A stretch of DNA of 64,000 nt from Streptomyces drozdowiczii (GTDB lineage: Bacteria; Actinomycetota; Actinomycetes; Streptomycetales; Streptomycetaceae). The stretch is from positions 5,890,001-5,954,000 of the forward strand of contig NZ_CP098740.1 in NCBI RefSeq assembly GCF_026167665.1, written 5' to 3'. The notes under the pieces were generated by a model. The model had not been told where the DNA came from and did not search any database. It saw nothing but the letters and a program-made list of their open reading frames with translations. This document shows positions 1-64,000 of this stretch, one piece after another; positions within the stretch are counted from its first letter, which is position 1; each line of letters opens with the position of its first letter. The position numbers were made by a program, and so were the translations under genes.

Positions 1-264
1 AAAACCTTCGAAGAGCTCTTCGCCGAGCTGAAGCTCAAGGCCGCCAACGGCGACCCCTCCACCTCCCGCACCGCCGAACTGGTGGAGAAGGGGGTCCATG
101 CCATCGGCAAGAAGGTCGTCGAGGAGGCCGCCGAAGTCTGGATGGCCGCCGAGCACGAGAGCAAGGACGCCGCCGCCGAGGAGATCTCGCAGCTGCTGTA
201 CCACGTCCAGGTGATGATGGTCGCGCGCGGGATCTCCCTGGACGACGTCTACGCCCACCTCTGA
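1..264 (+). CDS. hisE: Phosphoribosyl-ATP pyrophosphatase HisE (5' end outside window)
   Basis: Second step of histidine biosynthesis: hydrolyses phosphoribosyl-ATP to phosphoribosyl-AMP and pyrophosphate in the cytoplasm. The frame is open from base 1 and reads [19 protein letters not shown], so only the first few residues are missing. The all-alpha MazG-like core is visible: a [17 protein letters not shown] stretch (here [15 protein letters not shown]) followed by an EE pair and the helix [13 protein letters not shown]. About 87 residues remain, which matches the short monofunctional HisE of actinomycetes. hisG follows after 61 bases on the same strand, so the two steps that commit ATP to histidine are probably co-transcribed. 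Identification is firm. Confidence 0.96.
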
Positions 265-325
265 GCCAGGCCCGCACCCCCCGTACGTCATCCCGCCACA
301 CCTTTCGCAAAGGAAACCCGACCTC

Positions 326-1174
326 ATGCTGCGCATCGCCGTCCCCAACAAGGGTGCTATCTCCGGGCCTGCGATGGCGATGCTCCATGAGGCGGGCTAC
401 AAGCAGCGCAAGGAGTCGAAGGAACTCGTCCTGGTGGACCCCGCCAACGAGGTCGAGTTCTTCTACCTGCGCCCCCGCGACATCGCGATCTACGTCAGCT
501 CGGGCCGGCTCGACATCGGCATCACCGGCCGCGACCTGCTGCTGGACTCCGGCGCCGAGGCCGAGGAGATCCTCCAGCTCGGCTTCGCCCGCTCCACGTT
601 CCGCTACGCCACCAAGCCCGGGACCGTCGCGGGCCCCGAGGGCTTCGACGGCCTGACGATCGCCACCTCCTACGAGGGCATCGTCGCCAAGCACCTCGCC
701 GAGGCAGGCGTCAACGCCTCCGTCGTCCACCTCGACGGCGCCGTCGAGACCGCCATCGAACTCGGCGTCGCCCAGGTCATCGCGGACGTCGTGGAGACCG
801 GCACCAGCCTGCGCAACGCCGGTCTCGAGGTCATCGGCGAGCCCATCATGACCTCCGAGGCCGTCGTCATCCGGCGCACCGGCGCCCCAGCGGACGACCC
901 CAAGGTCCAGCAGTTCCTGCGCCGCCTCCAGGGCGTCCTGGTGGCCCGCAGCTACGTGATGATGGACTACGACTGCCGCGTCGAGCACCTGGAGCGCGCC
1001 GTCGCCCTCACCCCGGGCCTGGAGTCGCCGACCATCTCCCCGCTGCACCACGAGGGCTGGGTCGCCGTCCGCTCCATGGTCGCCGCCGCCGAGGCGCAGC
1101 GGATCATGGACGACCTGTACGACCTCGGCGCCCGCGCCATCCTCACCACCGCGATCCACGCCTGCCGTCTCTGA
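326..1174 (+). CDS. hisG: ATP phosphoribosyltransferase HisG, long form
   Basis: Catalyses the first committed step of histidine biosynthesis, joining ATP and PRPP. The 282-aa protein begins MLRIAVPNKG, has the substrate-binding stretch GRLDIGITGRDLLLDSG (about 60-76) and the PRPP loop DVVETGTSLRNAGL (154-167). The extra ~75 residues at the C terminus are the ACT-like HisG_C domain, so this is the long, hexameric form expected to be inhibited allosterically by histidine and needing no HisZ. The start is preceded by an AAAGGA ribosome site (about 309-314). It sits between hisE and a PH-domain gene, the last only 25 bases downstream. Confidence 0.97.
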   Translation: MLRIAVPNKGAISGPAMAMLHEAGYKQRKESKELVLVDPANEVEFFYLRPRDIAIYVSSGRLDIGITGRDLLLDSGAEAEEILQLGFARSTFRYATKPGTVAGPEGFDGLTIATSYEGIVAKHLAEAGVNASVVHLDGAVETAIELGVAQVIADVVETGTSLRNAGLEVIGEPIMTSEAVVIRRTGAPADDPKVQQFLRRLQGVLVARSYVMMDYDCRVEHLERAVALTPGLESPTISPLHHEGWVAVRSMVAAAEAQRIMDDLYDLGARAILTTAIHACRL

Positions 1175-1199
1175 CGGCGGGAGACGGAAGAAGAGCACG

Positions 1200-1664
1200 A
1201 TGTCAGCCCCCGCACCCCCGCCCGGCCCGCCGGCCCTGCCGGTCACCTTCCGGCCGACCCGCACCCGGGTGGTCCTGCTGACCGTCGGCGCGGTGATGTT
1301 CGCCGTCATCACCGTCGTCGCCTTCACCCTCGAACAGCTCAGCGGGGGCGAGCGGGTCAGCTTCGTCTTCACCGCGCTGCTCTTCTTCGGCGTCCTGGCG
1401 CTGCTCAGCCGCCCCAAGGTCGTCGCGGACGAGGAGGGCGTGACGGTGGTCAACCTCACGCGCAGCCGCCGCCTCTCCTGGGCCGAAATCGTCCGCGTCA
1501 ACCTGCGGGTGGGCGACCCGTGGGTCTTCCTGGACCTCAGCGACGGCACCAGCATGCCCGCCCTCGGCATCCAGCCCGGCATCGCCAAGCAGCGCGCCAT
1601 CCAGGACGCCCGGGCCCTGCGCGCCCTCGCCGAAAGCCACGGCACGGGCACGGACAACGGCTGA
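1200..1664 (+). CDS. Small membrane protein with bacterial PH domain
   Basis: A 154-aa protein with a Pro-rich N terminus, two membrane helices (about 24-44 and 53-69) and a cytoplasmic segment from residue 72 on that looks like a bacterial PH (bPH) domain: RPKVVADEEGVTV, then RRLSWAEIVRVNL and a WVFLDLSDGTSMPALGIQ strand region. It starts 25 bases after hisG with a GGAAGAAGAG ribosome site. A PH-domain gene behind hisG is, to my knowledge, a recurrent actinomycete arrangement, but no role in histidine synthesis is implied. The function is unknown; the protein is probably a membrane-anchored adaptor. Confidence 0.85.
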   Translation: MSAPAPPPGPPALPVTFRPTRTRVVLLTVGAVMFAVITVVAFTLEQLSGGERVSFVFTALLFFGVLALLSRPKVVADEEGVTVVNLTRSRRLSWAEIVRVNLRVGDPWVFLDLSDGTSMPALGIQPGIAKQRAIQDARALRALAESHGTGTDNG

Positions 1665-1850
1665 GCCCCCTGCCCCGCACGGCCTCCCGTTGATTACTCT
1701 GGAGGGCGGTGGCGCCCCGTGCGCGCCCCGCCCCGCCCGAAGGCCCACGCGGCCGGCGGGGATTTTCCTGCGACCCGAGGAGTGACTCCCTCCAGCAATG
1801 GACGGATCGTCCGGTAGTACCTGCGCCGCCCCCTCCGTGGAGGCGGCGGC

Positions 1851-3210
1851 ATGACAACCCCCTGTTGCTGCTCAGCGCGGCATTCCTTCTCATCCTCGCC
1901 AACGGCTTCTTCGTGGCGGCCGAATTCGGTCTCGTCACCGTGGAACGCGCGGACGCCGAGCGCGCCGCCGCCGAGGGCGACCGGCGGGCCCGCACCGTCA
2001 CCGACGCCCTGCGCGAGCTCTCCTTCCAGCTCTCCGGCACCCAGCTCGGCATCACCATCACCTCCCTGGTGGTCGGCATGCTCGCCGAACCGGCGCTCGC
2101 CCAGCTGCTGGACGGCCCCCTCGCCCTGACCGGGCTGCCCGACGGCGCCGTGCCCACCGTCAGCGTGGTCACCGGCATGCTGCTCGCCGCCGCCGTCCAG
2201 ATGGTCATCGGCGAACTCGTCCCGAAGAACTGGGCGGTCTCCCGCCCGCTCACCGTCGCCCGGTTCGTCGCCGGACCGCAGGCCCGCTTCACCCGCCTCT
2301 TCCGGCCGGTGATCGGCGCCCTGAACACCGCGGCCAACCGGCTCGTACGCCTCCTCGGCGTCGAGCCCACCGAGGAGCTGGCCTCCGCCCGCACCCCCGG
2401 CGAGCTGGTCTCCCTCGCCCGGCACTCCGCCGAGGCGGGCACCCTCGAACAGGACACCGCCGACCTCTTCGTGCGGACCCTGTCGCTCGCCGGGCTCACC
2501 GCCCAGCACGTCATGACCCCGCGCGTGAAGGTCAGCGCCCTCCAGACCTCCGCCACCGCGGAGGACGTCCTCAACCTCACCCGCGCCACCGGCCTGTCCC
2601 GCTTCCCCGTCTACCGGGAACGCATCGACGAGGTCGTCGGCATGATCCACCTCAAGGACGCCCTGGCCGTCCCGGCCCCCGACCGGCTGCGCACCACGGC
2701 CGGACGGATCGCCGTGCCGCCGCTCCTGGTGCCCGAGACGCTGCCCGTCGAACAACTTCTCCAGCGGCTCCGCAAGGAGCAGCCGATCGCCGTCGTGGTC
2801 GACGAGTACGGCGGCACCGCCGGGGTCGTCACCCTGGAGGACATCATCGAGGAACTGGTCGGCGAGGTCCGCGACGAGCACGACGCCGAGGGCGCCGACC
2901 GCCCCGAGCTGGCCCCCGCCCCGCCCGAGGACGGCAGCCCCGCCTGGGACGCCGAGGGCAGCTGCCGGGTCCTCACCCTGCGCCGCATAGGACTCGACGT
3001 GCCCGACGGCCCGTACGAGACGGTCGCCGGGCTCGTCGCCGATCTGCTGGGCCGCATCCCCGCCCCGGCGACCGGGCCGAACTCCCCGGCTGGCGGATCG
3101 CGGTCCGCCAGGTCGGCCACTACCGGGCCGAGAAGGTCCGCTTCGTCCGGGTGGCCGGTGCCGCCGGTACGGACGCCTCCGAGCCCGCGGTCCTGGAGGC
3201 GGCGCGATGA
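1851..3210 (+). CDS. CorC/HlyC-type CNNM-CBS membrane protein, first of a pair (two apparent 1-nt deletions)
   Basis: Four-helix DUF21 (CNNM) membrane domain starting LLLLSAAFLLILANGFFVAAEF, then two CBS motifs (GLSRFPVYRERIDEVVGMIH and VVVDEYGGTAGVVTLEDIIEE) and a C-terminal CorC_HlyC transporter-associated domain; the family is linked to Mg2+/Co2+ or Na+ handling. The reading frame is interrupted twice. At the C run 1858-1862 one extra C joins ATG 1851 (good GGAGG site upstream) to the body as MTTPLLLL. At the C run 3063-3066 one extra C restores the end of the gene (PGDRAELPGW, then VGHYRAEKVRF) to a stop at 3208-3210, which overlaps the next start by ATGA. Corrected length is 453 aa. Without repair the frame reads on to 4498 as low-sense sequence. 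Confidence 0.85.
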
Positions 3211-4298
3211 GCCTCGTCCAGCTGGTCTTCGCCGGACTCCTGGTCCTCGCGAACGGCTTCTTCGTCGGCGCCGAGTTCTCCCTCGTCTCCGTCCGCCGCA
3301 GCCAGATCGACCCCCTCGCCGCGGCCGGTTCCGGCCGCGCCCGCCAGGTGCTGTACGGCCTGGAGAACCTGCCGCAGATGATGGCGGCGGCCCAGTTCGG
3401 CATCACCGTCTGCTCCCTGACCCTGGGCGCCGTCGCCGAACCCACCGTCGCCCACCTCCTGGAGCCGGTGTTCGCCGCCGTGCACCTGCCCGAGGGGCTG
3501 ATCCACCCGCTCGGTTACGTCCTCGCGCTCGTCCTCGTCGTCTTCCTCCACCTCGTCATCGGCGAGATGGTCCCGAAGAACCTGGCGATGGCCGCGCCCG
3601 AGAAGACCGCGCTCTGGCTGAGCCCCGGCCTCGTCGGCTTCGCCCGGCTCTGCCGCCCGGTCACCGCGGCGCTCGGCGCCTGCGCCCGGCTGGTGCTGCG
3701 CCTCTTCGGCGTCGAGCCGAAGGACGAGGTGGAGGCCGTCTTCACCAGCGAGCAGCTCAACCGCCTCGTGGAGGACTCCGGGCAGGCCGGCCTCATCGAA
3801 CCCGAGGCGCAGGAACGCCTGGAGGACGCCTTGGAGCTGGGCAGCCGCCCGGTCACCGACGTCCTGCTGCGCCGGGCGTCCCTGGTGACCGTGGACCCCT
3901 CGGTCACCCCGCGCCGCATCGAGGAGCTGACGGTCCGCACGGGCTTCTCGCGCTTCCCGGTCTGCGCCGAGGGCGGCGGCCCGTTCATGGGCTACCTGCA
4001 CGTCAAGGACGTCCTCGACCTGGAGGACCGGGAGCGCGCGGTGCCGCAGCAGCTGTGGCGCCCGATGGCCACCGTACGGGCCGAACTCCCGCTGGACGAC
4101 GCCCTCACCGTGATGCGCCGCGCCGCCACGCACCTCGCCCAGGTCGCGGACGCGTCCGGCCGGGTGCTCGGCCTGGTCGCGATGGAGGACGTCCTGGAGA
4201 CGCTGGTCGGCGAGGTCCGCGACCCCGCGCACCGGGTGGCGGAGCCGCGCCGCACGGAGGAGCGGACGACGGACCCGGACGGGGCCCTGGTGGGCTGA
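3207..4298 (+). CDS. CorC/HlyC-type CNNM-CBS membrane protein, second of a pair
   Basis: A 363-aa paralogue of the preceding gene: DUF21 membrane domain (starts VQLVFAGLLVLANGFFVGAEFSLV, with VIGEMVPKNLAMAAPEK in the third helix region), then two CBS motifs ending LGLVAMEDVLETLVGEVRDP. It stops about 25 residues after CBS2 and so lacks the transporter-associated C-terminal domain that its partner has. The start overlaps the partner's stop by ATGA, implying translational coupling and roughly equal amounts, which fits a hetero-oligomer. Substrate unknown. Confidence 0.9.
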   Translation: MSLVQLVFAGLLVLANGFFVGAEFSLVSVRRSQIDPLAAAGSGRARQVLYGLENLPQMMAAAQFGITVCSLTLGAVAEPTVAHLLEPVFAAVHLPEGLIHPLGYVLALVLVVFLHLVIGEMVPKNLAMAAPEKTALWLSPGLVGFARLCRPVTAALGACARLVLRLFGVEPKDEVEAVFTSEQLNRLVEDSGQAGLIEPEAQERLEDALELGSRPVTDVLLRRASLVTVDPSVTPRRIEELTVRTGFSRFPVCAEGGGPFMGYLHVKDVLDLEDRERAVPQQLWRPMATVRAELPLDDALTVMRRAATHLAQVADASGRVLGLVAMEDVLETLVGEVRDPAHRVAEPRRTEERTTDPDGALVG

Positions 4299-4310
4299 GC
4301 CCGGCCCGGT

Positions 4311-4330
4311 CACCGGGGAACGCCCCGGTG
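4311..4330. terminator. Hairpin between convergent genes
   Basis: Perfect 8-bp stem CACCGGGG / CCCCGGTG with a 4-nt loop, lying between the convergent ends of the second CBS gene (4298) and the AAA ATPase (4345). It can act in both directions. There is no T tract, as is usual for Streptomyces terminators. Confidence 0.6.
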
Positions 4331-4344
4331 GCCGGCCGCACGGC

Positions 4345-6234
4345 TCACAGCGCCGGCGGCTCCTGCTGCCCCCGGCCCACCGGGCCGCGCCCGGACAGGA
4401 CCTCGCCGTACGCCTGCATCAGGTCCGGCAGCCGCAGCGTGGCCAGGTCGTCCCTGGTGGGCATCGTCGTGCAGCCGGAGAGCCGCAGATCGCGGTAGGC
4501 GCAGCTCTTCTCGTACAGCGTCCGCAGGAAGCGGCCGTTGCCCAGCTCGTCCAGCCAGCCCTGGTCCACCACATGGCCGCTGATCGAGCGCAGCTCCTCC
4601 AGCGACTCCTCGTCCCACCCATCGCCGTTCTCGGCGGCCAGCACCTCACCGATCGCGGTGAGTTCGAGGGGCCGGTAGCTGGGGAAGTCCACCCGGGTCG
4701 TGAAGCGCGAGGAGAGCCCGGGGTTGGTGGACAGCAGCCGGTCCATGCCCTCCGGATAGCCGGCCAGGATGACGACCAGGTGGTCCCGATTGTCCTCGGC
4801 CCGCTTGAGCAGCACCTGAAGCGCCTCGTCGCCGTACGCGTCGCCCTTGCTGTACCCGGTGTTGGACAGGCTGTACGCCTCGTCCACGAACAGCACCCCG
4901 CCCAGCGCCGAATCGATCAGCTCGTTCGCCTTCACGGCGGTCTGGCCCAGGAACTCGCCGACCAGGTCCGACCGTTGCGCCTCCACGAGGTGGTCGCCGC
5001 CGAGCAGGCCCAGCGCGTAGAAGACCCGGCCCAGGATGCGGGCCACGGTCGTCTTGCCGGTGCCGGACGGCCCGGAGAACACGAAGTGCCGCTTCGGCGG
5101 TTGTACGGGGAGCCCCTGGCCCGCCCGGAGGCGCGCCATGTTGAGCTGCGCCGAAAGGGCCTTGACCTGGCGCTTCACCGGTTCCAGGCCGACCATCCGC
5201 TCCAGCTCGGCCAGCGCCTCGGCCAGCAGCGCCGGGTCGCTGGGCCCGGCCGGGAACGGCTGCGCCGCCGGGGACTTCGCCCGCACCTTGCCGGGCCGCG
5301 GGGCGCCCCCGGCACCGGGCACGTCCTGCGGATCACCGCCGGGCGGCAGCTCCCGCCCGTCCGCCGGGTCGGCGCCCGGCGGCGCGGCGCCCTCGGCGTA
5401 GAGCGCGTCCGCCTCCATGCCGGTCAGGGAGACGGACGCGAGGTCCGGCACCTCGTCGGAGCCGTCGAGCCCGTCGTAGTCCGCGATGGCCGCGAGGCGC
5501 GCGGAGGTGTCCATGAAGGCCGGGTCGATGCGGTGCACGGCGCGGTAGAGGGGGAGCGCCGCGGCGCTGCGGCCGGTGCCCTCGTGGGCGCGGGCCAGCC
5601 AGTAGCGAAGCTCCTTGCGCTGCGGCTGCTCGCTGCGGCACCGCATCAGGGCCGTCGCGAGCATCGGCTCCGCCTGCCCGTACATCTCGAGGCGCACCCG
5701 GGCCATCCCGCCGAACAGCCCCGCCTCGATGCCCAGCAGGGGGTCGTCGATCAGCTGCTCGGTGTGGCGTACGAGCTGCTCCCAGTCCTTGACCAGGTAG
5801 GAGCGGCAGGCGTGCAGGAAGCGGACCTGGGGGTCGGTCTCCACCGGCGGCAGGGCAGCCAGCGCCCGGTCCAGCTCGGCGACATGGCGGCCGTCCAGCC
5901 AGTGCGAGGCGTGCGCGAGCAGCAGATCGCGCGGGCTCTCCAGCACCGGCTGCACCCACCAGCCCAGCCAGTACCAGGAGTTGAGCGTGCGCCGGTAGCG
6001 GGTGCGCTGTTCGCCGAAGCGGTCGCGGTGGCGGTGCATGTGCAGCAGCGCCGATGCGGTGTCGACGCGCAGCGCGTGCAGGCCCAGCCAGGCGTCCGCC
6101 ATGCCCGGATCCTGGCCCACGGCCGCCCGGAACTCCTCCTCGGCCTGCGGATACGCGCCCATCGTGTAGGCGTCCACGCCCCGCAGCCAGGCGAGGTCGG
6201 CCGGGGCCTGCGCGCCCTGCGTACCGAAGTCCAT
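4345..6234 (-). CDS. EccA/CbxX-type AAA+ ATPase with N-terminal TPR-like domain
   Basis: A 629-aa protein with the layout of EccA, the AAA+ ATPase of type VII secretion: an N-terminal half of TPR-like helices (about 1-260), a Pro/Gly-rich linker (about 270-330), and a CbxX/CfxQ-type AAA module. The Walker A is GPSGTGKTTV (from residue 388), the Walker B VLFVDEAYSL, and a sensor region VVILAGYPEGMDRLL follows. The start at 6234 was chosen over longer upstream options because a GGGGGA site sits just ahead of it and the protein begins with clear family-like sequence. No WXG100, EccB, EccC, EccD or EccE gene is in the window, so it is an orphan here. It is likely transcribed alone. Confidence 0.9.
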   Translation of the reverse strand: MDFGTQGAQAPADLAWLRGVDAYTMGAYPQAEEEFRAAVGQDPGMADAWLGLHALRVDTASALLHMHRHRDRFGEQRTRYRRTLNSWYWLGWWVQPVLESPRDLLLAHASHWLDGRHVAELDRALAALPPVETDPQVRFLHACRSYLVKDWEQLVRHTEQLIDDPLLGIEAGLFGGMARVRLEMYGQAEPMLATALMRCRSEQPQRKELRYWLARAHEGTGRSAAALPLYRAVHRIDPAFMDTSARLAAIADYDGLDGSDEVPDLASVSLTGMEADALYAEGAAPPGADPADGRELPPGGDPQDVPGAGGAPRPGKVRAKSPAAQPFPAGPSDPALLAEALAELERMVGLEPVKRQVKALSAQLNMARLRAGQGLPVQPPKRHFVFSGPSGTGKTTVARILGRVFYALGLLGGDHLVEAQRSDLVGEFLGQTAVKANELIDSALGGVLFVDEAYSLSNTGYSKGDAYGDEALQVLLKRAEDNRDHLVVILAGYPEGMDRLLSTNPGLSSRFTTRVDFPSYRPLELTAIGEVLAAENGDGWDEESLEELRSISGHVVDQGWLDELGNGRFLRTLYEKSCAYRDLRLSGCTTMPTRDDLATLRLPDLMQAYGEVLSGRGPVGRGQQEPPAL

Positions 6235-6638
6235 CAGGTCCCCCACAAACGTGCCCCCAGGATGTCCCGCCGCCCGAAAGCGCGCCCAGGGCCTGCCGCA
6301 GGCGCGCCGAATCGCTGTGCCGTGGACGGGAATTGACCGCACCGAGAGGCATCGTACCTGTGCGGTGCGTATCCGACGAAGGGTGCCGCAGGCCGAAGAC
6401 GCGCCGTGACCGAGGGTAAGGGCGAGGCGGGTGAAGAGGCGCGGGAGCACAGGACGAAGCCCCCGGTCACGGGGGAACAACCGGGGGCTTCGCGTCTGTT
6501 GGGGGCTCCGAAAAGCCGCACATTGAGAACGTAAGACCTGTACCGCCCCCGGGTCAAGCGGAGTTGAGGTACTTCCGAGCCGTTTTCCGGCGGCGCGAGA
6601 GGGTGGCGCGAGCCGGTCACACCGGGTGACGAAACGGT
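6235..6638. other. Intergenic region with one strong hairpin
   Basis: About 400 bases between two minus-strand genes. The only clear structure is the 13-bp hairpin at 6455-6492. On the minus strand TACGAT (bases 6351-6356) with TTCGTC about 18 bases upstream is a possible but weak promoter for the ATPase gene. No convincing small gene or tRNA was found. Confidence 0.5.
6455..6492 (-). terminator. 13-bp perfect hairpin terminator downstream of kinase gene
   Basis: Stem CGAAGCCCCCGGT (6455-6467) pairs perfectly with ACCGGGGGCTTCG (6480-6492) across a 12-nt loop. It lies past the end of the minus-strand kinase gene (6639) and ahead of the ATPase gene, so it most likely ends the kinase transcript. 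Confidence 0.75.
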
Positions 6639-7223
6639 TCAGCGCCGCTGTCGTCCGGGTCCCTCCAGCCACTCGTACCCCAGGGGCAACTGCCGTACCA
6701 GAACGTCCGCCGAAGGGCGCGACGGATCGGCCGCGAAATGCGCGGTCTCCGCCGCCGTCCAGCCATCCCAGAAGGAGCGCAGCGCGGGACCGTCGCGCCG
6801 CCGGCCGCGCGCCCAGGACTCCTCGGCGGGCAGGTCCATCCACAACAGCCGCGCCAGCAGCGGCCGCAGGGCGCGCCGGCCGGCCCCGACGCCCTCGATC
6901 AGGACGACGGGCGCGGGCTCCAGGGTCCTGACGGGACCGAAGGCCCGTGCCGTCCAGTCGTACGGCGCGTAGCGCGCGGGCTCGCCGCGCGACAGCGGGC
7001 CCGTCACCTGTACGCGCATCCGGTCGGTCCAGCCGAACAGCTCCTCGTGCGTGGCGAGGTCGTCCAGGTGCAGCACGGGCGCCCCGCCGAGCGCTTCCGC
7101 GAGCCGGCCGGCGAAGGTGCTCTTGCCCGACCCCGCATGGCCGTCGACGGCGACCAGGCGCACCGGCCCGCAGGACGGCGGGAGGGCGGAGAGCCGCGCG
7201 GCGTGGGGCGCGAGATCGTTCAT
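6639..7223 (-). CDS. P-loop kinase of the uridine kinase-like family
   Basis: A 194-aa cytoplasmic protein with Walker A GHAGSGKS (28-35), a lid/substrate motif HLDDL and a Walker B-like VVLIEGVGAGRRAL stretch. This matches the (d)NMP/uridine kinase-like fold often annotated as uridine kinase in Streptomyces, but it is shorter than Udk and lacks an obvious uridine-binding signature, so the substrate is open (nucleoside, pantothenate-like or another small alcohol). It stands alone, divergent from the C39 peptidase gene, with a strong terminator behind it. Confidence 0.85.
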   Translation of the reverse strand: MNDLAPHAARLSALPPSCGPVRLVAVDGHAGSGKSTFAGRLAEALGGAPVLHLDDLATHEELFGWTDRMRVQVTGPLSRGEPARYAPYDWTARAFGPVRTLEPAPVVLIEGVGAGRRALRPLLARLLWMDLPAEESWARGRRRDGPALRSFWDGWTAAETAHFAADPSRPSADVLVRQLPLGYEWLEGPGRQRR

Positions 7224-7284
7224 GCGGCCCAGCCTACGAGCCGGGGCGGGCCGTAGGCCGTTCGGCCCAGCCGCAGGTCACGCC

Positions 7285-7306
7285 AGTGGTAGAGACCAAT
7301 ATTGGT
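7285..7306. promoter_or_regulatory. Operator-like inverted repeats, DasR-like
   Basis: AGTGGTAGAGACCAAT (7285-7300) matches 13 of 16 positions of the DasR box A(C/G)TGGTCTAGACCA(C/G)T, and it overlaps a perfect 12-bp palindrome ACCAATATTGGT (7295-7306). It lies in the divergent region between the kinase (start 7223) and the C39 peptidase gene (start 7417). Binding by DasR or another GntR protein is inference. Confidence 0.4.
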
Positions 7307-7416
7307 TGATCGGCGCGGGTCGAATCGCTGGCCGAACGGGGACGCGACCCGCGATAGTTGCCCCACTGTCGTGCACCGCAGCCCCAATCCGCAGACGACG
7401 ACCGGGGGTCTCGCCC

Positions 7417-8769
7417 ATGCCCAGTCCCACCTCACGCCGCACCGTCCTCGCCGCCGCCGTCGTGGCGGCCGCCGGTGCCGGAACGCTGTCGTCCGCCGCC
7501 TCCGCGGCGGCGGCCCCGCGCCGCGCCCGGCCCGCGCCGCCCTCGGTGGACAACCACGCCTGGACCACGTACACCGACTGGCGCTGCGGCGACCGCGCCG
7601 GGACCCGTGCGGTCGCCGGCCGCCGGGCCGGTCTGGTCATCGCCCACCCGCTGGGCCGTACGGACTACACCGACCCGCACACCGGCACCACCGCCGCCTG
7701 GGAGTACGCGACCTGGACCTCGCCGGTGCACCGCTCGACCGTCCCCGCGACCGAGGTGATCGCCTCCTGGAACGCGGAGACCCCGGCCGGGACCTGGATC
7801 CGGATCGAGCTGTGCGGCCGCTACTCGGACGGCACCGAGACCCCGTGGTACGTGATGGGGCGCTGGGCCGCCGGTGACGCGGACATCCGCCGCACCTCGG
7901 TGGACGACCAGAGCGACGGCAAGAGCTCCATCTGGACCGACACCTTCTCGGTGGACGACGCGGCGAGCGGGCTGCGGCTGCTGTCGTACCGCCTCCGGCT
8001 GACCCTGTACCGCACGCCGGGCAGCCGCCTCACCCCGACGGTGTGGCGCATCGGCGCGATGGCCTCGGACATCCCGGACCGCTTCACCGTGCCCGCGAGC
8101 ACCCCGGGCCTGGTCCGCGAGCTGCCGGTGCCGCGCTACTCGCAGAACGTCCACGTCGGGCAGTACCCGGAGTACGACAACGGCGGCGAGGCGTGGTGCA
8201 GCCCCACCTCCTCGCAGATGATCATCGAGTACTGGGGCCGCAAGCCCTCCGCCGATGACCTCTCCTGGGTGGAGCCCGGCATACAGGATCCCTCGGTCTG
8301 CCACGCCGCCCGCTTCACGTACGACAACCAGTACGAGGGCTGCGGCAACTGGCCGTTCAACGCGGCCTACGCGGCGACGTACCGCGACATGAGCGCCGCC
8401 GTGACCCGGCTCGGCTCCCTGAGCGACGTGGAGACCCTGGTCCGCGCGGGCATCCCCGTCATCACCTCCCAGTCCTTCCTGAAGGAGGAGCTGACCGGCG
8501 CGGGCTACGGCACGTCGGGCCACCTGATGACGGTCATCGGCTTCACCGCCGAGGGCGACGTCATCGCCAACGACCCCGCATCGCCGAACGACGACGCCGT
8601 CCGCCACGTCTACAAGCGCCACGAGTGGGAGACCATCTGGCTGCGGACGAAGCGGTACGACGCCAGTGGCAACGTCAAGAGCGGTACCGGCGGGGTGTGC
8701 TACGTCTACTGGCCCGCGCATCCGACGCCGGCGCAGCGGTGGGCGCTGCGCTCGTTCGGGCTGATCTGA
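7417..8769 (+). CDS. Secreted C39-like peptidase (Tat signal)
   Basis: A 450-aa exported protein. The N terminus SRRTVLAAAVVAAAG followed by ASAAAAP is a twin-arginine-type signal peptide. Residues about 45-230 form a beta-rich domain of unknown role. The C-terminal part matches Peptidase_C39_2: candidate catalytic Cys261 in GGEAWCSPTS, His369 in GTSGHLMTVIGF and Asp386 in IANDPAS. The start at 7417 is chosen because the signal peptide begins there; a frame open further upstream has no sense. C39-like domains of this kind are cysteine proteases, but no bacteriocin transporter is near, so the target is unknown, perhaps a cell-wall or extracellular protein. Confidence 0.88.
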   Translation: MPSPTSRRTVLAAAVVAAAGAGTLSSAASAAAAPRRARPAPPSVDNHAWTTYTDWRCGDRAGTRAVAGRRAGLVIAHPLGRTDYTDPHTGTTAAWEYATWTSPVHRSTVPATEVIASWNAETPAGTWIRIELCGRYSDGTETPWYVMGRWAAGDADIRRTSVDDQSDGKSSIWTDTFSVDDAASGLRLLSYRLRLTLYRTPGSRLTPTVWRIGAMASDIPDRFTVPASTPGLVRELPVPRYSQNVHVGQYPEYDNGGEAWCSPTSSQMIIEYWGRKPSADDLSWVEPGIQDPSVCHAARFTYDNQYEGCGNWPFNAAYAATYRDMSAAVTRLGSLSDVETLVRAGIPVITSQSFLKEELTGAGYGTSGHLMTVIGFTAEGDVIANDPASPNDDAVRHVYKRHEWETIWLRTKRYDASGNVKSGTGGVCYVYWPAHPTPAQRWALRSFGLI

Positions 8770-8793
8770 GCCCGCTGCTCGAAGGGAGTGCCT

Positions 8794-9843
8794 GTGCGTG
8801 CCGTGACCGTCCGGCCCTCGGCCGCGAAGAGCCTTGAGGTCTGCGAGGTGCCCGACCCGGTGCCGGGTGCGGGGGAGCTGCTGGTCGACGGGATCTCCGT
8901 GGGGGTCTGCGGCACGGACAGGGAGATCGTGGCCGGTGGGCTCGGGCGGGCGCCGAAGGGCGAGGAGCGGCTGATCATCGGGCACGAGTCGCTGGGCCGG
9001 GTGCGGCAGGCGCCCGCGGGGAGCGGCTTCGCCGCCGGGGACCTGGTCGTGGGCATCGTGCGGCGCCCCGATCCGGAACCGTGCGGCGCCTGCGCCCGGG
9101 GCGAGTTCGACATGTGCCGCAACGGGCGCTACACGGAGCGCGGGATCAGGGAACGGCACGGCTACGCCAGCCGGTTCTGGACCGTTGAGAGCGATTACGC
9201 GGTCCGGCTCGACCCGTCCCTGGAGCGCGTCGGTGTCCTGCTCGAACCGGCCACCGTGCTGGCCAAGGCGTGGGAGCAGGTCGAACGGATCGGCGCGCGC
9301 TCCTGGTTCGAGCCGGAGCGGGTCCTGGTGACCGGCGCCGGACCGATCGGCCTGCTCGCCGCGCTCCTCGGCCGGCAGCGCGGGCTGGATGTCCATGTGC
9401 TCGACCGGGTGACCTCGGGGCCGAAGCCCGCTCTGGTGGCCGGCCTGGGCGCCACGTACCACAGCGGCTCCGTCGACGAGGTGGCCGCCGCCCTCCGGCC
9501 CGACGTGGTGATCGAGGCGACGGGCGCCGGAGACGTGGTCCTCGGGGCGATGCGGGGGACCGCGAGCTACGGGATCGTCTGCCTGATAGGCGTGTCGCCC
9601 GAGGCCCACCGGCTGCCGGTGGAGGCGGGCGCGCTCAACAACGCGCTGGTGCGGGGGAACACCGCCGTGGTGGGGTCCGTCAATGCCAATGCGCGCCACT
9701 ACCGGGCGGGCGCCGAAGCCCTCCGGCGCGCCGATCCGGCCTGGCTGGAGCGGATGATCACCCGGCGGGTGCCGCTGCGGGACGCCGCCGAGGCGTTCAC
9801 CGCGCGGGACGGCGACATCAAGGTCGTCATCGACCTGGAGTGA
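8794..9843 (+). CDS. Zinc-dependent glucose 1-dehydrogenase-type oxidoreductase
   Basis: A 349-aa medium-chain dehydrogenase. The N terminus MRAVTVRPS, the zinc ligands Cys39 (GVCGTDREI), His64 and Glu65 (IIGHESLGRV), and the C-x2-C-type structural stretch CGACARGEFDMC follow the pattern of archaeal/bacterial glucose 1-dehydrogenases rather than plain alcohol dehydrogenases. The NAD(P)-binding loop is VTGAGPIGLLAA. GTG at 8794 is taken as the start because AAGGGAG lies at the right distance; the GTG at 8788 would sit on top of the ribosome site. It begins 25 bases after the peptidase gene and may be co-transcribed. The sugar substrate is inferred from family resemblance. Confidence 0.88.
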   Translation: MRAVTVRPSAAKSLEVCEVPDPVPGAGELLVDGISVGVCGTDREIVAGGLGRAPKGEERLIIGHESLGRVRQAPAGSGFAAGDLVVGIVRRPDPEPCGACARGEFDMCRNGRYTERGIRERHGYASRFWTVESDYAVRLDPSLERVGVLLEPATVLAKAWEQVERIGARSWFEPERVLVTGAGPIGLLAALLGRQRGLDVHVLDRVTSGPKPALVAGLGATYHSGSVDEVAAALRPDVVIEATGAGDVVLGAMRGTASYGIVCLIGVSPEAHRLPVEAGALNNALVRGNTAVVGSVNANARHYRAGAEALRRADPAWLERMITRRVPLRDAAEAFTARDGDIKVVIDLE

Positions 9844-9868
9844 CCCCGCCCGGGCGCGGCGGGCGCCG

Positions 9869-10519
9869 TCAGTCGACGCCGTAGGCCGCCGCGATGCCCG
9901 CGATCACCAGGTCGAGCGCTTCCCCGTAGTGCTGCTCGTAGTCCGCGAAGATCTCCGCGCCCGCCGCGGCGGTGAGCGGGTAGGCGGCGAGCATCCGCGC
10001 CCGCTCGTCCACGTCGAAGCCTTCCCGGCGCAGGCCCGGCAGGGGCTCGGCGCCCTGCTGCTCGATGACGAAACCGAGCGTGAACATGTACGTCGTGGTG
10101 GCCGCCCGCACCGCCTGGGCCAGGGTGAACCCGGCGGCGGTGAGCAGGCGCAGGCTCTCCTCCATCTGCTCGGCGTGCACCGCGCCGGTGAAGCGCGAAC
10201 CGCTGAAGACCTTCGCGCCGTCCCGGTAGCCGAGCAGCGACGTGCGCAGGGCGTGGTTGGACTTCCGCAGCAGCTCCCGCCAGGTGTCGGCCGGGTCGAG
10301 CGGGGTGCCGGCCAGCATGCGCCGGTACATCTCCGTCGCCATCTCGTCCAGCAGCGCCTGCTTGTCCTTGAAGTGCCAGTACAGGGCGGGCGCCTTGACG
10401 TCCAGCTCCTTCGCGATGGCGCGCAGGGTCAGCCCGTCCAGGCCGACCTCGTTCAGCAGCCGCAACGCCGTGTCCGCGACCCGTCGGCGGTCGAGGGGGG
10501 CGCGTCGTTCGGTACTCAC
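9869..10519 (-). CDS. TetR-family repressor
   Basis: A 216-aa regulator. The N-terminal HTH is LTLRAIAKELDVKAPALYWHFKDK (about 30-53) with the classic YWHF of TetR/AcrR proteins; the rest resembles the TetR_C ligand domain (FTLAQAVRAATTTYMFTLGFV). GTG at 10519 gives the natural family start. It is divergent from the FAD monooxygenase gene, and two copies of CTTAAC-N3-GTTAAG lie in the 72 bases between them, so it very likely represses both genes and is released by a substrate of the monooxygenase. Confidence 0.92.
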   Translation of the reverse strand: MSTERRAPLDRRRVADTALRLLNEVGLDGLTLRAIAKELDVKAPALYWHFKDKQALLDEMATEMYRRMLAGTPLDPADTWRELLRKSNHALRTSLLGYRDGAKVFSGSRFTGAVHAEQMEESLRLLTAAGFTLAQAVRAATTTYMFTLGFVIEQQGAEPLPGLRREGFDVDERARMLAAYPLTAAAGAEIFADYEQHYGEALDLVIAGIAAAYGVD

Positions 10520-10521
10520 GC

Positions 10522-10551
10522 TTGACAGCTTAACGCCGTTAAGGGCACTCT
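10522..10551 (+). promoter_or_regulatory. Probable promoter for the monooxygenase gene overlapping an operator
   Basis: TTGACA at 10522-10527 is a perfect -35 element; a weak -10 (CACTCT, 10546-10551) follows at about 18 bases. The first TetR operator (10529-10543) lies inside the spacer, a classic position for steric repression. Confidence 0.5.
10529..10543. promoter_or_regulatory. TetR operator, copy 1
   Basis: CTTAACGCCGTTAAG, an inverted repeat CTTAAC-N3-GTTAAG ten bases from the repressor's GTG start. The same arms recur at 10567-10581 with a different 3-base centre, which marks them as a conserved operator rather than chance. Confidence 0.8.
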
Positions 10552-10566
10552 CGGAACCACCGAGCA

Positions 10567-10581
10567 CTTAACAGCGTTAAG
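10567..10581. promoter_or_regulatory. TetR operator, copy 2, next to the monooxygenase ribosome site
   Basis: CTTAACAGCGTTAAG, centre 38 bases from copy 1. It runs directly into the AAGGAG ribosome site of the monooxygenase gene (start 10592), so a bound repressor would block transcript initiation or elongation there. Confidence 0.8.
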
Positions 10582-10591
10582 GAGAATCGTC

Positions 10592-12001
10592 ATGGACGTG
10601 GATGTCCTGATCGTCGGCGCGGGCCCCACCGGACTCGCCCTCGGCGTGGACCTGGCCCGGCGCGGCGTGCGCGCGCCCGTCCTGGAACGCGCGGAGGCGC
10701 TGTTCCCCGGCTCCCGGGGCAAGGGCCTCCAGCCCCGCACCATGGAGGTCTTCGACGACCTCGGCGTCGTCGACGCGATGCACGCGGCGGGCGGTACCTA
10801 CCCGGTCGGCATGGTCTGGCGGAACGGCGAGCGCGTCGGCGAGCACCACATGTTCGACCCGGTCGAGCCGAGCGAGGACGCGCCGTACAACAAGCCGTGG
10901 ATGGTGCCGCAGTGGCGCACCCAGGAGATCCTGGCGGCGCGGCTCGCGGAGCTGGGCGGAGAGATCGCCTTCGGCCGGGAAGTGGTCGGCCTCACGCAGG
11001 ACGCGGAGGGCGTCACCGCGCAGCTGTCCGGCGGCGGTGCGGTGCGCGGCCGCTATCTGGTCGCCGCCGACGGTGGCCGCTCGGCGGTGCGCCGCGCGCT
11101 GGGCATCGGGATGACCGGAGAGACCGTCGACCCGAACCCGACGCTGGTCGCGGACGTCCGGATCACCGGTCTGGACCGCGACAACTGGCACATCTTCCCG
11201 CCCCACGACGGCGGCGACTTCCTCGCCGTCTGCCCGCTGGCCGGCACGGAGGACTTCCAGCTGACCGCCCGCTTCCCGGAGGGGACCGACGTCGACCTCA
11301 CCCCGGACGCCATCCGCAAGGTCCTCGCCGCGCGCACCCACCTCCCCGCCGATGCCCTGACCGAGGTGCGCTGGGCCTCCGACTTCCGCCCCCGCGCCGC
11401 CCTGGCCGACCGCTTCCGCGCGGGCCGGGTCTTCCTCGCCGGGGACGCCGCGCACGTCCACTCCCCGGCGGGCGGCCAGGGCCTGAACACCAGCGTCCAG
11501 GACGCCTACAACCTGGGGTGGAAGCTGGGGGCGGTCCTGACGGGCGGCGCCCCGGCCGCCCTCCTGGACAGCTACGAGGAGGAGCGCCGCCCGGTCGCCG
11601 CGCAGATGCTCGACCTGTCCACCGGCGTCCACCGCGGCGAGGTCCGCCGAGGCGGCGCCACCCGCCAACTGGGGCTCGGATACCGGGAGTCGCCGCTCAC
11701 CGAGGAGTCACGGAACGCGGTCCCGGAGGACGCGCTCCGGGCCGGCGACCGCGCACCCGACGCGACCGTCGACGGCCTCCGCCTCTTCGACGCCTTCCGG
11801 GGACCGCACTGGACGCTCCTCGCGCTCGGGACCGACGCACCCGGCGTCGCGGGCGGACCGGTCGCCCGGGTGGTGAGCGGGAGCGCCCCCGCGGCTTACG
11901 GCACCGGGCTCTTCCTCGTACGCCCGGACGGGTACATCGGATGGGCCGGCACCACGCCGGACGGGCTCGACGGCTACCTGCGCCGCTTCACCACCGCCTA
12001 G
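10592..12001 (+). CDS. FAD-dependent aromatic monooxygenase (PheA/TfdB, Rox-like)
   Basis: A 469-aa class A flavoprotein hydroxylase. It has the FAD dinucleotide site GAGPTGL (9-15), the DG motif AADGGRSAVRRALGI (about 154-168), and the GD motif FLAGDAAHVHSPAGGQGLN (about 281-299). The C-terminal ~100 residues form a thioredoxin-like domain seen in phenol and rifampicin monooxygenases. NAD(P)H and O2 are expected co-substrates; the aromatic substrate is not readable from sequence. Control by the divergent TetR gene suggests an inducible detoxification or drug-resistance role. The stop overlaps the convergent neighbour by 4 bases. Confidence 0.92.
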   Translation: MDVDVLIVGAGPTGLALGVDLARRGVRAPVLERAEALFPGSRGKGLQPRTMEVFDDLGVVDAMHAAGGTYPVGMVWRNGERVGEHHMFDPVEPSEDAPYNKPWMVPQWRTQEILAARLAELGGEIAFGREVVGLTQDAEGVTAQLSGGGAVRGRYLVAADGGRSAVRRALGIGMTGETVDPNPTLVADVRITGLDRDNWHIFPPHDGGDFLAVCPLAGTEDFQLTARFPEGTDVDLTPDAIRKVLAARTHLPADALTEVRWASDFRPRAALADRFRAGRVFLAGDAAHVHSPAGGQGLNTSVQDAYNLGWKLGAVLTGGAPAALLDSYEEERRPVAAQMLDLSTGVHRGEVRRGGATRQLGLGYRESPLTEESRNAVPEDALRAGDRAPDATVDGLRLFDAFRGPHWTLLALGTDAPGVAGGPVARVVSGSAPAAYGTGLFLVRPDGYIGWAGTTPDGLDGYLRRFTTA

Positions 12002-12462
12002 GACCTGTCCGACGCCGGCCACACGTACGGCAGGTCGTCCGGCACGCCCGGGAACCGGCCCCGGTAGTGCTCCGGGTCCTTGCGGAGCAGCGCCGACTGA
12101 TGGCTGCGATGGAACTCCGGATCGCCCAGCCACGGCGGAAGCTCCCCCTCCGCCGACAGCTCGGGCTGGGAGCGGACCGGCGCGCCGCCCGTGTGGGCCC
12201 GGAAGTCGTGGACCAGGGTGCCGGCGCAGGTGTCGGCGCGCCCCTCGGCCGTCCAGACCGCGCAGACGTCGAGCCCGTACCGGACGAGCGCCTCCTCGTA
12301 TCCCGCCCACATGCGGACCGCCGGATGCCTGCGCCACCCGTAACCCGGCACGGTCAGGCCGCGGAGCACCTGCAGAGCCTCCACCCGCTGCTTGCCGAGC
12401 CGTCTGGCGTCCAGGACGCCGGCCGACTCCGTGAAGCCGGAGAAGGGGAGAAAGGTCTGCAT
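11998..12462 (-). CDS. MSMEG_6728/Pyr_excise-like family protein
   Basis: A 154-aa cytoplasmic protein beginning MQTFLPFSGFTESAGVLDARRLGKQRVE, the hallmark of a widespread actinobacterial family (MSMEG_6728 type) whose N terminus resembles phage T4 endonuclease V-like pyrimidine-dimer glycosylases: a Thr/Gln-Leu-rich start, an LGKQR-E stretch and an HPAVRMW motif. It also carries an FHRSHQSALLRKDPEHYR motif near the C terminus. A DNA-repair role is inferred from that weak resemblance only. It converges with the monooxygenase gene (4-base overlap) and lies upstream of the subtilase gene at 12546-16828, on the other strand order. Confidence 0.8.
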   Translation of the reverse strand: MQTFLPFSGFTESAGVLDARRLGKQRVEALQVLRGLTVPGYGWRRHPAVRMWAGYEEALVRYGLDVCAVWTAEGRADTCAGTLVHDFRAHTGGAPVRSQPELSAEGELPPWLGDPEFHRSHQSALLRKDPEHYRGRFPGVPDDLPYVWPASDRS

Positions 12463-12545
12463 ACGACCTGTCTACCCGCACGGCCGGCGTCCCGCGACGC
12501 CGAGACTCCTGGGCGGGGAGGGCGACCCCGCCGGGCGGGGGAGCG

Positions 12546-15500
12546 TCAGGAAGGCAGCTCGGCCAGGACGACCTTGGTCGAGCCGCCGTCCTCCACGTCC
12601 ATGGCGTAGTACGCCACCTCGCCCCGGTTGTTGAGGGAGATGCCCTCCAGTGGCACGAAGCGCGAGGAGCCGGTCATGGCCGACAGCTCGTACATGCGGC
12701 CCTCCGGGTCCCACACGACCGCGGTCTCCGTGTCCGGCGCGGTCTGCGCGGTGCCCATGATCCAGCCGGCGTCGTTCACCTTCAGTGCCTTGGCGTCGAA
12801 GCCGAAGTCGGGCAGCCGGGTCATCGTGCCACCGGGCTTCAGGACGAACGCGTCGTCACCGCTGGCGCCGACGACCGTGCCGGAGGCGTTGACCGACTCG
12901 GCGTAGCTGTCGGGCATGCCCGGCAGCGTGCCCAGGTCGGTGATCCTCCCGTCCGCGTCCCACTCGACGGCACGGCGCTTGCCGTCCTTGGCGGAGTGGC
13001 CGACCACGATGCCGTCGTTGTTGACGGCGATCGGTTCGGTCAGGCCGCGGCTGTCGGTGAGGTGCGGCAGCTTGCGGAAGCCGTCCGCCGCGCTCCAGAC
13101 GAAGCCCTCGTTCACTTCGAGGCTGCGGCCGGTGGCCGGGTCGGTGATGGTGCCCGTGGCGTTGCCGACGACCGTGCCGGAGTCGTTGACGGCGAAGCCG
13201 CGCGCGAAGCGGTAGTCCTCCCAGTCGGGCAGCGGCAGCGTGGTGAGCTTGCCGTCCGCGTCCCAGACGCCCGCCCGGGTGCCCTCGGCGAGCGTCAGCT
13301 GACCGGTGGCGTACCCCTTGGTCGGGCTCTGGCCGAGGACGTGACCGTCACGGGCGTCCGCGTTGTCGAGCAGCGTGACGCCGTTCTCCGCGTCCCAGCG
13401 CATCGGCCGGCCCTTGCCGGACACCTGCCGGGAACCCGCGACCCGGCCGGTGTCGTCCAGGCTGAAGGCGAGGGCCGGGCCGAACGAGGACGTGACCTCC
13501 GCGTGCGGCGTGCTGACCTCGCCGAGCAGCACATCGGCGCTGCCCAGCAGGGTGCCCGTGTCGGAGGCCAGCGAGAACCGGCCCACCATGCGGCGGCCCG
13601 CCGGCGGCACGGTGTCCGCCACCAGACGCCCGCTCACCTTCACCGACCTGCCCGACGCCAGGCGCACCGGCTTGTCCTGGTCCACGGTCACCGAACCGAG
13701 CGACGAGGAGAACATCGTGTCCTGGATGTCGAATTCGGTGCTGCCCGACGGCACGTCCGTACCGGCGATGTAGAGCAGGTAGTACCCGGGCGTGGGCTTG
13801 TCGATCACGATCGACTCACGGGAGCCGCCGTTGGTGGAGGACGCGACGAGCGCCCCCGACTGGGCCACCAGATACAGGTCCAGGTCCGCGTCCGGGTCGG
13901 AGGCGTTGCCCATCGACACCTCGAAGCGCGTCGCGTCCCGGGGCACCGTGACCTGCTTGCCGGTCATGTCCTGGTCGGCGACGGCCGGGTGGGCCTCGGA
14001 GAGGGCGCCCAGGGCGCCGCCCACCGCGTGCGCGGTCACCGGCGCGAACCGGTTGACGGCCGTGAAGCTCTTCTCGGTCGCCGCGTGCAGCGCCGCCCGG
14101 TCGATCACCGAGGACGCCGGGTCGAGCGTGGCGCCCTGCACGGTCGCGGTCAGCCGGTACGGGTTGGTGAGCAGCGGCGAGGTGCGGCGCGCCTCCACCT
14201 CGAACTCCCAGACGCCCGGCATCGGCTGCCGGTACGTGCGCGAGCCCGGGGCGCAGTCCGCCTCGTCCGAGAAGTGGGTGTAGCAGCGGCTCACGGCGGT
14301 GTCCTCGACCGGCATGCCCTGCGGGTCGACCGCCAGGAACCGGGTCTGGCTGTCCCGGGCGACGCCGGACAGGTCCACCTTCAGCGCCGCCGCGCCCTCG
14401 GGCACGGAGACGAAGAACGAGCGGGTGGCGTTGCGGTCCACCGCGCCGCCGGTGGACACCGCGTACGACGGCTTCGCCGGGTCGGCGGCGGCCACGACGG
14501 TGACCGGGACCAGCCGGTCGACGCCCGGGGTCGCCGGGTCGTCCACGCGCAGCAGCGCCGAGTGCGCCCCGGCGGACTTCGCCCGGGCGCGGACGGTGAC
14601 GGAGGTGGCCCTGCCCCGGTCCAGCCGCACCGTGCGCGGGGCGCTGAACGTACCGTCGTTGCCGAGCCAGGAGAGGCGGGCCTCACGGCTGCCGGGGCCG
14701 GTGCGGGTGAGCTTCACCGTGTAGTTCTTCGGACGGTGCAGCGACTGCCCGCCGTCGTCGGGGGAGCAGCGGTTGTACACGCCGGTACCGGATTTGGGAG
14801 TGGTCAGCATGGCCGCGAGGACACCGCAGACCGGTGCCTCGACGGAGTACGACGTCGGCTTCGGGCCCTTCGCCAGCAGCTTCCACGCCGCCGGTACGGA
14901 GACGAGGCCGGCCCCCTGCGCGTACGCCGGCTGGTCCGGCAGATACGTCGCCGAGCCGGTCAGCGCGGAGCGCATCCCGGCCGGCGACACCTCGACGTGC
15001 GAGGCGGACGCGGCCGAGAGCAGGACGGCGACGGCACCCGCGGCCTGCGGTGAGGCCATCGACGTACCGTTGAACATGCCGTAGCCCGGGGAAGTTCGTA
15101 GCCCGCCTGGGGCACGCCCTCGCCGGGCAGCCAGGTCGGGATGGAGGAGACCGCGGCGCCCGGGGCGACGATCTCCGGCTTCATCCCGCCGTCCTCACGC
15201 GGCCCGCGCGCGGAGAACGGGAACAGCGACCGGCGGTCCCGCACCTCGGAGCCGTAATCCGCCCACCAGGTGTCCTTGCTGACCGAGGCGCCGACCGCGA
15301 TGACCTTGTCCGTCACCGCCGGATCGGACACCGTGTTCATGCCGGGACCGTCGTTGCCGGCCGACGAGACGATGTGCACGCCGTACTCGTCGATCAGCCG
15401 GTTGTAGAGGACCGAGCGGACGTTGGCGCCGTCGTTGAGCGCGGGCAGCCCGCCGATCGAGAGGTTGACGACGTCCACCCGCTTGTCCACGACGACGTCG

Positions 15501-16828
15501 ATCATGCCCTCGGTGAGGGCGTACGAGGTGCAGCCGGCGGCGAAGAGGCAGACGCGCTCGGAGACGATGCGGGTGCCGGGCGCGGCGCCGTCCATCTTCC
15601 CGCCGAACAGGCCGTGGCCCGCGGTGATTCCGGCGACATGGGTGGCGTGGGCGCCGGAGACGATACCGATGCTGACGAAGTCCGCCTTCTTGCCGGCGCT
15701 CGTGCCGCCCCGTGCCGAAAGGTCCACGTCGTCGCGGTACTCCACGGTGAACGGCATCGACTCGGCGACGGCCGTCGCGGGGTCGTCCTTGCCGAAGGCG
15801 GCCCACTTGCCGGACTTCGCGTACGGCTCGACCACATCGGCGTCGCCGAAGGTCCGGTCGAGGTTCGCGTCGACCCACACCCGGTGGTCCGTCTTGCGGT
15901 ACAGGACGCCGAACGTGTCGTTGTAGTCGCCGTCCCGGTTGACGTCCCCTTCCAGCTCGCCGCCCCAGGTGCCGGACTCCTCGAAGAGCTGGAACTCGTA
16001 CTCCCCGTCCGGCGCCTTGTAGTCGACCCCGCCGTAGCGGAAGGTGCCGTCCTTCGCGGTGACCTTCAGCCGCATCTCCAGCCAGGTCGGGTCGTTGTCG
16101 GTCACCGGGTCGGTCGCGGTGACCCAGTCCGCGACCTTCGGCTGTCCGGTCGTGGTGGTGCGGAGCGCCGGGTGGGCGAGGTCGACCCCGGTGTCCAGGA
16201 TGCCGACGGTCACGCCCCGGCCGTCCCAGGAGCGGTGGTCCTCGGTGAAGCCGGTGGACCCGGTCTCGGCCACGGGCAGGTAGGGGTTGTCGGCCGGGGT
16301 GGTGCGGCCGGGGGCCTTCGGCGTGGTGGGGCCGTGGCCGCCGTGGTCCTTCGTGTCCTTCTTGTCCCTGCTGGTGACCGGTGACGGGTCGGGGATCTTG
16401 AAGGTCTCGTCGAGGTCGACGGCCCGGACCGAGGAGAGGGCGGCGAGCGCGGTGACCTTGCCGGTCGGCACGGTGGCGCGGACGTAGCCCAGCCTGTCGT
16501 CGGCCCTGGCGACCCGGCCGCCGAGGTCCGCGACCTTCTTGCGCAGCGCCTCGGTGTCGCCCTCGCCGGTGGCCAGCAGCACGGTGACCGTCCCGGCCTT
16601 CCTGCTCTCCGCCTTCTGGAGGAGGGTACGGTCGTGGGCGCCCAGCTTGTCGCGCTGGGCGGTCAGGGCCTTCTTGGGCGCGTCCGGGACGGCGGTGCCC
16701 AACGGGTGCGGCACGTCGGCGGCTTGGGCGGGCGGTGCCGACAGGCTCATCAGCGAGCCGGTCAGGCCGGCCGCCAGGACGGCGGCGGTGAACCGGCGTC
16801 TGCGGCGCGTGGTGATGGGGCGGGACAT
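12546..16828 (-). CDS. Large secreted subtilase (S8) with HAF repeats; one apparent 1-nt deletion
   Basis: Corrected length about 1427 aa. Signal peptide MSRPITTRRRRRFTAAVLAAG..., I9-like pro-region (about 75-140), then the S8 domain with Asp212 (GILDTGVDLAHP) and His394 (SGAHATHVAGI). The frame breaks at the G run 15088-15091; one added base joins GVPQAGYELP to GYGMFNGTSMASPQ, which supplies the catalytic Ser. The second half holds beta domains and then several repeats of the type LTTLPLPDWEDYRFARGFAVN...GTVVG and ITDLGTLPGMPDSYAESVN..GTVVG, typical of HAF-family extracellular repeats. The start at 16828 has AAAGGG upstream. Neither half alone would be an active enzyme: the first lacks Ser, the second lacks Asp and His. 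Divergent from the next subtilase gene. Confidence 0.85.
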
Positions 16829-17169
16829 GAGTGCCCTTTCGCATGGCGGGGGCCTCGGCAGGACCGGGACCACGTCGGGGATCTCCCGCCGGAACCCCGG
16901 GCACCGGCGAAAGGTCGTGGCACGGGTCTACCGAGCCAGGCCGGGGCCCCGCAGCACACCCGCGTGGCGGATGCATGACACGACGTGTTGTCGCCACATC
17001 CCGAACCCACCGGGCCGCGATGGCGACTTGACGACAGGCGTGATCTCGCCACCGGCTTCCCATTCCCACCGGAGGCCCACGCGCCGACGATCATGCGATG
17101 CCCGTCCCCCACAGCTCACGAGGTGAGGGGGACACCGTCCGTCCCTGCCCAGAGCGGAGTCCACGAATC
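16829..17169. other. Divergent intergenic region between two subtilase genes
   Basis: About 340 bases holding the divergent promoters of the two subtilases. TTGACG at about 17028 is a possible -35 for the plus-strand gene. An imperfect hairpin-like stretch (about 17103-17133, GTCCCC...GGGGAC with CTCAC/GTGAG inside) precedes the plus-strand start. No gene supported. Confidence 0.4.
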
Positions 17170-20100
17170 ATGACGCAAGCCCCGGGGCGCAGACACCTCG
17201 CCCTGGCCGCGGCGGCAACCGTGCTCGCCACCCTCGCGGCCACCGCCCCCGCAGCCTTCGCCGCGCCCTCCCCGTCCGCTGCGCCGGACGCCGCCGACCT
17301 GGTCGCCTCCCTGGACGACCAGGAGCTGGGTGCCCTGCACCGCATGGCCGCCCTGGACATGGGCGGCCTGCACCTCACCGACAAGGCCGCGCTGCGCAGC
17401 AGCAAGCCCGTCGACGTCATCGTCCAGCTCAAGACCCCGCCGGCCAGGACCGCCCGCCTGCTCGCCGCGGCCGAGGGCCGCACGGTCGGCGAGGACGCGG
17501 CGAAGGACGCCGTGACGAAGGCGCACCAGCGCTTCCGGGCCGGGCTGGACGACATGTTCAAGAACCGCGCCAGGACGGCGGCGGCGCCCGAACCCGGGCG
17601 CACCTACACCCACAGCTTCGACGGGGTCAGCCTCCGGCTCCCCGGCGACCGCGTCGCCGAACTCCTCGACAACGACGAGGTCACCGCCGTCTGGCCGGAC
17701 ACCACGGTCAAGGCGCTCGACCGCCCGGCGCCTGCCGACGGCGGCGGGACGCCCGGGCCCTCGGGGACCACCGGCGACGACGGCGTGGCCCGGCTGCACG
17801 CCGAGGGCGTCACCGGCAAGGGCGTCAAGGTCGGCATCATCGACACCGGCATCGACTACCACCACCCCGACCTCGAGGCCGCGTACAAGGGCGGCTACGA
17901 CTTCGTGGACGACGACGCCGACCCGATGGAGACCACCTACGCCGACTGGAAGGCGTCCGGGCAGGCCGAGACCAACCAGGGCTCGGCCTACTACACCGAG
18001 CACGGCACGCACGTCGCCGGGATCGTCGCGGGCCGGGGTGACACCTCGAAGGAGCGCGCCGCGCACGGCGTCGCGCCCGGCGCCTCCGTGTACGCGTACC
18101 GGGTGCTCGGCCCGTACGGGAGCGGCCGTACGAGCGACATCATGGCCGCGATGGACCGGGCGGCGGACGACGGCATGGACGTCGTCAACATGTCGCTCGG
18201 CGCGGCCGTCAACGACCCGATGAGCCCGCAGGCGATAGCCGCCGACAACCTCGTGCTCGCCGGGATCACCACCGTCATCGCCGCCGGCAACAGCGGCCCC
18301 GGCACCAACACCCTGGGCACGCCGGGCGCCGCCGCGCTCCCGCTCACCGTGGGCGCGCACGACGAGCCGATGACCCTGCCGGAGTTCCGCATCGGCGCGG
18401 GCACCACCACCGCCACCGGGCGGCTGCTCGCCCAGCCGTTCGGCGACGCGCTCTCCGAGCTGACCGCGGGCACCTACCCCGTCGCCGACGTCGGCACCGG
18501 CACCGCGGCCGGCTACAGCGGCAAGGACGTCAAGGGCAGGGCCGTCCTCGTGAAGCGCGGCGGGATCACCCTGGACGAGAAGGTGCGCCGCGCCGCCGCC
18601 ATGGGCGCCGTCGCCGTCCTCCTCGTCAACGACAACGCGGACGAGGGGCACATCCCGAACTACATCGGTGAGAGCCCCGCCTATGTGCCGGCCTTCTCGC
18701 TCACCGCAGCCGAGGGTGCCGCGCTGGCCGCCGGGACCGCCGACGCCACCGCCCGCGTCACGTTCACCGAGTCCGGGACCTTCGTGCTCGGCAGCGGCGG
18801 GCTCGCGGACTTCAGCTCGCGCGGCCCGGCCTACGGCACCGGCGCCATCAAGCCCGAGGTCACCGCGCCCGGCGTCAGCGTGCTCTCGTCCGTCCCGGCG
18901 GACACCGTCGCGCCGGAGACCGGCGACTACTCCGCCGCGTACGCCCGCCTCAGCGGCACCTCCATGGCCTCGCCGTACGTCGCCGGGGCCGCCGCGCTGC
19001 TGCTCCAGCACGACCACCGGCTCACGCCGGACGGGGTCAAGGCGGCGCTGATGAACACCGCCCGCCCGATGCCCGGCAAGGTGAGCGTCTTCGACGCGGG
19101 CGCCGGCGCGGTCGACCCGTACGCCGCCGTGCACACCGAGACCTCCCTCCGGATCACCGCGAAGACCCCGTACGTCTCCCTGGACGGCACCCGGTCCGAG
19201 CTGGACCACCGCACCGGCGCCCTCGACCTCGGGGTGCTCCCGGTCCGCCGGTCCACCCGCGTCGAGAAGCGGCTGGACCTGGTCAACGACAGCGGCTCCA
19301 AGGGCCGTTACGAAGTCGGCGTCGCGTTCACCCGGGGCAACGGGGCGTCCGGGGACACCCGCGCCGCCGGTATCACCCTGTCCGCCGACCGCCAGGTGAC
19401 CAGCAAGCCGCACGGCAGCACGCCCGTCCGCACCACCCTGCGGGTTCCGGCCGACGCCCCGGCCGGCTACTACGAGGGCTTCGTCACCCTGACTCCCGTA
19501 CAGGGCAAGGGGCTTCACGTCCTGCGCATGCCGTTCGGGCTGCGCGTCGCCGCGTCCGGCTTCGCGGAGGTCGACATGACGAAGCCGGTCATGTCGACCA
19601 ACCAGTTCTCCGACGCCGGGTCCGTCGGCGGCGGCGCCGCCACGTTCGACCTGCGCATGGCCGGGCAGCTGACGAGCGTCGACGTCTTCCTCTCCGACAC
19701 CCGGGGCAGGGACCTCGGCTACATCGGCGGGATCAACACGACCGGCCTCAGCGAGGGCGTGCTGTACGGCACCGCGACCGTCGGCGGCTGGTACCACCCG
19801 GTGACCGGGCGCGAGGCCACCCCGTTCGACCCGCGCGGCCGCTGGATCGAGGACGGCCACTACAAGCTGCGGATCGTGGGCACCGATGCCTTCGGCGGCA
19901 CCGACTCGGTGCTGCGCGACATCTACGTCGACTCGCATGCCCCGGCGTACGAGGACCCGTACGGTGCTTGGGACCCGTCCCGCCCCGTCGTGGTCGAACG
20001 CCCTGCGGACGCGACCTCGTTCACCTTCAGGGGCGCGCTGCGCGACGGCGAGACGGACGCGATCCGGAAGGCCGGGCTGGCCATCGGACCGGAGGACAAC

Positions 20101-21264
20101 GCCCTCTACTACTCCAACTACAGCCCCAACGCCCCCACCGGCCACGTCAATGCCGACTCCAAGGGCAACGTCGACCTCACGATCCCCATCTCTGCGGGCC
20201 CGCCGACCGCCTACGTCAAGATGTGGCCCACGGACGCCGCCGGGAACATCGGAGACGTACGCGTGCTGAACCTGATCAAGGAGGGCATGCCCTACGTCGT
20301 CGCCGACGCCGACCGGCCCGCAGCCCGCGCGGGCGACCGGGTCACCTACACCCTCACCGCGCACGACCTGAAGCACTGGAAGTCCTTCAGCTCCCAGATC
20401 CGCTACGACGACCGCAACATCCGCATCACAGGCATCGAGCCGACCGCCGAACTGGCCGCGCACGGCCCGTCGGAGATCACCAGGACCGACGTGTCGGCCG
20501 GGGCCTCCTCGTACTCCACGCTCAGCTTCGACGTCTCGGACGCGGAGGGCCTGAGCGGCGACTCGATGCCGCTGCTCAAGGTGACGTACGAGGTGATGGG
20601 CGGGCACTGGACGGCATCGGCGGGACTCACCACGGGGACCACGAGCGCCACGGACACCACCGGCACCAAGGTGCCGCTGAACATCCAGTTCTACGGCTCC
20701 GTCCGGATGCTGAACGACGAGTCCACCTTCAACGCCCGGCCCGCCGCCGAGGCGCTGCTGACCAAGGACTACGGCTACGACACCACGCGCGACTACAGCC
20801 TCGACGGCATCCGCACCGAGCTGACCGCGCCGGACGGCACCCGGCACACCCTGACGGCCGACGCGGCCGCCCGGGTCTCGGCGAGCGGCCTCGCGCCCGC
20901 CGTGCGGCCCTACCGCCTGGAGATCCGGGTGCCGGGGCACTTCACCTGGAACGAGGACATCGACCTCGGCCTCTCCGGCTCCGGGGCCGTGTCCGGGACG
21001 ACCGGTTCGTCGGTGGCGGCCCTGGTCGCCGGTGACGTCAACGGCGACGACGTCATCGACGTACGCGACGCCGCCGCCGTGTACGACGCCCGGGGCACCT
21101 CGAAGCGCTCCGCCGACATCAACCATGACGGAACGGTCGACGGGAAGGACCTCACCTGGGTGGTGACCAACTACTCCCAGCAGAACACCATGGCGGACCG
21201 GTACACCGACCCGGTGAAGCGCCTGCACGGCAGGACGCTGGAGTACTACACCGCCCGGATGTGA
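17170..21264 (+). CDS. Very large secreted subtilase (S8) with PA insert, cohesin-like domain and C-terminal dockerin
   Basis: A 1364-aa exported protease. Signal peptide ends near AAFAAPS; pro-region about 80-185. The S8 catalytic triad is Asp225 (GIIDTGIDYHHP), His278 (EHGTHVAGIV) and Ser598 (LSGTSMASPY), with a PA-type insert between His and Ser (about 440-540, GRAVLVKRGGITLDEKV). After several beta domains, residues about 1045-1150 look like a cohesin-type module (RAGDRVTYTLTAHDL...SSQIRYDDRNIRITGIE), and about 1288-1340 form a dockerin: two calcium loops DVNGDDVIDVRDAAAVY and DINHDGTVDGKDLTWVV. Start chosen at the ATG that begins the signal peptide; a GCGGAG-type site lies 10-15 bases upstream. 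A dockerin on a Streptomyces protease is unusual. Confidence 0.93.
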   Translation: MTQAPGRRHLALAAAATVLATLAATAPAAFAAPSPSAAPDAADLVASLDDQELGALHRMAALDMGGLHLTDKAALRSSKPVDVIVQLKTPPARTARLLAAAEGRTVGEDAAKDAVTKAHQRFRAGLDDMFKNRARTAAAPEPGRTYTHSFDGVSLRLPGDRVAELLDNDEVTAVWPDTTVKALDRPAPADGGGTPGPSGTTGDDGVARLHAEGVTGKGVKVGIIDTGIDYHHPDLEAAYKGGYDFVDDDADPMETTYADWKASGQAETNQGSAYYTEHGTHVAGIVAGRGDTSKERAAHGVAPGASVYAYRVLGPYGSGRTSDIMAAMDRAADDGMDVVNMSLGAAVNDPMSPQAIAADNLVLAGITTVIAAGNSGPGTNTLGTPGAAALPLTVGAHDEPMTLPEFRIGAGTTTATGRLLAQPFGDALSELTAGTYPVADVGTGTAAGYSGKDVKGRAVLVKRGGITLDEKVRRAAAMGAVAVLLVNDNADEGHIPNYIGESPAYVPAFSLTAAEGAALAAGTADATARVTFTESGTFVLGSGGLADFSSRGPAYGTGAIKPEVTAPGVSVLSSVPADTVAPETGDYSAAYARLSGTSMASPYVAGAAALLLQHDHRLTPDGVKAALMNTARPMPGKVSVFDAGAGAVDPYAAVHTETSLRITAKTPYVSLDGTRSELDHRTGALDLGVLPVRRSTRVEKRLDLVNDSGSKGRYEVGVAFTRGNGASGDTRAAGITLSADRQVTSKPHGSTPVRTTLRVPADAPAGYYEGFVTLTPVQGKGLHVLRMPFGLRVAASGFAEVDMTKPVMSTNQFSDAGSVGGGAATFDLRMAGQLTSVDVFLSDTRGRDLGYIGGINTTGLSEGVLYGTATVGGWYHPVTGREATPFDPRGRWIEDGHYKLRIVGTDAFGGTDSVLRDIYVDSHAPAYEDPYGAWDPSRPVVVERPADATSFTFRGALRDGETDAIRKAGLAIGPEDNALYYSNYSPNAPTGHVNADSKGNVDLTIPISAGPPTAYVKMWPTDAAGNIGDVRVLNLIKEGMPYVVADADRPAARAGDRVTYTLTAHDLKHWKSFSSQIRYDDRNIRITGIEPTAELAAHGPSEITRTDVSAGASSYSTLSFDVSDAEGLSGDSMPLLKVTYEVMGGHWTASAGLTTGTTSATDTTGTKVPLNIQFYGSVRMLNDESTFNARPAAEALLTKDYGYDTTRDYSLDGIRTELTAPDGTRHTLTADAAARVSASGLAPAVRPYRLEIRVPGHFTWNEDIDLGLSGSGAVSGTTGSSVAALVAGDVNGDDVIDVRDAAAVYDARGTSKRSADINHDGTVDGKDLTWVVTNYSQQNTMADRYTDPVKRLHGRTLEYYTARM

Positions 21265-21285
21265 CGACCCGGGTGTGACGACCCG

Positions 21286-21316
21286 CCGCCCGGGGTGCCG
21301 CGCGTGCCCCGGGCGG
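21286..21316. terminator. Bidirectional hairpin between convergent genes
   Basis: CCGCCCGGGG (21286-21295) pairs perfectly with CCCCGGGCGG (21307-21316) over an 11-nt loop, between the end of the subtilase gene (21264) and the end of the convergent regulator (21322). Confidence 0.7.
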
Positions 21317-21321
21317 ACCGC

Positions 21322-22176
21322 TCACACCCAGTTGTTGCGCATCGCGTACCAGCCGAGCTGGACGCGCGAGGAGACCGAGGCCGCGTCCATCAGGGCGCGC
21401 AGCCTGCGCTGGACCGTACGGGGCGACGTGCCGAGCTGGTGGGCCGTCGCCGCGTCCGTCAGCCCGGACAGCATCAGCTGGAGCAGCCGCCGGTCGGCCG
21501 GGTCGAGGTCGCCGTCCTCCCGCAGATACGGCCGAGAGCGCTGCCACACGGACTCGAACAGCTCGACCGCCAGCCGCACCAGAGGCGGCCCGAGAATCAT
21601 CGAACGGCCCGCCTCCAGCTGGACCATGGCGGTCTCCTCGTCCGCTATGAGGAGCTTGATCAGGGGCTGGTCCACCACCCGCACCTGATGACCGGCCGCC
21701 AGCCGCTCGTCCAGCGCCCGCAGCGCCTCCGGCTCGGTGAGGAAGGCCCGGTCCACGACCACGCGGTACGCGGCGTGGGGATTGCCGTCCTTGCGCAACG
21801 GGGGCTCCGCCTCGGCGTCCCGCGCCCCCTCTTCCCCCTCCGCCTCCTCCGGGGCCCCGTCCGCCGGGTCCGCCAGCGTGGACGGGACCGGGGCGACCGT
21901 GTTGGCCCCCGACTGGAACCCCAGCAGCGACGTCCGGGCCCCGTACTCCAGCTCGTACAGCCGACGGGCCTGGGCCTCGCGCCCCTCCCAGAACTCCACG
22001 AACTGCCCGGGCACCTCACGGCCGTCGGGCCGCCACGCCGCGAGCAGCCGCACCAGCGAGTCATCGGCTCTGCGCAGGTCCTCCTGCAACCGGATCAGGG
22101 AGGAGCGCGCGGCGGCGGGCGGCCCGGGCGGCGGCACGGCCGACGGGGACGGGGGCACTTCTGGACGGGGCGACAT
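21322..22176 (-). CDS. LuxR-type HTH regulator
   Basis: A 284-aa protein. The C-terminal 60 residues are a LuxR/GerE-like HTH: LDPADRRLLQLMLSGLTDAATAHQLGTSPRTVQRRLRALMDAA. The N-terminal part carries helices and the PLD-like sensor segment seen in stand-alone Streptomyces regulators (QVRVVDQPLIKLLIADEETAMVQLE, then SMILGPPLVRLAVELFESVWQRS). There is no phospho-acceptor domain. ATG at 22176 is taken as the start because the residues upstream of it look non-coding. It is divergent from the third subtilase gene (start 22383) and convergent with the second, so it is a good candidate regulator of one or more of these proteases. Confidence 0.88.
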   Translation of the reverse strand: MSPRPEVPPSPSAVPPPGPPAAARSSLIRLQEDLRRADDSLVRLLAAWRPDGREVPGQFVEFWEGREAQARRLYELEYGARTSLLGFQSGANTVAPVPSTLADPADGAPEEAEGEEGARDAEAEPPLRKDGNPHAAYRVVVDRAFLTEPEALRALDERLAAGHQVRVVDQPLIKLLIADEETAMVQLEAGRSMILGPPLVRLAVELFESVWQRSRPYLREDGDLDPADRRLLQLMLSGLTDAATAHQLGTSPRTVQRRLRALMDAASVSSRVQLGWYAMRNNWV

Positions 22177-22382
22177 GGCACAAGTGTCGCCACCTGCGAA
22201 GCGGCCTGGCAACGGACCCCCCGCGCGGTGCCGGCGACCGGCTCCGCGCCGGTGTCGGGATTACGTCATGGCAGCCACTCGCCAGTCCCAAGCCCCCCAC
22301 AGGGCAGCGGCGTTGGCCACGCTGCTGCTCACCGGGCCCCTCCCTCCGAGGACACCGGACACCTTCCTCCTGGAGACCCACG

Positions 22383-25300
22383 ATGAGACGTACGAGGCCA
22401 TGGCGCCGGACAGCCGCCGGGCTGGCCACCGCCGCCCTGCTCGCGGCGGCCGTCCCCGCCGTGTCCGCCGGCACCCCGGCGGACACCACCCGGCCGCTCA
22501 CCGACAGCCCCGGCCGCGCGGTCACCGTCACCCTGATCACCGGCGATGTGGTCGAGGCACGGGTGGACGGCGCCGGCCGGGTCCTCTCGGCGGCCCTGCG
22601 CGGCGCCGACGGCCAGGGCACCGACCACGCCGCCGCGACCTGGCAGGACGGCAAGCGGACCTATGTGTTCCCGCAGGGCGTCGAACGCCTCGTGGACGCC
22701 GGGCTCGTGGACGACGCGCTCTTCGACATCGGGCGGCTCGTCGCCGACGGCTACGACGACGCGCACACGGACACCCTGCCCGTCGTCGTGGAGTACGCGG
22801 GCGGCGCCGCTGCCCGGGGCCTGCGCACCGCCGCCGTCCCCGGCACCCGGACCACCGCGACCCTGGAGTCCATCGGCGGCGCCGGACTCGCCGTCAGCAA
22901 GGAGTCCGCCGCCGACGCCTGGCAGAAGCTCGCCCCGAGCGCCCCGAGCGCCCCGGCCACCGAGCGCTCCACGGCCCGAACGGCCGCCACCGCCGCCACC
23001 GCCGCCACCGGCACCGTCCGCAAGATCTGGCTCGACGCCAAGGTCAAGGGCACCGCCGTCAGCGGCCTCGGCACCCCCACCGTGCCCCTCACCGGCGCCA
23101 CCACCGCGCACCGGGCCGGGCTCGACGGCTCCGGCGTCAAGGTCGCCGTCCTGGACACCGGGGTCGACGCCGGCCACCCCGACCTCGCCGGCCGCGTCGC
23201 CGCGAGCGAGACCTTCGTGACCACCCCGGCCACCGACGACCGCACCGGCCACGGCACCCACACCGCGTCCACCGTGGCCGGCACCGGCGCCGCGTCGCAC
23301 GGCACCTACGCGGGCATGGCGCCCAAGGCGGACCTGCTCATCGGCAAGGTGCTCGACGACGACGGCTCCGGCTCGATCAGCGGCATCGTCAACGGCATGG
23401 AATGGGCGGTCGACCAGGGCGCCCGAATCGTCTCCATGTCCCTCGGCTCCGACGGCGACACCGCCTGCGCCGGACCCGGCGTCGACGCGGTGGAACGCCT
23501 CGGCGACAAGGCCCTGTTCGTCATAGCCGCCGGCAACGCCTCGCTGCACGGCACCGTCTCCACGCCCGGCTGCGCCCCCAGCGCCCTCACCGTCGGCGCG
23601 GTGGACCGGAAGAACGCCACGGCCTCCTTCTCCAGCCGGGGCCCCTCCGTCGACGGCGTGAGCGCCAAGCCGGACCTCGCGTCCCAGGGCGTCGGCGTCG
23701 TCGCCGCCAACTCCGGTGGCCGGGGCGCCCAGGCGTACCAGGAGATGTCCGGCACCTCGATGGCCACCCCGCACGTCGCGGGCGGCGCGGCCCTGCTCCT
23801 CCAGCAGCACCCCGAGCTGACCCCGGCCGGGCTCAAGGCCCTGCTCACCTCGTCGGCCCGGCCCACCGACGCGCCGGTCCTGGAGCAGGGCGCGGGCCCG
23901 ATGGACGTGGCCCGCGCCGTGACCCAGCCGGTCACCGCCCCGCCCGCGCCGCTCCTGGGCGACTTCGCGTACCCGCAGCGGAACCTCGACCCGGTCGACA
24001 GGACGGTCACCCTCACCAACCTCACCGGCAAGGACGTCCGCCTCGGCCTGCGCGTCGAGGACGTCCGGGGCGACGACGGCAGCCGCCTCTCCGGCTTCGC
24101 GCGTCCGGCCCGCACCACGGTCACCGTCCCGGCGCGGGGGACCGCCGAGGTGCCGGTGCGCATCGACCCGGGCACCCGCCTGGCCGCCGGGGCGTACGGC
24201 ACGGTCACCGGCCGCCTCGTCGCGACCGGGTCGCACGGGGTCCGCGTCACCGTGCCGTTCGGCGTGCACATGGAGGTCCCGTCGGCCGACCTCACCGTCA
24301 AGGGGCTCGACCGGCACGGCGACCCGGCGTCGTCCCCGTCCGCCTTCCAGCTGTTCGACGACCACCGCGACACGGCGAAGCGCTACACCCTCGGCTACCC
24401 CGAACCCGGCAGCACCACGATCCGGGTGCCCCTCGGCACCTACGCGCTGAGCGGCCTGCTCATGACCCGCGACGAGCCCGGCGACATCGGCAGCGTGGAC
24501 TCGGTCAGCCAGCTCTACCGCGAGAAGCTGGCGGTCTCCGGCGACACCGAGGTCACCCTCGACGCCCGCGACGCGCGCCGCATCTCCTGGGACACCGAAC
24601 GCCCCAGCCAGAGCGCCGGATTCGCCATCGGCCTCGCCCTCGGCCTGGACGACTCGCGCAGCCTCCAGACCGGTTACCTCACCACCGTCCCGTCGTACGT
24701 CAAGGGGATCTACGCCCAGCCGGCGCACGGTGACGACCGGCTGACGTTCCTCGCCTCCGCGCGGCAGACCGCGCCGCGCGCCGCCCTCACCGTCACCGGC
24801 GGCCGGGTGCTCGACTCGCTGCCGGTGCAGAAGGGGACCGAGTTCGACGGCAAGGGCTCCGCGCCGGTGACGTACATCGGCAAGGGCACCGACGCGAACT
24901 TCGCCGCCCACGACCTCAAGGGCCGCATCGCACTCGTGGACGCGGGCCCCGGCGGCGGCAACGCCTTCCTCTGGGACCAGGCCGCGAAGCGGGCCGGTGC
25001 CGTGGGCGTCGTGGCGGCCGTCCCGGACAGCGAGGGGCGGTTCCAGCTGACCGGCGCGGAGGGCCTGCCGCAGGCCACCATCACCTGGGCCGACTCCCTG
25101 GCGGTGCGGGCCGCGCTGGACGAGGGCGACGTCTCGCTCAGCTGGTCGGGCACCGCGACCGACCGCAGCCCGTACGTCTACAACCTCGCCCTCGTGGGGC
25201 ACGGTTCCCTCCCGAGCGGTACCCAGCGCGTCCGCGACCGCGACCTCGCGGCCACCGACGCCCGCTACCACGTACAGGGCGCCGACGACGCGACGTACTG

Positions 25301-26189
25301 GTCGGACGTCAAGGTCGGCGCGCCGGGCATCCCCGCGGTCTGGGCCGGCGGCACCACCCTGCCGCTGCACGCGCCCCAGCAGCGCACCGAGTACTTCACC
25401 CCGGCCGGCCGCGACGGGGTCACCTGGACCACGCTGATGCGCCGGGACCTCGGCCCGTACGGCGGCACCGCCTACGACGGGCCGCGCGAGCTGGACAAGG
25501 GCCGTACGACGTCCCAGTGGTACAAGTCGCCCTACGGGCCCGTCCGCAACACCTACGCCCAGCCGCTGATGAACCGCGAGAGCAACCGCCTCGGCTACAC
25601 GATCGCCCCGTTCGGCGACGCGGGCGGGCACGACTCCACCCTCGCCCTGACCGACTCCGGCACCCGGCGGCTCCTGATCGACGGCGAACCGCAGGCCGCG
25701 GTCTCCGGCACCTTCGACCTGCCCGGCAAGAAGGCGGAGGTCACCTTCCAGCAGCAGTGGCAGCGCCGTGCCGGCACGCTCGACCGCACCGGCCTCGCCT
25801 ACGCCACCGAGTGGGTCTTCACCACGGACCCCTCGGACCAGGGCGCCCAGCACCTGCTGATCCCGGTCCTCGACATACCGTCCGACCTGCGCAACTCCCG
25901 CCCGGCGGGGGAGCCGACCACGATCGGCCTCGGCGCTGTCACCGACGACTCGGCCCGGCCGGCCACGCTGCGGAAGGTCGGCCTGGAGTACGCGTACGGC
26001 ACCGGGGCCACCGTCGAATCGGTCACCGGCTGGCACGAGGCCCGCGCCACGGCCACCCGTGACGGTTGGCAGGTCCGCCTCCCGGGCGACGCGCCCGCCG
26101 GGACGTTCGTCCACCTGAAGGTCACGCTCACGGACAAGGAGGGCGCCCGGGTGAGCCAGACCATGATCAGGGCGTACGAGGTGCGCTGA
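22383..26189 (+). CDS. Very large secreted subtilase (S8)
   Basis: A 1268-aa exported serine protease. Signal peptide RRTRPWRRTAAGLATAALLAAAVPAVSAG, pro-region to about 230, then S8 with Asp258 (AVLDTGVDAGHPDL), His290 (GHGTHTASTVAG) and Ser459 (MSGTSMATPHVAGG); the oxyanion Asn lies in IAAGNASLHG. The ~800 residues after the catalytic domain are beta-rich Fn3/PA-like modules (for example LKGRIALVDAGPGGGNAFLWDQA, a PA-type segment). No dockerin or cell-wall sorting signal ends it. It is intact, unlike the first subtilase. It lies divergent from the LuxR-type regulator, which may control it. Confidence 0.94.
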   Translation: MRRTRPWRRTAAGLATAALLAAAVPAVSAGTPADTTRPLTDSPGRAVTVTLITGDVVEARVDGAGRVLSAALRGADGQGTDHAAATWQDGKRTYVFPQGVERLVDAGLVDDALFDIGRLVADGYDDAHTDTLPVVVEYAGGAAARGLRTAAVPGTRTTATLESIGGAGLAVSKESAADAWQKLAPSAPSAPATERSTARTAATAATAATGTVRKIWLDAKVKGTAVSGLGTPTVPLTGATTAHRAGLDGSGVKVAVLDTGVDAGHPDLAGRVAASETFVTTPATDDRTGHGTHTASTVAGTGAASHGTYAGMAPKADLLIGKVLDDDGSGSISGIVNGMEWAVDQGARIVSMSLGSDGDTACAGPGVDAVERLGDKALFVIAAGNASLHGTVSTPGCAPSALTVGAVDRKNATASFSSRGPSVDGVSAKPDLASQGVGVVAANSGGRGAQAYQEMSGTSMATPHVAGGAALLLQQHPELTPAGLKALLTSSARPTDAPVLEQGAGPMDVARAVTQPVTAPPAPLLGDFAYPQRNLDPVDRTVTLTNLTGKDVRLGLRVEDVRGDDGSRLSGFARPARTTVTVPARGTAEVPVRIDPGTRLAAGAYGTVTGRLVATGSHGVRVTVPFGVHMEVPSADLTVKGLDRHGDPASSPSAFQLFDDHRDTAKRYTLGYPEPGSTTIRVPLGTYALSGLLMTRDEPGDIGSVDSVSQLYREKLAVSGDTEVTLDARDARRISWDTERPSQSAGFAIGLALGLDDSRSLQTGYLTTVPSYVKGIYAQPAHGDDRLTFLASARQTAPRAALTVTGGRVLDSLPVQKGTEFDGKGSAPVTYIGKGTDANFAAHDLKGRIALVDAGPGGGNAFLWDQAAKRAGAVGVVAAVPDSEGRFQLTGAEGLPQATITWADSLAVRAALDEGDVSLSWSGTATDRSPYVYNLALVGHGSLPSGTQRVRDRDLAATDARYHVQGADDATYWSDVKVGAPGIPAVWAGGTTLPLHAPQQRTEYFTPAGRDGVTWTTLMRRDLGPYGGTAYDGPRELDKGRTTSQWYKSPYGPVRNTYAQPLMNRESNRLGYTIAPFGDAGGHDSTLALTDSGTRRLLIDGEPQAAVSGTFDLPGKKAEVTFQQQWQRRAGTLDRTGLAYATEWVFTTDPSDQGAQHLLIPVLDIPSDLRNSRPAGEPTTIGLGAVTDDSARPATLRKVGLEYAYGTGATVESVTGWHEARATATRDGWQVRLPGDAPAGTFVHLKVTLTDKEGARVSQTMIRAYEVR

Positions 26190-26383
26190 TCGCGCGGTGT
26201 GGTCTGCGGCACACCCGCCACCGTCCCTCGCACGGTTTCCGCACGTCGTGGGGGAGGTGGGCGGGGCCGACCGCCGGGGCCAGTGACGGACGTCTCTACC
26301 CCCGGACCCGCCGGGCTGGCATCGTGGTCACGTCCCGGCCGGGTGCTGGGTACACCCCCTGCCGGCCGACCGAACGAGATGCC

Positions 26384-26533
26384 ATGAGCGCGAACGCCGC
26401 CACCCTCACCGCCGCCCGCCTCCGCGCCCGTACCGGCGGCCCCGACGACGGCCCCAAGCTGCTGGAGCACATCGCGGGCTGGACCCTCGTGGTCGTGGTC
26501 GCCATGCTCGTCACGCAGCTCGGCCTGCTCTAG
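26384..26533 (+). CDS. Small membrane protein, SCO1431 family
   Basis: A 49-aa protein, MSANAATLTAARLRARTGG..., with one C-terminal membrane helix (GWTLVVVVAMLVTQLGLL). Its size, single helix and position directly ahead of a chitinase gene match the Streptomyces family named after SCO1431. Function unknown. It ends just before a 16-bp terminator that separates it from the convergent chitinase gene. Confidence 0.75.
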   Translation: MSANAATLTAARLRARTGGPDDGPKLLEHIAGWTLVVVVAMLVTQLGLL

Positions 26534-26538
26534 TACGC

Positions 26539-26579
26539 ACGTCGGGGCGGGGAGTCCGGAAGGCTCCCCGCCCCGACGT
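26539..26579. terminator. 16-bp perfect bidirectional hairpin
   Basis: ACGTCGGGGCGGGGAG (26539-26554) pairs perfectly with CTCCCCGCCCCGACGT (26564-26579) over a 9-nt loop. It lies between the small membrane protein gene and the convergent chitinase gene and should stop both transcripts. Confidence 0.9.
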
Positions 26580-26595
26580 TCACCGCGTCACCGGG

Positions 26596-27870
<1,275 letters not shown>

Positions 27871-27968
27871 GGTTGCTCCTCGTGGGGGAGGGGACGTGCC
27901 AGTGGACCACCGGCTTCCGGCGCTCGAATTTGGCATGAACGCGGAAAGCCGGTTCGCCGGGAACGGTA

Positions 27969-28004
27969 GATGGACTAGACCAGTTGGGTCAATGGTTCGG
28001 ACCA
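27969..28004 (-). promoter_or_regulatory. DasR boxes / chitinase direct repeats
   Basis: Read on the minus strand, ACTGGTCTAGTCCATC (27984-27969) matches the DasR consensus ACTGGTCTAGACCACT closely, and 20 bases further upstream ATTGGTCCGAACCATT (28004-27989) is a second, more degenerate copy. The pair also fits the tandem 12-bp direct repeats (TGGTCCAGACCT type) known from Streptomyces chitinase promoters. They lie about 100-135 bases upstream of the chitinase start. Confidence 0.8.
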
Positions 28005-28261
28005 ATCTCGATGATCTCCGGGCGCCCGGAGCCGGTGCCCTGAGTCCGTTCATTCGTATGTTCGGTCAACCGGTGACGGATGCCATCCGATCGGGCATAC
28101 TCGTCCCGCCACAGCCGCCTGCCTGCGCCTCCCGTAATCCGGGAGGGCAACATCGGCTGGACAGCAGTGATTTCGGGCATCGCCCGGAGATCCCCCGGCG
28201 GCGCCGCGCACACCCCGCGCGCGCGACCGCCGCAACGCCCGACAGGGAGGAGAGCGCCGTC

Positions 28262-29434
28262 ATGTCCGACCGTGCCCCGCAGTGGGTCGAACGCCGTCTG
28301 CCCACCGAGGAATCCGTCCAACTGATCGACCTCGTACGGGACATCGCCCAGCGGGAGATCGCCCCCGGGGCGGCCGAGGAGGAGGAAGCGGGCCGCTTCC
28401 CCCGCGAGATCTTCACCCTGCTCTCCGAGTCCGGCCTGCTCGGCCTGCCCTACGACTCCGAACACGGCGGCGGCGACCAGCCGTACGAGGTCTACCTCCA
28501 GGTCCTCGAAGAGCTGAGCGCCGCCCGGCTCACCGTCGGCCTCGGCGTCAGCGTCCACTCCCTCGCCTGCCACGGACTCGCCGGCTACGGCACCAAGGAG
28601 CAGCGCGCCGAACACCTCCCGTCGATGCTCTCCGGCGGCCTGCTCGGTGCCTACTGCCTCTCCGAACCCGCCTCCGGCTCCGACGCCGCCTCGCTGCGCA
28701 CCAAGGCCGTACGGGACGGCGACGACTGGGTGATCACCGGCACCAAGGCATGGATCACGCACGGCGGCATCGCGGACTTCTACACCGTGCTGGCCCGCAC
28801 CGGCGCCGAGGGCGCCCGGGGCATCACCGCCTTCCTCGTCCCCGGTGACGCCGCCGGGCTGAGCGCGGCCGTCCCCGAGAAGAAGATGGGCATGAAGGGC
28901 TCGCCCACCGCCCAGCTCCACTTCGACGGCGTCCGCATCCCCGACGCCCGCCGGATCGGCGAGGAGGGCCAGGGCTTCGCCATCGCCCTCTCCGCCCTCG
29001 ACTCCGGCCGCCTCGGCATCGCCGCCTGCGCCATCGGAGTCGCCCAGGGCGCCCTGAACGAGGCCCTCGGCTACGCCACCGGCCGCAAGCAGTTCGGGCG
29101 CCCCATCGCGGACTTCCAGGGCCTGCGGTTCATGCTCGCCGACATGGCGACCCGCATCGAGGCCGGCCGCGCGCTCTATCTGGAAGCCGCCCGGCTCAGG
29201 GACGCCGGCCGCCCCTTCTCCCGCCAGGCCGCCATGGCCAAGCTCTTCTGCACGGACGCCGCGATGCAGGTGACCACCGACGCCGTCCAGGTGCTCGGCG
29301 GCTACGGCTACACGCAGGACTTCCCCGTCGAACGCCTCATGCGTGAGGCCAAGGTGCTCCAGATCGTGGAGGGCACCAACCAGATTCAGCGGATGGTCAT
29401 CGCGCGCCACCTCGCGGGCCCTGAGTCCCGCTGA
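28262..29434 (+). CDS. Acyl-CoA dehydrogenase
   Basis: A 390-aa FAD enzyme of fatty-acid or branched-chain acyl-CoA oxidation. It has the middle-domain motif YCLSEPASGSDAASL with substrate/FAD contacts, WITGTKAWITHGG, the C-terminal helices with the GRKQFGRPI motif, and the conserved end LGGYGYTQDFPVERLMREAKVLQIVEGTNQIQR, where the Glu of VEGTNQ is the expected catalytic base. The length is normal. Start 28262 follows GGGAGGAGA. It is divergent from the chitinase gene, 390 bases away. The acyl chain preference is not readable. Confidence 0.95.
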   Translation: MSDRAPQWVERRLPTEESVQLIDLVRDIAQREIAPGAAEEEEAGRFPREIFTLLSESGLLGLPYDSEHGGGDQPYEVYLQVLEELSAARLTVGLGVSVHSLACHGLAGYGTKEQRAEHLPSMLSGGLLGAYCLSEPASGSDAASLRTKAVRDGDDWVITGTKAWITHGGIADFYTVLARTGAEGARGITAFLVPGDAAGLSAAVPEKKMGMKGSPTAQLHFDGVRIPDARRIGEEGQGFAIALSALDSGRLGIAACAIGVAQGALNEALGYATGRKQFGRPIADFQGLRFMLADMATRIEAGRALYLEAARLRDAGRPFSRQAAMAKLFCTDAAMQVTTDAVQVLGGYGYTQDFPVERLMREAKVLQIVEGTNQIQRMVIARHLAGPESR

Positions 29435-29708
29435 TCCGCAGCGGCCGCTCGGACCACACGGGCGTCGTCATGATCCGGTTCCAGTCCTGGTCATGACGGC
29501 CCGGCAGGGTCCGGCCCGTGCTCTCCCAGTGCCGCAGCAGCGCGCGGTAGATCGGCGGATCGCTCGAATGGGGCACCGTGCGCGGCGCCGACCGGGGCGG
29601 TTCGGACTGGGACGCCGGTACGGAACCGGCCTGCGGAACCGATTCTTCGGAGGGCGGAGCGGCGAGCCGGCGGCGCCCGGGGCCGGCCGTGGAATGCAGC
29701 GGGGTCAT
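29397..29708 (-). CDS. Small conserved-looking hypothetical protein
   Basis: A 103-aa reading frame with strongly GC-biased third positions and a C-terminal core that looks like real protein (IYRALLRHWESTGRTLPGRH, then WNRIMTTPVWSERPL). The N-terminal half is Ala/Pro-rich and disordered. The 3' end overlaps the end of the convergent acyl-CoA dehydrogenase by 38 bases and I see no clear ribosome site, so it is uncertain. No function can be given. Confidence 0.5.
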   Translation of the reverse strand: MTPLHSTAGPGRRRLAAPPSEESVPQAGSVPASQSEPPRSAPRTVPHSSDPPIYRALLRHWESTGRTLPGRHDQDWNRIMTTPVWSERPLRISGTQGPRGGAR

Positions 29709-29832
29709 ACCGGGCCAACGCCGTGGGACGCGCTGGGGTCACTGGCTGTTCGATTCGGGCGCGTGTTCACCCGGTTCTCCCCGGCTGCCGGGTTGCTCAC
29801 GCACCCCGGCCGCGCGTTCGGAAGAAGGAGGC

Positions 29833-30228
29833 TCAGGCGGCCTGGCGCCGGAGCGGGTGGGCCACCCGGATCGGGCGGGAACCGGCACCGCCGGCGTGCG
29901 AGAAGGGCTGCGTCCGCCAGTCCAGCCCCTGGGGGAGCGTCAGCAGCAGCGCCGTCTCCTGCTCCTGCACCCCGTCCGCCTCGGCGGGGCGGTCCCCGGC
30001 GGCGCGCCCCGTACCGGGGCACACGGTGAGCACGAACGGGTTCCACGGGGACGGGCACAGCGCGTGCTCCGGGAGCACGTCCTCGTCCGCCAGGAGCGCG
30101 ATGGGCTGCGCGCAGTCGGGGCAGACGACGCGGTACATCTCGAAGGTGTCGTACGCGTCGGGAGCGGAGTCCTCGAACGGATCAACGGGCTCCGGTTCGG
30201 TACGTCCGGTGAGCTTCAGGTGTGGCAT
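29833..30228 (-). CDS. Conserved hypothetical protein with zinc-ribbon-like cysteines
   Basis: A 131-aa protein beginning MPHLKLTGRTEPEPVDPFEDS, with a CPDC pair in YRVVCPDCAQPIALLADED and later ALCPS and VCPGTG cysteines, which could bind a metal. The start at 30228 has a GGGGGA site at the right distance. It is divergent from the Lrp-type regulator gene, with about 200 bases between. Function unknown. Confidence 0.75.
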   Translation of the reverse strand: MPHLKLTGRTEPEPVDPFEDSAPDAYDTFEMYRVVCPDCAQPIALLADEDVLPEHALCPSPWNPFVLTVCPGTGRAAGDRPAEADGVQEQETALLLTLPQGLDWRTQPFSHAGGAGSRPIRVAHPLRRQAA

Positions 30229-30416
30229 GGGAAATCCCCCTCGGATGGGCCGGCATGACGCTGTGGCCTCGGCCACAGCAAGCACTTCCCGCCACCGATC
30301 GGCCGTAACCGTTCCGTGTCCCACTACTGGCGCGTAAACCTGTGGCGTTGGTCACATGCCCGCCGCAGGTGCCGTCCCAAGGGCTGGGCAGCTGTGCCGG
30401 GAACGACTCATGGCCA

Positions 30417-30422
30417 TAGATT
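30417..30422 (+). promoter_or_regulatory. -10 element for a probably leaderless Lrp-family gene
   Basis: TAGATT lies 7 bases upstream of the ATG at 30430, and no purine-rich ribosome site is present before that ATG. This spacing places the transcript start at or next to the A of ATG, as in leaderless Streptomyces mRNAs. Confidence 0.45.
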
Positions 30423-30429
30423 GATCCAT

Positions 30430-30870
30430 ATGGAGGAGCTGGACCGTCACATCGTGGAGTTGCTCGTCAAGGACGGGCGGATGAGCTACACCGACCTGGG
30501 CAAGGCCACCGGCCTGTCCACCTCGGCGGTTCATCAGCGCGTCCGCAGGCTGGAGCAGCGCGGGGTGATCCGCGGCTACGCCGCGGTCGTGGACCCGGAG
30601 GCGGTCGGCCTGCCGCTGACCGCGTTCATCTCGGTCAAGCCGTTCGACCCCAGCGCCCCGGACGACATCGCCGAACGGCTCGCCGGCGTCCCCGAGCTGG
30701 AGGCGTGCCACAGCGTCGCCGGAGACGAGAACTACATCCTCAAGGTCCGCGTGGCCACCCCGCTGGAGCTGGAGAACCTGCTCACCCGCATCCGCTCCCT
30801 CGCGGGCGTCTCCACCCGCACCACGGTCGTCCTGTCCACCCCGTACGAGGCGCGCCCGCCGCAGATCTAG
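30430..30870 (+). CDS. Lrp/AsnC-family regulator
   Basis: A 146-aa regulator: N-terminal HTH MSYTDLGKATGLSTSAVHQRVRRLEQRGVI (about 18-47) and a C-terminal RAM ligand domain (PLTAFISVKPF, ACHSVAGDENYILKVRVATPLELENLL). The ligand is probably an amino acid, but none is specified by the sequence. It is followed at 47 bases by the amidohydrolase gene, with which it may form an operon. Translation seems to start directly at the ATG without a leader. Confidence 0.93.
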   Translation: MEELDRHIVELLVKDGRMSYTDLGKATGLSTSAVHQRVRRLEQRGVIRGYAAVVDPEAVGLPLTAFISVKPFDPSAPDDIAERLAGVPELEACHSVAGDENYILKVRVATPLELENLLTRIRSLAGVSTRTTVVLSTPYEARPPQI

Positions 30871-30916
30871 GGGGTCGCGCACGGCGGGCGCCCCGGCAGG
30901 CGGGAGACTGGTGCTC

Positions 30917-32556
30917 ATGACCGAGAGCACCGCCCCCCAGAGCGAACACCGCACCGTGCTGCTGCGCGGTGGAGACGTCCACAGCCCCGCCGACCCCTTC
31001 GCCACCGCCATGGTGGTCGAACGGGGCCATGTCGCCTGGGTGGGCTCCGAAGGCGCCGCCGACGCCTTCGCGAGCGGCGTCGACGAGGTGATCGACCTCG
31101 ACGGGGCGCTGGTCACCCCCGCGTTCACCGACGCCCACGTCCACACCACCTCCACCGGTCTGGCCCTCACCGGCCTCGACCTCTCCGGCGCCCGCACCCT
31201 CGGGACGCCCTCGCCCGCGTCCGCGCCCACGTCGCCGCCCACCCCGCCGACCGGGTCGTCCTCGGCCACGGCTGGGACGCCACCCGCTGGCCCGAGCAGC
31301 GCCCGCCCTCGCGCGCCGAGCTGGACGAGGCAGCGGCCGGCCGGCCCGTCTACCTGCCCCGGGTCGACGTGCACTCCGCCGTCGTGAGCACCGCCCTGCT
31401 CGACCTCGTCCCCGGCGTCACCACGATGCCCGGATACCACCCGGACGGGCCGCTGACCGCCGCCGCCCACCACGCCGTGCGCGCGGCCGCCCACGACGCC
31501 GTCACGCCCGCCCAGCGCGCCGAGGCGCAGCGTGCCGCGCTGCGCCACGCCGCCTCCCTCGGCATCGGCTCGCTCCACGAGTGCGGCGGCCCCGACATCT
31601 CCGACGAGGACGACTTCACCGGGCTCCTGAAGGTGGCCGCCGAGCAGCCCGGCCCCCGGGTCTTCGGCTACTGGGCCCAGGAGGTGGCCGACGAGAAGGA
31701 CGCCCGGCGCATCCGGGAACTCGGCGCCGTCGGCGCGGCCGGCGACCTCTTCGTGGACGGCTCGCTCGGCTCGCACACCGCCTGCCTGCACGAGCCGTAC
31801 GCCGACGCCCCGCACACCGGCACCGCCCACCTGGACGCCGCCCGGATCGCCGCCCACGTCGCCGCCTGCACCGAGGCGGGGCTCCAGGCCGGCTTCCACG
31901 CCATCGGGGACGCGGCGCTCTCGGCGGTCGTCGAGGGCATCAGGGAAGCGGCCGAGAAGGTGGGCCTCGCCCGGATCCGCGCCGCCCGGCATCGCGTCGA
32001 GCACGCGGAGATGCTCACCCCCGAGACCGTCGCGGCCTTCGCGGAGCTGGGCCTCACCGCTTCCGTCCAGCCCGCCTTCGACGCCGCGTGGGGCGGCGAG
32101 GAGGGCATGTACGCCCAGCGCCTCGGCGCCGGCCGGGCCGCCACCCTCAACCCGTACGCGGCGCTGCTGCGGGCCGGTGTGCCGCTCGCCTTCGGCTCGG
32201 ACAGCCCGGTCACCCCGCTGGACCCGTGGGGGACCGTACGGGCCGCCGCCTTCCACCGGACCCTGGAGCACCGCGTCTCGGTCCGGGCCGCCTTCACCGC
32301 GCACACCCGGGGCGGCTGGCGGGCCCTCGGGCGGGACGACGCGGGGACCCTGGTGCCCGGCGCCCCGGCCGACTACGCGGTCTGGCGCACCGACCAGCTG
32401 GTGGTCCAGGCGCCGGACGACCGGGTGGCGCGCTGGTCGACCGACCCCCGGTCCGGGACGCCGGGGCTGCCCGACCTCGGCCCCGGCGCCGACCTGCCGG
32501 TCTGCCTGCGCACCGTGGTCCTCGGACAAACTGTCTACGTAAGGCCGAACGAGTGA
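30917..32556 (+). CDS. YtcJ-like metal-dependent amidohydrolase (one apparent 1-nt deletion)
   Basis: An Amidohydro_3 enzyme, corrected length 546 aa. Start MTESTAPQSEHRTVLLRGG, metal motif AFTDAHVHTTST (about 70-80), later FVDGSLGSHTACL, FHAIGDAALSAVVEG, RHRVEHAEML and FGSDSPVTPLDPWG, in the order of YtcJ-type proteins. The frame breaks at the G run 31202-31204: one added G turns LDLSGARTLG-TPS into LGDALARVRAHV and on to RVVLGHGWDATRWPEQ. The substrate is unknown; family members act on amide or related bonds. It lies directly behind the Lrp-type regulator. Confidence 0.85.
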
Positions 32557-33083
32557 CGTGCGGCCGTTCCGGTCCGCCGATCGAAGTCGGGCCGGCTCTT
32601 CCGCTACCTGGGGATCTTCGGGACTGACCAGGCAATCTCCGTAATCGACGCAGGTCAGCCAAGTATTGACAGAATGCGGCCATCGGCCGGTAGGTTCGGC
32701 CGAGTCCACCACAGGACGTCCGACCGGTGAAACCTCCACGCAGTCGTCGAACGCCGCTGGGTCACGGGGTGGTGTGCCGCACCGGCGCACCGCCACTGAC
32801 AGCCAGGTTCAGCGCCCGCGCCTCGGGGGCGAGGGAAGGTTTCAGCCGGACGGAGGGTGCGACCCGGGTGGGGCCCGGACGTTCAGTAGACAACGGCTCT
32901 AGGTCGACCCGCAGCCAGCGGGTCCCAGGTCGGCCCGAAGGACACCGGGCCCCGATCCGCACTTCTGTCCCCGATTCCGCTCTTCTGTCCGCCGCGGCTC
33001 CCGCGCCACCCCGACCGGGTCGGCATTCCGCGCCGCCGCGCTCGATATGGTGTGCACCTGCGTACGGACGTGAGGGGCAGTAA
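32557..33083 (+). other. Long intergenic region with a good promoter
   Basis: About 530 bases with no gene I can support. TTGACA (32666-32671) followed by TAGGTT (32691-32696) at 19 bases is a good vegetative-type promoter on the plus strand, which would give a leader of nearly 400 bases for the mannosyltransferase gene. A frame open from GTG 32727 ends at 33083, one base before the next start; its predicted protein is low-complexity (Arg/Pro/Ser/Gly) with no recognisable fold, so I do not call it. Confidence 0.45.
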
Positions 33084-33851
33084 GTGAACGACGGCGGTCA
33101 GCGGCGATTCGGCCCGCTCGGCAGTGTCTTGGTGATCATCCCGACCTATGACGAGGCCGAGAACATCAAGCCGATCGTGAGCCGGGTGCGCGCCGCCGTG
33201 CCGGAGGCCCACATTCTCGTCGCCGACGACAACAGCCCCGACGGGACGGGCAAGCTCGCCGACGAGCTGGCCGCGGAGGACGACCACGTCCACGTCCTGC
33301 ACCGCAAGGGCAAGGAAGGGCTCGGCGCGGCCTATCTCGCCGGCTTCCGCTGGGGCATGGAGCACGACTACGGCGTCCTGGTCGAGATGGACGCCGACGG
33401 CTCCCACCAGCCCGAGGAGCTGCCCCGGCTGCTCACAGCGCTCAAGGGCGCGGACCTGGTCCTCGGCTCCCGCTGGGTGCCCGGCGGCCGGGTGGTGAAC
33501 TGGCCCAAGTCCCGCGAGTTCATCTCGCGCGGCGGCAGCACGTACTCCCGCCTCATGCTGGGCCTGCAGACCCGGGACGTGACCGGCGGCTACCGGGCCT
33601 TCCGCGCCGAGACCCTGAAGGGCATCGGGCTCGACGAGGTCGCCTCGCAGGGCTACTGCTTCCAGGTCGACCTGGCCCGCCGCGCGATCGAGGCCGGCTT
33701 CCATGTGGTCGAGGTGCCGATCACCTTCGTGGACCGCGAGGTCGGCGACTCCAAGATGAGCAAGGACATCCTGGTCGAGGCGCTCTGGCGGGTGACCGCC
33801 TGGGGCGTGACCAGCCGGACGAACAAGGTGCTCGGCCGCCGTACCCCCTGA
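33084..33851 (+). CDS. ppm1: Polyprenol phosphate mannosyltransferase (Ppm1)
   Basis: A 255-aa GT2 enzyme that moves mannose from GDP-mannose to polyprenyl phosphate, the donor for protein O-mannosylation and for lipomannan-type glycans. It has VIIPTYDEAENI, VADDNSPDGTGKLADEL, the metal-binding DxD in EMDADGSHQPEE (103-105), and GSRWVPGGRV and VTGGYRAFR typical of the family. No membrane domain is fused, unlike mycobacterial forms. In S. coelicolor the equivalent gene (SCO1423) is needed for glycoprotein formation and phage phiC31 infection. GTG start with an AGGGGC ribosome site. Confidence 0.95.
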   Translation: MNDGGQRRFGPLGSVLVIIPTYDEAENIKPIVSRVRAAVPEAHILVADDNSPDGTGKLADELAAEDDHVHVLHRKGKEGLGAAYLAGFRWGMEHDYGVLVEMDADGSHQPEELPRLLTALKGADLVLGSRWVPGGRVVNWPKSREFISRGGSTYSRLMLGLQTRDVTGGYRAFRAETLKGIGLDEVASQGYCFQVDLARRAIEAGFHVVEVPITFVDREVGDSKMSKDILVEALWRVTAWGVTSRTNKVLGRRTP

Positions 33852-33912
33852 GCCGGCCCGGGCCTGGGCCCCTCTTACGGCGTACGGACGTGTGGCCAGG
33901 CACACTGGGGGC

Positions 33913-34491
33913 ATGACGACCGGCACACCGCCCCAGACCGCCCGCAGACGCTCGCGCGCCCGGACCTTCGTACCCCTCGCCGTCGCCGCCTGGGCGGTGC
34001 TGGAGATCTGGCTGCTGATCCTGGTGGCGGACGCCGCGGGCGGGCTGACCGTCGTGATCCTGCTGGCCGCCGGGATCGTGCTCGGCGCCGCGGTGATCAA
34101 GAGCGCGGGCCGCCGGGCCTTCCGCAATCTCACGGAGACGCTTCAGCGGATGCCGGGGCAGCCGGGCGCGGACGGCTCCTCGCCCGCCGACCCCGAGAGC
34201 GGCCGGGGCAACGGCTTCCTGATGCTCGGCGGGCTGCTGATCATGATCCCCGGCCTGATCTCGGACGTGGCCGGGCTGCTGCTCCTCGTCCCGCCGGTGC
34301 GCACGGCACTCAGCCGTTACGCGGAACGCTCGCTGGACCGCCGCATGCGGACGGCCGCCCCCGGCGGCTTCTCGGACGCCTTCCAGCAGGCCCGCATCCA
34401 CCGCCCGGACGGCAAGGTGGTCCAGGGCGAGGTCATCCGCGACGAGCCCTCCGGCCCGAACGACGAGCCCCGCCCGCCGCTGACGCGGTGA
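33913..34491 (+). CDS. fxsA: FxsA-family membrane protein
   Basis: A 192-aa protein with a first helix (FVPLAVAAWAVLEIWLLILVADAAG), a second (TVVILLAAGIVLGAAVIKSAGRR) and a third region LIMIPGLISDVAGLLLLVPPVRTAL that contains the signature MIPGLISDVAGLLLL. In E. coli FxsA affects exclusion of phage T7 by F plasmid; the role in actinomycetes is unknown. ATG 33913 is the natural family start. It lies between the mannosyltransferase and rbpA genes. Confidence 0.9.
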   Translation: MTTGTPPQTARRRSRARTFVPLAVAAWAVLEIWLLILVADAAGGLTVVILLAAGIVLGAAVIKSAGRRAFRNLTETLQRMPGQPGADGSSPADPESGRGNGFLMLGGLLIMIPGLISDVAGLLLLVPPVRTALSRYAERSLDRRMRTAAPGGFSDAFQQARIHRPDGKVVQGEVIRDEPSGPNDEPRPPLTR

Positions 34492-34563
34492 CCCTTTCAA
34501 GCCCGTCCGGCGATTGAGGACCATCCCTGACGATGGCCGGGACGGGCTGCGGCAAACGACAAA

Positions 34564-34601
34564 GCCGCGGGCCCGGTACACATTCGTACCGAACCCGCGG
34601 C
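34564..34601. terminator. Bidirectional hairpin between fxsA and rbpA
   Basis: GCCGCGGG-CC-CGGTAC pairs with GTACCG-AA-CCCGCGGC across a 6-nt loop (14 paired bases with one 2-base internal loop). It separates the convergent fxsA and rbpA genes. Confidence 0.8.
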
Positions 34602-34625
34602 CTGCCGCGGAACCGTGCTAGCGGG

Positions 34626-35000
34626 TCACGCAGACTTCCTGCTGTCCCGAGGATGCACGGCAATGTTCATCGCCCCGGAGCGCAGGACGGCCAGCCGCTC
34701 GGCCAGCACCTCCTCCAGCTCCTCGCGCGTGCGCCGCTCCATGAGCATGTCCCAGTGCGTACGCGCGGGCTTGCCCTTCTTCTCCTCGGGGCCGTCCCCG
34801 TCCACCAGGAGTGCCTGGGCGCCACACGCCTTGCACTCCCACTCCGGCGGAATTTCCGCCTCTACCGAGAACGGCATCTCGAATCGATGTCCGTTCTGGC
34901 ATGCGTACTCCACCGCCTGGCGCGGGGCCAGATCGATGCCGCGGTCCGTCTCGTAGCTGGTAACCACGAGTCGCGTGCCGCGGAGAGCTCGCTCACTCAT
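34626..35000 (-). CDS. rbpA: RNA polymerase-binding protein RbpA
   Basis: Binds RNA polymerase and the principal sigma factor and stimulates promoter opening; also linked to rifampicin tolerance. The 124-aa protein begins MSERALRGTRLVVTSYETDRG, has zinc ligand candidates in YACQNGHRF (Cys34, His38) and WECKACG (Cys56, Cys59), and the conserved HWDMLMERR basic/sigma-interaction segment near 82-90. It is preceded by a GGGAGG ribosome site and, about 60 bases further, by a sigma-R type promoter. The length and motifs are normal. Firm identification. Confidence 0.97.
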   Translation of the reverse strand: MSERALRGTRLVVTSYETDRGIDLAPRQAVEYACQNGHRFEMPFSVEAEIPPEWECKACGAQALLVDGDGPEEKKGKPARTHWDMLMERRTREELEEVLAERLAVLRSGAMNIAVHPRDSRKSA

Positions 35001-35061
35001 GAATCGTGCCTCCCGGGCTTGTCGCCCACAGGACAGGTGTCGCTGTCGTCGTCAATCGGTC

Positions 35062-35087
35062 AACGTCCGGTCGGCGGCAAAGATTCC
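35062..35087 (-). promoter_or_regulatory. Sigma-R (thiol stress) promoter of rbpA
   Basis: On the minus strand GGAAT (35087-35083) and GTT (35064-35062) are separated by exactly 18 bases, matching the sigma-R consensus GGGAAT-N18-GTT. rbpA is an established sigma-R target in S. coelicolor, so the assignment is supported both by sequence and by knowledge of the regulon. Confidence 0.88.
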
Positions 35088-35274
35088 CGTTGCCGGTCAT
35101 GCGTCGCCCGTCGAACCGCTGATTTTCAGGTTTCCCAGGGTTCAAGTACCCGCCCATACCCGGTTTGTCACCTTTGACGGAAGTTGTCACCCAACGGTTC
35201 GCGAAGTTCCACTCGCCGTAACGGTCACCCGGGGCAGGCCAAAGGCGTACACTACCGGCCTTTTACTTCAACGT

Positions 35275-36651
35275 CTAAATCCGCTCCGGTACGGGGTTTC
35301 CCGCCGCCGCCACCGCACGCCGGAGCGGGACCCGCGCGAGCAGTACCGAGCCCACGACGAAGAAGACCACCAGCGAGATGATCGCGTCCCGGTAGCTGCC
35401 GGTCAGCTGGTAGGCCAGACCGAAGACCAGGGGCCCCAGCCAGCTCAGCCCGCGGTCGCTCATCTCGTACGCCGAGAAGTACTCGGCCTCCTTGCCGCGC
35501 GGCACCAGGTGCGAGAACAGGGAGCGCGACAGCGCCTGGCTGCCGCCCAGGACCAGACCGATCGCCGCCGCCAGCACATAGAAGTAGACGGGCGAGCCGG
35601 CCGGCAGGAAGTACCCGGCGACCAGGATCAGCGTCCACACCACCAGCGAGCCCAGGATCGTGCGCTTCGCCCCGTACACCCGGGCCACCCGGCCCATCGC
35701 CAGTGCCCCGGCCACCGCGAGCACCTGCACCAGCAGCACCGCCGTGATCAGCGTCGACTGGCCGAGGTCCAGCTCCTCGGAGCCGTACACCGACGCCTGC
35801 GAGATCACGGTCTGCACGCCGTCGTTGTAGACCAGGTAGGCGAGCAGGAAGGACAGGGTCAGCGGATGGCGCCGCATGTCCGCCAGCGTGGCCCGCAGCT
35901 GCCGCCACCCCGAGCCCGTCGCCGCACCGCCGCCGCCCGGCGCCACCCGGCGGTCGCGCAGCCGGCGCAGCGGGATGACGGTGAAGACGCCCCACCACAG
36001 GCCCGCCGACGCCAGACAGATCCGTACCGCCTCGGACTCGGAGAGGCCGAAGGAGTCGTGGCCCGAGTACAGGACCAGATTCAGTACGAGGACCAGCGCC
36101 CCGGAGGTGTAGCCGAACGCCCACCCGCGCGAGGAGACGTCGTCGCGCTCCTCGGGCTCCGCGATCTGCGGCAGGTAGGAGTTGTAGACCATCATCGCCA
36201 CCGCCGTCGCGGCGTTCGCCACGATGAGCAGGAAGGCGCCGAGCAGATAGCGGTCCCCGGCCAGGAAGAACATGGCGGTCGTCGCCGCGGCCCCGGTGTA
36301 CGCCGTCGCCGCGAGGAGCGGCTTCTTGCGGCCCGTACGGTCGGCCGCCGCGCCCACCACGGGCATCAGGACGATCGCCAGGACGAGCGAGGCCGACACC
36401 GCATACGCGAAGAGCGACCCGGCGCGCACCGGGATGCCCAGCGGGTGGACGAAGCCGTCGGGGTCCGCGGCGGCCTTGGCGACCGAGGTCAGATACGGGC
36501 CGAGGAAGACCGTGACGACGCTCGTGGAGTAGACGGAGCACGCGAAGTCGTAGAAGTACCAGCCGCGCTGCTCCCTGCGCCGCGCGGCCGGGCCGTCCGG
36601 ACCGGCCGCGCCCTCGGCCGGCTCGGCGGTGTCTGTGGTCCCGGCCGTCAT
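35275..36651 (-). CDS. MFS transporter, UMF1/Atg22-like
   Basis: A 458-aa protein with about 12 membrane helices, beginning after a polar N terminus at RGWYFYDFACSVYSTSVVTVFLGPYL, the diagnostic start of UMF1/Atg22-like major facilitators. AADRTGRKKPLL is the MFS loop 2-3 motif. Substrate not readable; Atg22-like members export amino acids from the yeast vacuole. The neighbours are rbpA (no link) and the glycerophosphodiesterase gene 50 bases upstream on the same strand, so these may share a transcript. Confidence 0.9.
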   Translation of the reverse strand: MTAGTTDTAEPAEGAAGPDGPAARRREQRGWYFYDFACSVYSTSVVTVFLGPYLTSVAKAAADPDGFVHPLGIPVRAGSLFAYAVSASLVLAIVLMPVVGAAADRTGRKKPLLAATAYTGAAATTAMFFLAGDRYLLGAFLLIVANAATAVAMMVYNSYLPQIAEPEERDDVSSRGWAFGYTSGALVLVLNLVLYSGHDSFGLSESEAVRICLASAGLWWGVFTVIPLRRLRDRRVAPGGGGAATGSGWRQLRATLADMRRHPLTLSFLLAYLVYNDGVQTVISQASVYGSEELDLGQSTLITAVLLVQVLAVAGALAMGRVARVYGAKRTILGSLVVWTLILVAGYFLPAGSPVYFYVLAAAIGLVLGGSQALSRSLFSHLVPRGKEAEYFSAYEMSDRGLSWLGPLVFGLAYQLTGSYRDAIISLVVFFVVGSVLLARVPLRRAVAAAGNPVPERI

Positions 36652-36702
36652 GGCGCCCCCTGGAGATCTCCCCGTGAAGACGCCCGCCCGGCCGGCGGCG
36701 GG

Positions 36703-37467
36703 TCAGGCCCAGGCCCCCCGCTCGCTCAGCACCGTGCGCAGCGTCTCGATGTGATCGGTCATGATGCCATCCACACCGAGGTCCAGGAGAGCGGCCATCC
36801 GCTCCGGTTCGTTCACCGTCCACACATGCACCTGGAGCCCCCGCGCGTGGGCCTCGCGCACGAAGCGGCGGTCGACGACCCGGATGCCGTTCTGACTCTC
36901 CGGCACCTGTGCGCACACCGCCCCGGCGCGCAGCGCCGCCGGGATGCCGTACGAGCGCAGCCGCAGGCCGAGCACCCCGCGCACGCCGTACGAGGTGGCC
37001 AGGCGCGGGCCGCCCAGCCGGTGCGCCCTGGCGACCCGGGCCTCGGAGAACGAGCCGACGCACACCCGGTCCCAGGCGCCCGTCGCCCGGATCAGCTCCA
37101 GGAGCGGTTCGAGGGCGGCCTCCGCCTTGACGTCCACGTTCCACCGGGCCTCGGGGAAGGTCTCCAGCAGTTCCTCGAACAGCGGCAGCGGCTCGCGCCC
37201 GGCGACCCGGGCCCGGCGTATCTCGCTCCACGGAAGCTCGGCCAGGCGGCCCCGGGCGTCCGTCACCCGGTCCAGCGTCGCGTCGTGGAAGGCGACGAGC
37301 CGGCCGTCCGCCGAGGCGTGCACATCGGTCTCGAAGTAGCGGTACCCGGCGTCGGCGGCGCGGCGGAAGGCGGCCGCCGTGTTCTCGGCGCCGTCCGCCG
37401 CCCCGCCCCGGTGGGCGAACGCGAGCGGAGCGGGGTGGTCCAGATAGGGGTGGCGTTCGGAGGTCAC
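36703..37467 (-). CDS. Glycerophosphodiester phosphodiesterase
   Basis: A 254-aa GDPD TIM-barrel enzyme releasing glycerol 3-phosphate and an alcohol from deacylated phospholipids. Catalytic HRG at 19-21 (FAHRGGAADGAENT), YFETDVHAS with Glu46 and Asp48, and AFHDATLDRVTD with His61. There is no signal peptide, so it acts inside the cell or at the inner membrane. GTG 37467 overlaps the stop of the upstream YczE-like gene by GTGA, which both fixes the start and implies translational coupling. Confidence 0.92.
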   Translation of the reverse strand: MTSERHPYLDHPAPLAFAHRGGAADGAENTAAAFRRAADAGYRYFETDVHASADGRLVAFHDATLDRVTDARGRLAELPWSEIRRARVAGREPLPLFEELLETFPEARWNVDVKAEAALEPLLELIRATGAWDRVCVGSFSEARVARAHRLGGPRLATSYGVRGVLGLRLRSYGIPAALRAGAVCAQVPESQNGIRVVDRRFVREAHARGLQVHVWTVNEPERMAALLDLGVDGIMTDHIETLRTVLSERGAWA

Positions 37468-38105
37468 CGCCGCAGTATGGACCGCCGGGGCGCGGGCGTC
37501 CCGGCCGAGGGGGCGCTTTCGCCGGGGATCGCGAAGACCCGCAGGAAGACCTGGGCGAGCGGGCCGATGGCCAGGGCGTACAGCACCGTGCCGATGCCCA
37601 GGGAGCCGCCGAGCAGGAATCCGGTGACCACGACCGCGATCTCGATCGCGGTGCGGACCAGCCGGATCGACCGGCCGGTCCGCCGGTGCAGCCCGGTCAT
37701 CAGGCCGTCCCGGGGGCCGGGTCCGAACCGGGCGCTGATGTACAGCCCGGTCGCCGCACCGTTCAGCACGATCCCCGCCGCCATCACCCCGGCCCGCGCC
37801 ATCGGGCCGTGCGCCTCGGGGACGAGAGCGAGCGTGCCGTCCATCGCGATGCCCACGGCGAACACATTGGACACCGTGCCCAGGCCCGGCCGCTGCCGCA
37901 GCGGGATCCACAGCAGCAGCACGATCGCGCCGATGATGATCGAGACCACCCCGATGCTGATCCCGGTGCGCTCGGCGAGGCCCTGGTGCAGCACACCCCA
38001 CGGCTCCAGGCCGAGACCGGCGACGACCAGGAGGGCCGAGCTCGCCCCGTACAGCGCGAGCCCCGCGTACAGCTGGACCAGCCGACGAGTGAGGATCTTG
38101 GACAA
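37464..38105 (-). CDS. YczE-like integral membrane protein
   Basis: A 213-aa protein with five to six membrane helices, beginning MSKILTRRLVQLYAGLALYGASSALLVVAGLGLEPWGVL. GLEPWGVLHQGLAERTGISIGVVSIIIGA is the hallmark of the YczE/YitT-related family. The partner in other Bacteria and Streptomyces is the divergent MocR-type regulator, as here (start 38208). The transport or signalling role is unknown. The end overlaps the start of the phosphodiesterase gene. Confidence 0.88.
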   Translation of the reverse strand: MSKILTRRLVQLYAGLALYGASSALLVVAGLGLEPWGVLHQGLAERTGISIGVVSIIIGAIVLLLWIPLRQRPGLGTVSNVFAVGIAMDGTLALVPEAHGPMARAGVMAAGIVLNGAATGLYISARFGPGPRDGLMTGLHRRTGRSIRLVRTAIEIAVVVTGFLLGGSLGIGTVLYALAIGPLAQVFLRVFAIPGESAPSAGTPAPRRSILRR

Positions 38106-38159
38106 GGGGTGCCCCCTGGTGTGGTGGTGTTGGACTGCTCCGTGTCACTCTGTGGCAGG

Positions 38160-38186
38160 GGATTGGCCGCCAACCATGGCCAATCC
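38160..38186. promoter_or_regulatory. Perfect palindrome, putative MocR operator
   Basis: GGATTGGCC (38160-38168) and GGCCAATCC (38178-38186) are perfect inverted repeats with a 9-base centre, 22 bases ahead of the MocR start and inside the divergent YczE/MocR region. Binding by the MocR protein is inferred from position. Confidence 0.55.
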
Positions 38187-38207
38187 GAGGAAGGTGGACT
38201 GATTCTC

Positions 38208-39707
38208 ATGGCGCAGTGGACTTCGGCGGTCGGCGCGGCCCAGCTGGCCCGGCAGCTCCAGGCCCAGCAGCAGCGGCCGGCCGGCCCCGGCAGCCGCCGC
38301 CCGCCCGCCTACCGCGCCCTCGCCGACGGCATCCGGCTGCTCGTCCTGGAGGGCCGGGTCGCGGTCGCCGCCCGCCTCCCGGCCGAACGCGAGCTGGCCG
38401 TCGCCCTCGCCGTCAGCCGGACCACGGTCGCCGCCGCCTACGAGGCGCTGCGGGCCGAGGGCTTCCTGGAGTCCCGGCGCGGCGCGGGCAGCTGGACGGC
38501 GGTCCCCGCGGGCAACCCGCTGCCCGCTCGCGGCCTGGAGCCCCTGCCGCCCGAGGCCCTGGGCTCCATGATCGACCTGGGCTGCGCCTCGCTGCCCGCC
38601 CCCGAGCCCTGGCTGACCCGGGCCGTCCAGGGCGCCCTGGAGGAGCTGCCCCCGTACGCCCACACCCACGGCGACTACCCCGCCGGGCTGCCCGCCCTGC
38701 GCCAGATGATCGCCGACCGCTACACCGCCGACGGCATCCCGACCATGCCCGAGCAGATCATGGTCACCACCGGCGCGATGGGCGCCATCGACGCCATCTG
38801 CCACCTCTTCGCCGGACGCGGCGAGCGCATCGCGGTGGAGTCCCCGAGCTACGCCAACATCCTCCAGCTGATGCGCGAGGCGGGGGCCCGGCTGGTGCCG
38901 GTCGCCATGGAGGAGGGGCTCGGCGGCTGGGACCTGAACCGGTGGCGCCAGGTCCTGCGGGACGCCGCGCCCCGGCTCGGCTACGTCGTCGCGGACTTCC
39001 ACAACCCGACCGGGGCACTGGCCGACGAGGAGCGCCGCCGGGCCCTCGTGGACGCCGCCCGCTCGGCCGGCACGGTCCTCGTCGTGGACGAGACGATGAG
39101 GGAGCTGCACCTCGACGAGGAAGTGGCGATGCCGCGCCCGGTCTGCGCGTTCGACCCGGCGGGCAGCACTGTCCTGACCGTGGGGTCGGCCAGCAAGGCG
39201 TTCTGGGCCGGTATGCGGATCGGCTGGGTCCGGGCCGCGCCCGACGTGATCCGCAGCCTGGTCGCCGCCCGCGCGTACGCCGACATGGGCACCCCCGTCC
39301 TCGAACAGCTGGCGGTGAACTGGCTGATGCGCACCGGCGGCTGGCAGGAGGCCGTACGGCTGCGCCGGGAACAGGCCCGGGAGAACCGCGACGCGCTCGT
39401 CGCCGCCGTGCGCCGGGAGCTGCCGGAGTGGGAGTTCTCCGTGCCCGGCGGCGGGCTCACGCTCTGGGTGCGCACCGGCGGCCTCTCCGGCTCCCGGCTC
39501 GCGGTCGCCGGCGAAGGCGTCGGGGTCCGCGTGCCGTCCGGGCCCCGGTTCGGGGTCGACGGCGCCTTCGAGGGCTACGTACGGCTGCCGTTCACGGTCG
39601 GCGGCCCGGTCGCGGACGAGGCGGCCCAGCGGCTCGCCCAGGCGGCCCGGCTGGTCGGCGCGGGCGGCGGGGCGGGCGTGGAGGCACCGCGTACGTTCGT
39701 GGCGTGA
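38208..39707 (+). CDS. MocR-type PLP-dependent transcription regulator
   Basis: A 499-aa fusion: N-terminal GntR winged helix (about 35-100, YRALADGIRLLVLEGRVAVAARLPAERELAVALAVSRTTVAAAYEALRAEGFLESRRG) and a class I aminotransferase-like domain (about 130-480). The PLP lysine is Lys330 in GSASKAFWAGMRIGW. Other contacts: DFHNPTGAL and VVDETMREL. PLP or an aldimine is the expected effector. It is divergent from a YczE-like gene and the 27-bp palindrome lies between. Regulation of YczE, and perhaps of itself, is the standard arrangement for this family. Confidence 0.92.
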   Translation: MAQWTSAVGAAQLARQLQAQQQRPAGPGSRRPPAYRALADGIRLLVLEGRVAVAARLPAERELAVALAVSRTTVAAAYEALRAEGFLESRRGAGSWTAVPAGNPLPARGLEPLPPEALGSMIDLGCASLPAPEPWLTRAVQGALEELPPYAHTHGDYPAGLPALRQMIADRYTADGIPTMPEQIMVTTGAMGAIDAICHLFAGRGERIAVESPSYANILQLMREAGARLVPVAMEEGLGGWDLNRWRQVLRDAAPRLGYVVADFHNPTGALADEERRRALVDAARSAGTVLVVDETMRELHLDEEVAMPRPVCAFDPAGSTVLTVGSASKAFWAGMRIGWVRAAPDVIRSLVAARAYADMGTPVLEQLAVNWLMRTGGWQEAVRLRREQARENRDALVAAVRRELPEWEFSVPGGGLTLWVRTGGLSGSRLAVAGEGVGVRVPSGPRFGVDGAFEGYVRLPFTVGGPVADEAAQRLAQAARLVGAGGGAGVEAPRTFVA

Positions 39708-39711
39708 AAGA

Positions 39712-39748
39712 CGGAGGAGGGCCCGGCGCGCCGCCGGGCCCTCCTCCG
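39712..39748. terminator. 17-bp perfect bidirectional hairpin
   Basis: CGGAGGAGGGCCCGGCG (39712-39728) and CGCCGGGCCCTCCTCCG (39732-39748) pair perfectly over a 3-nt loop, between the ends of the convergent MocR and FtsK-like genes. Confidence 0.92.
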
Positions 39749-39762
39749 CCGCTGTCACGCGT

Positions 39763-41351
39763 TCAGTCGCCGACCGCCACGGCCTCCAGCGCGACCGGCG
39801 CCTCCACGGCCTCGACCGGCGCCGGTTCCGGCGCCCCCGCCTCGACCGCCGTGCGCCGCTCCGGCAGCAGGCTGAGCACCGCCGCGCGCTGCGCCTCGCT
39901 CGTGGCGTCGTCGTACGGGTCGGGCGTGGCCGGGACCTGGATGCGCAGGACCGGCCCCGCGCCGAACCGGGCGTAGCCGCGTCCGGCGGGGGCGTCCGGC
40001 GGCGGGGTGGTGTGCGGTCCGGTGCCGAGCACCGACGCGACCTGCTCGGCGGTGCACTCGCCGAGGACCACCCGGGCCCTGGTGTGCGTCCGGACGGTCT
40101 CGCCGAGGCCGTCGAGGTGGTCGAACGCCTCGGCCAGGACCACGACGACATGGGCGGCCCGGCCGTGCCGCAGCGGGATCTGGAGCAGTTCCTGCGCGTC
40201 GGGCGTGCCGTCACCGGACGGGCGGGCGAGCGCGCTCGGCCGGTCCAGCAGGATCCAGAGCGGCCGGGTCAGGTCCTCGGGGACCGGGTCCCCGGCCTGC
40301 CGGGCGCGGTTCGCCTCGATCAGCCGGCGCTCCGTCTCGTTGGCCGCCCACTCCAGGGTGGAGAGCGCCCCGGCGGGCCCGCACTCGACGGCCAGGACGC
40401 CTTCGCGGCCGGTGAAGCAGGCGTACTCGCCGGTGCCACTGCCCTCCACGATGAGGACGTCGCCCTGCTGGAGCGCCTGGAGGGCGATGGACCGCAGCAG
40501 GGTGGTGGTGCCGCTGCCGGGCTGCCCGGCGACGAGCAGGTGCGGCTCGGTGGAGCGGGGGCCGGTGCGCCAGACGACGCCGGGCGCGTCCCGGGTGCCG
40601 GTGCCGTCGCTCACCGGCAGGGTGCGCCGTACGGCGTCCTCGTCCGTGAAGCCGAGGACGGTCTCGCCGGGGCGGTGACGAAGCGCTGGGCGGTGAGCGA
40701 GGTCGGCAGGGCGTCCAGGACGCTCATCACGAGCCGGTTGCCCTCCTCGTCCCAGCTGAACCGGTACTCCCGGCCGCGGCCCGACTTGGCGTGCAGCAGC
40801 TGTTCGATCCGGGCCCGGGACTCGGGCTCGCTGTCGGTGAAGTACGCGGGATACGCGACCTGGAGGCGCGAGACGCGGCCGTCGCCGTCGAACGCGTAAC
40901 CGCTGAAGACCTTCTCCCAGTCGCCGCCGTGGCTGAACAGCGGCTCGGGGTCCTCGGCCGTCGAGAAGTACGGCACGAGGGCTTCGTACAGGGAGCGCAG
41001 CCGCGCGGTCTCCGCCTCGTCGGGGCCGGTCCTGACGGGGGTGCGGTCGCGTCCCATCCATGCGGCTGCGCCCATCACCGTGACGAGGGCCAGCACCGGC
41101 CCGTACGGGATGAGCGCGACCACGAGTACGCAGGCCGCGACGAGGAACAGCGTGGGGCCACGCCGGTCCTTGGGTGTCGCGGCCCACTTCTGCCGTCCTG
41201 CGCCGGCCAGCAGCCGCAGACCGCGCGTGAGCGTGATCAGCGGATGGAGCACATCGGTGGCGCTGTCGGCGGCCGTGCGCGCGAACTCTCGACTGCGAGT
41301 GATCGAAGCGCTGCCGCTGCTCAGAATGCGGGGGAGTGGTCGCCTGGCCAC
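39763..41351 (-). CDS. FtsK-like membrane ATP-binding protein (one apparent 1-nt deletion)
   Basis: Corrected length about 529 aa. The N-terminal part has a membrane hairpin (PTLFLVAACVLVVALIPYGPVLALVTVMG, about 65-95) and a cytoplasmic segment; the C-terminal part has a RecA-like domain with GQPGSGTTTLLRSIA and RPLWILLDRPS as Walker-like motifs, so the invariant P-loop Lys is a Thr. The frame breaks at the G run 40669-40672: one added base joins LTAQRFVTAP to GETVLGFTDEDAVRRTLPV. It resembles the FtsK/TraB-like proteins of actinomycete integrative elements in layout, but no transfer genes are near, and ATP hydrolysis is uncertain. GTG start with an AGGAG ribosome site. A 64-aa membrane protein gene lies 37 bases upstream. 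Confidence 0.8.
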
Positions 41352-41388
41352 GTCTGTCTCCTGAAGGGGTCGGTGCGGAGGCGGAGGG

Positions 41389-41583
41389 TCAGAACTTGAT
41401 CCCGCCCAGGAGTCCGGCCAGGCTCGCTCCGCCCGCGGTAATGCTCGGTGCGATGGCGGTCCCGGCCAGGTAGAAGCCGAACAGGGCGGTGACGAGGGCG
41501 TGCGACGCCTTGAGGCCGTCCTTCCTGAAGAAGAGGAAGACGATGATGCCGAGGATGACGACGCCGGACATGGAAAGGATCAT
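41389..41583 (-). CDS. Small two-helix membrane protein, partner of the FtsK-like gene
   Basis: A 64-aa protein, MILSMSGVVILGIIVFLFFRKDG..., with two membrane helices separated by KDGLKASHAL and a Gly-rich end. It has a good AGGAGA ribosome site and lies 37 bases upstream of the FtsK-like gene on the same strand, so the two are likely co-expressed. Small Spd-like membrane proteins accompany TraB genes in Streptomyces elements; a similar pairing is possible here but unproven. Confidence 0.75.
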   Translation of the reverse strand: MILSMSGVVILGIIVFLFFRKDGLKASHALVTALFGFYLAGTAIAPSITAGGASLAGLLGGIKF

Positions 41584-41663
41584 GAGTGTTCTCCTGGTTG
41601 GAGGGGACGGTCACCATGAGTCCTTCCAGGCTCACCCCAAGTATCCATAAGATAAAAGGCGTA

Positions 41664-41694
41664 ATCGGGTGAAAAGGGTGATTATCCACCCGAT
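41664..41694. promoter_or_regulatory. Inverted repeat in an AT-rich divergent region
   Basis: ATCGGGTG (41664-41671) and CACCCGAT (41687-41694) are perfect arms with a 15-base spacer in an unusually AT-rich stretch (about 41640-41690) between the small membrane protein gene and the ankyrin gene. It could be an operator or a promoter region; no regulator gene is adjacent. Confidence 0.4.
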
Positions 41695-41826
41695 CGGCGG
41701 AGGGGAAACCCGGGCCTGATCATGGACCCGCCCGGGCAGTACCCTGTCGGTTCACTCGCACGGCCCCCGCCGTGCACGTCCCGGCCGCCGACGGCGGCCC
41801 GAACGGTCAAGGAAGGCGGTACCCCG

Positions 41827-42219
41827 ATGAGCGACGTCCCCGATCCCGAGGTCGTGGAGCTGGCCTCCAAGGTGTTCGACCTGGCACGCGCCGGCGACGC
41901 CGACGCCCTCGCCGCCTATGTGGACGCCGGGGTGCCCGCCAACCTCACCAACGACCGGGGCGACTCGCTGCTGATGCTCGCCGCCTACCACGGGCACGCC
42001 CCCGCGGTCACCGCCCTCGCCGCCCGCGGCGCCGACCCGGGCCGGGCCAACGACCGGGGCCAGACCCCCCTCGCCGGAGCCGTCTTCAAGGGCGAGGAAG
42101 CGGTCGTCCGCGCCCTCCTCGACGCGGGCGCCGACCCGGCCGCCGGAACACCCTCCGCGGTCGACACCGCACGCATGTTCGGCAAGGACGACCTGCTGGA
42201 ACTCTTCGGCGCCCGCTGA
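41827..42219 (+). CDS. Ankyrin-repeat protein
   Basis: A 130-aa cytoplasmic protein with about three ankyrin repeats: DADALAAYVDAGVPANLTNDRGDSLLMLAAYHGH, APAVTALAARGADPGRANDRGQTPLAGAVFKGE, and EAVVRALLDAGADPAAGTPSAVDTARMFG. The ATG follows AAGGAAGG. Ankyrin repeats bind other proteins, so a protein partner is expected, possibly the HEAT-repeat protein encoded 234 bases downstream on the same strand. Function unknown. Confidence 0.9.
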   Translation: MSDVPDPEVVELASKVFDLARAGDADALAAYVDAGVPANLTNDRGDSLLMLAAYHGHAPAVTALAARGADPGRANDRGQTPLAGAVFKGEEAVVRALLDAGADPAAGTPSAVDTARMFGKDDLLELFGAR

Positions 42220-42314
42220 CGGGTACGCCGTAAATGTGGTCGCGGTGGCGAAATGACTGGGTCATCATGACGTCGCGGGCCCGATCCGGGCCACCCGACG
42301 AGAGGCAGAGGAAG

Positions 42315-42371
42315 ATGCTCTACACCAGGCAGAAGACGGCGGTCGGCGAATCATGTTGCTGCGCGGCCTAG
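42315..42371 (+). CDS. Tiny Cys-rich peptide ORF
   Basis: An 18-codon frame MLYTRQKTAVGESCCCAA with a strong GAGGCAGAGGAAG ribosome site right before the ATG, ending in TAG at 42369-42371. Three consecutive Cys codons near the end resemble polycysteine leader peptides that sense cysteine supply in actinobacteria, but no cysteine-pathway gene follows: the next gene (start 42453) encodes a HEAT-repeat protein. It may instead be a short functional peptide or chance. Confidence 0.35.
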   Translation: MLYTRQKTAVGESCCCAA

Positions 42372-42452
42372 GGCTCGCCCCAGTGCTCGTCCCGGAGCAC
42401 ATGGAACTGCACAGTCCCGGTTGTGTCGACAGCTTGATGTGAGGCTTTCCCC

Positions 42453-43874
42453 ATGTTCGATCCGTTCATAGCGCCGAGCGGCACCCTGCTCGGGCTGCTC
42501 CAGAGAGGCCGCGGCGACGGCACCCTCCACGCGCTCGCCGCACCGCGCTCCGAGGCCCTGGCGGCCCTCAACCACTGCGTCCTGAGCGACCCGCGCCACG
42601 ACTGGCAGGTGGAGAACCGCTCCCTGTACTACGCGCGCCTCTACCTCGACCTCGACGGCGGCACCGAGGAGATCGAGCGGCACCTGACCGACCCCGAGGA
42701 CCACCTCGACACCGAGGACTCGCGGACCGGGCTCGCCCTGTCCGTCCTCGGCCACCTCGCCTCCTACGGGCGCGCCGACGCCCTCGTCCTCCTGCGGCGC
42801 TACGCCGCGACCGGCTCCAACTGGGCCTGGGCCCTGGACGAGCTGGCCCTGCGCGACGACGACGCCGGACTCCGCTCCCTCGCCGAGCCCGTGCTCGCCC
42901 GTTTCCCCGACGACCCCGAGGGCCGCGCCGAGCTGGCCGCGACCGTCCGGGACGCCTACGAGCCCCGCCCCTGGCGGCTCTGGGCCGACGACCCGCGCGA
43001 GGCGGTCGGCGCCCGCGTCCGGGCCGCGTCCGAGCAGGGGTCCTTCGACCGCTGGCAGCGCCAGATGCGCCCCGGCGGCCCCCGGCCCGGCTGGAGCGTC
43101 CAGGCGGTCTTCGACTGGGCCCGGCAGGGCCTGGAGCGCGGCAGCGTGCTGCATGTGCCCGCCGCCCGCTGCCTCGCCGCCGTCGCGGGCCCCGAGGACC
43201 GGCCCGAGATCGTCGAGGCCGCCCGCAGCGGACCCGACGCCGCCCGCTGCGCCGCCCTCCACTATCTGGCCGCCGAGGTCCGCGACCCCGCCGTGCTCGA
43301 CCTGATCGAGGCCGCCGCCACCGAACCCCGGGGCACCGTCCCCGACGCCGCCGTCGCCGCCTTCGAGCGGATGTGCGGCGAGGACGCCGTGGAGCGCGCC
43401 CGCCGCTGGGCCCGCAGGCCCGACGCCCTCGGAGCCTCCGCCGCCGGCGTGCTGGCCGGACGCGGCGGCCCGCAGGACGCCCCCGCGGTGCTCGGCGCGC
43501 TGCGCGACGCCGTACGCGGCGACGGACCCGACGCGCCACGGCTGTGGGCGCTCGTGGACGGCGCCGGCCGCCTCGGCATCGCCTGCGCCGCACCCGTACT
43601 GCGCCACATCTACCGGGAGACGTCCTCCTCGCAGCTGCGCGGCCGGACCGCCCGGGCCCTCGCGGCCACCGATCCGTCCTTCGCCACCGGGTTCGCCGTC
43701 GAGTGCCTGTGGGACTGCGAGGAGACGACCCGCGAGGTCGCCGCCCGCCACGCCGAGACCGGTGACCTCCGCGTCGCCGAGCGGCTGCGCCGCCTGGCCG
43801 CCGACCCCGCCGAGGAGGCCGAGGTCCAGTCCGCGGTACGCAGCAGGATCGGCCCGGACGCCCCGGCGGTCTGA
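42453..43874 (+). CDS. HEAT-repeat protein
   Basis: A 473-aa cytoplasmic alpha-solenoid. After an N-terminal region beginning MFDPFIAPSGTLLGLLQRGRGDGTLHALAAPRSEAL, repeats of the HEAT type follow (PAARCLAAVAGPEDRPEIVEAARSGPDAARCAALHYLAAEVRDPAVLDLIEAAATEP, then LRGRTARALAATDPSFATGFAVECLWDCEETTREVAARHAETGDLRVAERLRRLA). No enzyme motif is present. It probably serves as a scaffold or binding protein. It lies between an ankyrin gene and the hydantoinase gene. Confidence 0.85.
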   Translation: MFDPFIAPSGTLLGLLQRGRGDGTLHALAAPRSEALAALNHCVLSDPRHDWQVENRSLYYARLYLDLDGGTEEIERHLTDPEDHLDTEDSRTGLALSVLGHLASYGRADALVLLRRYAATGSNWAWALDELALRDDDAGLRSLAEPVLARFPDDPEGRAELAATVRDAYEPRPWRLWADDPREAVGARVRAASEQGSFDRWQRQMRPGGPRPGWSVQAVFDWARQGLERGSVLHVPAARCLAAVAGPEDRPEIVEAARSGPDAARCAALHYLAAEVRDPAVLDLIEAAATEPRGTVPDAAVAAFERMCGEDAVERARRWARRPDALGASAAGVLAGRGGPQDAPAVLGALRDAVRGDGPDAPRLWALVDGAGRLGIACAAPVLRHIYRETSSSQLRGRTARALAATDPSFATGFAVECLWDCEETTREVAARHAETGDLRVAERLRRLAADPAEEAEVQSAVRSRIGPDAPAV

Positions 43875-43975
43875 CCGGCGGAAACACCCCGTAACACCCC
43901 AGGAGTGCAGCGCGTCGGGGGCGCGCCGCCCCCGCCCTGTTCCGCGATCACCGGACGGCGGGCCACTATGGGGGC

Positions 43976-47605
<3,630 letters not shown>

Positions 47606-47662
47606 CCGGTCCGCCGGGAGCGGCCCTTCTGCGCCGTTTCGACCGTTGTCAGTGCGAGGACC

Positions 47663-47668
47663 TAATCT
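47663..47668 (+). promoter_or_regulatory. -10 element for a possibly leaderless operon
   Basis: TAATCT lies 7 bases before the GTG at 47676, with no ribosome site in between. This fits a leaderless transcript for the condensin-like operon, separate from the hydantoinase gene. The -35 is weak. Confidence 0.4.
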
Positions 47669-47675
47669 GTGCACC

Positions 47676-49201
47676 GTGACTTCGCCTGCCTACACGGACA
47701 ACGCTGCGCCCCAGCTCAGCGCGGGGCCGCGGCCCGCACCGGGCCCGGCCGCCGACGAGGGGCTGTCGCGGCGGCTGCGCGCGCTCGCCTGCACCGCGCC
47801 GCTGCACGACCTGGACGTGCGCAAGGCGAACCTCGCCGGTGAGTACAGCGGGTACGCGATGGCCGAGGTCGCCCTCGCCGCCATCGACCACGTCACGCTC
47901 AACATGGACTTCGACACGGGCGCGGACCACGACCAGATAGTGACCAGGCTCCTCCCGCGCGTCGCCGCCCAGGCCCCCTCCCGCCCCGCCGCCGAGCACG
48001 AACGGGTCGCCCGCTGGGTCCTGGAGAACCTGATCAACGTCGGCAGCGTGGACCGCGGATTCCGCGCGGTCTACGGCACCTTCGGGCCCGACGGCGTCTA
48101 CGTCCGCCGCGACTACGACTTCAAGCTCATCGAGGAGGTCCCCGGGCACGGCGGCAGCGTCTATCTGCGGGCCACCGACGAGGCGGTCAACGTCCTGGTC
48201 GGCGCCCTCGACACGGACGTCACCAGCGCCCAGATCGCCGCCGAGGTCAAGCTGGAGGTCCTGATCAGCCGGGGCCGCCTCGCCGACGCCCAGCTCGCCG
48301 CCGAACAGGCCCGCTACCGGACCGTGCAGTACGCGGAGACGCTGCGCAAGACGCTCGACGCCACCCGCCGCAACGTCCGCGCGGTCGACTGGCTCAACGC
48401 CGTGCCCGACATGATCGCCGAGGCCCTGGACCACGTCGCCGACCGCTACCGCCACGAGAACGCGATCCTCACCAACATCCGCAAGGCCCGCGACGAGGCC
48501 GAGGACCCCGAGCACAAGCGCCGCGCCGCCGAGCTGGTCGACATCGTCAAGGACTGCATCCGCCGCCACACCCAGCTCCAGTCCCGGCTCCTGGAAGCAG
48601 GACCGCTCTTCCGCGCCGAGCAGGACCGCCAGGCGTTCGCCGCCCCCGCCGCCCGCTCCGGCCTCGACCTGTACGGACAGCTCCTCGGCCCGCTGCTGCC
48701 GCTCCCGGTCGAGCAGGCGAGCCGCGCCACCGACGCCTTCTTCGCCCACGGCACCGGCCTGCGCACCCCGGTCTCCGTCCGGGTGGGCGACCTGGTCGAC
48801 CTGCTCCTCAGCCCGCCCCCGCCCGCGAACACCTCGGCGCCGAGATGCCCGAGCCGGACCTGATCGCCACCCCCGACGACAGCCGCTTCAGCGAGGAGCA
48901 GCTGGCCGCCGCGATGGAGCTGCTCGACCTGGAGCACGACGCGCCGCGCCGCCTCTCCGGCCTCCTCGCCGACGCCCGCCGCCGCGACCCCGACCTGCCC
49001 TACCTCGTCGCCCTGCTCGCCGTGCACGCCGCGAGCCCCCCGGTCGGCACCGCCTACCGCCAGGGCGAGCGCCGCCTGCTGTTCTCCGTGGACGACGGCA
49101 CCCCGCTGGACGACGAGGAGTTCGGCGGCGCCGACCTGATCGTCGGCACGGCCCTGCTCGACGCCGCCGGCATGGCCGCCGACCGCACGGAGGCGCCGTG
49201 A
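47676..49201 (+). CDS. Kleisin-like (MksF/JetA-like) subunit of an SMC-type complex, split by an apparent 1-nt deletion
   Basis: Read as two frames, 47676-48863 (395 aa) and 48845-49201 (118 aa), but one added C in the run 48816-48820 joins LVDLLLSPPP to AREHLGAEMPEPDLIATPDD seamlessly, giving 508 aa, the length expected for MksF/JetA-type kleisins. The protein is helical and charged, with an N-terminal part (LACTAPLHDLDVRKANLAGEY), a middle coiled-coil (SAQIAAEVKLEVLISRGRLADAQLAAEQARYRTVQYAETLRKTLDATRRN) and a C-terminal winged-helix-like region (SPPVGTAYRQGERRLLFSVDD). No enzyme motif. It is the first gene of an operon with a small-subunit candidate and an SMC-like ATPase. The kleisin role is inferred from order, size and coiled-coil layout, not from a direct motif match. 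Confidence 0.7.
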
Positions 49202-49259
49202 CAGCCCCGGGCCCCCGTACCACCTTCCGCAACACCATCCGCACCGAGGAGCCAGTGTC

Positions 49260-50180
49260 GTGAGCGACCACCGCGCAGAGCACGCCGACGCGTGGAGCGA
49301 GCCCGCCGACCGGCCCGCCCCCGCCTACGAGCCCGACCGCCCGGCGCCCGCACCCGCCGCCGTCACCCCGGCGGACGCGGCCGACGCCGCCCGGCTCGTC
49401 GCCTTCGGCCTCCAGCCCAAGCTGCTCCCCGCCCGCGACGCGGAGTACGCCGAACTGCTGCGCCGCTACCGGGACGACCCCGCCTTCGCCCGGCTCGCCG
49501 ACGCCGTCGCCACCGGCCTCGGCCTCATCGTCCTGGAGGTCTCGCCCCGGGCCGGCATGGCCGTCACGGCGGGCGAGGACTCCGTCTTCGCCGTCCGCAT
49601 GGGCGACTACGCGCGCCGCGCCTCCTCGGACAGCGCCGACCGCTTCCTGCACGGCCTCGCCCATCTCGCCGTCGCCGCCATGGCCTTCCCGCGCCCCGAG
49701 GACCTGGCCGACGACGCCTACATCGGCCGGATCACGGTCAACGGCGTCGACGCCTTCGTACGCCAGGCGTGCGACCGCCTGGAGCAGCGCGCCGAGGAGC
49801 AGGGCGACAACACCGACCCGGCCAGTGACGCCCCGGGCCTGGAGGCCGGCTGGCGCGTCTACGCCCGGCGCAGCGCCACCGGCGCCACCAAGGACGCCCG
49901 CCGGCTCGCCGGATCCACCACCGGCATCATCGGCAAGGCCGTCGCCTTCCTCACCGACTCCGGCTTCCTCCAGCGCACCGGCGACGACGCCGGAGGCACG
50001 TACCGCACCACCGCCCGCTACCAGCTCCAGGTCCGCGACATGGCCGGCAGCGCCGCCATGGCCGAACTCCTCGACCTGGGCGTCGTCCCCGTCACCGACG
50101 GGAGCGCCACGCTGCTGCCGCCCCCGGACCCCGACGACCTGGAACTGGTGGCCGACGCGGGCCTGCCGTTCCACGGCTGA
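49260..50180 (+). CDS. MksE/JetB-like small-subunit candidate of the SMC-type complex
   Basis: A 306-aa cytoplasmic protein. The N-terminal ~45 residues are Pro/Ala-rich and probably disordered. What follows (LVAFGLQPKLLPARDAEYAELLRRYRDDPAFARLADAVATGLGLIVLEVSPRAGMAVTAGEDSVFAVR) has the size and helix/beta mix of a tandem winged-helix (kite) subunit, and a second winged-helix-like stretch ends with VAFLTDSGFLQRTGDDAGGTYRTTARYQLQVRDM. It lies between the kleisin candidate and the SMC-like ATPase, as MksE/JetB do. GTG start. The role is inferred mainly from gene order. Confidence 0.72.
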   Translation: MSDHRAEHADAWSEPADRPAPAYEPDRPAPAPAAVTPADAADAARLVAFGLQPKLLPARDAEYAELLRRYRDDPAFARLADAVATGLGLIVLEVSPRAGMAVTAGEDSVFAVRMGDYARRASSDSADRFLHGLAHLAVAAMAFPRPEDLADDAYIGRITVNGVDAFVRQACDRLEQRAEEQGDNTDPASDAPGLEAGWRVYARRSATGATKDARRLAGSTTGIIGKAVAFLTDSGFLQRTGDDAGGTYRTTARYQLQVRDMAGSAAMAELLDLGVVPVTDGSATLLPPPDPDDLELVADAGLPFHG

Positions 50181-50237
50181 CCGCCGCCCGCCACCGACGC
50201 CCTCCCCCCGCTCCCAGAACGACGAGAGTCCGCCGCC

Positions 50238-53200
50238 ATGTACGAGCTGTCCCGGGTCCGCCTCTACTCCATCGGGCCGGCCGGCGCACGCTACGCCGAC
50301 ACCGTGCTCGACCTGCGCGGAGTCGGCGAGCCCGTGCCCCGCCCCGCCCCGGCGCAGGCGGAGTTCTTCGAGGACGAGCCGGTCGGCCCGCCGCGCCGCC
50401 CCGCCCCCGCGGGCGTCCTCTTCCTGGAGAACGGCGGCGGCAAGTCCGTCCTGCTGAAGCTGATCTTCTCGGTGATGCTCCCGGGCCACCGCAACACCCT
50501 CGGCGGCGCCAGCTCCGGCGTGCTGCGCAAGTTCCTGCTCGCCGACGACTGCGGGCACGTCGCCCTGGAATGGCAGCACACCCTGACCGGCGAGTGCGTG
50601 GTCGTCGGCAAGGTCAGCGAGTGGCGCGGGCGCCAGGTCTCCAACGACCCCCGGAAGTTCGCCGAGGCGTGGTATTCGTTCCGGCCCGGCCCCGGGCTCG
50701 GCCTGGACTCGCTGCCCGTCGCCGAGTCCACCGCCGTCGGCCGCCCCGCCGAGGGCGTCTCCGGCGCCCGCGGCCGCCGCCGCACCATGAAGGGCTTCCG
50801 CGACGCGCTCACCGAGGCCGGGAAGTTCTACCAGCACCTCGACGTGCACTGGGAGGAGATCCACGACCGCTGGAACGAGCACCTGGGCGACCTGGGCCTC
50901 GACCCCGAACTCTTCCGCTACCAGCGCGAGATGAACGCGGACGAGGGCGAGGCGGCCGGCCTCTTCGCGGTCAAGAAGGACTCCGACTTCACCGACCTGC
51001 TGCTGCGCGCCGTCACCGACACCCGCGACACGGACGGCCTCGCCGACCTCGTCAGCGGCTTCGGCAACAAGCTCGGCCGCCGCGCCGAACTCACCGCCGA
51101 ACGCGACTTCACCGCCGGCTCCGCCGACCTCCTCGGCCGCATCGTCGAGGCCGCCGGGACCCGGGCCCGCGCCCGCGACATCCACGCCGGATCCGAGCGC
51201 CGCACCCGCACCCTCGCCCGCCGCCTCTCCGCCCGCGCCGGCGAGGAGCGCGGCCGGGCCGCCGAGCTGGCCCAGCAGGTCACCTCCGCCGCCCACACCG
51301 TCACCGGCGCCGAGGAGACCCGCGGCCGCTGCGCCCTGATCGCCGCCGAACTCGCCTACCGGCACGCCTCGCTGGCGCTCACCGCCGCCGAGAGGAGCGC
51401 CGCCGCCCAGCGCCGCGAACTGGGCGACGCGCGCACCCTGCACTCCGCCTGGCAGGCCGCCGAGGCCGTGCTGCGCCACCGCGCCGCCGCCGACCGCTCC
51501 GCCCGCGTCGCCGCCGCGATCCGGGAGGCCGAGCGGGACGCCGCCCCCGCCCTCGCCGCTCGCGCGAGCGCCGCCGCCGACCTCGTACGAGCCCTGCACA
51601 CCGCCGCCGAGGCGGGCGAGAGCCGGGCCAACGAGGAGGAGGAGCGCTCCGACGCCCTCCAGAGCGCCGGCGAGGCCGCGCACCGGGACGCCACCACCGC
51701 CGCCACCGAGGCCCAGCGCGCCCGCAGCGAGGCCGGACACCTGCGCCAGCGCCTCGCCGAGGTCGAGCAGGAGACCGCCGAGGCCGTCCGGGCCGGCTGG
51801 CTGGACGACACCGCGCCGCACGCCGACCCGGCCAGGGCCGCCCTCGCCGCCAACGACGCCGAACAGAACGCCGTCGCCGCCTGGGACACCGCCCGCGAGG
51901 CCGCCGGAGCCGCCGCCGACCGGGCCCGCCAGGCCACCGCCGACGAGTCCCGCGCCGAACTGGCCGCCGCCCGCGCCGCCGACGCCGCCCGCGCCGCCGA
52001 GCAGGCGTACGAGGCGGAGCTGAGGGCCGCCGACTCGATCGCCGCCGAACCCCGCCTCGCGGAACTGCTCGGACTGTCCGCCGACCGGACCGGCGCGGTG
52101 CCCCGCCCCCGGCAGGCCGCCGCCGACGCCCCGTACGGGCACGACGAGGGGCCGGCCCCCGCACCGGCCGCCCCGGACGGAGCCGAACCCGCCCCGCACG
52201 GCGCGCCCTCCGCCACCGCAGCCCTCCCCGGGCCCGCCGGACAGGCCCTCACCGCCGACGAGTTCGACCGCAGCGCCGACGAACTGCGCGAACTGCTCGA
52301 CCAGAGCGTCGCCTCCGCCGAACGGCGCCTGTTCGAACTGCGCACCGCGGCCGCCGACGACGCCCGCATCCTCGGCGCGCTCGGGGACGGCGGCCTCCTC
52401 CCGCCCAGCCCGGACGTCCTGGCCACCGTGGAATACCTCGGCGAGCAGGGCATCCCCGCCCTCCCCGGCTGGCGCTACCTCGCCCAGGCCGTCGACCCCG
52501 CCGACCACGCGGCCGTCCTCGCCGCCCGGCCCGAGCTCGTGGACGGCGTCGTCATCACCGACCCCGACGCGCACGCCCGCGCCCGCGACGTCCTCGGCGC
52601 CGCCGCCCTGCTGCCCCGGTCCGCCGTCGCCGTCGGCACCGCCGCCGCCCTCCTCGCGCCCGTGCCCGACCCCGGCACCGGCACGTCAGGGCCCGGCGAG
52701 AGCGTCTTCCTCGTCCCGCCGAACCCGGCCATGCACGACGAGCACGCCGCCGACGAGGAGCGTCAGGCGCTGCGCAGCCGGGCCGCCGCCCGCGACGAGG
52801 ACATCCGGGTGCTCGCCGCCCGCCTAAGCGCCGACCGCGCGCTCGCCTCCCGCATCGGCTCCTGGCGCGCCGACTGCCCGCCCGGCATGCTCGCCGAGCT
52901 GGCCGAAGCCGCCGCCACCGCCCGCACCGCCGCCGAGACCGCCGAGGCCGCCCTCGCCGAGGCCCGCACGGTCCGCGCCGAGGCCGACGAGGCCGCCGCC
53001 GACACCGCCCGGGTCCGCGAGGAGCGCCAGGAGGCCGCTCAGCGCGCCCGCCGGGCCGCCGACGCCCTCGCCGGACTCGCCTTCCGGCTGCGCGAACGGG
53101 CCGGCTGGCAGGCCAAGCTCCGCGAACTGACCGACGAGGCGGCGGAGAGCGAGGCCCGCGCCACCGTCTTCCTGGAGCGCGCCCGCGCCGCCGACGAGGA

Positions 53201-55022
53201 CCGCCGCGCCGCCCAGCGCGCCGCCGACGACGCCCGCCGCACCGCCCGCGCCCTGCGCGCCGAACGCGCCGAGATCGCCGGCGCCCCCGAACACCTCCCC
53301 GACCTCGGTGAGGACGCCCCGCGCCAGGCCCTGCCCGCCCTGCGCGAGGCGTACCGGGCGGCGTCCCAGCTGTACGAGAAGGTGGGCGTCGGCGCCGACC
53401 TGCGCGCCGAGCAGGCCCGCGCCGAGAGCGACGAGAGCGCCGCCCTCGCCGAGCTGGACCGCCTCACCAACAAGGTCCGCACCCGGGCCGCCCAGCTCCT
53501 GGAGGGCACCGACGGCGCCGACGGCCCCTCCCGGCAGGCCGCCGCCGCCCGCGCCGAATCCCTCGTCCAGCTCCTGGAGACCCGGGCCTCCGCCGCCAGT
53601 GAGCAGCTGGGCCGACTGCGCGGCGAGGCCGAACGCCTGGCGCCCGCCGACGGCGAGAGCCTGCACACCGAGCTGCCCGCCGACCGGGTGCCCGCCGACG
53701 CCGAACAGGCCCAGGCCCTGCTGCGCACCGCCACCGCCGAGCTGGCCGCCGCCACCGCCGCGCTGGACACCGCCCGGGCCGCCCACGCCGAGCTGCTGCA
53801 CGCCCACCGCGCCGCCGAGGACGCGGCGGGCGGCTTCGACGAGACGGCCGCCCTGCTGCGCGACCTGCTCAGGGACCACGGCGCCGACGACGACCCGGAG
53901 GAGCCCGAGCCGTACCCGGGCAGCCTGGAGGAGGCCCGGCAGTCCGCCGCCGAGGCCCGTCGCTCGCTGCGCGGCTGCGCCGCCGACCTCTCCGCCGCCG
54001 AAGCGGCCGTCCGGGAGGCGAGCGACGTCCTCGTACGGCACGCCAACTCGACCCGCTACGAGCAGGTCCGCACCCCGGCCCGGCAGCAGATCCGCGAACT
54101 GCCCGCCGCGGCCCTCCCCGAGCACGCCGAGAAGTGGGCCGCCGCCTTCGCGCCCCGGCTGCGCGTCCTCACCGACGAGCTGGCCCAGCTGGAGCGCAAC
54201 CGCGACTCCATCGTGGACCGGCTGCGCGGGCTGGTGGAGTCCGCGCTGACCACGCTCCGCTCCGCCCAGCGGCTCTCCCGGCTCCCCGAGGGCCTGGGGG
54301 AGTGGTCCGGGCAGGAATTCCTCCGTATCCGCTTCGAGGAGCCCGACCAGGCAACGCTGACCGACCGGCTCGGCGAGGTCATCGACGAGGCGACGCGGGC
54401 GGCCCTCCGGAAGAATTCCGACCTGCGCCGCGACGGCATGTCGCTGCTGCTGCGCGGGGTCCAGGCGGCCCTGGAGCCCAAGGGCGTCGCCGTCGAGATC
54501 CTGAAGCCGGACGCCGTGCTGCGCGCCGAGCGCGTACCGGTCGGTCAGATGGGCGACGTCTTCTCCGGCGGCCAGCTGCTCACCGCCGCCATCGCCCTGT
54601 ACTGCACGATGGCCGCCCTCCGCAGCAACGACCGGGGGCGTGACCGCGCGGAGCACCGGCACGCGGGCACGCTCTTCCTGGACAATCCGATCGGCCGGGC
54701 CAACGCCACCTACCTGCTGGAGCTCCAGCGCGCGGTGGCCGACGCGCTGGGCGTACAACTGCTGTACACCACCGGCCTGTTCGACACGACGGCCCTCGCG
54801 GAATTCCCGCTCGTCATCCGGCTGCGCAACGACGCGGACCTGCGCGCCGGGCTGAAGTACATCAGCGTCGAGGAGCACCTGCGCCCCGGGCTGCCGCAGC
54901 AGGACCCCGGCGCCGAGACGGTGCACGGCGAGATCACCGCCACCCGCATGTTCAAGCGCGGCGCCCCGGCCCCGAGGACCCCCGACGCGTCCGAGACCGT
55001 CGAGGAGGCCAGGACCTCCTGA
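50238..55022 (+). CDS. SMC-like coiled-coil ATPase (MksB/JetC-like), 1594 aa, atypical Walker motifs
   Basis: A bipartite ATPase split by two long coiled coils. The N-terminal head has the P-loop in LFLENGGGKSVLLKLIFSVM (Lys69, Ser70), with Leu where the first Walker Gly should be. Coiled coil 1 runs from about 290 to 680, a globular hinge-like domain from about 705 to 840 (YLGEQGIPALPGWRYLAQAV, DGVVITDPDAHARARDVLG), coiled coil 2 to about 1420. The C-terminal head has the ABC signature FSGGQ (1442-1446) and Walker B LFLDNP (Asp1482) with Asn1483 in place of the catalytic Glu. Coiled coils are extremely Ala/Arg/Glu-rich. This is the layout of MukB/MksB/JetC. No topoisomerase-type nuclease gene follows. 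Third gene of the operon, 57 bases after the small-subunit candidate. Confidence 0.88.
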   Translation: MYELSRVRLYSIGPAGARYADTVLDLRGVGEPVPRPAPAQAEFFEDEPVGPPRRPAPAGVLFLENGGGKSVLLKLIFSVMLPGHRNTLGGASSGVLRKFLLADDCGHVALEWQHTLTGECVVVGKVSEWRGRQVSNDPRKFAEAWYSFRPGPGLGLDSLPVAESTAVGRPAEGVSGARGRRRTMKGFRDALTEAGKFYQHLDVHWEEIHDRWNEHLGDLGLDPELFRYQREMNADEGEAAGLFAVKKDSDFTDLLLRAVTDTRDTDGLADLVSGFGNKLGRRAELTAERDFTAGSADLLGRIVEAAGTRARARDIHAGSERRTRTLARRLSARAGEERGRAAELAQQVTSAAHTVTGAEETRGRCALIAAELAYRHASLALTAAERSAAAQRRELGDARTLHSAWQAAEAVLRHRAAADRSARVAAAIREAERDAAPALAARASAAADLVRALHTAAEAGESRANEEEERSDALQSAGEAAHRDATTAATEAQRARSEAGHLRQRLAEVEQETAEAVRAGWLDDTAPHADPARAALAANDAEQNAVAAWDTAREAAGAAADRARQATADESRAELAAARAADAARAAEQAYEAELRAADSIAAEPRLAELLGLSADRTGAVPRPRQAAADAPYGHDEGPAPAPAAPDGAEPAPHGAPSATAALPGPAGQALTADEFDRSADELRELLDQSVASAERRLFELRTAAADDARILGALGDGGLLPPSPDVLATVEYLGEQGIPALPGWRYLAQAVDPADHAAVLAARPELVDGVVITDPDAHARARDVLGAAALLPRSAVAVGTAAALLAPVPDPGTGTSGPGESVFLVPPNPAMHDEHAADEERQALRSRAAARDEDIRVLAARLSADRALASRIGSWRADCPPGMLAELAEAAATARTAAETAEAALAEARTVRAEADEAAADTARVREERQEAAQRARRAADALAGLAFRLRERAGWQAKLRELTDEAAESEARATVFLERARAADEDRRAAQRAADDARRTARALRAERAEIAGAPEHLPDLGEDAPRQALPALREAYRAASQLYEKVGVGADLRAEQARAESDESAALAELDRLTNKVRTRAAQLLEGTDGADGPSRQAAAARAESLVQLLETRASAASEQLGRLRGEAERLAPADGESLHTELPADRVPADAEQAQALLRTATAELAAATAALDTARAAHAELLHAHRAAEDAAGGFDETAALLRDLLRDHGADDDPEEPEPYPGSLEEARQSAAEARRSLRGCAADLSAAEAAVREASDVLVRHANSTRYEQVRTPARQQIRELPAAALPEHAEKWAAAFAPRLRVLTDELAQLERNRDSIVDRLRGLVESALTTLRSAQRLSRLPEGLGEWSGQEFLRIRFEEPDQATLTDRLGEVIDEATRAALRKNSDLRRDGMSLLLRGVQAALEPKGVAVEILKPDAVLRAERVPVGQMGDVFSGGQLLTAAIALYCTMAALRSNDRGRDRAEHRHAGTLFLDNPIGRANATYLLELQRAVADALGVQLLYTTGLFDTTALAEFPLVIRLRNDADLRAGLKYISVEEHLRPGLPQQDPGAETVHGEITATRMFKRGAPAPRTPDASETVEEARTS

Positions 55023-55037
55023 GGCCGCCGGGCGCGG

Positions 55038-55487
55038 TCAGGCCCGCGACAGGCGGCGGTCCGCGCCCCGGTGGCCTATCCGGGCAGCGTCCCGCTGCGC
55101 GGCGCGGGCCTCACGCCGCGCCCTGCGCCGCTCGCGGCGCAACTGCCGGGCCGAGCTGCTGGGTTCGGAGACCACGCCGTTGCGCTGGTTCCAGACCTGG
55201 CGGGTGACCCAGACGTCCAGCACGGCCCAGGTCGCCACCACCGTGCTCGCCACCCCGGTCAGCACCATCGGGAAGGAGAGCCAGGACCCGGCCATCGCGG
55301 TCAGGAACGCCACCATCGCCAGGATCATCGTCAACGACATGACGAGCACCGCACGCACCGCCGCCGTCCGCACCGGATCGGGCATGCGCCTGCGCGTCGC
55401 CGGCTCCTCCACCCACAGAGGCTGCCGCCCCGGCTCGCTCACATCCCCCACCGGCTCCACCGCGCCCTCACGCTCCTGTGTGTCCAA
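55038..55487 (-). CDS. Small membrane protein of unknown function
   Basis: A 149-aa protein with two membrane helices (AVLVMSLTMILAMVAFLTAMAGSWLSFPMVLTGVASTVVATWAVLDVWV, about 46-94) and a very basic, Arg/Ala-rich cytoplasmic tail (RQLRRERRRARREARAAQRD). The start is uncertain: the frame opens at TTG 55487 with a possible GGGAG site, but in-frame GTG or ATG codons lie further in. It is convergent with the SMC-like gene and divergent from the conservon. Function unknown. Confidence 0.75.
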   Translation of the reverse strand: MDTQEREGAVEPVGDVSEPGRQPLWVEEPATRRRMPDPVRTAAVRAVLVMSLTMILAMVAFLTAMAGSWLSFPMVLTGVASTVVATWAVLDVWVTRQVWNQRNGVVSEPSSSARQLRRERRRARREARAAQRDAARIGHRGADRRLSRA

Positions 55488-55886
55488 GGCCCTTCACTCC
55501 CACCGCTGTCCGACTTCAGGGTTGCTGCCCGGCATACACCCTTTCTACGCGGCCGGTCCGTCCCGTCCGCCCGAGCGTGCCCCGTTGGTCCCCCTACCCC
55601 CGTACAGACAGACGAGTGGTCAGCGGTGAAGATTCCTCCCACGCGTCACGAAACGAAGAATTCCAGCCAACCGGGACGTGAAGGAACCTGCCATGCCCCA
55701 GGGCCTCTTCTGTCGCTTTCGTGAATTTCATCTCCCGGAATACCGGGACAAGCCATGGTCAACTCCCGGTAAGGCGGCCGAAAATCGTCCGGACATGCCT
55801 TCGAGTTGTCTGTGTGTCGGTAGTAGGCTCGCGCCGTTTGTTGACGAAACCCGTCCCCGGTCCCGCGGGGATGACCTGGGGGAGGC
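55488..55886. other. Intergenic region upstream of the conservon
   Basis: About 400 bases, part of it AT-richer than the surroundings (about 55640-55800). It should hold the conservon promoter. A frame starting at ATG 55693 has an acceptable ribosome site but encodes unconvincing sequence that runs into the conservon in another frame, so no gene is called. Confidence 0.4.
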
Positions 55887-58604
55887 ATGCGCTTTCGCGG
55901 AAAGTCCATCCGCAGGAAGATCGTGGCGTTGCTCGTGGTGCCTCTCGTATCGCTCACCGCCCTCTGGGGATTCGCCACCTATCTCACCGGGCGCGAGGCC
56001 GGGAAACTGCTCAGCGCGAGCACCGTCGTGGAGAAGGTCGGCCACCCGCTGGAGGACACCGTCCGGGTCATCCAGAGCGAACGCCGCCAGACCCTCGTCT
56101 TCCTCGCCGACCCGCGCGCCTCCGACGCCCTGCCCGTGCTGCGCCGGCAGCGCGCCGCGACCGACCGGGTCGTGGCCGAGGTACGCGAGAGCGCCGGGCA
56201 GAAGGACATCCGCGACGCGCTCGGCCCGACCGCCGAGACCCAGCTCGGCTCGATACTCGGCGCCGTCGAAGGACTCGACGCCCTGCGCGACTCCGTCGAC
56301 AAACGCACCATCGGACGGCTCAAGGCGATGGCGTACTACAACCGCCTGATCGACCCCTGCTACCGATTCCTGTCCGGTCTGCACACCATGGAGAACGTCT
56401 CCATGGACCGGCAGGTCCGGGCACTGACCGGCCTGTCCCGCGCCCGCGAAATGCTTTCCCGGGAAGACGCCCTGGTCGCCTCCGGACTCCTGGCCGGCCG
56501 CCTCACCGCCCCCGAACTCCGCCAGATATCCGACCTCGTCGCCCAACGCGGCCTGCTCTACGAGACCAACCTCGACCTCCTCCCCGCCTCCGAACGCCGC
56601 CGCGTCCAGGAGTACTGGCAGGGCCCGGACAGCGAACCGCTGCGCTCCGCCGAGGACGGGATCATCTCCCGGGGCCCCACCACCAGCCCGCGCACCGCCG
56701 ACGCCGCCCGCTGGCAGGAGGTCGCCCCGGCCGCCCTGGAACGGCTGGCCAACGACTCGACGGAGATGAACAACCGCTTCCAGGACCGGGGCAAGCCCGC
56801 CGGCTACGGCATCCTGATCAAGGCGGGCATCGCCGGCGTCCTAGGCTTCCTCGCCCTCGTCGTCTCCGTCTTCGTCTCCGTACGCATCGGGCGCGAGCTC
56901 GTCCGCGACCTCACCCGGCTCCGCAAGGACGCCCACGAGGTCGCCGGCGTCCGCCTGCCGAGCGTGATGCGCCGCCTCGCCGCCGGTGAACAGGTCGACG
57001 TGGAGACCGAGTCCCCGCACCTCCAGTACGAGCGCGACGAGATCGGCCAGGTCGGCCAGGCCCTCAACACCCTGCAACGCGCCGCGGTCGAGGCCGCCGT
57101 CAAACAGGCCGACATGCGCCGCGGCGTCTCCGAGGTCTTCGTCAACCTCGCCCGCCGCAACCAGGTCCTGCTCCACCGCCAGCTCACACTGCTGGACACC
57201 ATGGAGCGCCGCACCGAGAACACCGACGAACTCGCCGACCTCTTCCGCCTCGACCACCTCACCACCCGCATGCGCCGGCACGCCGAGGGCCTGGTCATCC
57301 TCTCCGGCGCCGCCCCCTCCCGGCAGTGGCGCAAGCCCATCCAGCTGATGGACGTGGTCCGGGCCGCCGTCGCCGAGGTCGAGGACTACGAACGCATCGA
57401 GGTCCGGCGGCTGCCCCGGATCGGCGTGGGCGGCCCGGCCGTCGCCGACCTCACCCACCTGATCGCCGAACTCCTGGAGAACGCCACGGTGTTCTCGCCC
57501 CCGCACACCGCGGTCCAGGTGCACGGCGAGCGCGTCGCCAACGGCTTCACCCTGGAAATCCACGACCGGGGCCTCGGCATGCCGCCCGACGTCCTGCTCG
57601 GCGCCAACCTCCGGCTCGCCGAGACCCCCGAGTTCGAGCTGTCCGACACCGACCGCCTCGGCCTCTTCGTGGTCAGCCGGCTCGCCCAGCGGCAGAACGT
57701 CCGGGTGTCCCTCCAGACCTCCCCGTACGGCGGCACCACCGCCGTCGTGTTCATCCCGGCCGCCCTCCTCACCGACGCCCCCGAGTCGCACGGCACCGGC
57801 TTCCGCCTCGACCGCAGGGCCGAGAAGGCCCTCTCCGGCAGCACGCCGGACGGCGACACCCGGCGCCCGGAGGCGGACGACTCGGTCCCGGGCCGGCCGA
57901 GCGGCCTCTCGCCGGTGCCCACCGGACTCGTCGACCCGGCCCTGCTCAACGGCCCCGTCGAGCTGGAGGGCGACGAGCCGCTGGACTTCACCCGCGACCC
58001 GGTCCTCGAAGCGGTGACGGGCCCGGGGCTCGACTCCGTGCTCGACGGCGTCTCCGACCTGGAGGACACCGAGAGCGAACGCGGCGGCATCTTCCGCGCC
58101 CGCGCCCTGCGCCGCGAAGGCGACCGCGAGCAGCACCAGCAGGCCCCCGACGACGGCGTGCGGGCCCTGCACCCCGAGGGCGTCCGGCCGCTGCCCCGTC
58201 GGCGCCGCCCGCCCACGCTGGTCACCGACCGCGGCCGCCGGGTCGACGGGGGAGGCCGCACCCACCCCGCGTCCGAGGACCGCGAGCCGGCCCGCCCGGT
58301 GGACCGCCCCGCCGTCCCCGCGCCCCGTACGCCCGAACCCGCCCCCGACACCGTGGGCGGCCTGCCCCGCCGCGTCCGGCAGGCCAGCCTCGCCCCGCAG
58401 CTGCGCGAGGGACCGGACAGCCGCACGGCGCGGCCCGCCCCGGTGGAGAGCGCCGACGACATCGAGCGGGACGCCGAAGAGGTACGCAGTCGTATGGCTT
58501 CGCTCCAGCGCGGCTGGCAGCGCGGCCGCCAGGAGAACGCCGAGGACCCGACGGGCCCCGGCGACATCGCAGCAGGAACCACTCCGGGAGGGGACGGTCC
58601 ATGA
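55887..58604 (+). CDS. cvnA: Conservon sensor-like histidine kinase CvnA
   Basis: A 905-aa membrane protein. Membrane helix 1 about 12-33, an extracytoplasmic nitrate/sensor-like (NIT) domain about 35-305, helix 2 about 310-336, HAMP about 337-395, a DHp-like segment (FVNLARRNQVLLHRQLTLLDTMERRTENTDELADLFRLDHLTTRMRRHAEGLVILSG) and an HATPase domain with N box HLIAELLENATVFSPP, G box HDRGLGMPP and GLFVVSRLAQRQ. The C-terminal ~250 residues are disordered and Pro/Arg-rich. Conservon kinases work with CvnB, CvnC and CvnD rather than a response regulator. Start ATG 55887 follows GGGGGAGG. The stop overlaps CvnB by ATGA. Confidence 0.95.
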   Translation: MRFRGKSIRRKIVALLVVPLVSLTALWGFATYLTGREAGKLLSASTVVEKVGHPLEDTVRVIQSERRQTLVFLADPRASDALPVLRRQRAATDRVVAEVRESAGQKDIRDALGPTAETQLGSILGAVEGLDALRDSVDKRTIGRLKAMAYYNRLIDPCYRFLSGLHTMENVSMDRQVRALTGLSRAREMLSREDALVASGLLAGRLTAPELRQISDLVAQRGLLYETNLDLLPASERRRVQEYWQGPDSEPLRSAEDGIISRGPTTSPRTADAARWQEVAPAALERLANDSTEMNNRFQDRGKPAGYGILIKAGIAGVLGFLALVVSVFVSVRIGRELVRDLTRLRKDAHEVAGVRLPSVMRRLAAGEQVDVETESPHLQYERDEIGQVGQALNTLQRAAVEAAVKQADMRRGVSEVFVNLARRNQVLLHRQLTLLDTMERRTENTDELADLFRLDHLTTRMRRHAEGLVILSGAAPSRQWRKPIQLMDVVRAAVAEVEDYERIEVRRLPRIGVGGPAVADLTHLIAELLENATVFSPPHTAVQVHGERVANGFTLEIHDRGLGMPPDVLLGANLRLAETPEFELSDTDRLGLFVVSRLAQRQNVRVSLQTSPYGGTTAVVFIPAALLTDAPESHGTGFRLDRRAEKALSGSTPDGDTRRPEADDSVPGRPSGLSPVPTGLVDPALLNGPVELEGDEPLDFTRDPVLEAVTGPGLDSVLDGVSDLEDTESERGGIFRARALRREGDREQHQQAPDDGVRALHPEGVRPLPRRRRPPTLVTDRGRRVDGGGRTHPASEDREPARPVDRPAVPAPRTPEPAPDTVGGLPRRVRQASLAPQLREGPDSRTARPAPVESADDIERDAEEVRSRMASLQRGWQRGRQENAEDPTGPGDIAAGTTPGGDGP

Positions 58605-59044
58605 CCGCACCGAACGCCGCCGCAACCGACACCACACGCCAGGGGTCCGGCGAACTCAACTGGCTCCTCGACGAACTCGTCGCGCGCGTCGCCAGCATCC
58701 GCAAGGCGCTGGTGCTCTCCAGCGACGGGCTGCCCACCGGCGCCTCCAAGGACCTGACGCGCGAGGACAGCGAGCATCTGGCCGCCGTCGCCTCCGGCTT
58801 CCACAGCCTGGCCAAGGGCGTCGGCCGCCACTTCGACGCGGGCAGGGTCCGCCAGACCGTCGTGGAGCTGGACGAGGCGTTCCTCTTCGTCACGGCGGCC
58901 GGTGACGGCAGCTGTCTGGCCGTCCTGGCCGAATCCGACTCGGACGTGGGGCAGGTGGCGTACGAGATGACGCTCATGGTCAAGCGCGTGGGGAGCCACC
59001 TGGCCAACGCGCCCCGGACGGCCGGTCAGCCCTCCGGGGGGTGA
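58601..59044 (+). CDS. cvnB: Conservon roadblock/LC7 protein CvnB
   Basis: A 147-aa cytoplasmic protein of the roadblock/LC7 fold: LNWLLDELVARVASIRKALVLSSDGLPTGASKDLTREDSEHLAAVASGFHSLAKGVG, then VVELDEAFLFVTAAGDGSCLAVLAE. In conservons it is thought to modulate the CvnD GTPase, as roadblock proteins do for Ras-like GTPases. It overlaps the kinase gene by ATGA, so its expression is coupled to that of CvnA. Length and motifs are normal. Confidence 0.95.
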   Translation: MTAPNAAATDTTRQGSGELNWLLDELVARVASIRKALVLSSDGLPTGASKDLTREDSEHLAAVASGFHSLAKGVGRHFDAGRVRQTVVELDEAFLFVTAAGDGSCLAVLAESDSDVGQVAYEMTLMVKRVGSHLANAPRTAGQPSGG

Positions 59045-59053
59045 GCCGACGCC

Positions 59054-59476
59054 ATGAGCGCCGCATCGCCCGGCTCCCCGGAGACCCCGGAAAGGCCGCG
59101 GACCCCGCGCTGGTACGACGACGACGCGGGGCCCGTCGTCCGCCCCTACGCGATGACCCGCGGACGCACCGGCAGTGCGTCCCGCCACCGCCTCGACCTG
59201 ATCGCGATCGTCGTGCCCGAACCCGCGGCCGACGACCCGGACAGGGACCAGCTGCTCACCCCGGAACACGTCGAGATCCTCGAACTCTGCGGTGAGCTGC
59301 CCCAGTCGATCGCCGAACTCGCCTCCTCCCTGGACCTGCCCGTGGGCGTGGTACGGGTGCTGGTGGGCGATCTCGTGGACGACGAGCTGGTGCATGTGAC
59401 CCGTCCCGTTCCGCCGGCCGAGCTGCCGGACGTGAACATTCTCCGTGAGGTGATCAATGGCCTTCGGGCGCTCTAG
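59054..59476 (+). CDS. cvnC: Conservon DUF742 protein CvnC
   Basis: A 140-aa protein of the DUF742 family: VRPYAMTRGRTGSASRHRLDLIAIVV at the N terminus and a winged-helix-like C-terminal part (LTPEHVEILELCGELPQSIAELASSLDLPVGVVRVLVGDLVDDELVHV). In conservons it is the third member, of unknown biochemical role, with a DNA-binding-like fold. It begins 9 bases after CvnB and its end overlaps the start of CvnD by 20 bases. Confidence 0.94.
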   Translation: MSAASPGSPETPERPRTPRWYDDDAGPVVRPYAMTRGRTGSASRHRLDLIAIVVPEPAADDPDRDQLLTPEHVEILELCGELPQSIAELASSLDLPVGVVRVLVGDLVDDELVHVTRPVPPAELPDVNILREVINGLRAL

Positions 59477-60062
59477 CCGCAGCAGGCGGCCCGTGGAGCC
59501 CGTCACCCTCAAGATCCTGGTGGCGGGCGGCTTCGGCGTGGGCAAGACGACGCTGGTGGGCGCGGTCAGCGAGATCAGGCCGCTGCGCACGGAGGAACGG
59601 CTGACCGAGGCCGGCCGGCCGGTGGACGACCTGGACGGCGTCGAGGCGAAGACCACGACGACCGTGGCCATGGACTTCGGGCGGATCACGCTCCGCGAGG
59701 ACCTGGTGCTGTACCTCTTCGGCACGCCGGGACAGGACCGGTTCTGGTTCCTCTGGGACGAGCTGGCGCAGGGGGCGTTGGGCGCGGTCGTGCTCGCGGA
59801 CACCCGGCGCTTGGCCGACTGCTTCGCGGCCGTCGACTACTTCGAGCGCCGCGAGATCCCGTTCGCCGTCGCCGTCAACCGCTTCGAGGGCGCGGAGGTG
59901 TTCCCGGAGGCGACGGTACGGGCGGCGCTCGACCTGGACCCGCAGGTGCTGCTCCTGATGTGCGATGCGCGGGACCGGGCCTCGGCACGCGATGTGCTGG
60001 TGGCCGTGGTCGAACACGCCCTGGCCCGCGCGGACCGCCCGCGCGAGCCCGTCACGACCTAA
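59457..60062 (+). CDS. cvnD: Conservon small GTPase CvnD
   Basis: A 201-aa Ras-like GTPase: G1 GGFGVGKTTLV (24-34), G3 LFGTPGQDRFWFLWDELAQG, and a G4-like VNRFEGA instead of NKxD. It is the signalling output of the conservon. No cytochrome P450 gene, which often follows cvnD, is present: the next gene is a convergent DUF962 gene (4-base overlap). The overlap with CvnC shows tight coupling. Confidence 0.95.
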   Translation: MAFGRSSRSRRPVEPVTLKILVAGGFGVGKTTLVGAVSEIRPLRTEERLTEAGRPVDDLDGVEAKTTTTVAMDFGRITLREDLVLYLFGTPGQDRFWFLWDELAQGALGAVVLADTRRLADCFAAVDYFERREIPFAVAVNRFEGAEVFPEATVRAALDLDPQVLLLMCDARDRASARDVLVAVVEHALARADRPREPVTT

Positions 60063-60409
60063 CGGCCGTTCTCCGCCAGCCACTTCTCGGCGGTCTGCGC
60101 CAGCTCGTGGTCGCGGCCCGCCAGCATCATGCGGATCATCTGCGCGTCACCGCGCAGCGACCACGCCGGGTGGCCGAAGGTGGCCGGGTTGTTCTTCTCG
60201 ATCAGGAAGTGCGCGGGCCAGGCCGTGCCGTATCCGATGAGCGGCAGCGCGGCCAGATACCGCTTGCGGCCGCGCGCCAGCCCGTACGCGCTGAGGGCGA
60301 GACCGGTCAGGGTGCCGGTGAGATGCACCCAGCGGGTCGCCGCCCGCGAGTGCATCGCGACGTAGTAGGGCCAGAACTCTTCGTACGAATCGAACGTCTG
60401 CTGTGGCAT
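60059..60409 (-). CDS. DUF962/Mpo1-like membrane protein
   Basis: A 116-aa protein with the Mpo1/DUF962 features FWPYYVAMHSRAATRWVHLTGTL at the N terminus (His residues that bind iron in the yeast dioxygenase), two or three helices, and the terminal FLIEKNNPATFGHPAWSLRGDAQM. In yeast Mpo1 oxidises phytosphingosine-derived 2-hydroxy fatty acids; a lipid role is possible here. It converges with CvnD. Confidence 0.92.
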   Translation of the reverse strand: MPQQTFDSYEEFWPYYVAMHSRAATRWVHLTGTLTGLALSAYGLARGRKRYLAALPLIGYGTAWPAHFLIEKNNPATFGHPAWSLRGDAQMIRMMLAGRDHELAQTAEKWLAENGR

Positions 60410-60468
60410 ACCGGCACCGTAATGGCTGATCCGGCAACCGGAAACGGCTGCGCCGCGTCCGGAAAGAA

Positions 60469-60513
60469 GAACGGGCGGCCGGAACCCACGGGGGTGGTCC
60501 CGGTCGCCCGTTC
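60469..60513 (-). terminator. Hairpin between two minus-strand genes
   Basis: GAACGGGCG-G-CCGG (60469-60482) pairs with CCGG-T-CGCCCGTTC (60500-60513) across a 17-nt loop, with one mismatch. It lies downstream of the secreted dipeptidase gene (ends 60530). Confidence 0.7.
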
Positions 60514-60529
60514 CTTCGCGCCGGCCGGC

Positions 60530-61336
60530 TCAGTGTCCGGCGACCGACCTGCGGGCCACCGGGAAGTCGAAGTAGGTGTCCGGGAACGTCTCGGGCTGGA
60601 AGGTGTAGTGCCACCACTCCTCGGCCAGGTTGACGAAACCGGCCTCGGTGAGCGTCTTCTTCAGGAACTGCCGATTGGCGCGCTGCACACCCTGGATACG
60701 GGGGTCATCGGTGTGCGAGAGCGTGTCGAAGCAGTCGAAACCCGTGCCCATGTCCACCGAGTTGTCCGGGAAACGGTCGGCCCGCGGCGCGTAGCACGGC
60801 ACCAGCTTCTCGCCCGGGCGGTACGGCCTGGTCGGCAGCGCGGGCAGCCGTACGAGCGTCAGGTCCACGGTGCTGCCCCGGCTGTGCCCGGACTTCTCCG
60901 CGATGTAACCGTCGGCGAACAGCCGGGACTTGTCGACCCGGGGATAGAACTCGCCCTTCATCGTCTCGTCGTCCAGATCCTTCGCCCACCGCACGAAGTG
61001 GTCGACGGCCCGCTGCGGGCGGTAGCAGTCGTACACCTTCAGCGAGTAGCCCTGCCGCAGCAGCCGGAGCTGCGCGCGGTGCAGGGCCTCGGCGGCCGGC
61101 CGGGTCAGGATGCACAGCGGCTGCCGGTATCCGTCCACGGGCTCGCCCATGAAGTCGTGGGCGGTGGGGTAGCGCATCTCCTGGATGATCGTGGGGTCCA
61201 CCGAACGCAGCGAGACGAACTCCCGGGGCGCCTTCGGCTCGGGCTCCGCCTGCGCCACCGGCGCGGTGACGGTCACGGCGAGCAGGGCGGCGGCGGTGGC
61301 CGCCAGGGCGCGGAATGCGGTCGCGATGGCTGTCAT
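60530..61336 (-). CDS. Secreted D-alanyl-D-alanine dipeptidase (VanX-like)
   Basis: A 268-aa exported zinc dipeptidase of the M15D family. Signal peptide MTAIATAFRALAATAAALLAVTVTAPVAQAEPE (about 1-30), zinc motif SGHSRGSTVDLTL (His151, Asp158) and catalytic EWWHYTF (Glu240, His243). YDCYRPQRAV is the VanX substrate-side motif. Because it is secreted it cannot remove cytoplasmic D-Ala-D-Ala as VanX does; it more likely recycles or degrades D-Ala dipeptides outside, and it is not accompanied by vanH or vanA. The start follows GGAGG at 8 bases. Confidence 0.93.
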   Translation of the reverse strand: MTAIATAFRALAATAAALLAVTVTAPVAQAEPEPKAPREFVSLRSVDPTIIQEMRYPTAHDFMGEPVDGYRQPLCILTRPAAEALHRAQLRLLRQGYSLKVYDCYRPQRAVDHFVRWAKDLDDETMKGEFYPRVDKSRLFADGYIAEKSGHSRGSTVDLTLVRLPALPTRPYRPGEKLVPCYAPRADRFPDNSVDMGTGFDCFDTLSHTDDPRIQGVQRANRQFLKKTLTEAGFVNLAEEWWHYTFQPETFPDTYFDFPVARRSVAGH

Positions 61337-61458
61337 GAGCACATCCTCCACGGTCCGCGCCCGCCGCACAGGTGATCCGGTACAGTCCGCGCGTGTCCAC
61401 CACCGGTTCCCCGCCCGGTCACCACGAGAGCCGGCCCCACGAGGAAACGGAGCAGCCC

Positions 61459-61968
61459 GTGACGTTCTCCCACTGCCCCGCCTGCGGAGCCGCCTACACC
61501 GGCCTCCCGGCCCCCGACACCTGGCCCCGCACCTGCGCCGCCTGCGGCGAGACCGCCTACCGCAACCCGCTCCCGGTCGCCGTCGCCCTGCTCCCCGTCA
61601 CCGACGGCGACACCACCGGCCTCGTCGTCATCACCCGCACCATCGAACCGGCACGCGGCGGCCTCGCCCTGCCCGGCGGCTTCATCGACCACGCCGAGGA
61701 CTGGCAGCACGCCGTCGTACGGGAACTGCGCGAGGAGACCCGCATCGAGGCACGTCCCGAGGAGGTCCGCCTCGCGGACGCCCTCAGCTCACCCGCCGGA
61801 CACCTGCTCCTCTTCGGCCTGCTCCCCGAACGGCCCGCCGCCGCGCTCCCGCCGTCCGCCCCCACCGACGAGACGTCCGGCCACACCCTGCTCACCGCCC
61901 CCGCCACGCTGGCCTTCCCCCTCCACACCGAGGCCGTCCACCGCTGGTTCGCCGGCCGCTACCGCTGA
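61459..61968 (+). CDS. Nudix hydrolase with N-terminal zinc ribbon
   Basis: A 169-aa cytoplasmic pyrophosphohydrolase. N-terminal ribbon CPAC (6-9) and CAAC (26-29), as in NADH pyrophosphatase-like Nudix proteins, then the Nudix box GGFIDHAEDWQHAVVRELREET (73-94; GX5EX7REUXEE). Possible substrates are NAD(H)-like or other nucleotide pyrophosphates; the zinc ribbon points to the NudC-like side. GTG start with CGGAG upstream. Confidence 0.92.
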   Translation: MTFSHCPACGAAYTGLPAPDTWPRTCAACGETAYRNPLPVAVALLPVTDGDTTGLVVITRTIEPARGGLALPGGFIDHAEDWQHAVVRELREETRIEARPEEVRLADALSSPAGHLLLFGLLPERPAAALPPSAPTDETSGHTLLTAPATLAFPLHTEAVHRWFAGRYR

Positions 61969-61983
61969 GCAGGCGCGCCGCCC

Positions 61984-63423
61984 TCACACACCCCGCACCC
62001 GCACCGGGAGGTGCACCGCCCCGCCCTCCCGCTCCACCACGACCCGCCCGCCCTCCAGCCGGGACGTGTACCGCTCGACCTCCACCGGCTCCCGGCCGTC
62101 ACCCGCGTCCCGGACCACCGTCCCGCCACCCGGACGCCCCGCCACCGGCGCCCACACCTCCAGCTCCAGACCGCCGTCCGCACCCCGCACCGGAATCACC
62201 GCCCCCGCCCGGGCCAGCACCGGCACCCGGGACAGCGGCGCCTCCACCACCGCCCGCCCCGGCCCCTCGTACACCGCCCCGCTCACCGTGTCGTACCAGC
62301 GCCCCGGCGGCAGCGGCACCGACCGGCGCACCGCCCCCGGCTCCAGCACGGGCGCCACCAGCAGGGCGTCACCGAGCAGGAAGGCGTCCTCGCAGTCCCG
62401 CAGCTCCCGGTCCCCGGGCGCCGACCACCACAGCGGGCGCACGCACGGCGCACCCGTCAGCGCCGCAAGCCGCGCCAAGGTCACCGCGTACGGCCGCAAC
62501 CGCTCCCGCTCCACCAGCGCCTCCGGCTCGAACTCCCATGGCTCGCCCCAGTGTCGGGCGGACGGCGGCACCGCGGCAGCCCCCGTCAGCGCCGACCATC
62601 CCGCCAGCACCCGGGCCGGGGTACCCGCCACCGCCCAGCAGCGCAACGGCCCGCCGTCCACCCGCACCTCCGAAGCGCCCAGCAGGTCGTGCCCGGACCC
62701 CGCGCCCTCCCTCCCCTCCCGCAACGTCATCCGGCCCGACCAGGAGTTGTCGTAGAACACCAGGTGCGTCCCCGCGTCCGCCACCACCAACTGCACCGGC
62801 GGCGTCGGATACAGCGGATCGTCCCCCGGCCCGAACCGCCCGCCCGGTTCCGTGCTCCCCAACGCGTACGACCCGTCCCGCAGCCGAGGCCCCGCCGCCC
62901 GCCCACCCAGCCCGAAGAACCGCGCGTCCGCCGCCACCTCCGCACGCTGCACCCACCGCGCCGCCCCGCCCGCCACCGGCTCCCACCACCGCGGCGGCAG
63001 TTCCCGGCGCAGCACCACCCCGCCCGGCGTCCGCAGCTCCACCGCCCCGTGCCGCGACACCGCGACCGTCAGCCGCTCCGCCACGACCTGCCAACCGCCG
63101 TCCGTACCCGGCTCCAGCACCGCCCGCAGATCCGCCGCGGGCGCCTCCCCGTCCACCGCGTACGACGGCCCCGGCCCGGCCCCGTCCCACCCCCAGAACA
63201 CCGCACCGCCCACCGCCACCCGGATCCGCAACTCCGAACGCGCGAACCGCACCACACCGCCACCCGGCCCCGGCTCAGCCCCCGTCACAGGCCCCGGCAC
63301 CCGCGCCCGCTCCGCCCCGCGCCCCGGCAGCGCCCACGCGTCCGCACGCGCCCGGCGCACCATGCGCAGCCCCCGCTTCGAACCCACCGACTTCACCGAG
63401 CGCACCAGGTCACGACCGTTCAT
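61984..63423 (-). CDS. GH31 alpha-glucosidase-like protein lacking the catalytic core
   Basis: A 479-aa protein with both ends of a GH31 enzyme but not the middle. N-terminal beta domain (FFGLGGRAAGPRLRDGSYALG, then LVFYDNSWSGRMTLREG), then at about residue 290 the sequence jumps from GWSALTGAAAVPPSARHW straight to the late-barrel and C-terminal sequence EPWEFEPEALVERERLRPYAVTLARLAALTGAPCVRPLWW and DAFLLGDALLVAPVLEPGAVRRSVPLPPGRWYD. The usual ~300 residues with the nucleophile (WxDMNE) and the acid/base Asp are absent while the frame stays open, so this looks like an in-frame deletion rather than a short family. It should not be a working glucosidase. ATG 63423 begins the family-like MNGRDLVRSVKSVGSKRG. 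Confidence 0.85.
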   Translation of the reverse strand: MNGRDLVRSVKSVGSKRGLRMVRRARADAWALPGRGAERARVPGPVTGAEPGPGGGVVRFARSELRIRVAVGGAVFWGWDGAGPGPSYAVDGEAPAADLRAVLEPGTDGGWQVVAERLTVAVSRHGAVELRTPGGVVLRRELPPRWWEPVAGGAARWVQRAEVAADARFFGLGGRAAGPRLRDGSYALGSTEPGGRFGPGDDPLYPTPPVQLVVADAGTHLVFYDNSWSGRMTLREGREGAGSGHDLLGASEVRVDGGPLRCWAVAGTPARVLAGWSALTGAAAVPPSARHWGEPWEFEPEALVERERLRPYAVTLARLAALTGAPCVRPLWWSAPGDRELRDCEDAFLLGDALLVAPVLEPGAVRRSVPLPPGRWYDTVSGAVYEGPGRAVVEAPLSRVPVLARAGAVIPVRGADGGLELEVWAPVAGRPGGGTVVRDAGDGREPVEVERYTSRLEGGRVVVEREGGAVHLPVRVRGV

Positions 63424-63463
63424 GCCGCTCACCCTGCCACCCGCCCGACCGCGAACAGGCGCC

Positions 63464-63485
63464 GTTCAACTTCCGTTCATCCCGC
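63464..63485. promoter_or_regulatory. Candidate PHO box (PhoP direct repeats)
   Basis: GTTCAACTTCC (63464-63474) is followed directly by GTTCATCCCGC (63475-63485): two 11-base direct repeats with GTTCA heads, the spacing of Streptomyces PhoP-binding direct repeat units. It lies in the divergent region between the GH31-like gene (start 63423) and the small coupled ORF (start 63558). The match is short and unproven. Confidence 0.4.
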
Positions 63486-63557
63486 ACCCGACGTGGCCGG
63501 ACCACATACCGGGACACGACAGCATGTACGGGCAACCCTGGTGCGAAGGACGATCAC

Positions 63558-63659
63558 ATGGCATCGTCCGTGACGTCGTCTCACGCGCACACCCCCGCCC
63601 GTGCGCGCGACCTGCGCACACTCCGCGTACCCGCACCAGCCAGGGAGCCGCCCCCATGA
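63558..63659 (+). CDS. Small coupled ORF upstream of acetoacetyl-CoA synthetase
   Basis: A 33-codon frame MASSVTSSHAHTPARARDLRTLRVPAPAREPPP with a good AAGGA ribosome site 7 bases before its ATG and a stop (TGA 63657-63659) that overlaps the next start by ATGA. The arrangement suggests a translated leader that couples to the synthetase gene. The peptide itself is basic and Pro-rich and unrecognised. Confidence 0.4.
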   Translation: MASSVTSSHAHTPARARDLRTLRVPAPAREPPP

Positions 63660-64000
63660 CCTCAGCAGCCGACGAAGCCCCCCTGTGGCAGCCCGGCCCC
63701 GACCGCATCGCGGCCGCCGCCGTCACCCGCTTCCAGAGCTGGGCCGCCGAACACCACGGCGCACCCGCCGAGGGCGGCTACGCCAGTCTGCACCGCTGGT
63801 CCGTCGACGAACTCGACACCTTCTGGAAGGCCGTCGCCGAGTGGTTCGACATCCGCTTCTCCACCCCGTACGAACAGGTCATCGGCGACCGCTCGATGCC
63901 CGGCGCCACCTGGTTCACCGGCGCCACCCTCAACTACGCCGAGCACGCGCTGCGCGCCTCCGAGGACCCCCTGCGCGCCGAGGCACCCGCCCTTCTCCAT
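63656..64000 (+). CDS. Acetoacetyl-CoA synthetase (3' end outside window)
   Basis: The first 115 residues of an acyl-activating enzyme. MTSAADEAPLWQPGPDRIAAAAVTRFQSWAAEHHG..., then YASLHRWSVDELDTFWKAVAEWFDIRFS and DRSMPGATWFTGATLNYAEHALR, are the family start of acetoacetate-CoA ligases. The enzyme makes acetoacetyl-CoA from acetoacetate with ATP. The P-loop and adenylation motifs lie past the window end, so they cannot be checked here. Starts within the ATGA overlap with a small upstream ORF. Confidence 0.9.
   Translation, partial: MTSAADEAPLWQPGPDRIAAAAVTRFQSWAAEHHGAPAEGGYASLHRWSVDELDTFWKAVAEWFDIRFSTPYEQVIGDRSMPGATWFTGATLNYAEHALRASEDPLRAEAPALLH

What the first reader, a model, noticed from the sequence alone, without database searches (positions are those of the whole stretch)
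47676..55022. Condensin-like three-gene operon without a JetD-like nuclease
Seen: a helical ~508-aa protein (after repair), a 306-aa two-domain protein and a 1594-aa bipartite ATPase with P-loop at the N terminus, FSGGQ signature at the C terminus and ~400-residue coiled coils on both sides of a hinge-like domain, all on one strand with short gaps. Known: MksBEF and Wadjet JetABCD share this order (kleisin, kite, SMC), and Wadjet defends against plasmids with JetD as nuclease. Inference: this is a divergent MksBEF/Wadjet-like complex. The next gene (55038-55487) is a membrane protein on the other strand, so any nuclease partner is missing or encoded elsewhere. It may serve chromosome organisation in multigenomic hyphae or act in defence with an unknown effector.
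Basis: partly seen in the sequence, partly recalled or inferred. Interest (0 to 1): 0.85.

Follow-up and report, generated by a model that had tools for sequence, protein, structure and literature searches.

The report
Nuclease-less Wadjet-type SMC complex of Streptomyces
Streptomyces and their relatives almost all carry a DNA-looping motor complex that descends from a plasmid-killing defence system but has lost the DNA-cutting part, which suggests a defence machine turned into a housekeeping one.

Summary
The three-gene operon is real. The SMC protein matches PADLOC's Wadjet type III JetC3 (1410 bits) and the kleisin matches JetA3. Predicted folds of the first two proteins are nearest to MukF and MukE/JetB, the latter weakly. 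So it is a Wadjet type III derivative, not an unclassified Mks.

The missing nuclease is not a local accident. JetC3 matches 195 of 199 Streptomyces genomes and 80 of 81 Streptomycetaceae genomes, 17 of 17 genera. JetD3 reaches 150 bits in only 14 of 199. In all 14 it overlaps the end of a divergent jetC of its own, and none of 80 core loci has it in the flanks held. The window's genome has none.

JetD-less copies group together in JetC and JetA trees (split support 0.91, UFBoot 73, and 0.99), with a second, Frankia-like family. ATPase motifs are intact; dN/dS is 0.05-0.22.

Best reading: a housekeeping DNA-looping complex exapted from anti-plasmid defence. Function is inferred, not shown. In this genome the kleisin gene carries a frameshift not seen in 77 of 77 relatives.

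The parts
47676..48863 (+). jetA3-like kleisin gene, 5' part (ORF listed from TTG 47646; GTG at 47676)
   Evidence: PADLOC JetA3 PDLC00567, 530 bits, profile 7-375; an intact relative's model is nearest to MukF
48845..49201 (+). jetA3-like kleisin gene, 3' part, in another frame (one base shorter than two aligned relatives near 48820)
   Evidence: PADLOC JetA3 PDLC00567, 89 bits, profile 376-495; both halves in one ORF in 77 of 77 core relatives that hold the gene
49260..50180 (+). jetB3-like kite gene, 306 aa; Pro/Ala-rich N-terminal tail and C-terminal LPFH
50238..55022 (+). jetC3-like SMC ATPase gene, 1594 aa; Walker A at residue 64, FSGGQ at 1442, LFLDNP at 1479; Pro/Ala-rich insert around residues 607-671
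   Evidence: PADLOC JetC3 PDLC00588, 1410 bits; motif conservation; insert lengths

Best explanation
The operon encodes a kleisin-kite-SMC complex (JetA3-JetB3-JetC3) that descends from Wadjet type III. Its lineage lost the JetD nuclease gene early, most simply once, before the Streptomycetaceae diversified. (Shown: family, absence of JetD, near-universal conservation; folds supported.) It most likely works as an ATP-driven loop extruder or DNA clamp on the host's own DNA, as a second chromosome-organising complex beside SMC-ScpAB. By loss of JetD it would have become MksBEF-like, in parallel to what is proposed for P. aeruginosa MksBEF. (Inferred: activity, substrate and role.) The conserved C-terminal LPFH of JetB may dock a partner in trans in place of JetD (speculative). 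In this particular genome the jetA reading frame is broken as sequenced, so the local copy may be non-functional, or the break may be a sequencing error.
For: JetC3/JetA3 family matches. Model folds nearest to MukE/JetB and MukF. JetC3 in 195 of 199 Streptomyces genomes and 80 of 81 Streptomycetaceae genomes, 17 of 17 genera. JetD3 with at least 150 bits in only 14 of 199 and 7 of 81; own genome 0 with both JetD models. All 14 genus JetD3 ORFs overlap the end of a divergent jetC on the same strand: 10 by 4 bases, 2 by 14 and 77, and 2 by about 880 because their first in-frame start lies inside jetC. This is the positive control for what a JetD locus looks like. None of the 80 core loci has a JetD3 ORF in the flanks held. 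Separate lineage in trees (split values). ATPase motifs kept in 43 of 43 JetD-less copies aligned. dN/dS 0.05-0.22 in 22 gene pairs. Of 72,556 plasmid records 9 match, all under 60% identity. In 38 single-contig genomes picked from printed rows, 31 have the core jetC at 10-25% of the length from an end (median 0.16), i.e. a fairly fixed place. S. venezuelae smc hupS double mutants are reported as rather mild (PMC8410768, passages), which leaves room for another compactor. The review PMC10586767 (passages) holds that P. [quoted passage not shown]
Confidence: 0.55

Rival explanations
1. Defence with an effector in trans: JetABC still recognises small circular or otherwise foreign DNA and recruits a nuclease or other effector encoded elsewhere, perhaps through the JetB tail or the LPFH motif.
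For: LP[FY]H stands at the JetB C terminus in 100 of 102 core copies and in 0 of 18 JetD-bearing and 0 of 9 Frankia-like copies; the 9 Frankia-like ones all end in DV. The insert in JetC is longer than any JetD-bearing one (16) in 35 of 43 JetD-less copies. ATPase motifs are intact.
Against: JetD_C or JetD3 profiles find nothing in 175 and 171 of 199 genomes. The only recurring co-directional neighbour found is a GntR/FCD-type regulator within 1 kb upstream of jetA in 59 of 117 sequences (Pfam), not a nuclease, and it is absent from the window. The 14 strong JetD3 genes of the genus belong to operons with their own jetC.
Confidence: 0.2
2. Non-cleaving control of mobile DNA: the complex binds or extrudes plasmid or conjugating DNA and lowers copy number or transfer without cutting.
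For: The C. glutamicum complex acts on plasmid copy number (PMC7083940, passages). Streptomyces are rich in linear and conjugative elements (recalled).
Against: In C. glutamicum null alleles of the nuclease gene mksG also have the plasmid effect (PMC10123090, passages), so there the nuclease seems needed. Near-universal presence is unlike patchy defence genes.
Confidence: 0.17
3. A decaying relic of Wadjet type III without function; the frameshift in the window's jetA would be a symptom.
For: jetA is split in this genome; one Streptomycetaceae genome (G494) has its JetC3 match in five pieces.
Against: jetA intact in 77 of 77 core relatives with the gene, dN/dS 0.05-0.22, motifs kept in 43 of 43, presence in 195 of 199 and 80 of 81 genomes.
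Confidence: 0.05
4. JetD was merely missed: it is too divergent for the profiles and lies unlinked in every genome.
For: JetD_C (PF09983) scores type III JetD of Streptomyces only weakly (21-37 bits in 9 of the 14 genomes with a strong JetD3 match) and misses the other 5, so divergence is a real risk.
Against: The type-specific profile PDLC00594 scores 171-410 bits in those 14 genomes, with quite divergent JetC partners, and finds no match in 171 of 199, own genome included. All 14 are coupled to jetC, and no gene is seen coupled to the core jetC.
Confidence: 0.06

Closest known systems
Wadjet type III (JetA3 JetB3 JetC3 JetD3), PADLOC PDLC00567/00588/00594
   Same: JetA and JetC families, gene order A-B-C, ATPase motifs including the DNP of Walker B
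   Different: No JetD3 gene; JetB has a longer N-terminal tail (median 36 against 11 residues) and a C-terminal LPFH; JetC carries a longer Pro/Ala-rich insert in most copies; near-universal instead of patchy
MksBEF of P. aeruginosa (condensin-like, no nuclease)
   Same: Kleisin-kite-SMC set without nuclease; proposed origin by JetD loss (PMC10586767, passages)
   Different: No match to any Pfam family, hence none to those of MksF/MksE (DUF3375, DUF4194; names as given in the finding); role on the chromosome untested here
MksBEFG / Wadjet type I of Corynebacterium
   Same: An actinobacterial complex of the same superfamily beside SMC-ScpAB (PMC7083940, passages)
   Different: Has the nuclease MksG/JetD and acts on plasmids (PMC10123090, passages); the window matches type III models only
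MukBEF
   Different: No significant sequence match to any solved chain

Membership tests
Wadjet type III defence system | JetA3 protein | tested here: met
   PDLC00567, 530 + 89 bits over the two halves; 618 bits for an intact relative
Wadjet type III defence system | JetC3 SMC protein | tested here: met
   PDLC00588, 1410 bits
Wadjet type III defence system | JetB3 protein | tested here: inconclusive
   No PADLOC hit, but of two JetB from JetD-bearing Streptomyces operons one has no hit and one reaches 17 bits; aligned with JetD-bearing JetB in A3, 31-58% identical
Wadjet type III defence system | JetD3 Toprim nuclease gene in the operon | tested here: not met
   None among the neighbours tested, in the flanks held of 80 of 80 relatives, or in the own genome
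Wadjet type III defence system | Restriction of plasmid transformation | not testable with these tools
   Needs an experiment
SMC-kleisin-kite complex (MukBEF-like superfamily) | Bipartite ABC-ATPase SMC with Walker A near one end and signature and Walker B near the other | tested here: met
   Motifs at residues 64, 1442 and 1479 of 1594; coiled coils not computed
SMC-kleisin-kite complex (MukBEF-like superfamily) | Kite subunit with tandem winged helices | tested here: met
SMC-kleisin-kite complex (MukBEF-like superfamily) | Kleisin subunit | tested here: met
MksBEF condensin | Three-gene set without nuclease | tested here: met
MksBEF condensin | Sequence membership in the Mks/JetA1-JetB1 families (DUF3375, DUF4194) | tested here: not met
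   No family above cut-off in any of the four ORFs; the only matches listed were chance ones (PASTA, LemA)
MksBEF condensin | Contribution to chromosome organisation | not testable with these tools
   Needs Hi-C or imaging of a mutant

The most novel reading that the evidence does not exclude
Streptomycetaceae, and separately or together the Frankia-like family, converted an anti-plasmid SMC machine into a core housekeeping genome organiser by dropping its nuclease. This would be a further kind of loop extruder in mycelial bacteria, which may act with a new partner docked on the LPFH tail of JetB and could help explain the mild phenotype of Streptomyces smc mutants.
Probability: 0.4. Interest if true: 0.82.

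Novelty: new variant of a known kind. Interest (0 to 1): 0.62.

Why it matters
How SMC complexes serve both chromosome folding and immunity is an open question (posed in PMC10586767, start of abstract seen). Here one genus holds both states: complete, patchy JetABCD operons and a near-fixed JetD-less complex from the same family. This makes the switch directly testable, for example by Hi-C and plasmid assays of a jetABC deletion in a laboratory Streptomyces. It also means that counts of 'Wadjet' in Streptomyces may include a non-defence complex: PADLOC reports incomplete sets under Wadjet 'other' (PMC9252829, passages), and a DefenseFinder survey finds Wadjet enriched in Actinobacteria and towards Streptomyces chromosome ends (PMC10482375, passages). 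I did not test which loci that survey counted; only 3 of the 38 core loci lie in the outer 10%, so it may have counted mainly others.

Tried and rejected
Pfam and NCBIfam gave no family above cut-off for the proteins. PDB sequence searches gave no match or only weak, unrelated ones. A conserved operon partner was sought by clustering ORFs around 104 core and 9 Frankia-like loci. Shadow ORFs made this coarse (the SMC cluster held only 77 of the 104 core loci). The recurring upstream genes were a GntR/FCD regulator and an MFS transporter, both without a match in the window. The regulator lies on the same strand within 1 kb upstream of jetA in 59 of 117 sequences, so it may regulate or share the operon in many species; I did not follow this. 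The small membrane protein at 55038-55487 was considered as a partner: it matches in 90 of 117 sequences, but where other DNA intervenes after jetC it stays with the NIT-domain kinase (for example L005 and L026), so I rejected it. I first read clade supports off rerooted trees (1.0 and 0.984); these are misplaced by rerooting. The values by split are JetC 0.909, JetA 0.993 and UFBoot 73.

Rows dropped: L121 and L154 (short) and L132 (divergent) were left out of the IQ-TREE run, and every second JetD-less sequence was used. 10 of the 80 named core loci plus the window entered the JetC tree; L139, L125, L127 and L098 had no full JetC and did not. The 38 genomes are single-contig genomes whose core row I read off the printed lists, not all. 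One search printed only part of its match rows, and only part of its genomes without a match. Of the 80 named core loci, two hold under 1 kb behind jetC (L069 681, L029 818 bases), and nine hold less than 10 kb there in all. Of the 9 Frankia-like loci, L115 ends just behind jetC and L119 begins before jetB, so JetD there is tested on one side only.

Literature: searches list no paper on a JetD-less Wadjet III in Streptomyces or Frankia, but only openly licensed papers are held. PMC11329512 (MksB as a mycobacterial condensin) is not held; only its title was seen in a reference list.
Full report
OBSERVATION. The window lies in a 7.39 Mb single-contig genome at C1:5890001-5954000; its closest named loci for the SMC gene are from Streptomyces. 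On the + strand, an interrupted gene (47676-48863 and 48845-49201), a 306-aa gene (49260-50180) and a 1594-aa gene (50238-55022) follow each other, with coding-like GC3. Upstream lies a hydantoinase/oxoprolinase (43976-47605). Downstream lie a small hydrophobic protein on the other strand and a NIT-domain sensor kinase with DUF742 and a small ATP-binding protein.

ABSENCE OF JetD. JetD_C (PF09983) has no match in the own genome, and the type-specific JetD3 profile PDLC00594 (identified) has none either. In Streptomyces at large, JetC3 matches 195 of 199 genomes; of the four misses, two are 78% and 81% complete, the others 91% and 100%. JetD3 matches 28 of 199 at E <= 1e-3, but only 14 genomes score 150 bits or more; the other 14 score 42 bits or less, and 12 of these are also among the PF09983 matches, so they are mostly JetD of other kinds. 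I fetched the surroundings of all 14 strong ones. In every one, the JetD3 ORF overlaps the end of a jetC ORF on the same strand, 10 of 14 by exactly 4 bases. These jetC ORFs score 138-806 bits against the window's JetC, whereas four core copies of the genus score 2536-2640 and those of other Streptomycetaceae genera 1479-2505. In 13 of the 14 genomes the rows printed also show a separate core-like jetC; for G094 no row was printed. So the genus itself supplies the positive control: complete jetABCD operons exist, and the core locus is not one of them. None of the 80 named Streptomyces core loci holds a JetD3-like ORF in the DNA held: up to 10 kb on each side, less on short contigs, under 1 kb behind jetC in two. 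For Streptomycetaceae as a family, JetC3 matches 80 of 81 genomes and 17 of 17 genera, and JetD3 of at least 150 bits is in 7 of 81, each beside a jetC match of its own, a fragment in G370. In one of these, G492, the only JetC3 match is the JetD-bearing one, so that genome may lack the core complex and should be taken off the 80.

DISTRIBUTION. In 296 genomes of the class, 45 have a JetC3 match: 28 Streptomyces, 16 of one other family (f18) and one borderline match. JetD3 matches 19 of 296, 7 of them above 100 bits. Of 19 f18 genomes that I tested, 16 carry nifH above the curated cut-off, against 0 of 3 Streptomyces. Nine f18 loci carry jetB and jetC, eight of them with jetA in the DNA held, and no JetD3 ORF, although one (L115) ends just behind jetC. 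Separate JetD-bearing loci occur in f18 too (L121, L122, L125, L126). On plasmids, no close copy of the core JetC exists among 72,556 records: nine match, all below 60% identity. I opened two. The four-gene operon in Rhodococcus pseudokoreensis has its fourth gene annotated as a Wadjet JetD domain protein, and the Streptomyces europaeiscabiei one has an unnamed gene of that size in that place.

HISTORY AND SELECTION. In the JetC FastTree (61 sequences), all 43 JetD-less copies form one group (split support 0.909), with Streptomycetaceae (34) and Frankia-like (9) groups each at 1.0. In the JetA tree the same split has 0.993. In an IQ-TREE run on 37 trimmed JetC sequences the split has UFBoot 73. 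A single loss of JetD is therefore the simplest account, and two losses are possible. The Walker A, FSGGQ and LFLDNP motifs are kept in 43 of 43 JetD-less copies of that alignment. Nei-Gojobori dN/dS against 7-8 relatives is 0.05-0.17 (jetA, between relatives only), 0.05-0.19 (jetB) and 0.13-0.22 (jetC). In 38 single-contig genomes read off the printed rows, the core jetC lies at a median of 16% of the length from an end: 3 in the outer 10%, 31 at 10-25%, 4 further in.

WHAT CHANGED WITH THE LOSS. JetB of the core lineage has a longer N-terminal tail (median 36 residues before the conserved start, against 11 in JetD-bearing copies; start codons were not refined). Of 102 core JetB, 100 end in LP[FY]H; 0 of 18 JetD-bearing and 0 of 9 Frankia-like ones do, and the 9 Frankia-like ones end in DV. 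The stretch before the hinge-like domain of JetC is 3-229 residues (64 in the window) in JetD-less copies, over 16 in 35 of 43, against 6-16 in 18 JetD-bearing ones. These are candidate sites for new regulation. Nothing shows that they bind a partner.

MECHANISM. Wadjet JetABC is thought to sense circular DNA by ATP-driven loop extrusion and to trigger JetD (PMC10586767, passages). With the motor conserved and the nuclease gone, the likeliest outcome is extrusion or clamping of DNA without cutting. Near-universal chromosomal conservation argues for a host function rather than optional defence. Against this, C. glutamicum MksBEFG, which has its nuclease, does not fold the chromosome (PMC7083940, passages), and smc deletion alone removes arm alignment in S. 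venezuelae (PMC8410768, passages), so any chromosomal role must differ from that of SMC-ScpAB.

THE FRAMESHIFT. The window's jetA is one base shorter than two close relatives in a G/C-rich stretch near 48820. Both halves lie in one ORF in 77 of 77 core loci that hold the gene, and in 115 of 115 loci of all kinds where both halves were found. This is either an error or a recent mutation; it says nothing about the family.

VERDICT. A real and well conserved JetD-less branch of Wadjet type III, near-universal in Streptomycetaceae: a new variant of a known kind. Its family and the missing nuclease are well supported; its function is inferred.

Noticed in passing
window 50238-55022, residues 1479-1490: The Walker B region reads LFLDNP: Asn stands where ABC ATPases usually have the catalytic Glu (recalled). 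DNP is kept in 43 of 43 JetD-less and 17 of 18 JetD-bearing JetC aligned, the last one being truncated.
   Followed up: partly
window 49260-50180, C terminus: JetB ends in LPFHG; LP[FY]H near the C terminus is kept in 100 of 102 core relatives after a variable linker and absent from 18 JetD-bearing and 9 Frankia-like JetB; the latter all end in DV.
   Followed up: partly
G151:C1:66624-67625 and 8038764-8039765; G129:C1:34292 and 8497867; G049:C1:34320 and 10642375: JetD-like genes occur in two equally scoring copies near both ends of Streptomyces chromosomes, as if inside terminal inverted repeats.
   Followed up: no
window 55038-55487 (-): Small hydrophobic protein with WVEEPA and an Arg-rich tail, matched in 90 of 117 sequences; linked to the NIT-domain kinase cluster rather than to jetC.
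   Followed up: partly
L101:2737-3453 and relatives: A GntR/FCD-type regulator lies on the same strand within 1 kb upstream of jetA in 59 of 117 sequences; the window has an oxoprolinase there instead.
   Followed up: partly
window 42453-43874 (+): 473-aa protein with no Pfam or PADLOC family; where found, 74-97% identical in relatives and in varying positions near the operon.
   Followed up: no
L091:10098-12059 and L092:3125-5083: JetD3 ORFs whose first in-frame start lies about 880 bases inside jetC; probably internal starts, not tested.
   Followed up: no
L098 (G057:C1:5296000-5308000): A four-gene type III locus in which jetC is split over two overlapping ORFs.
   Followed up: no
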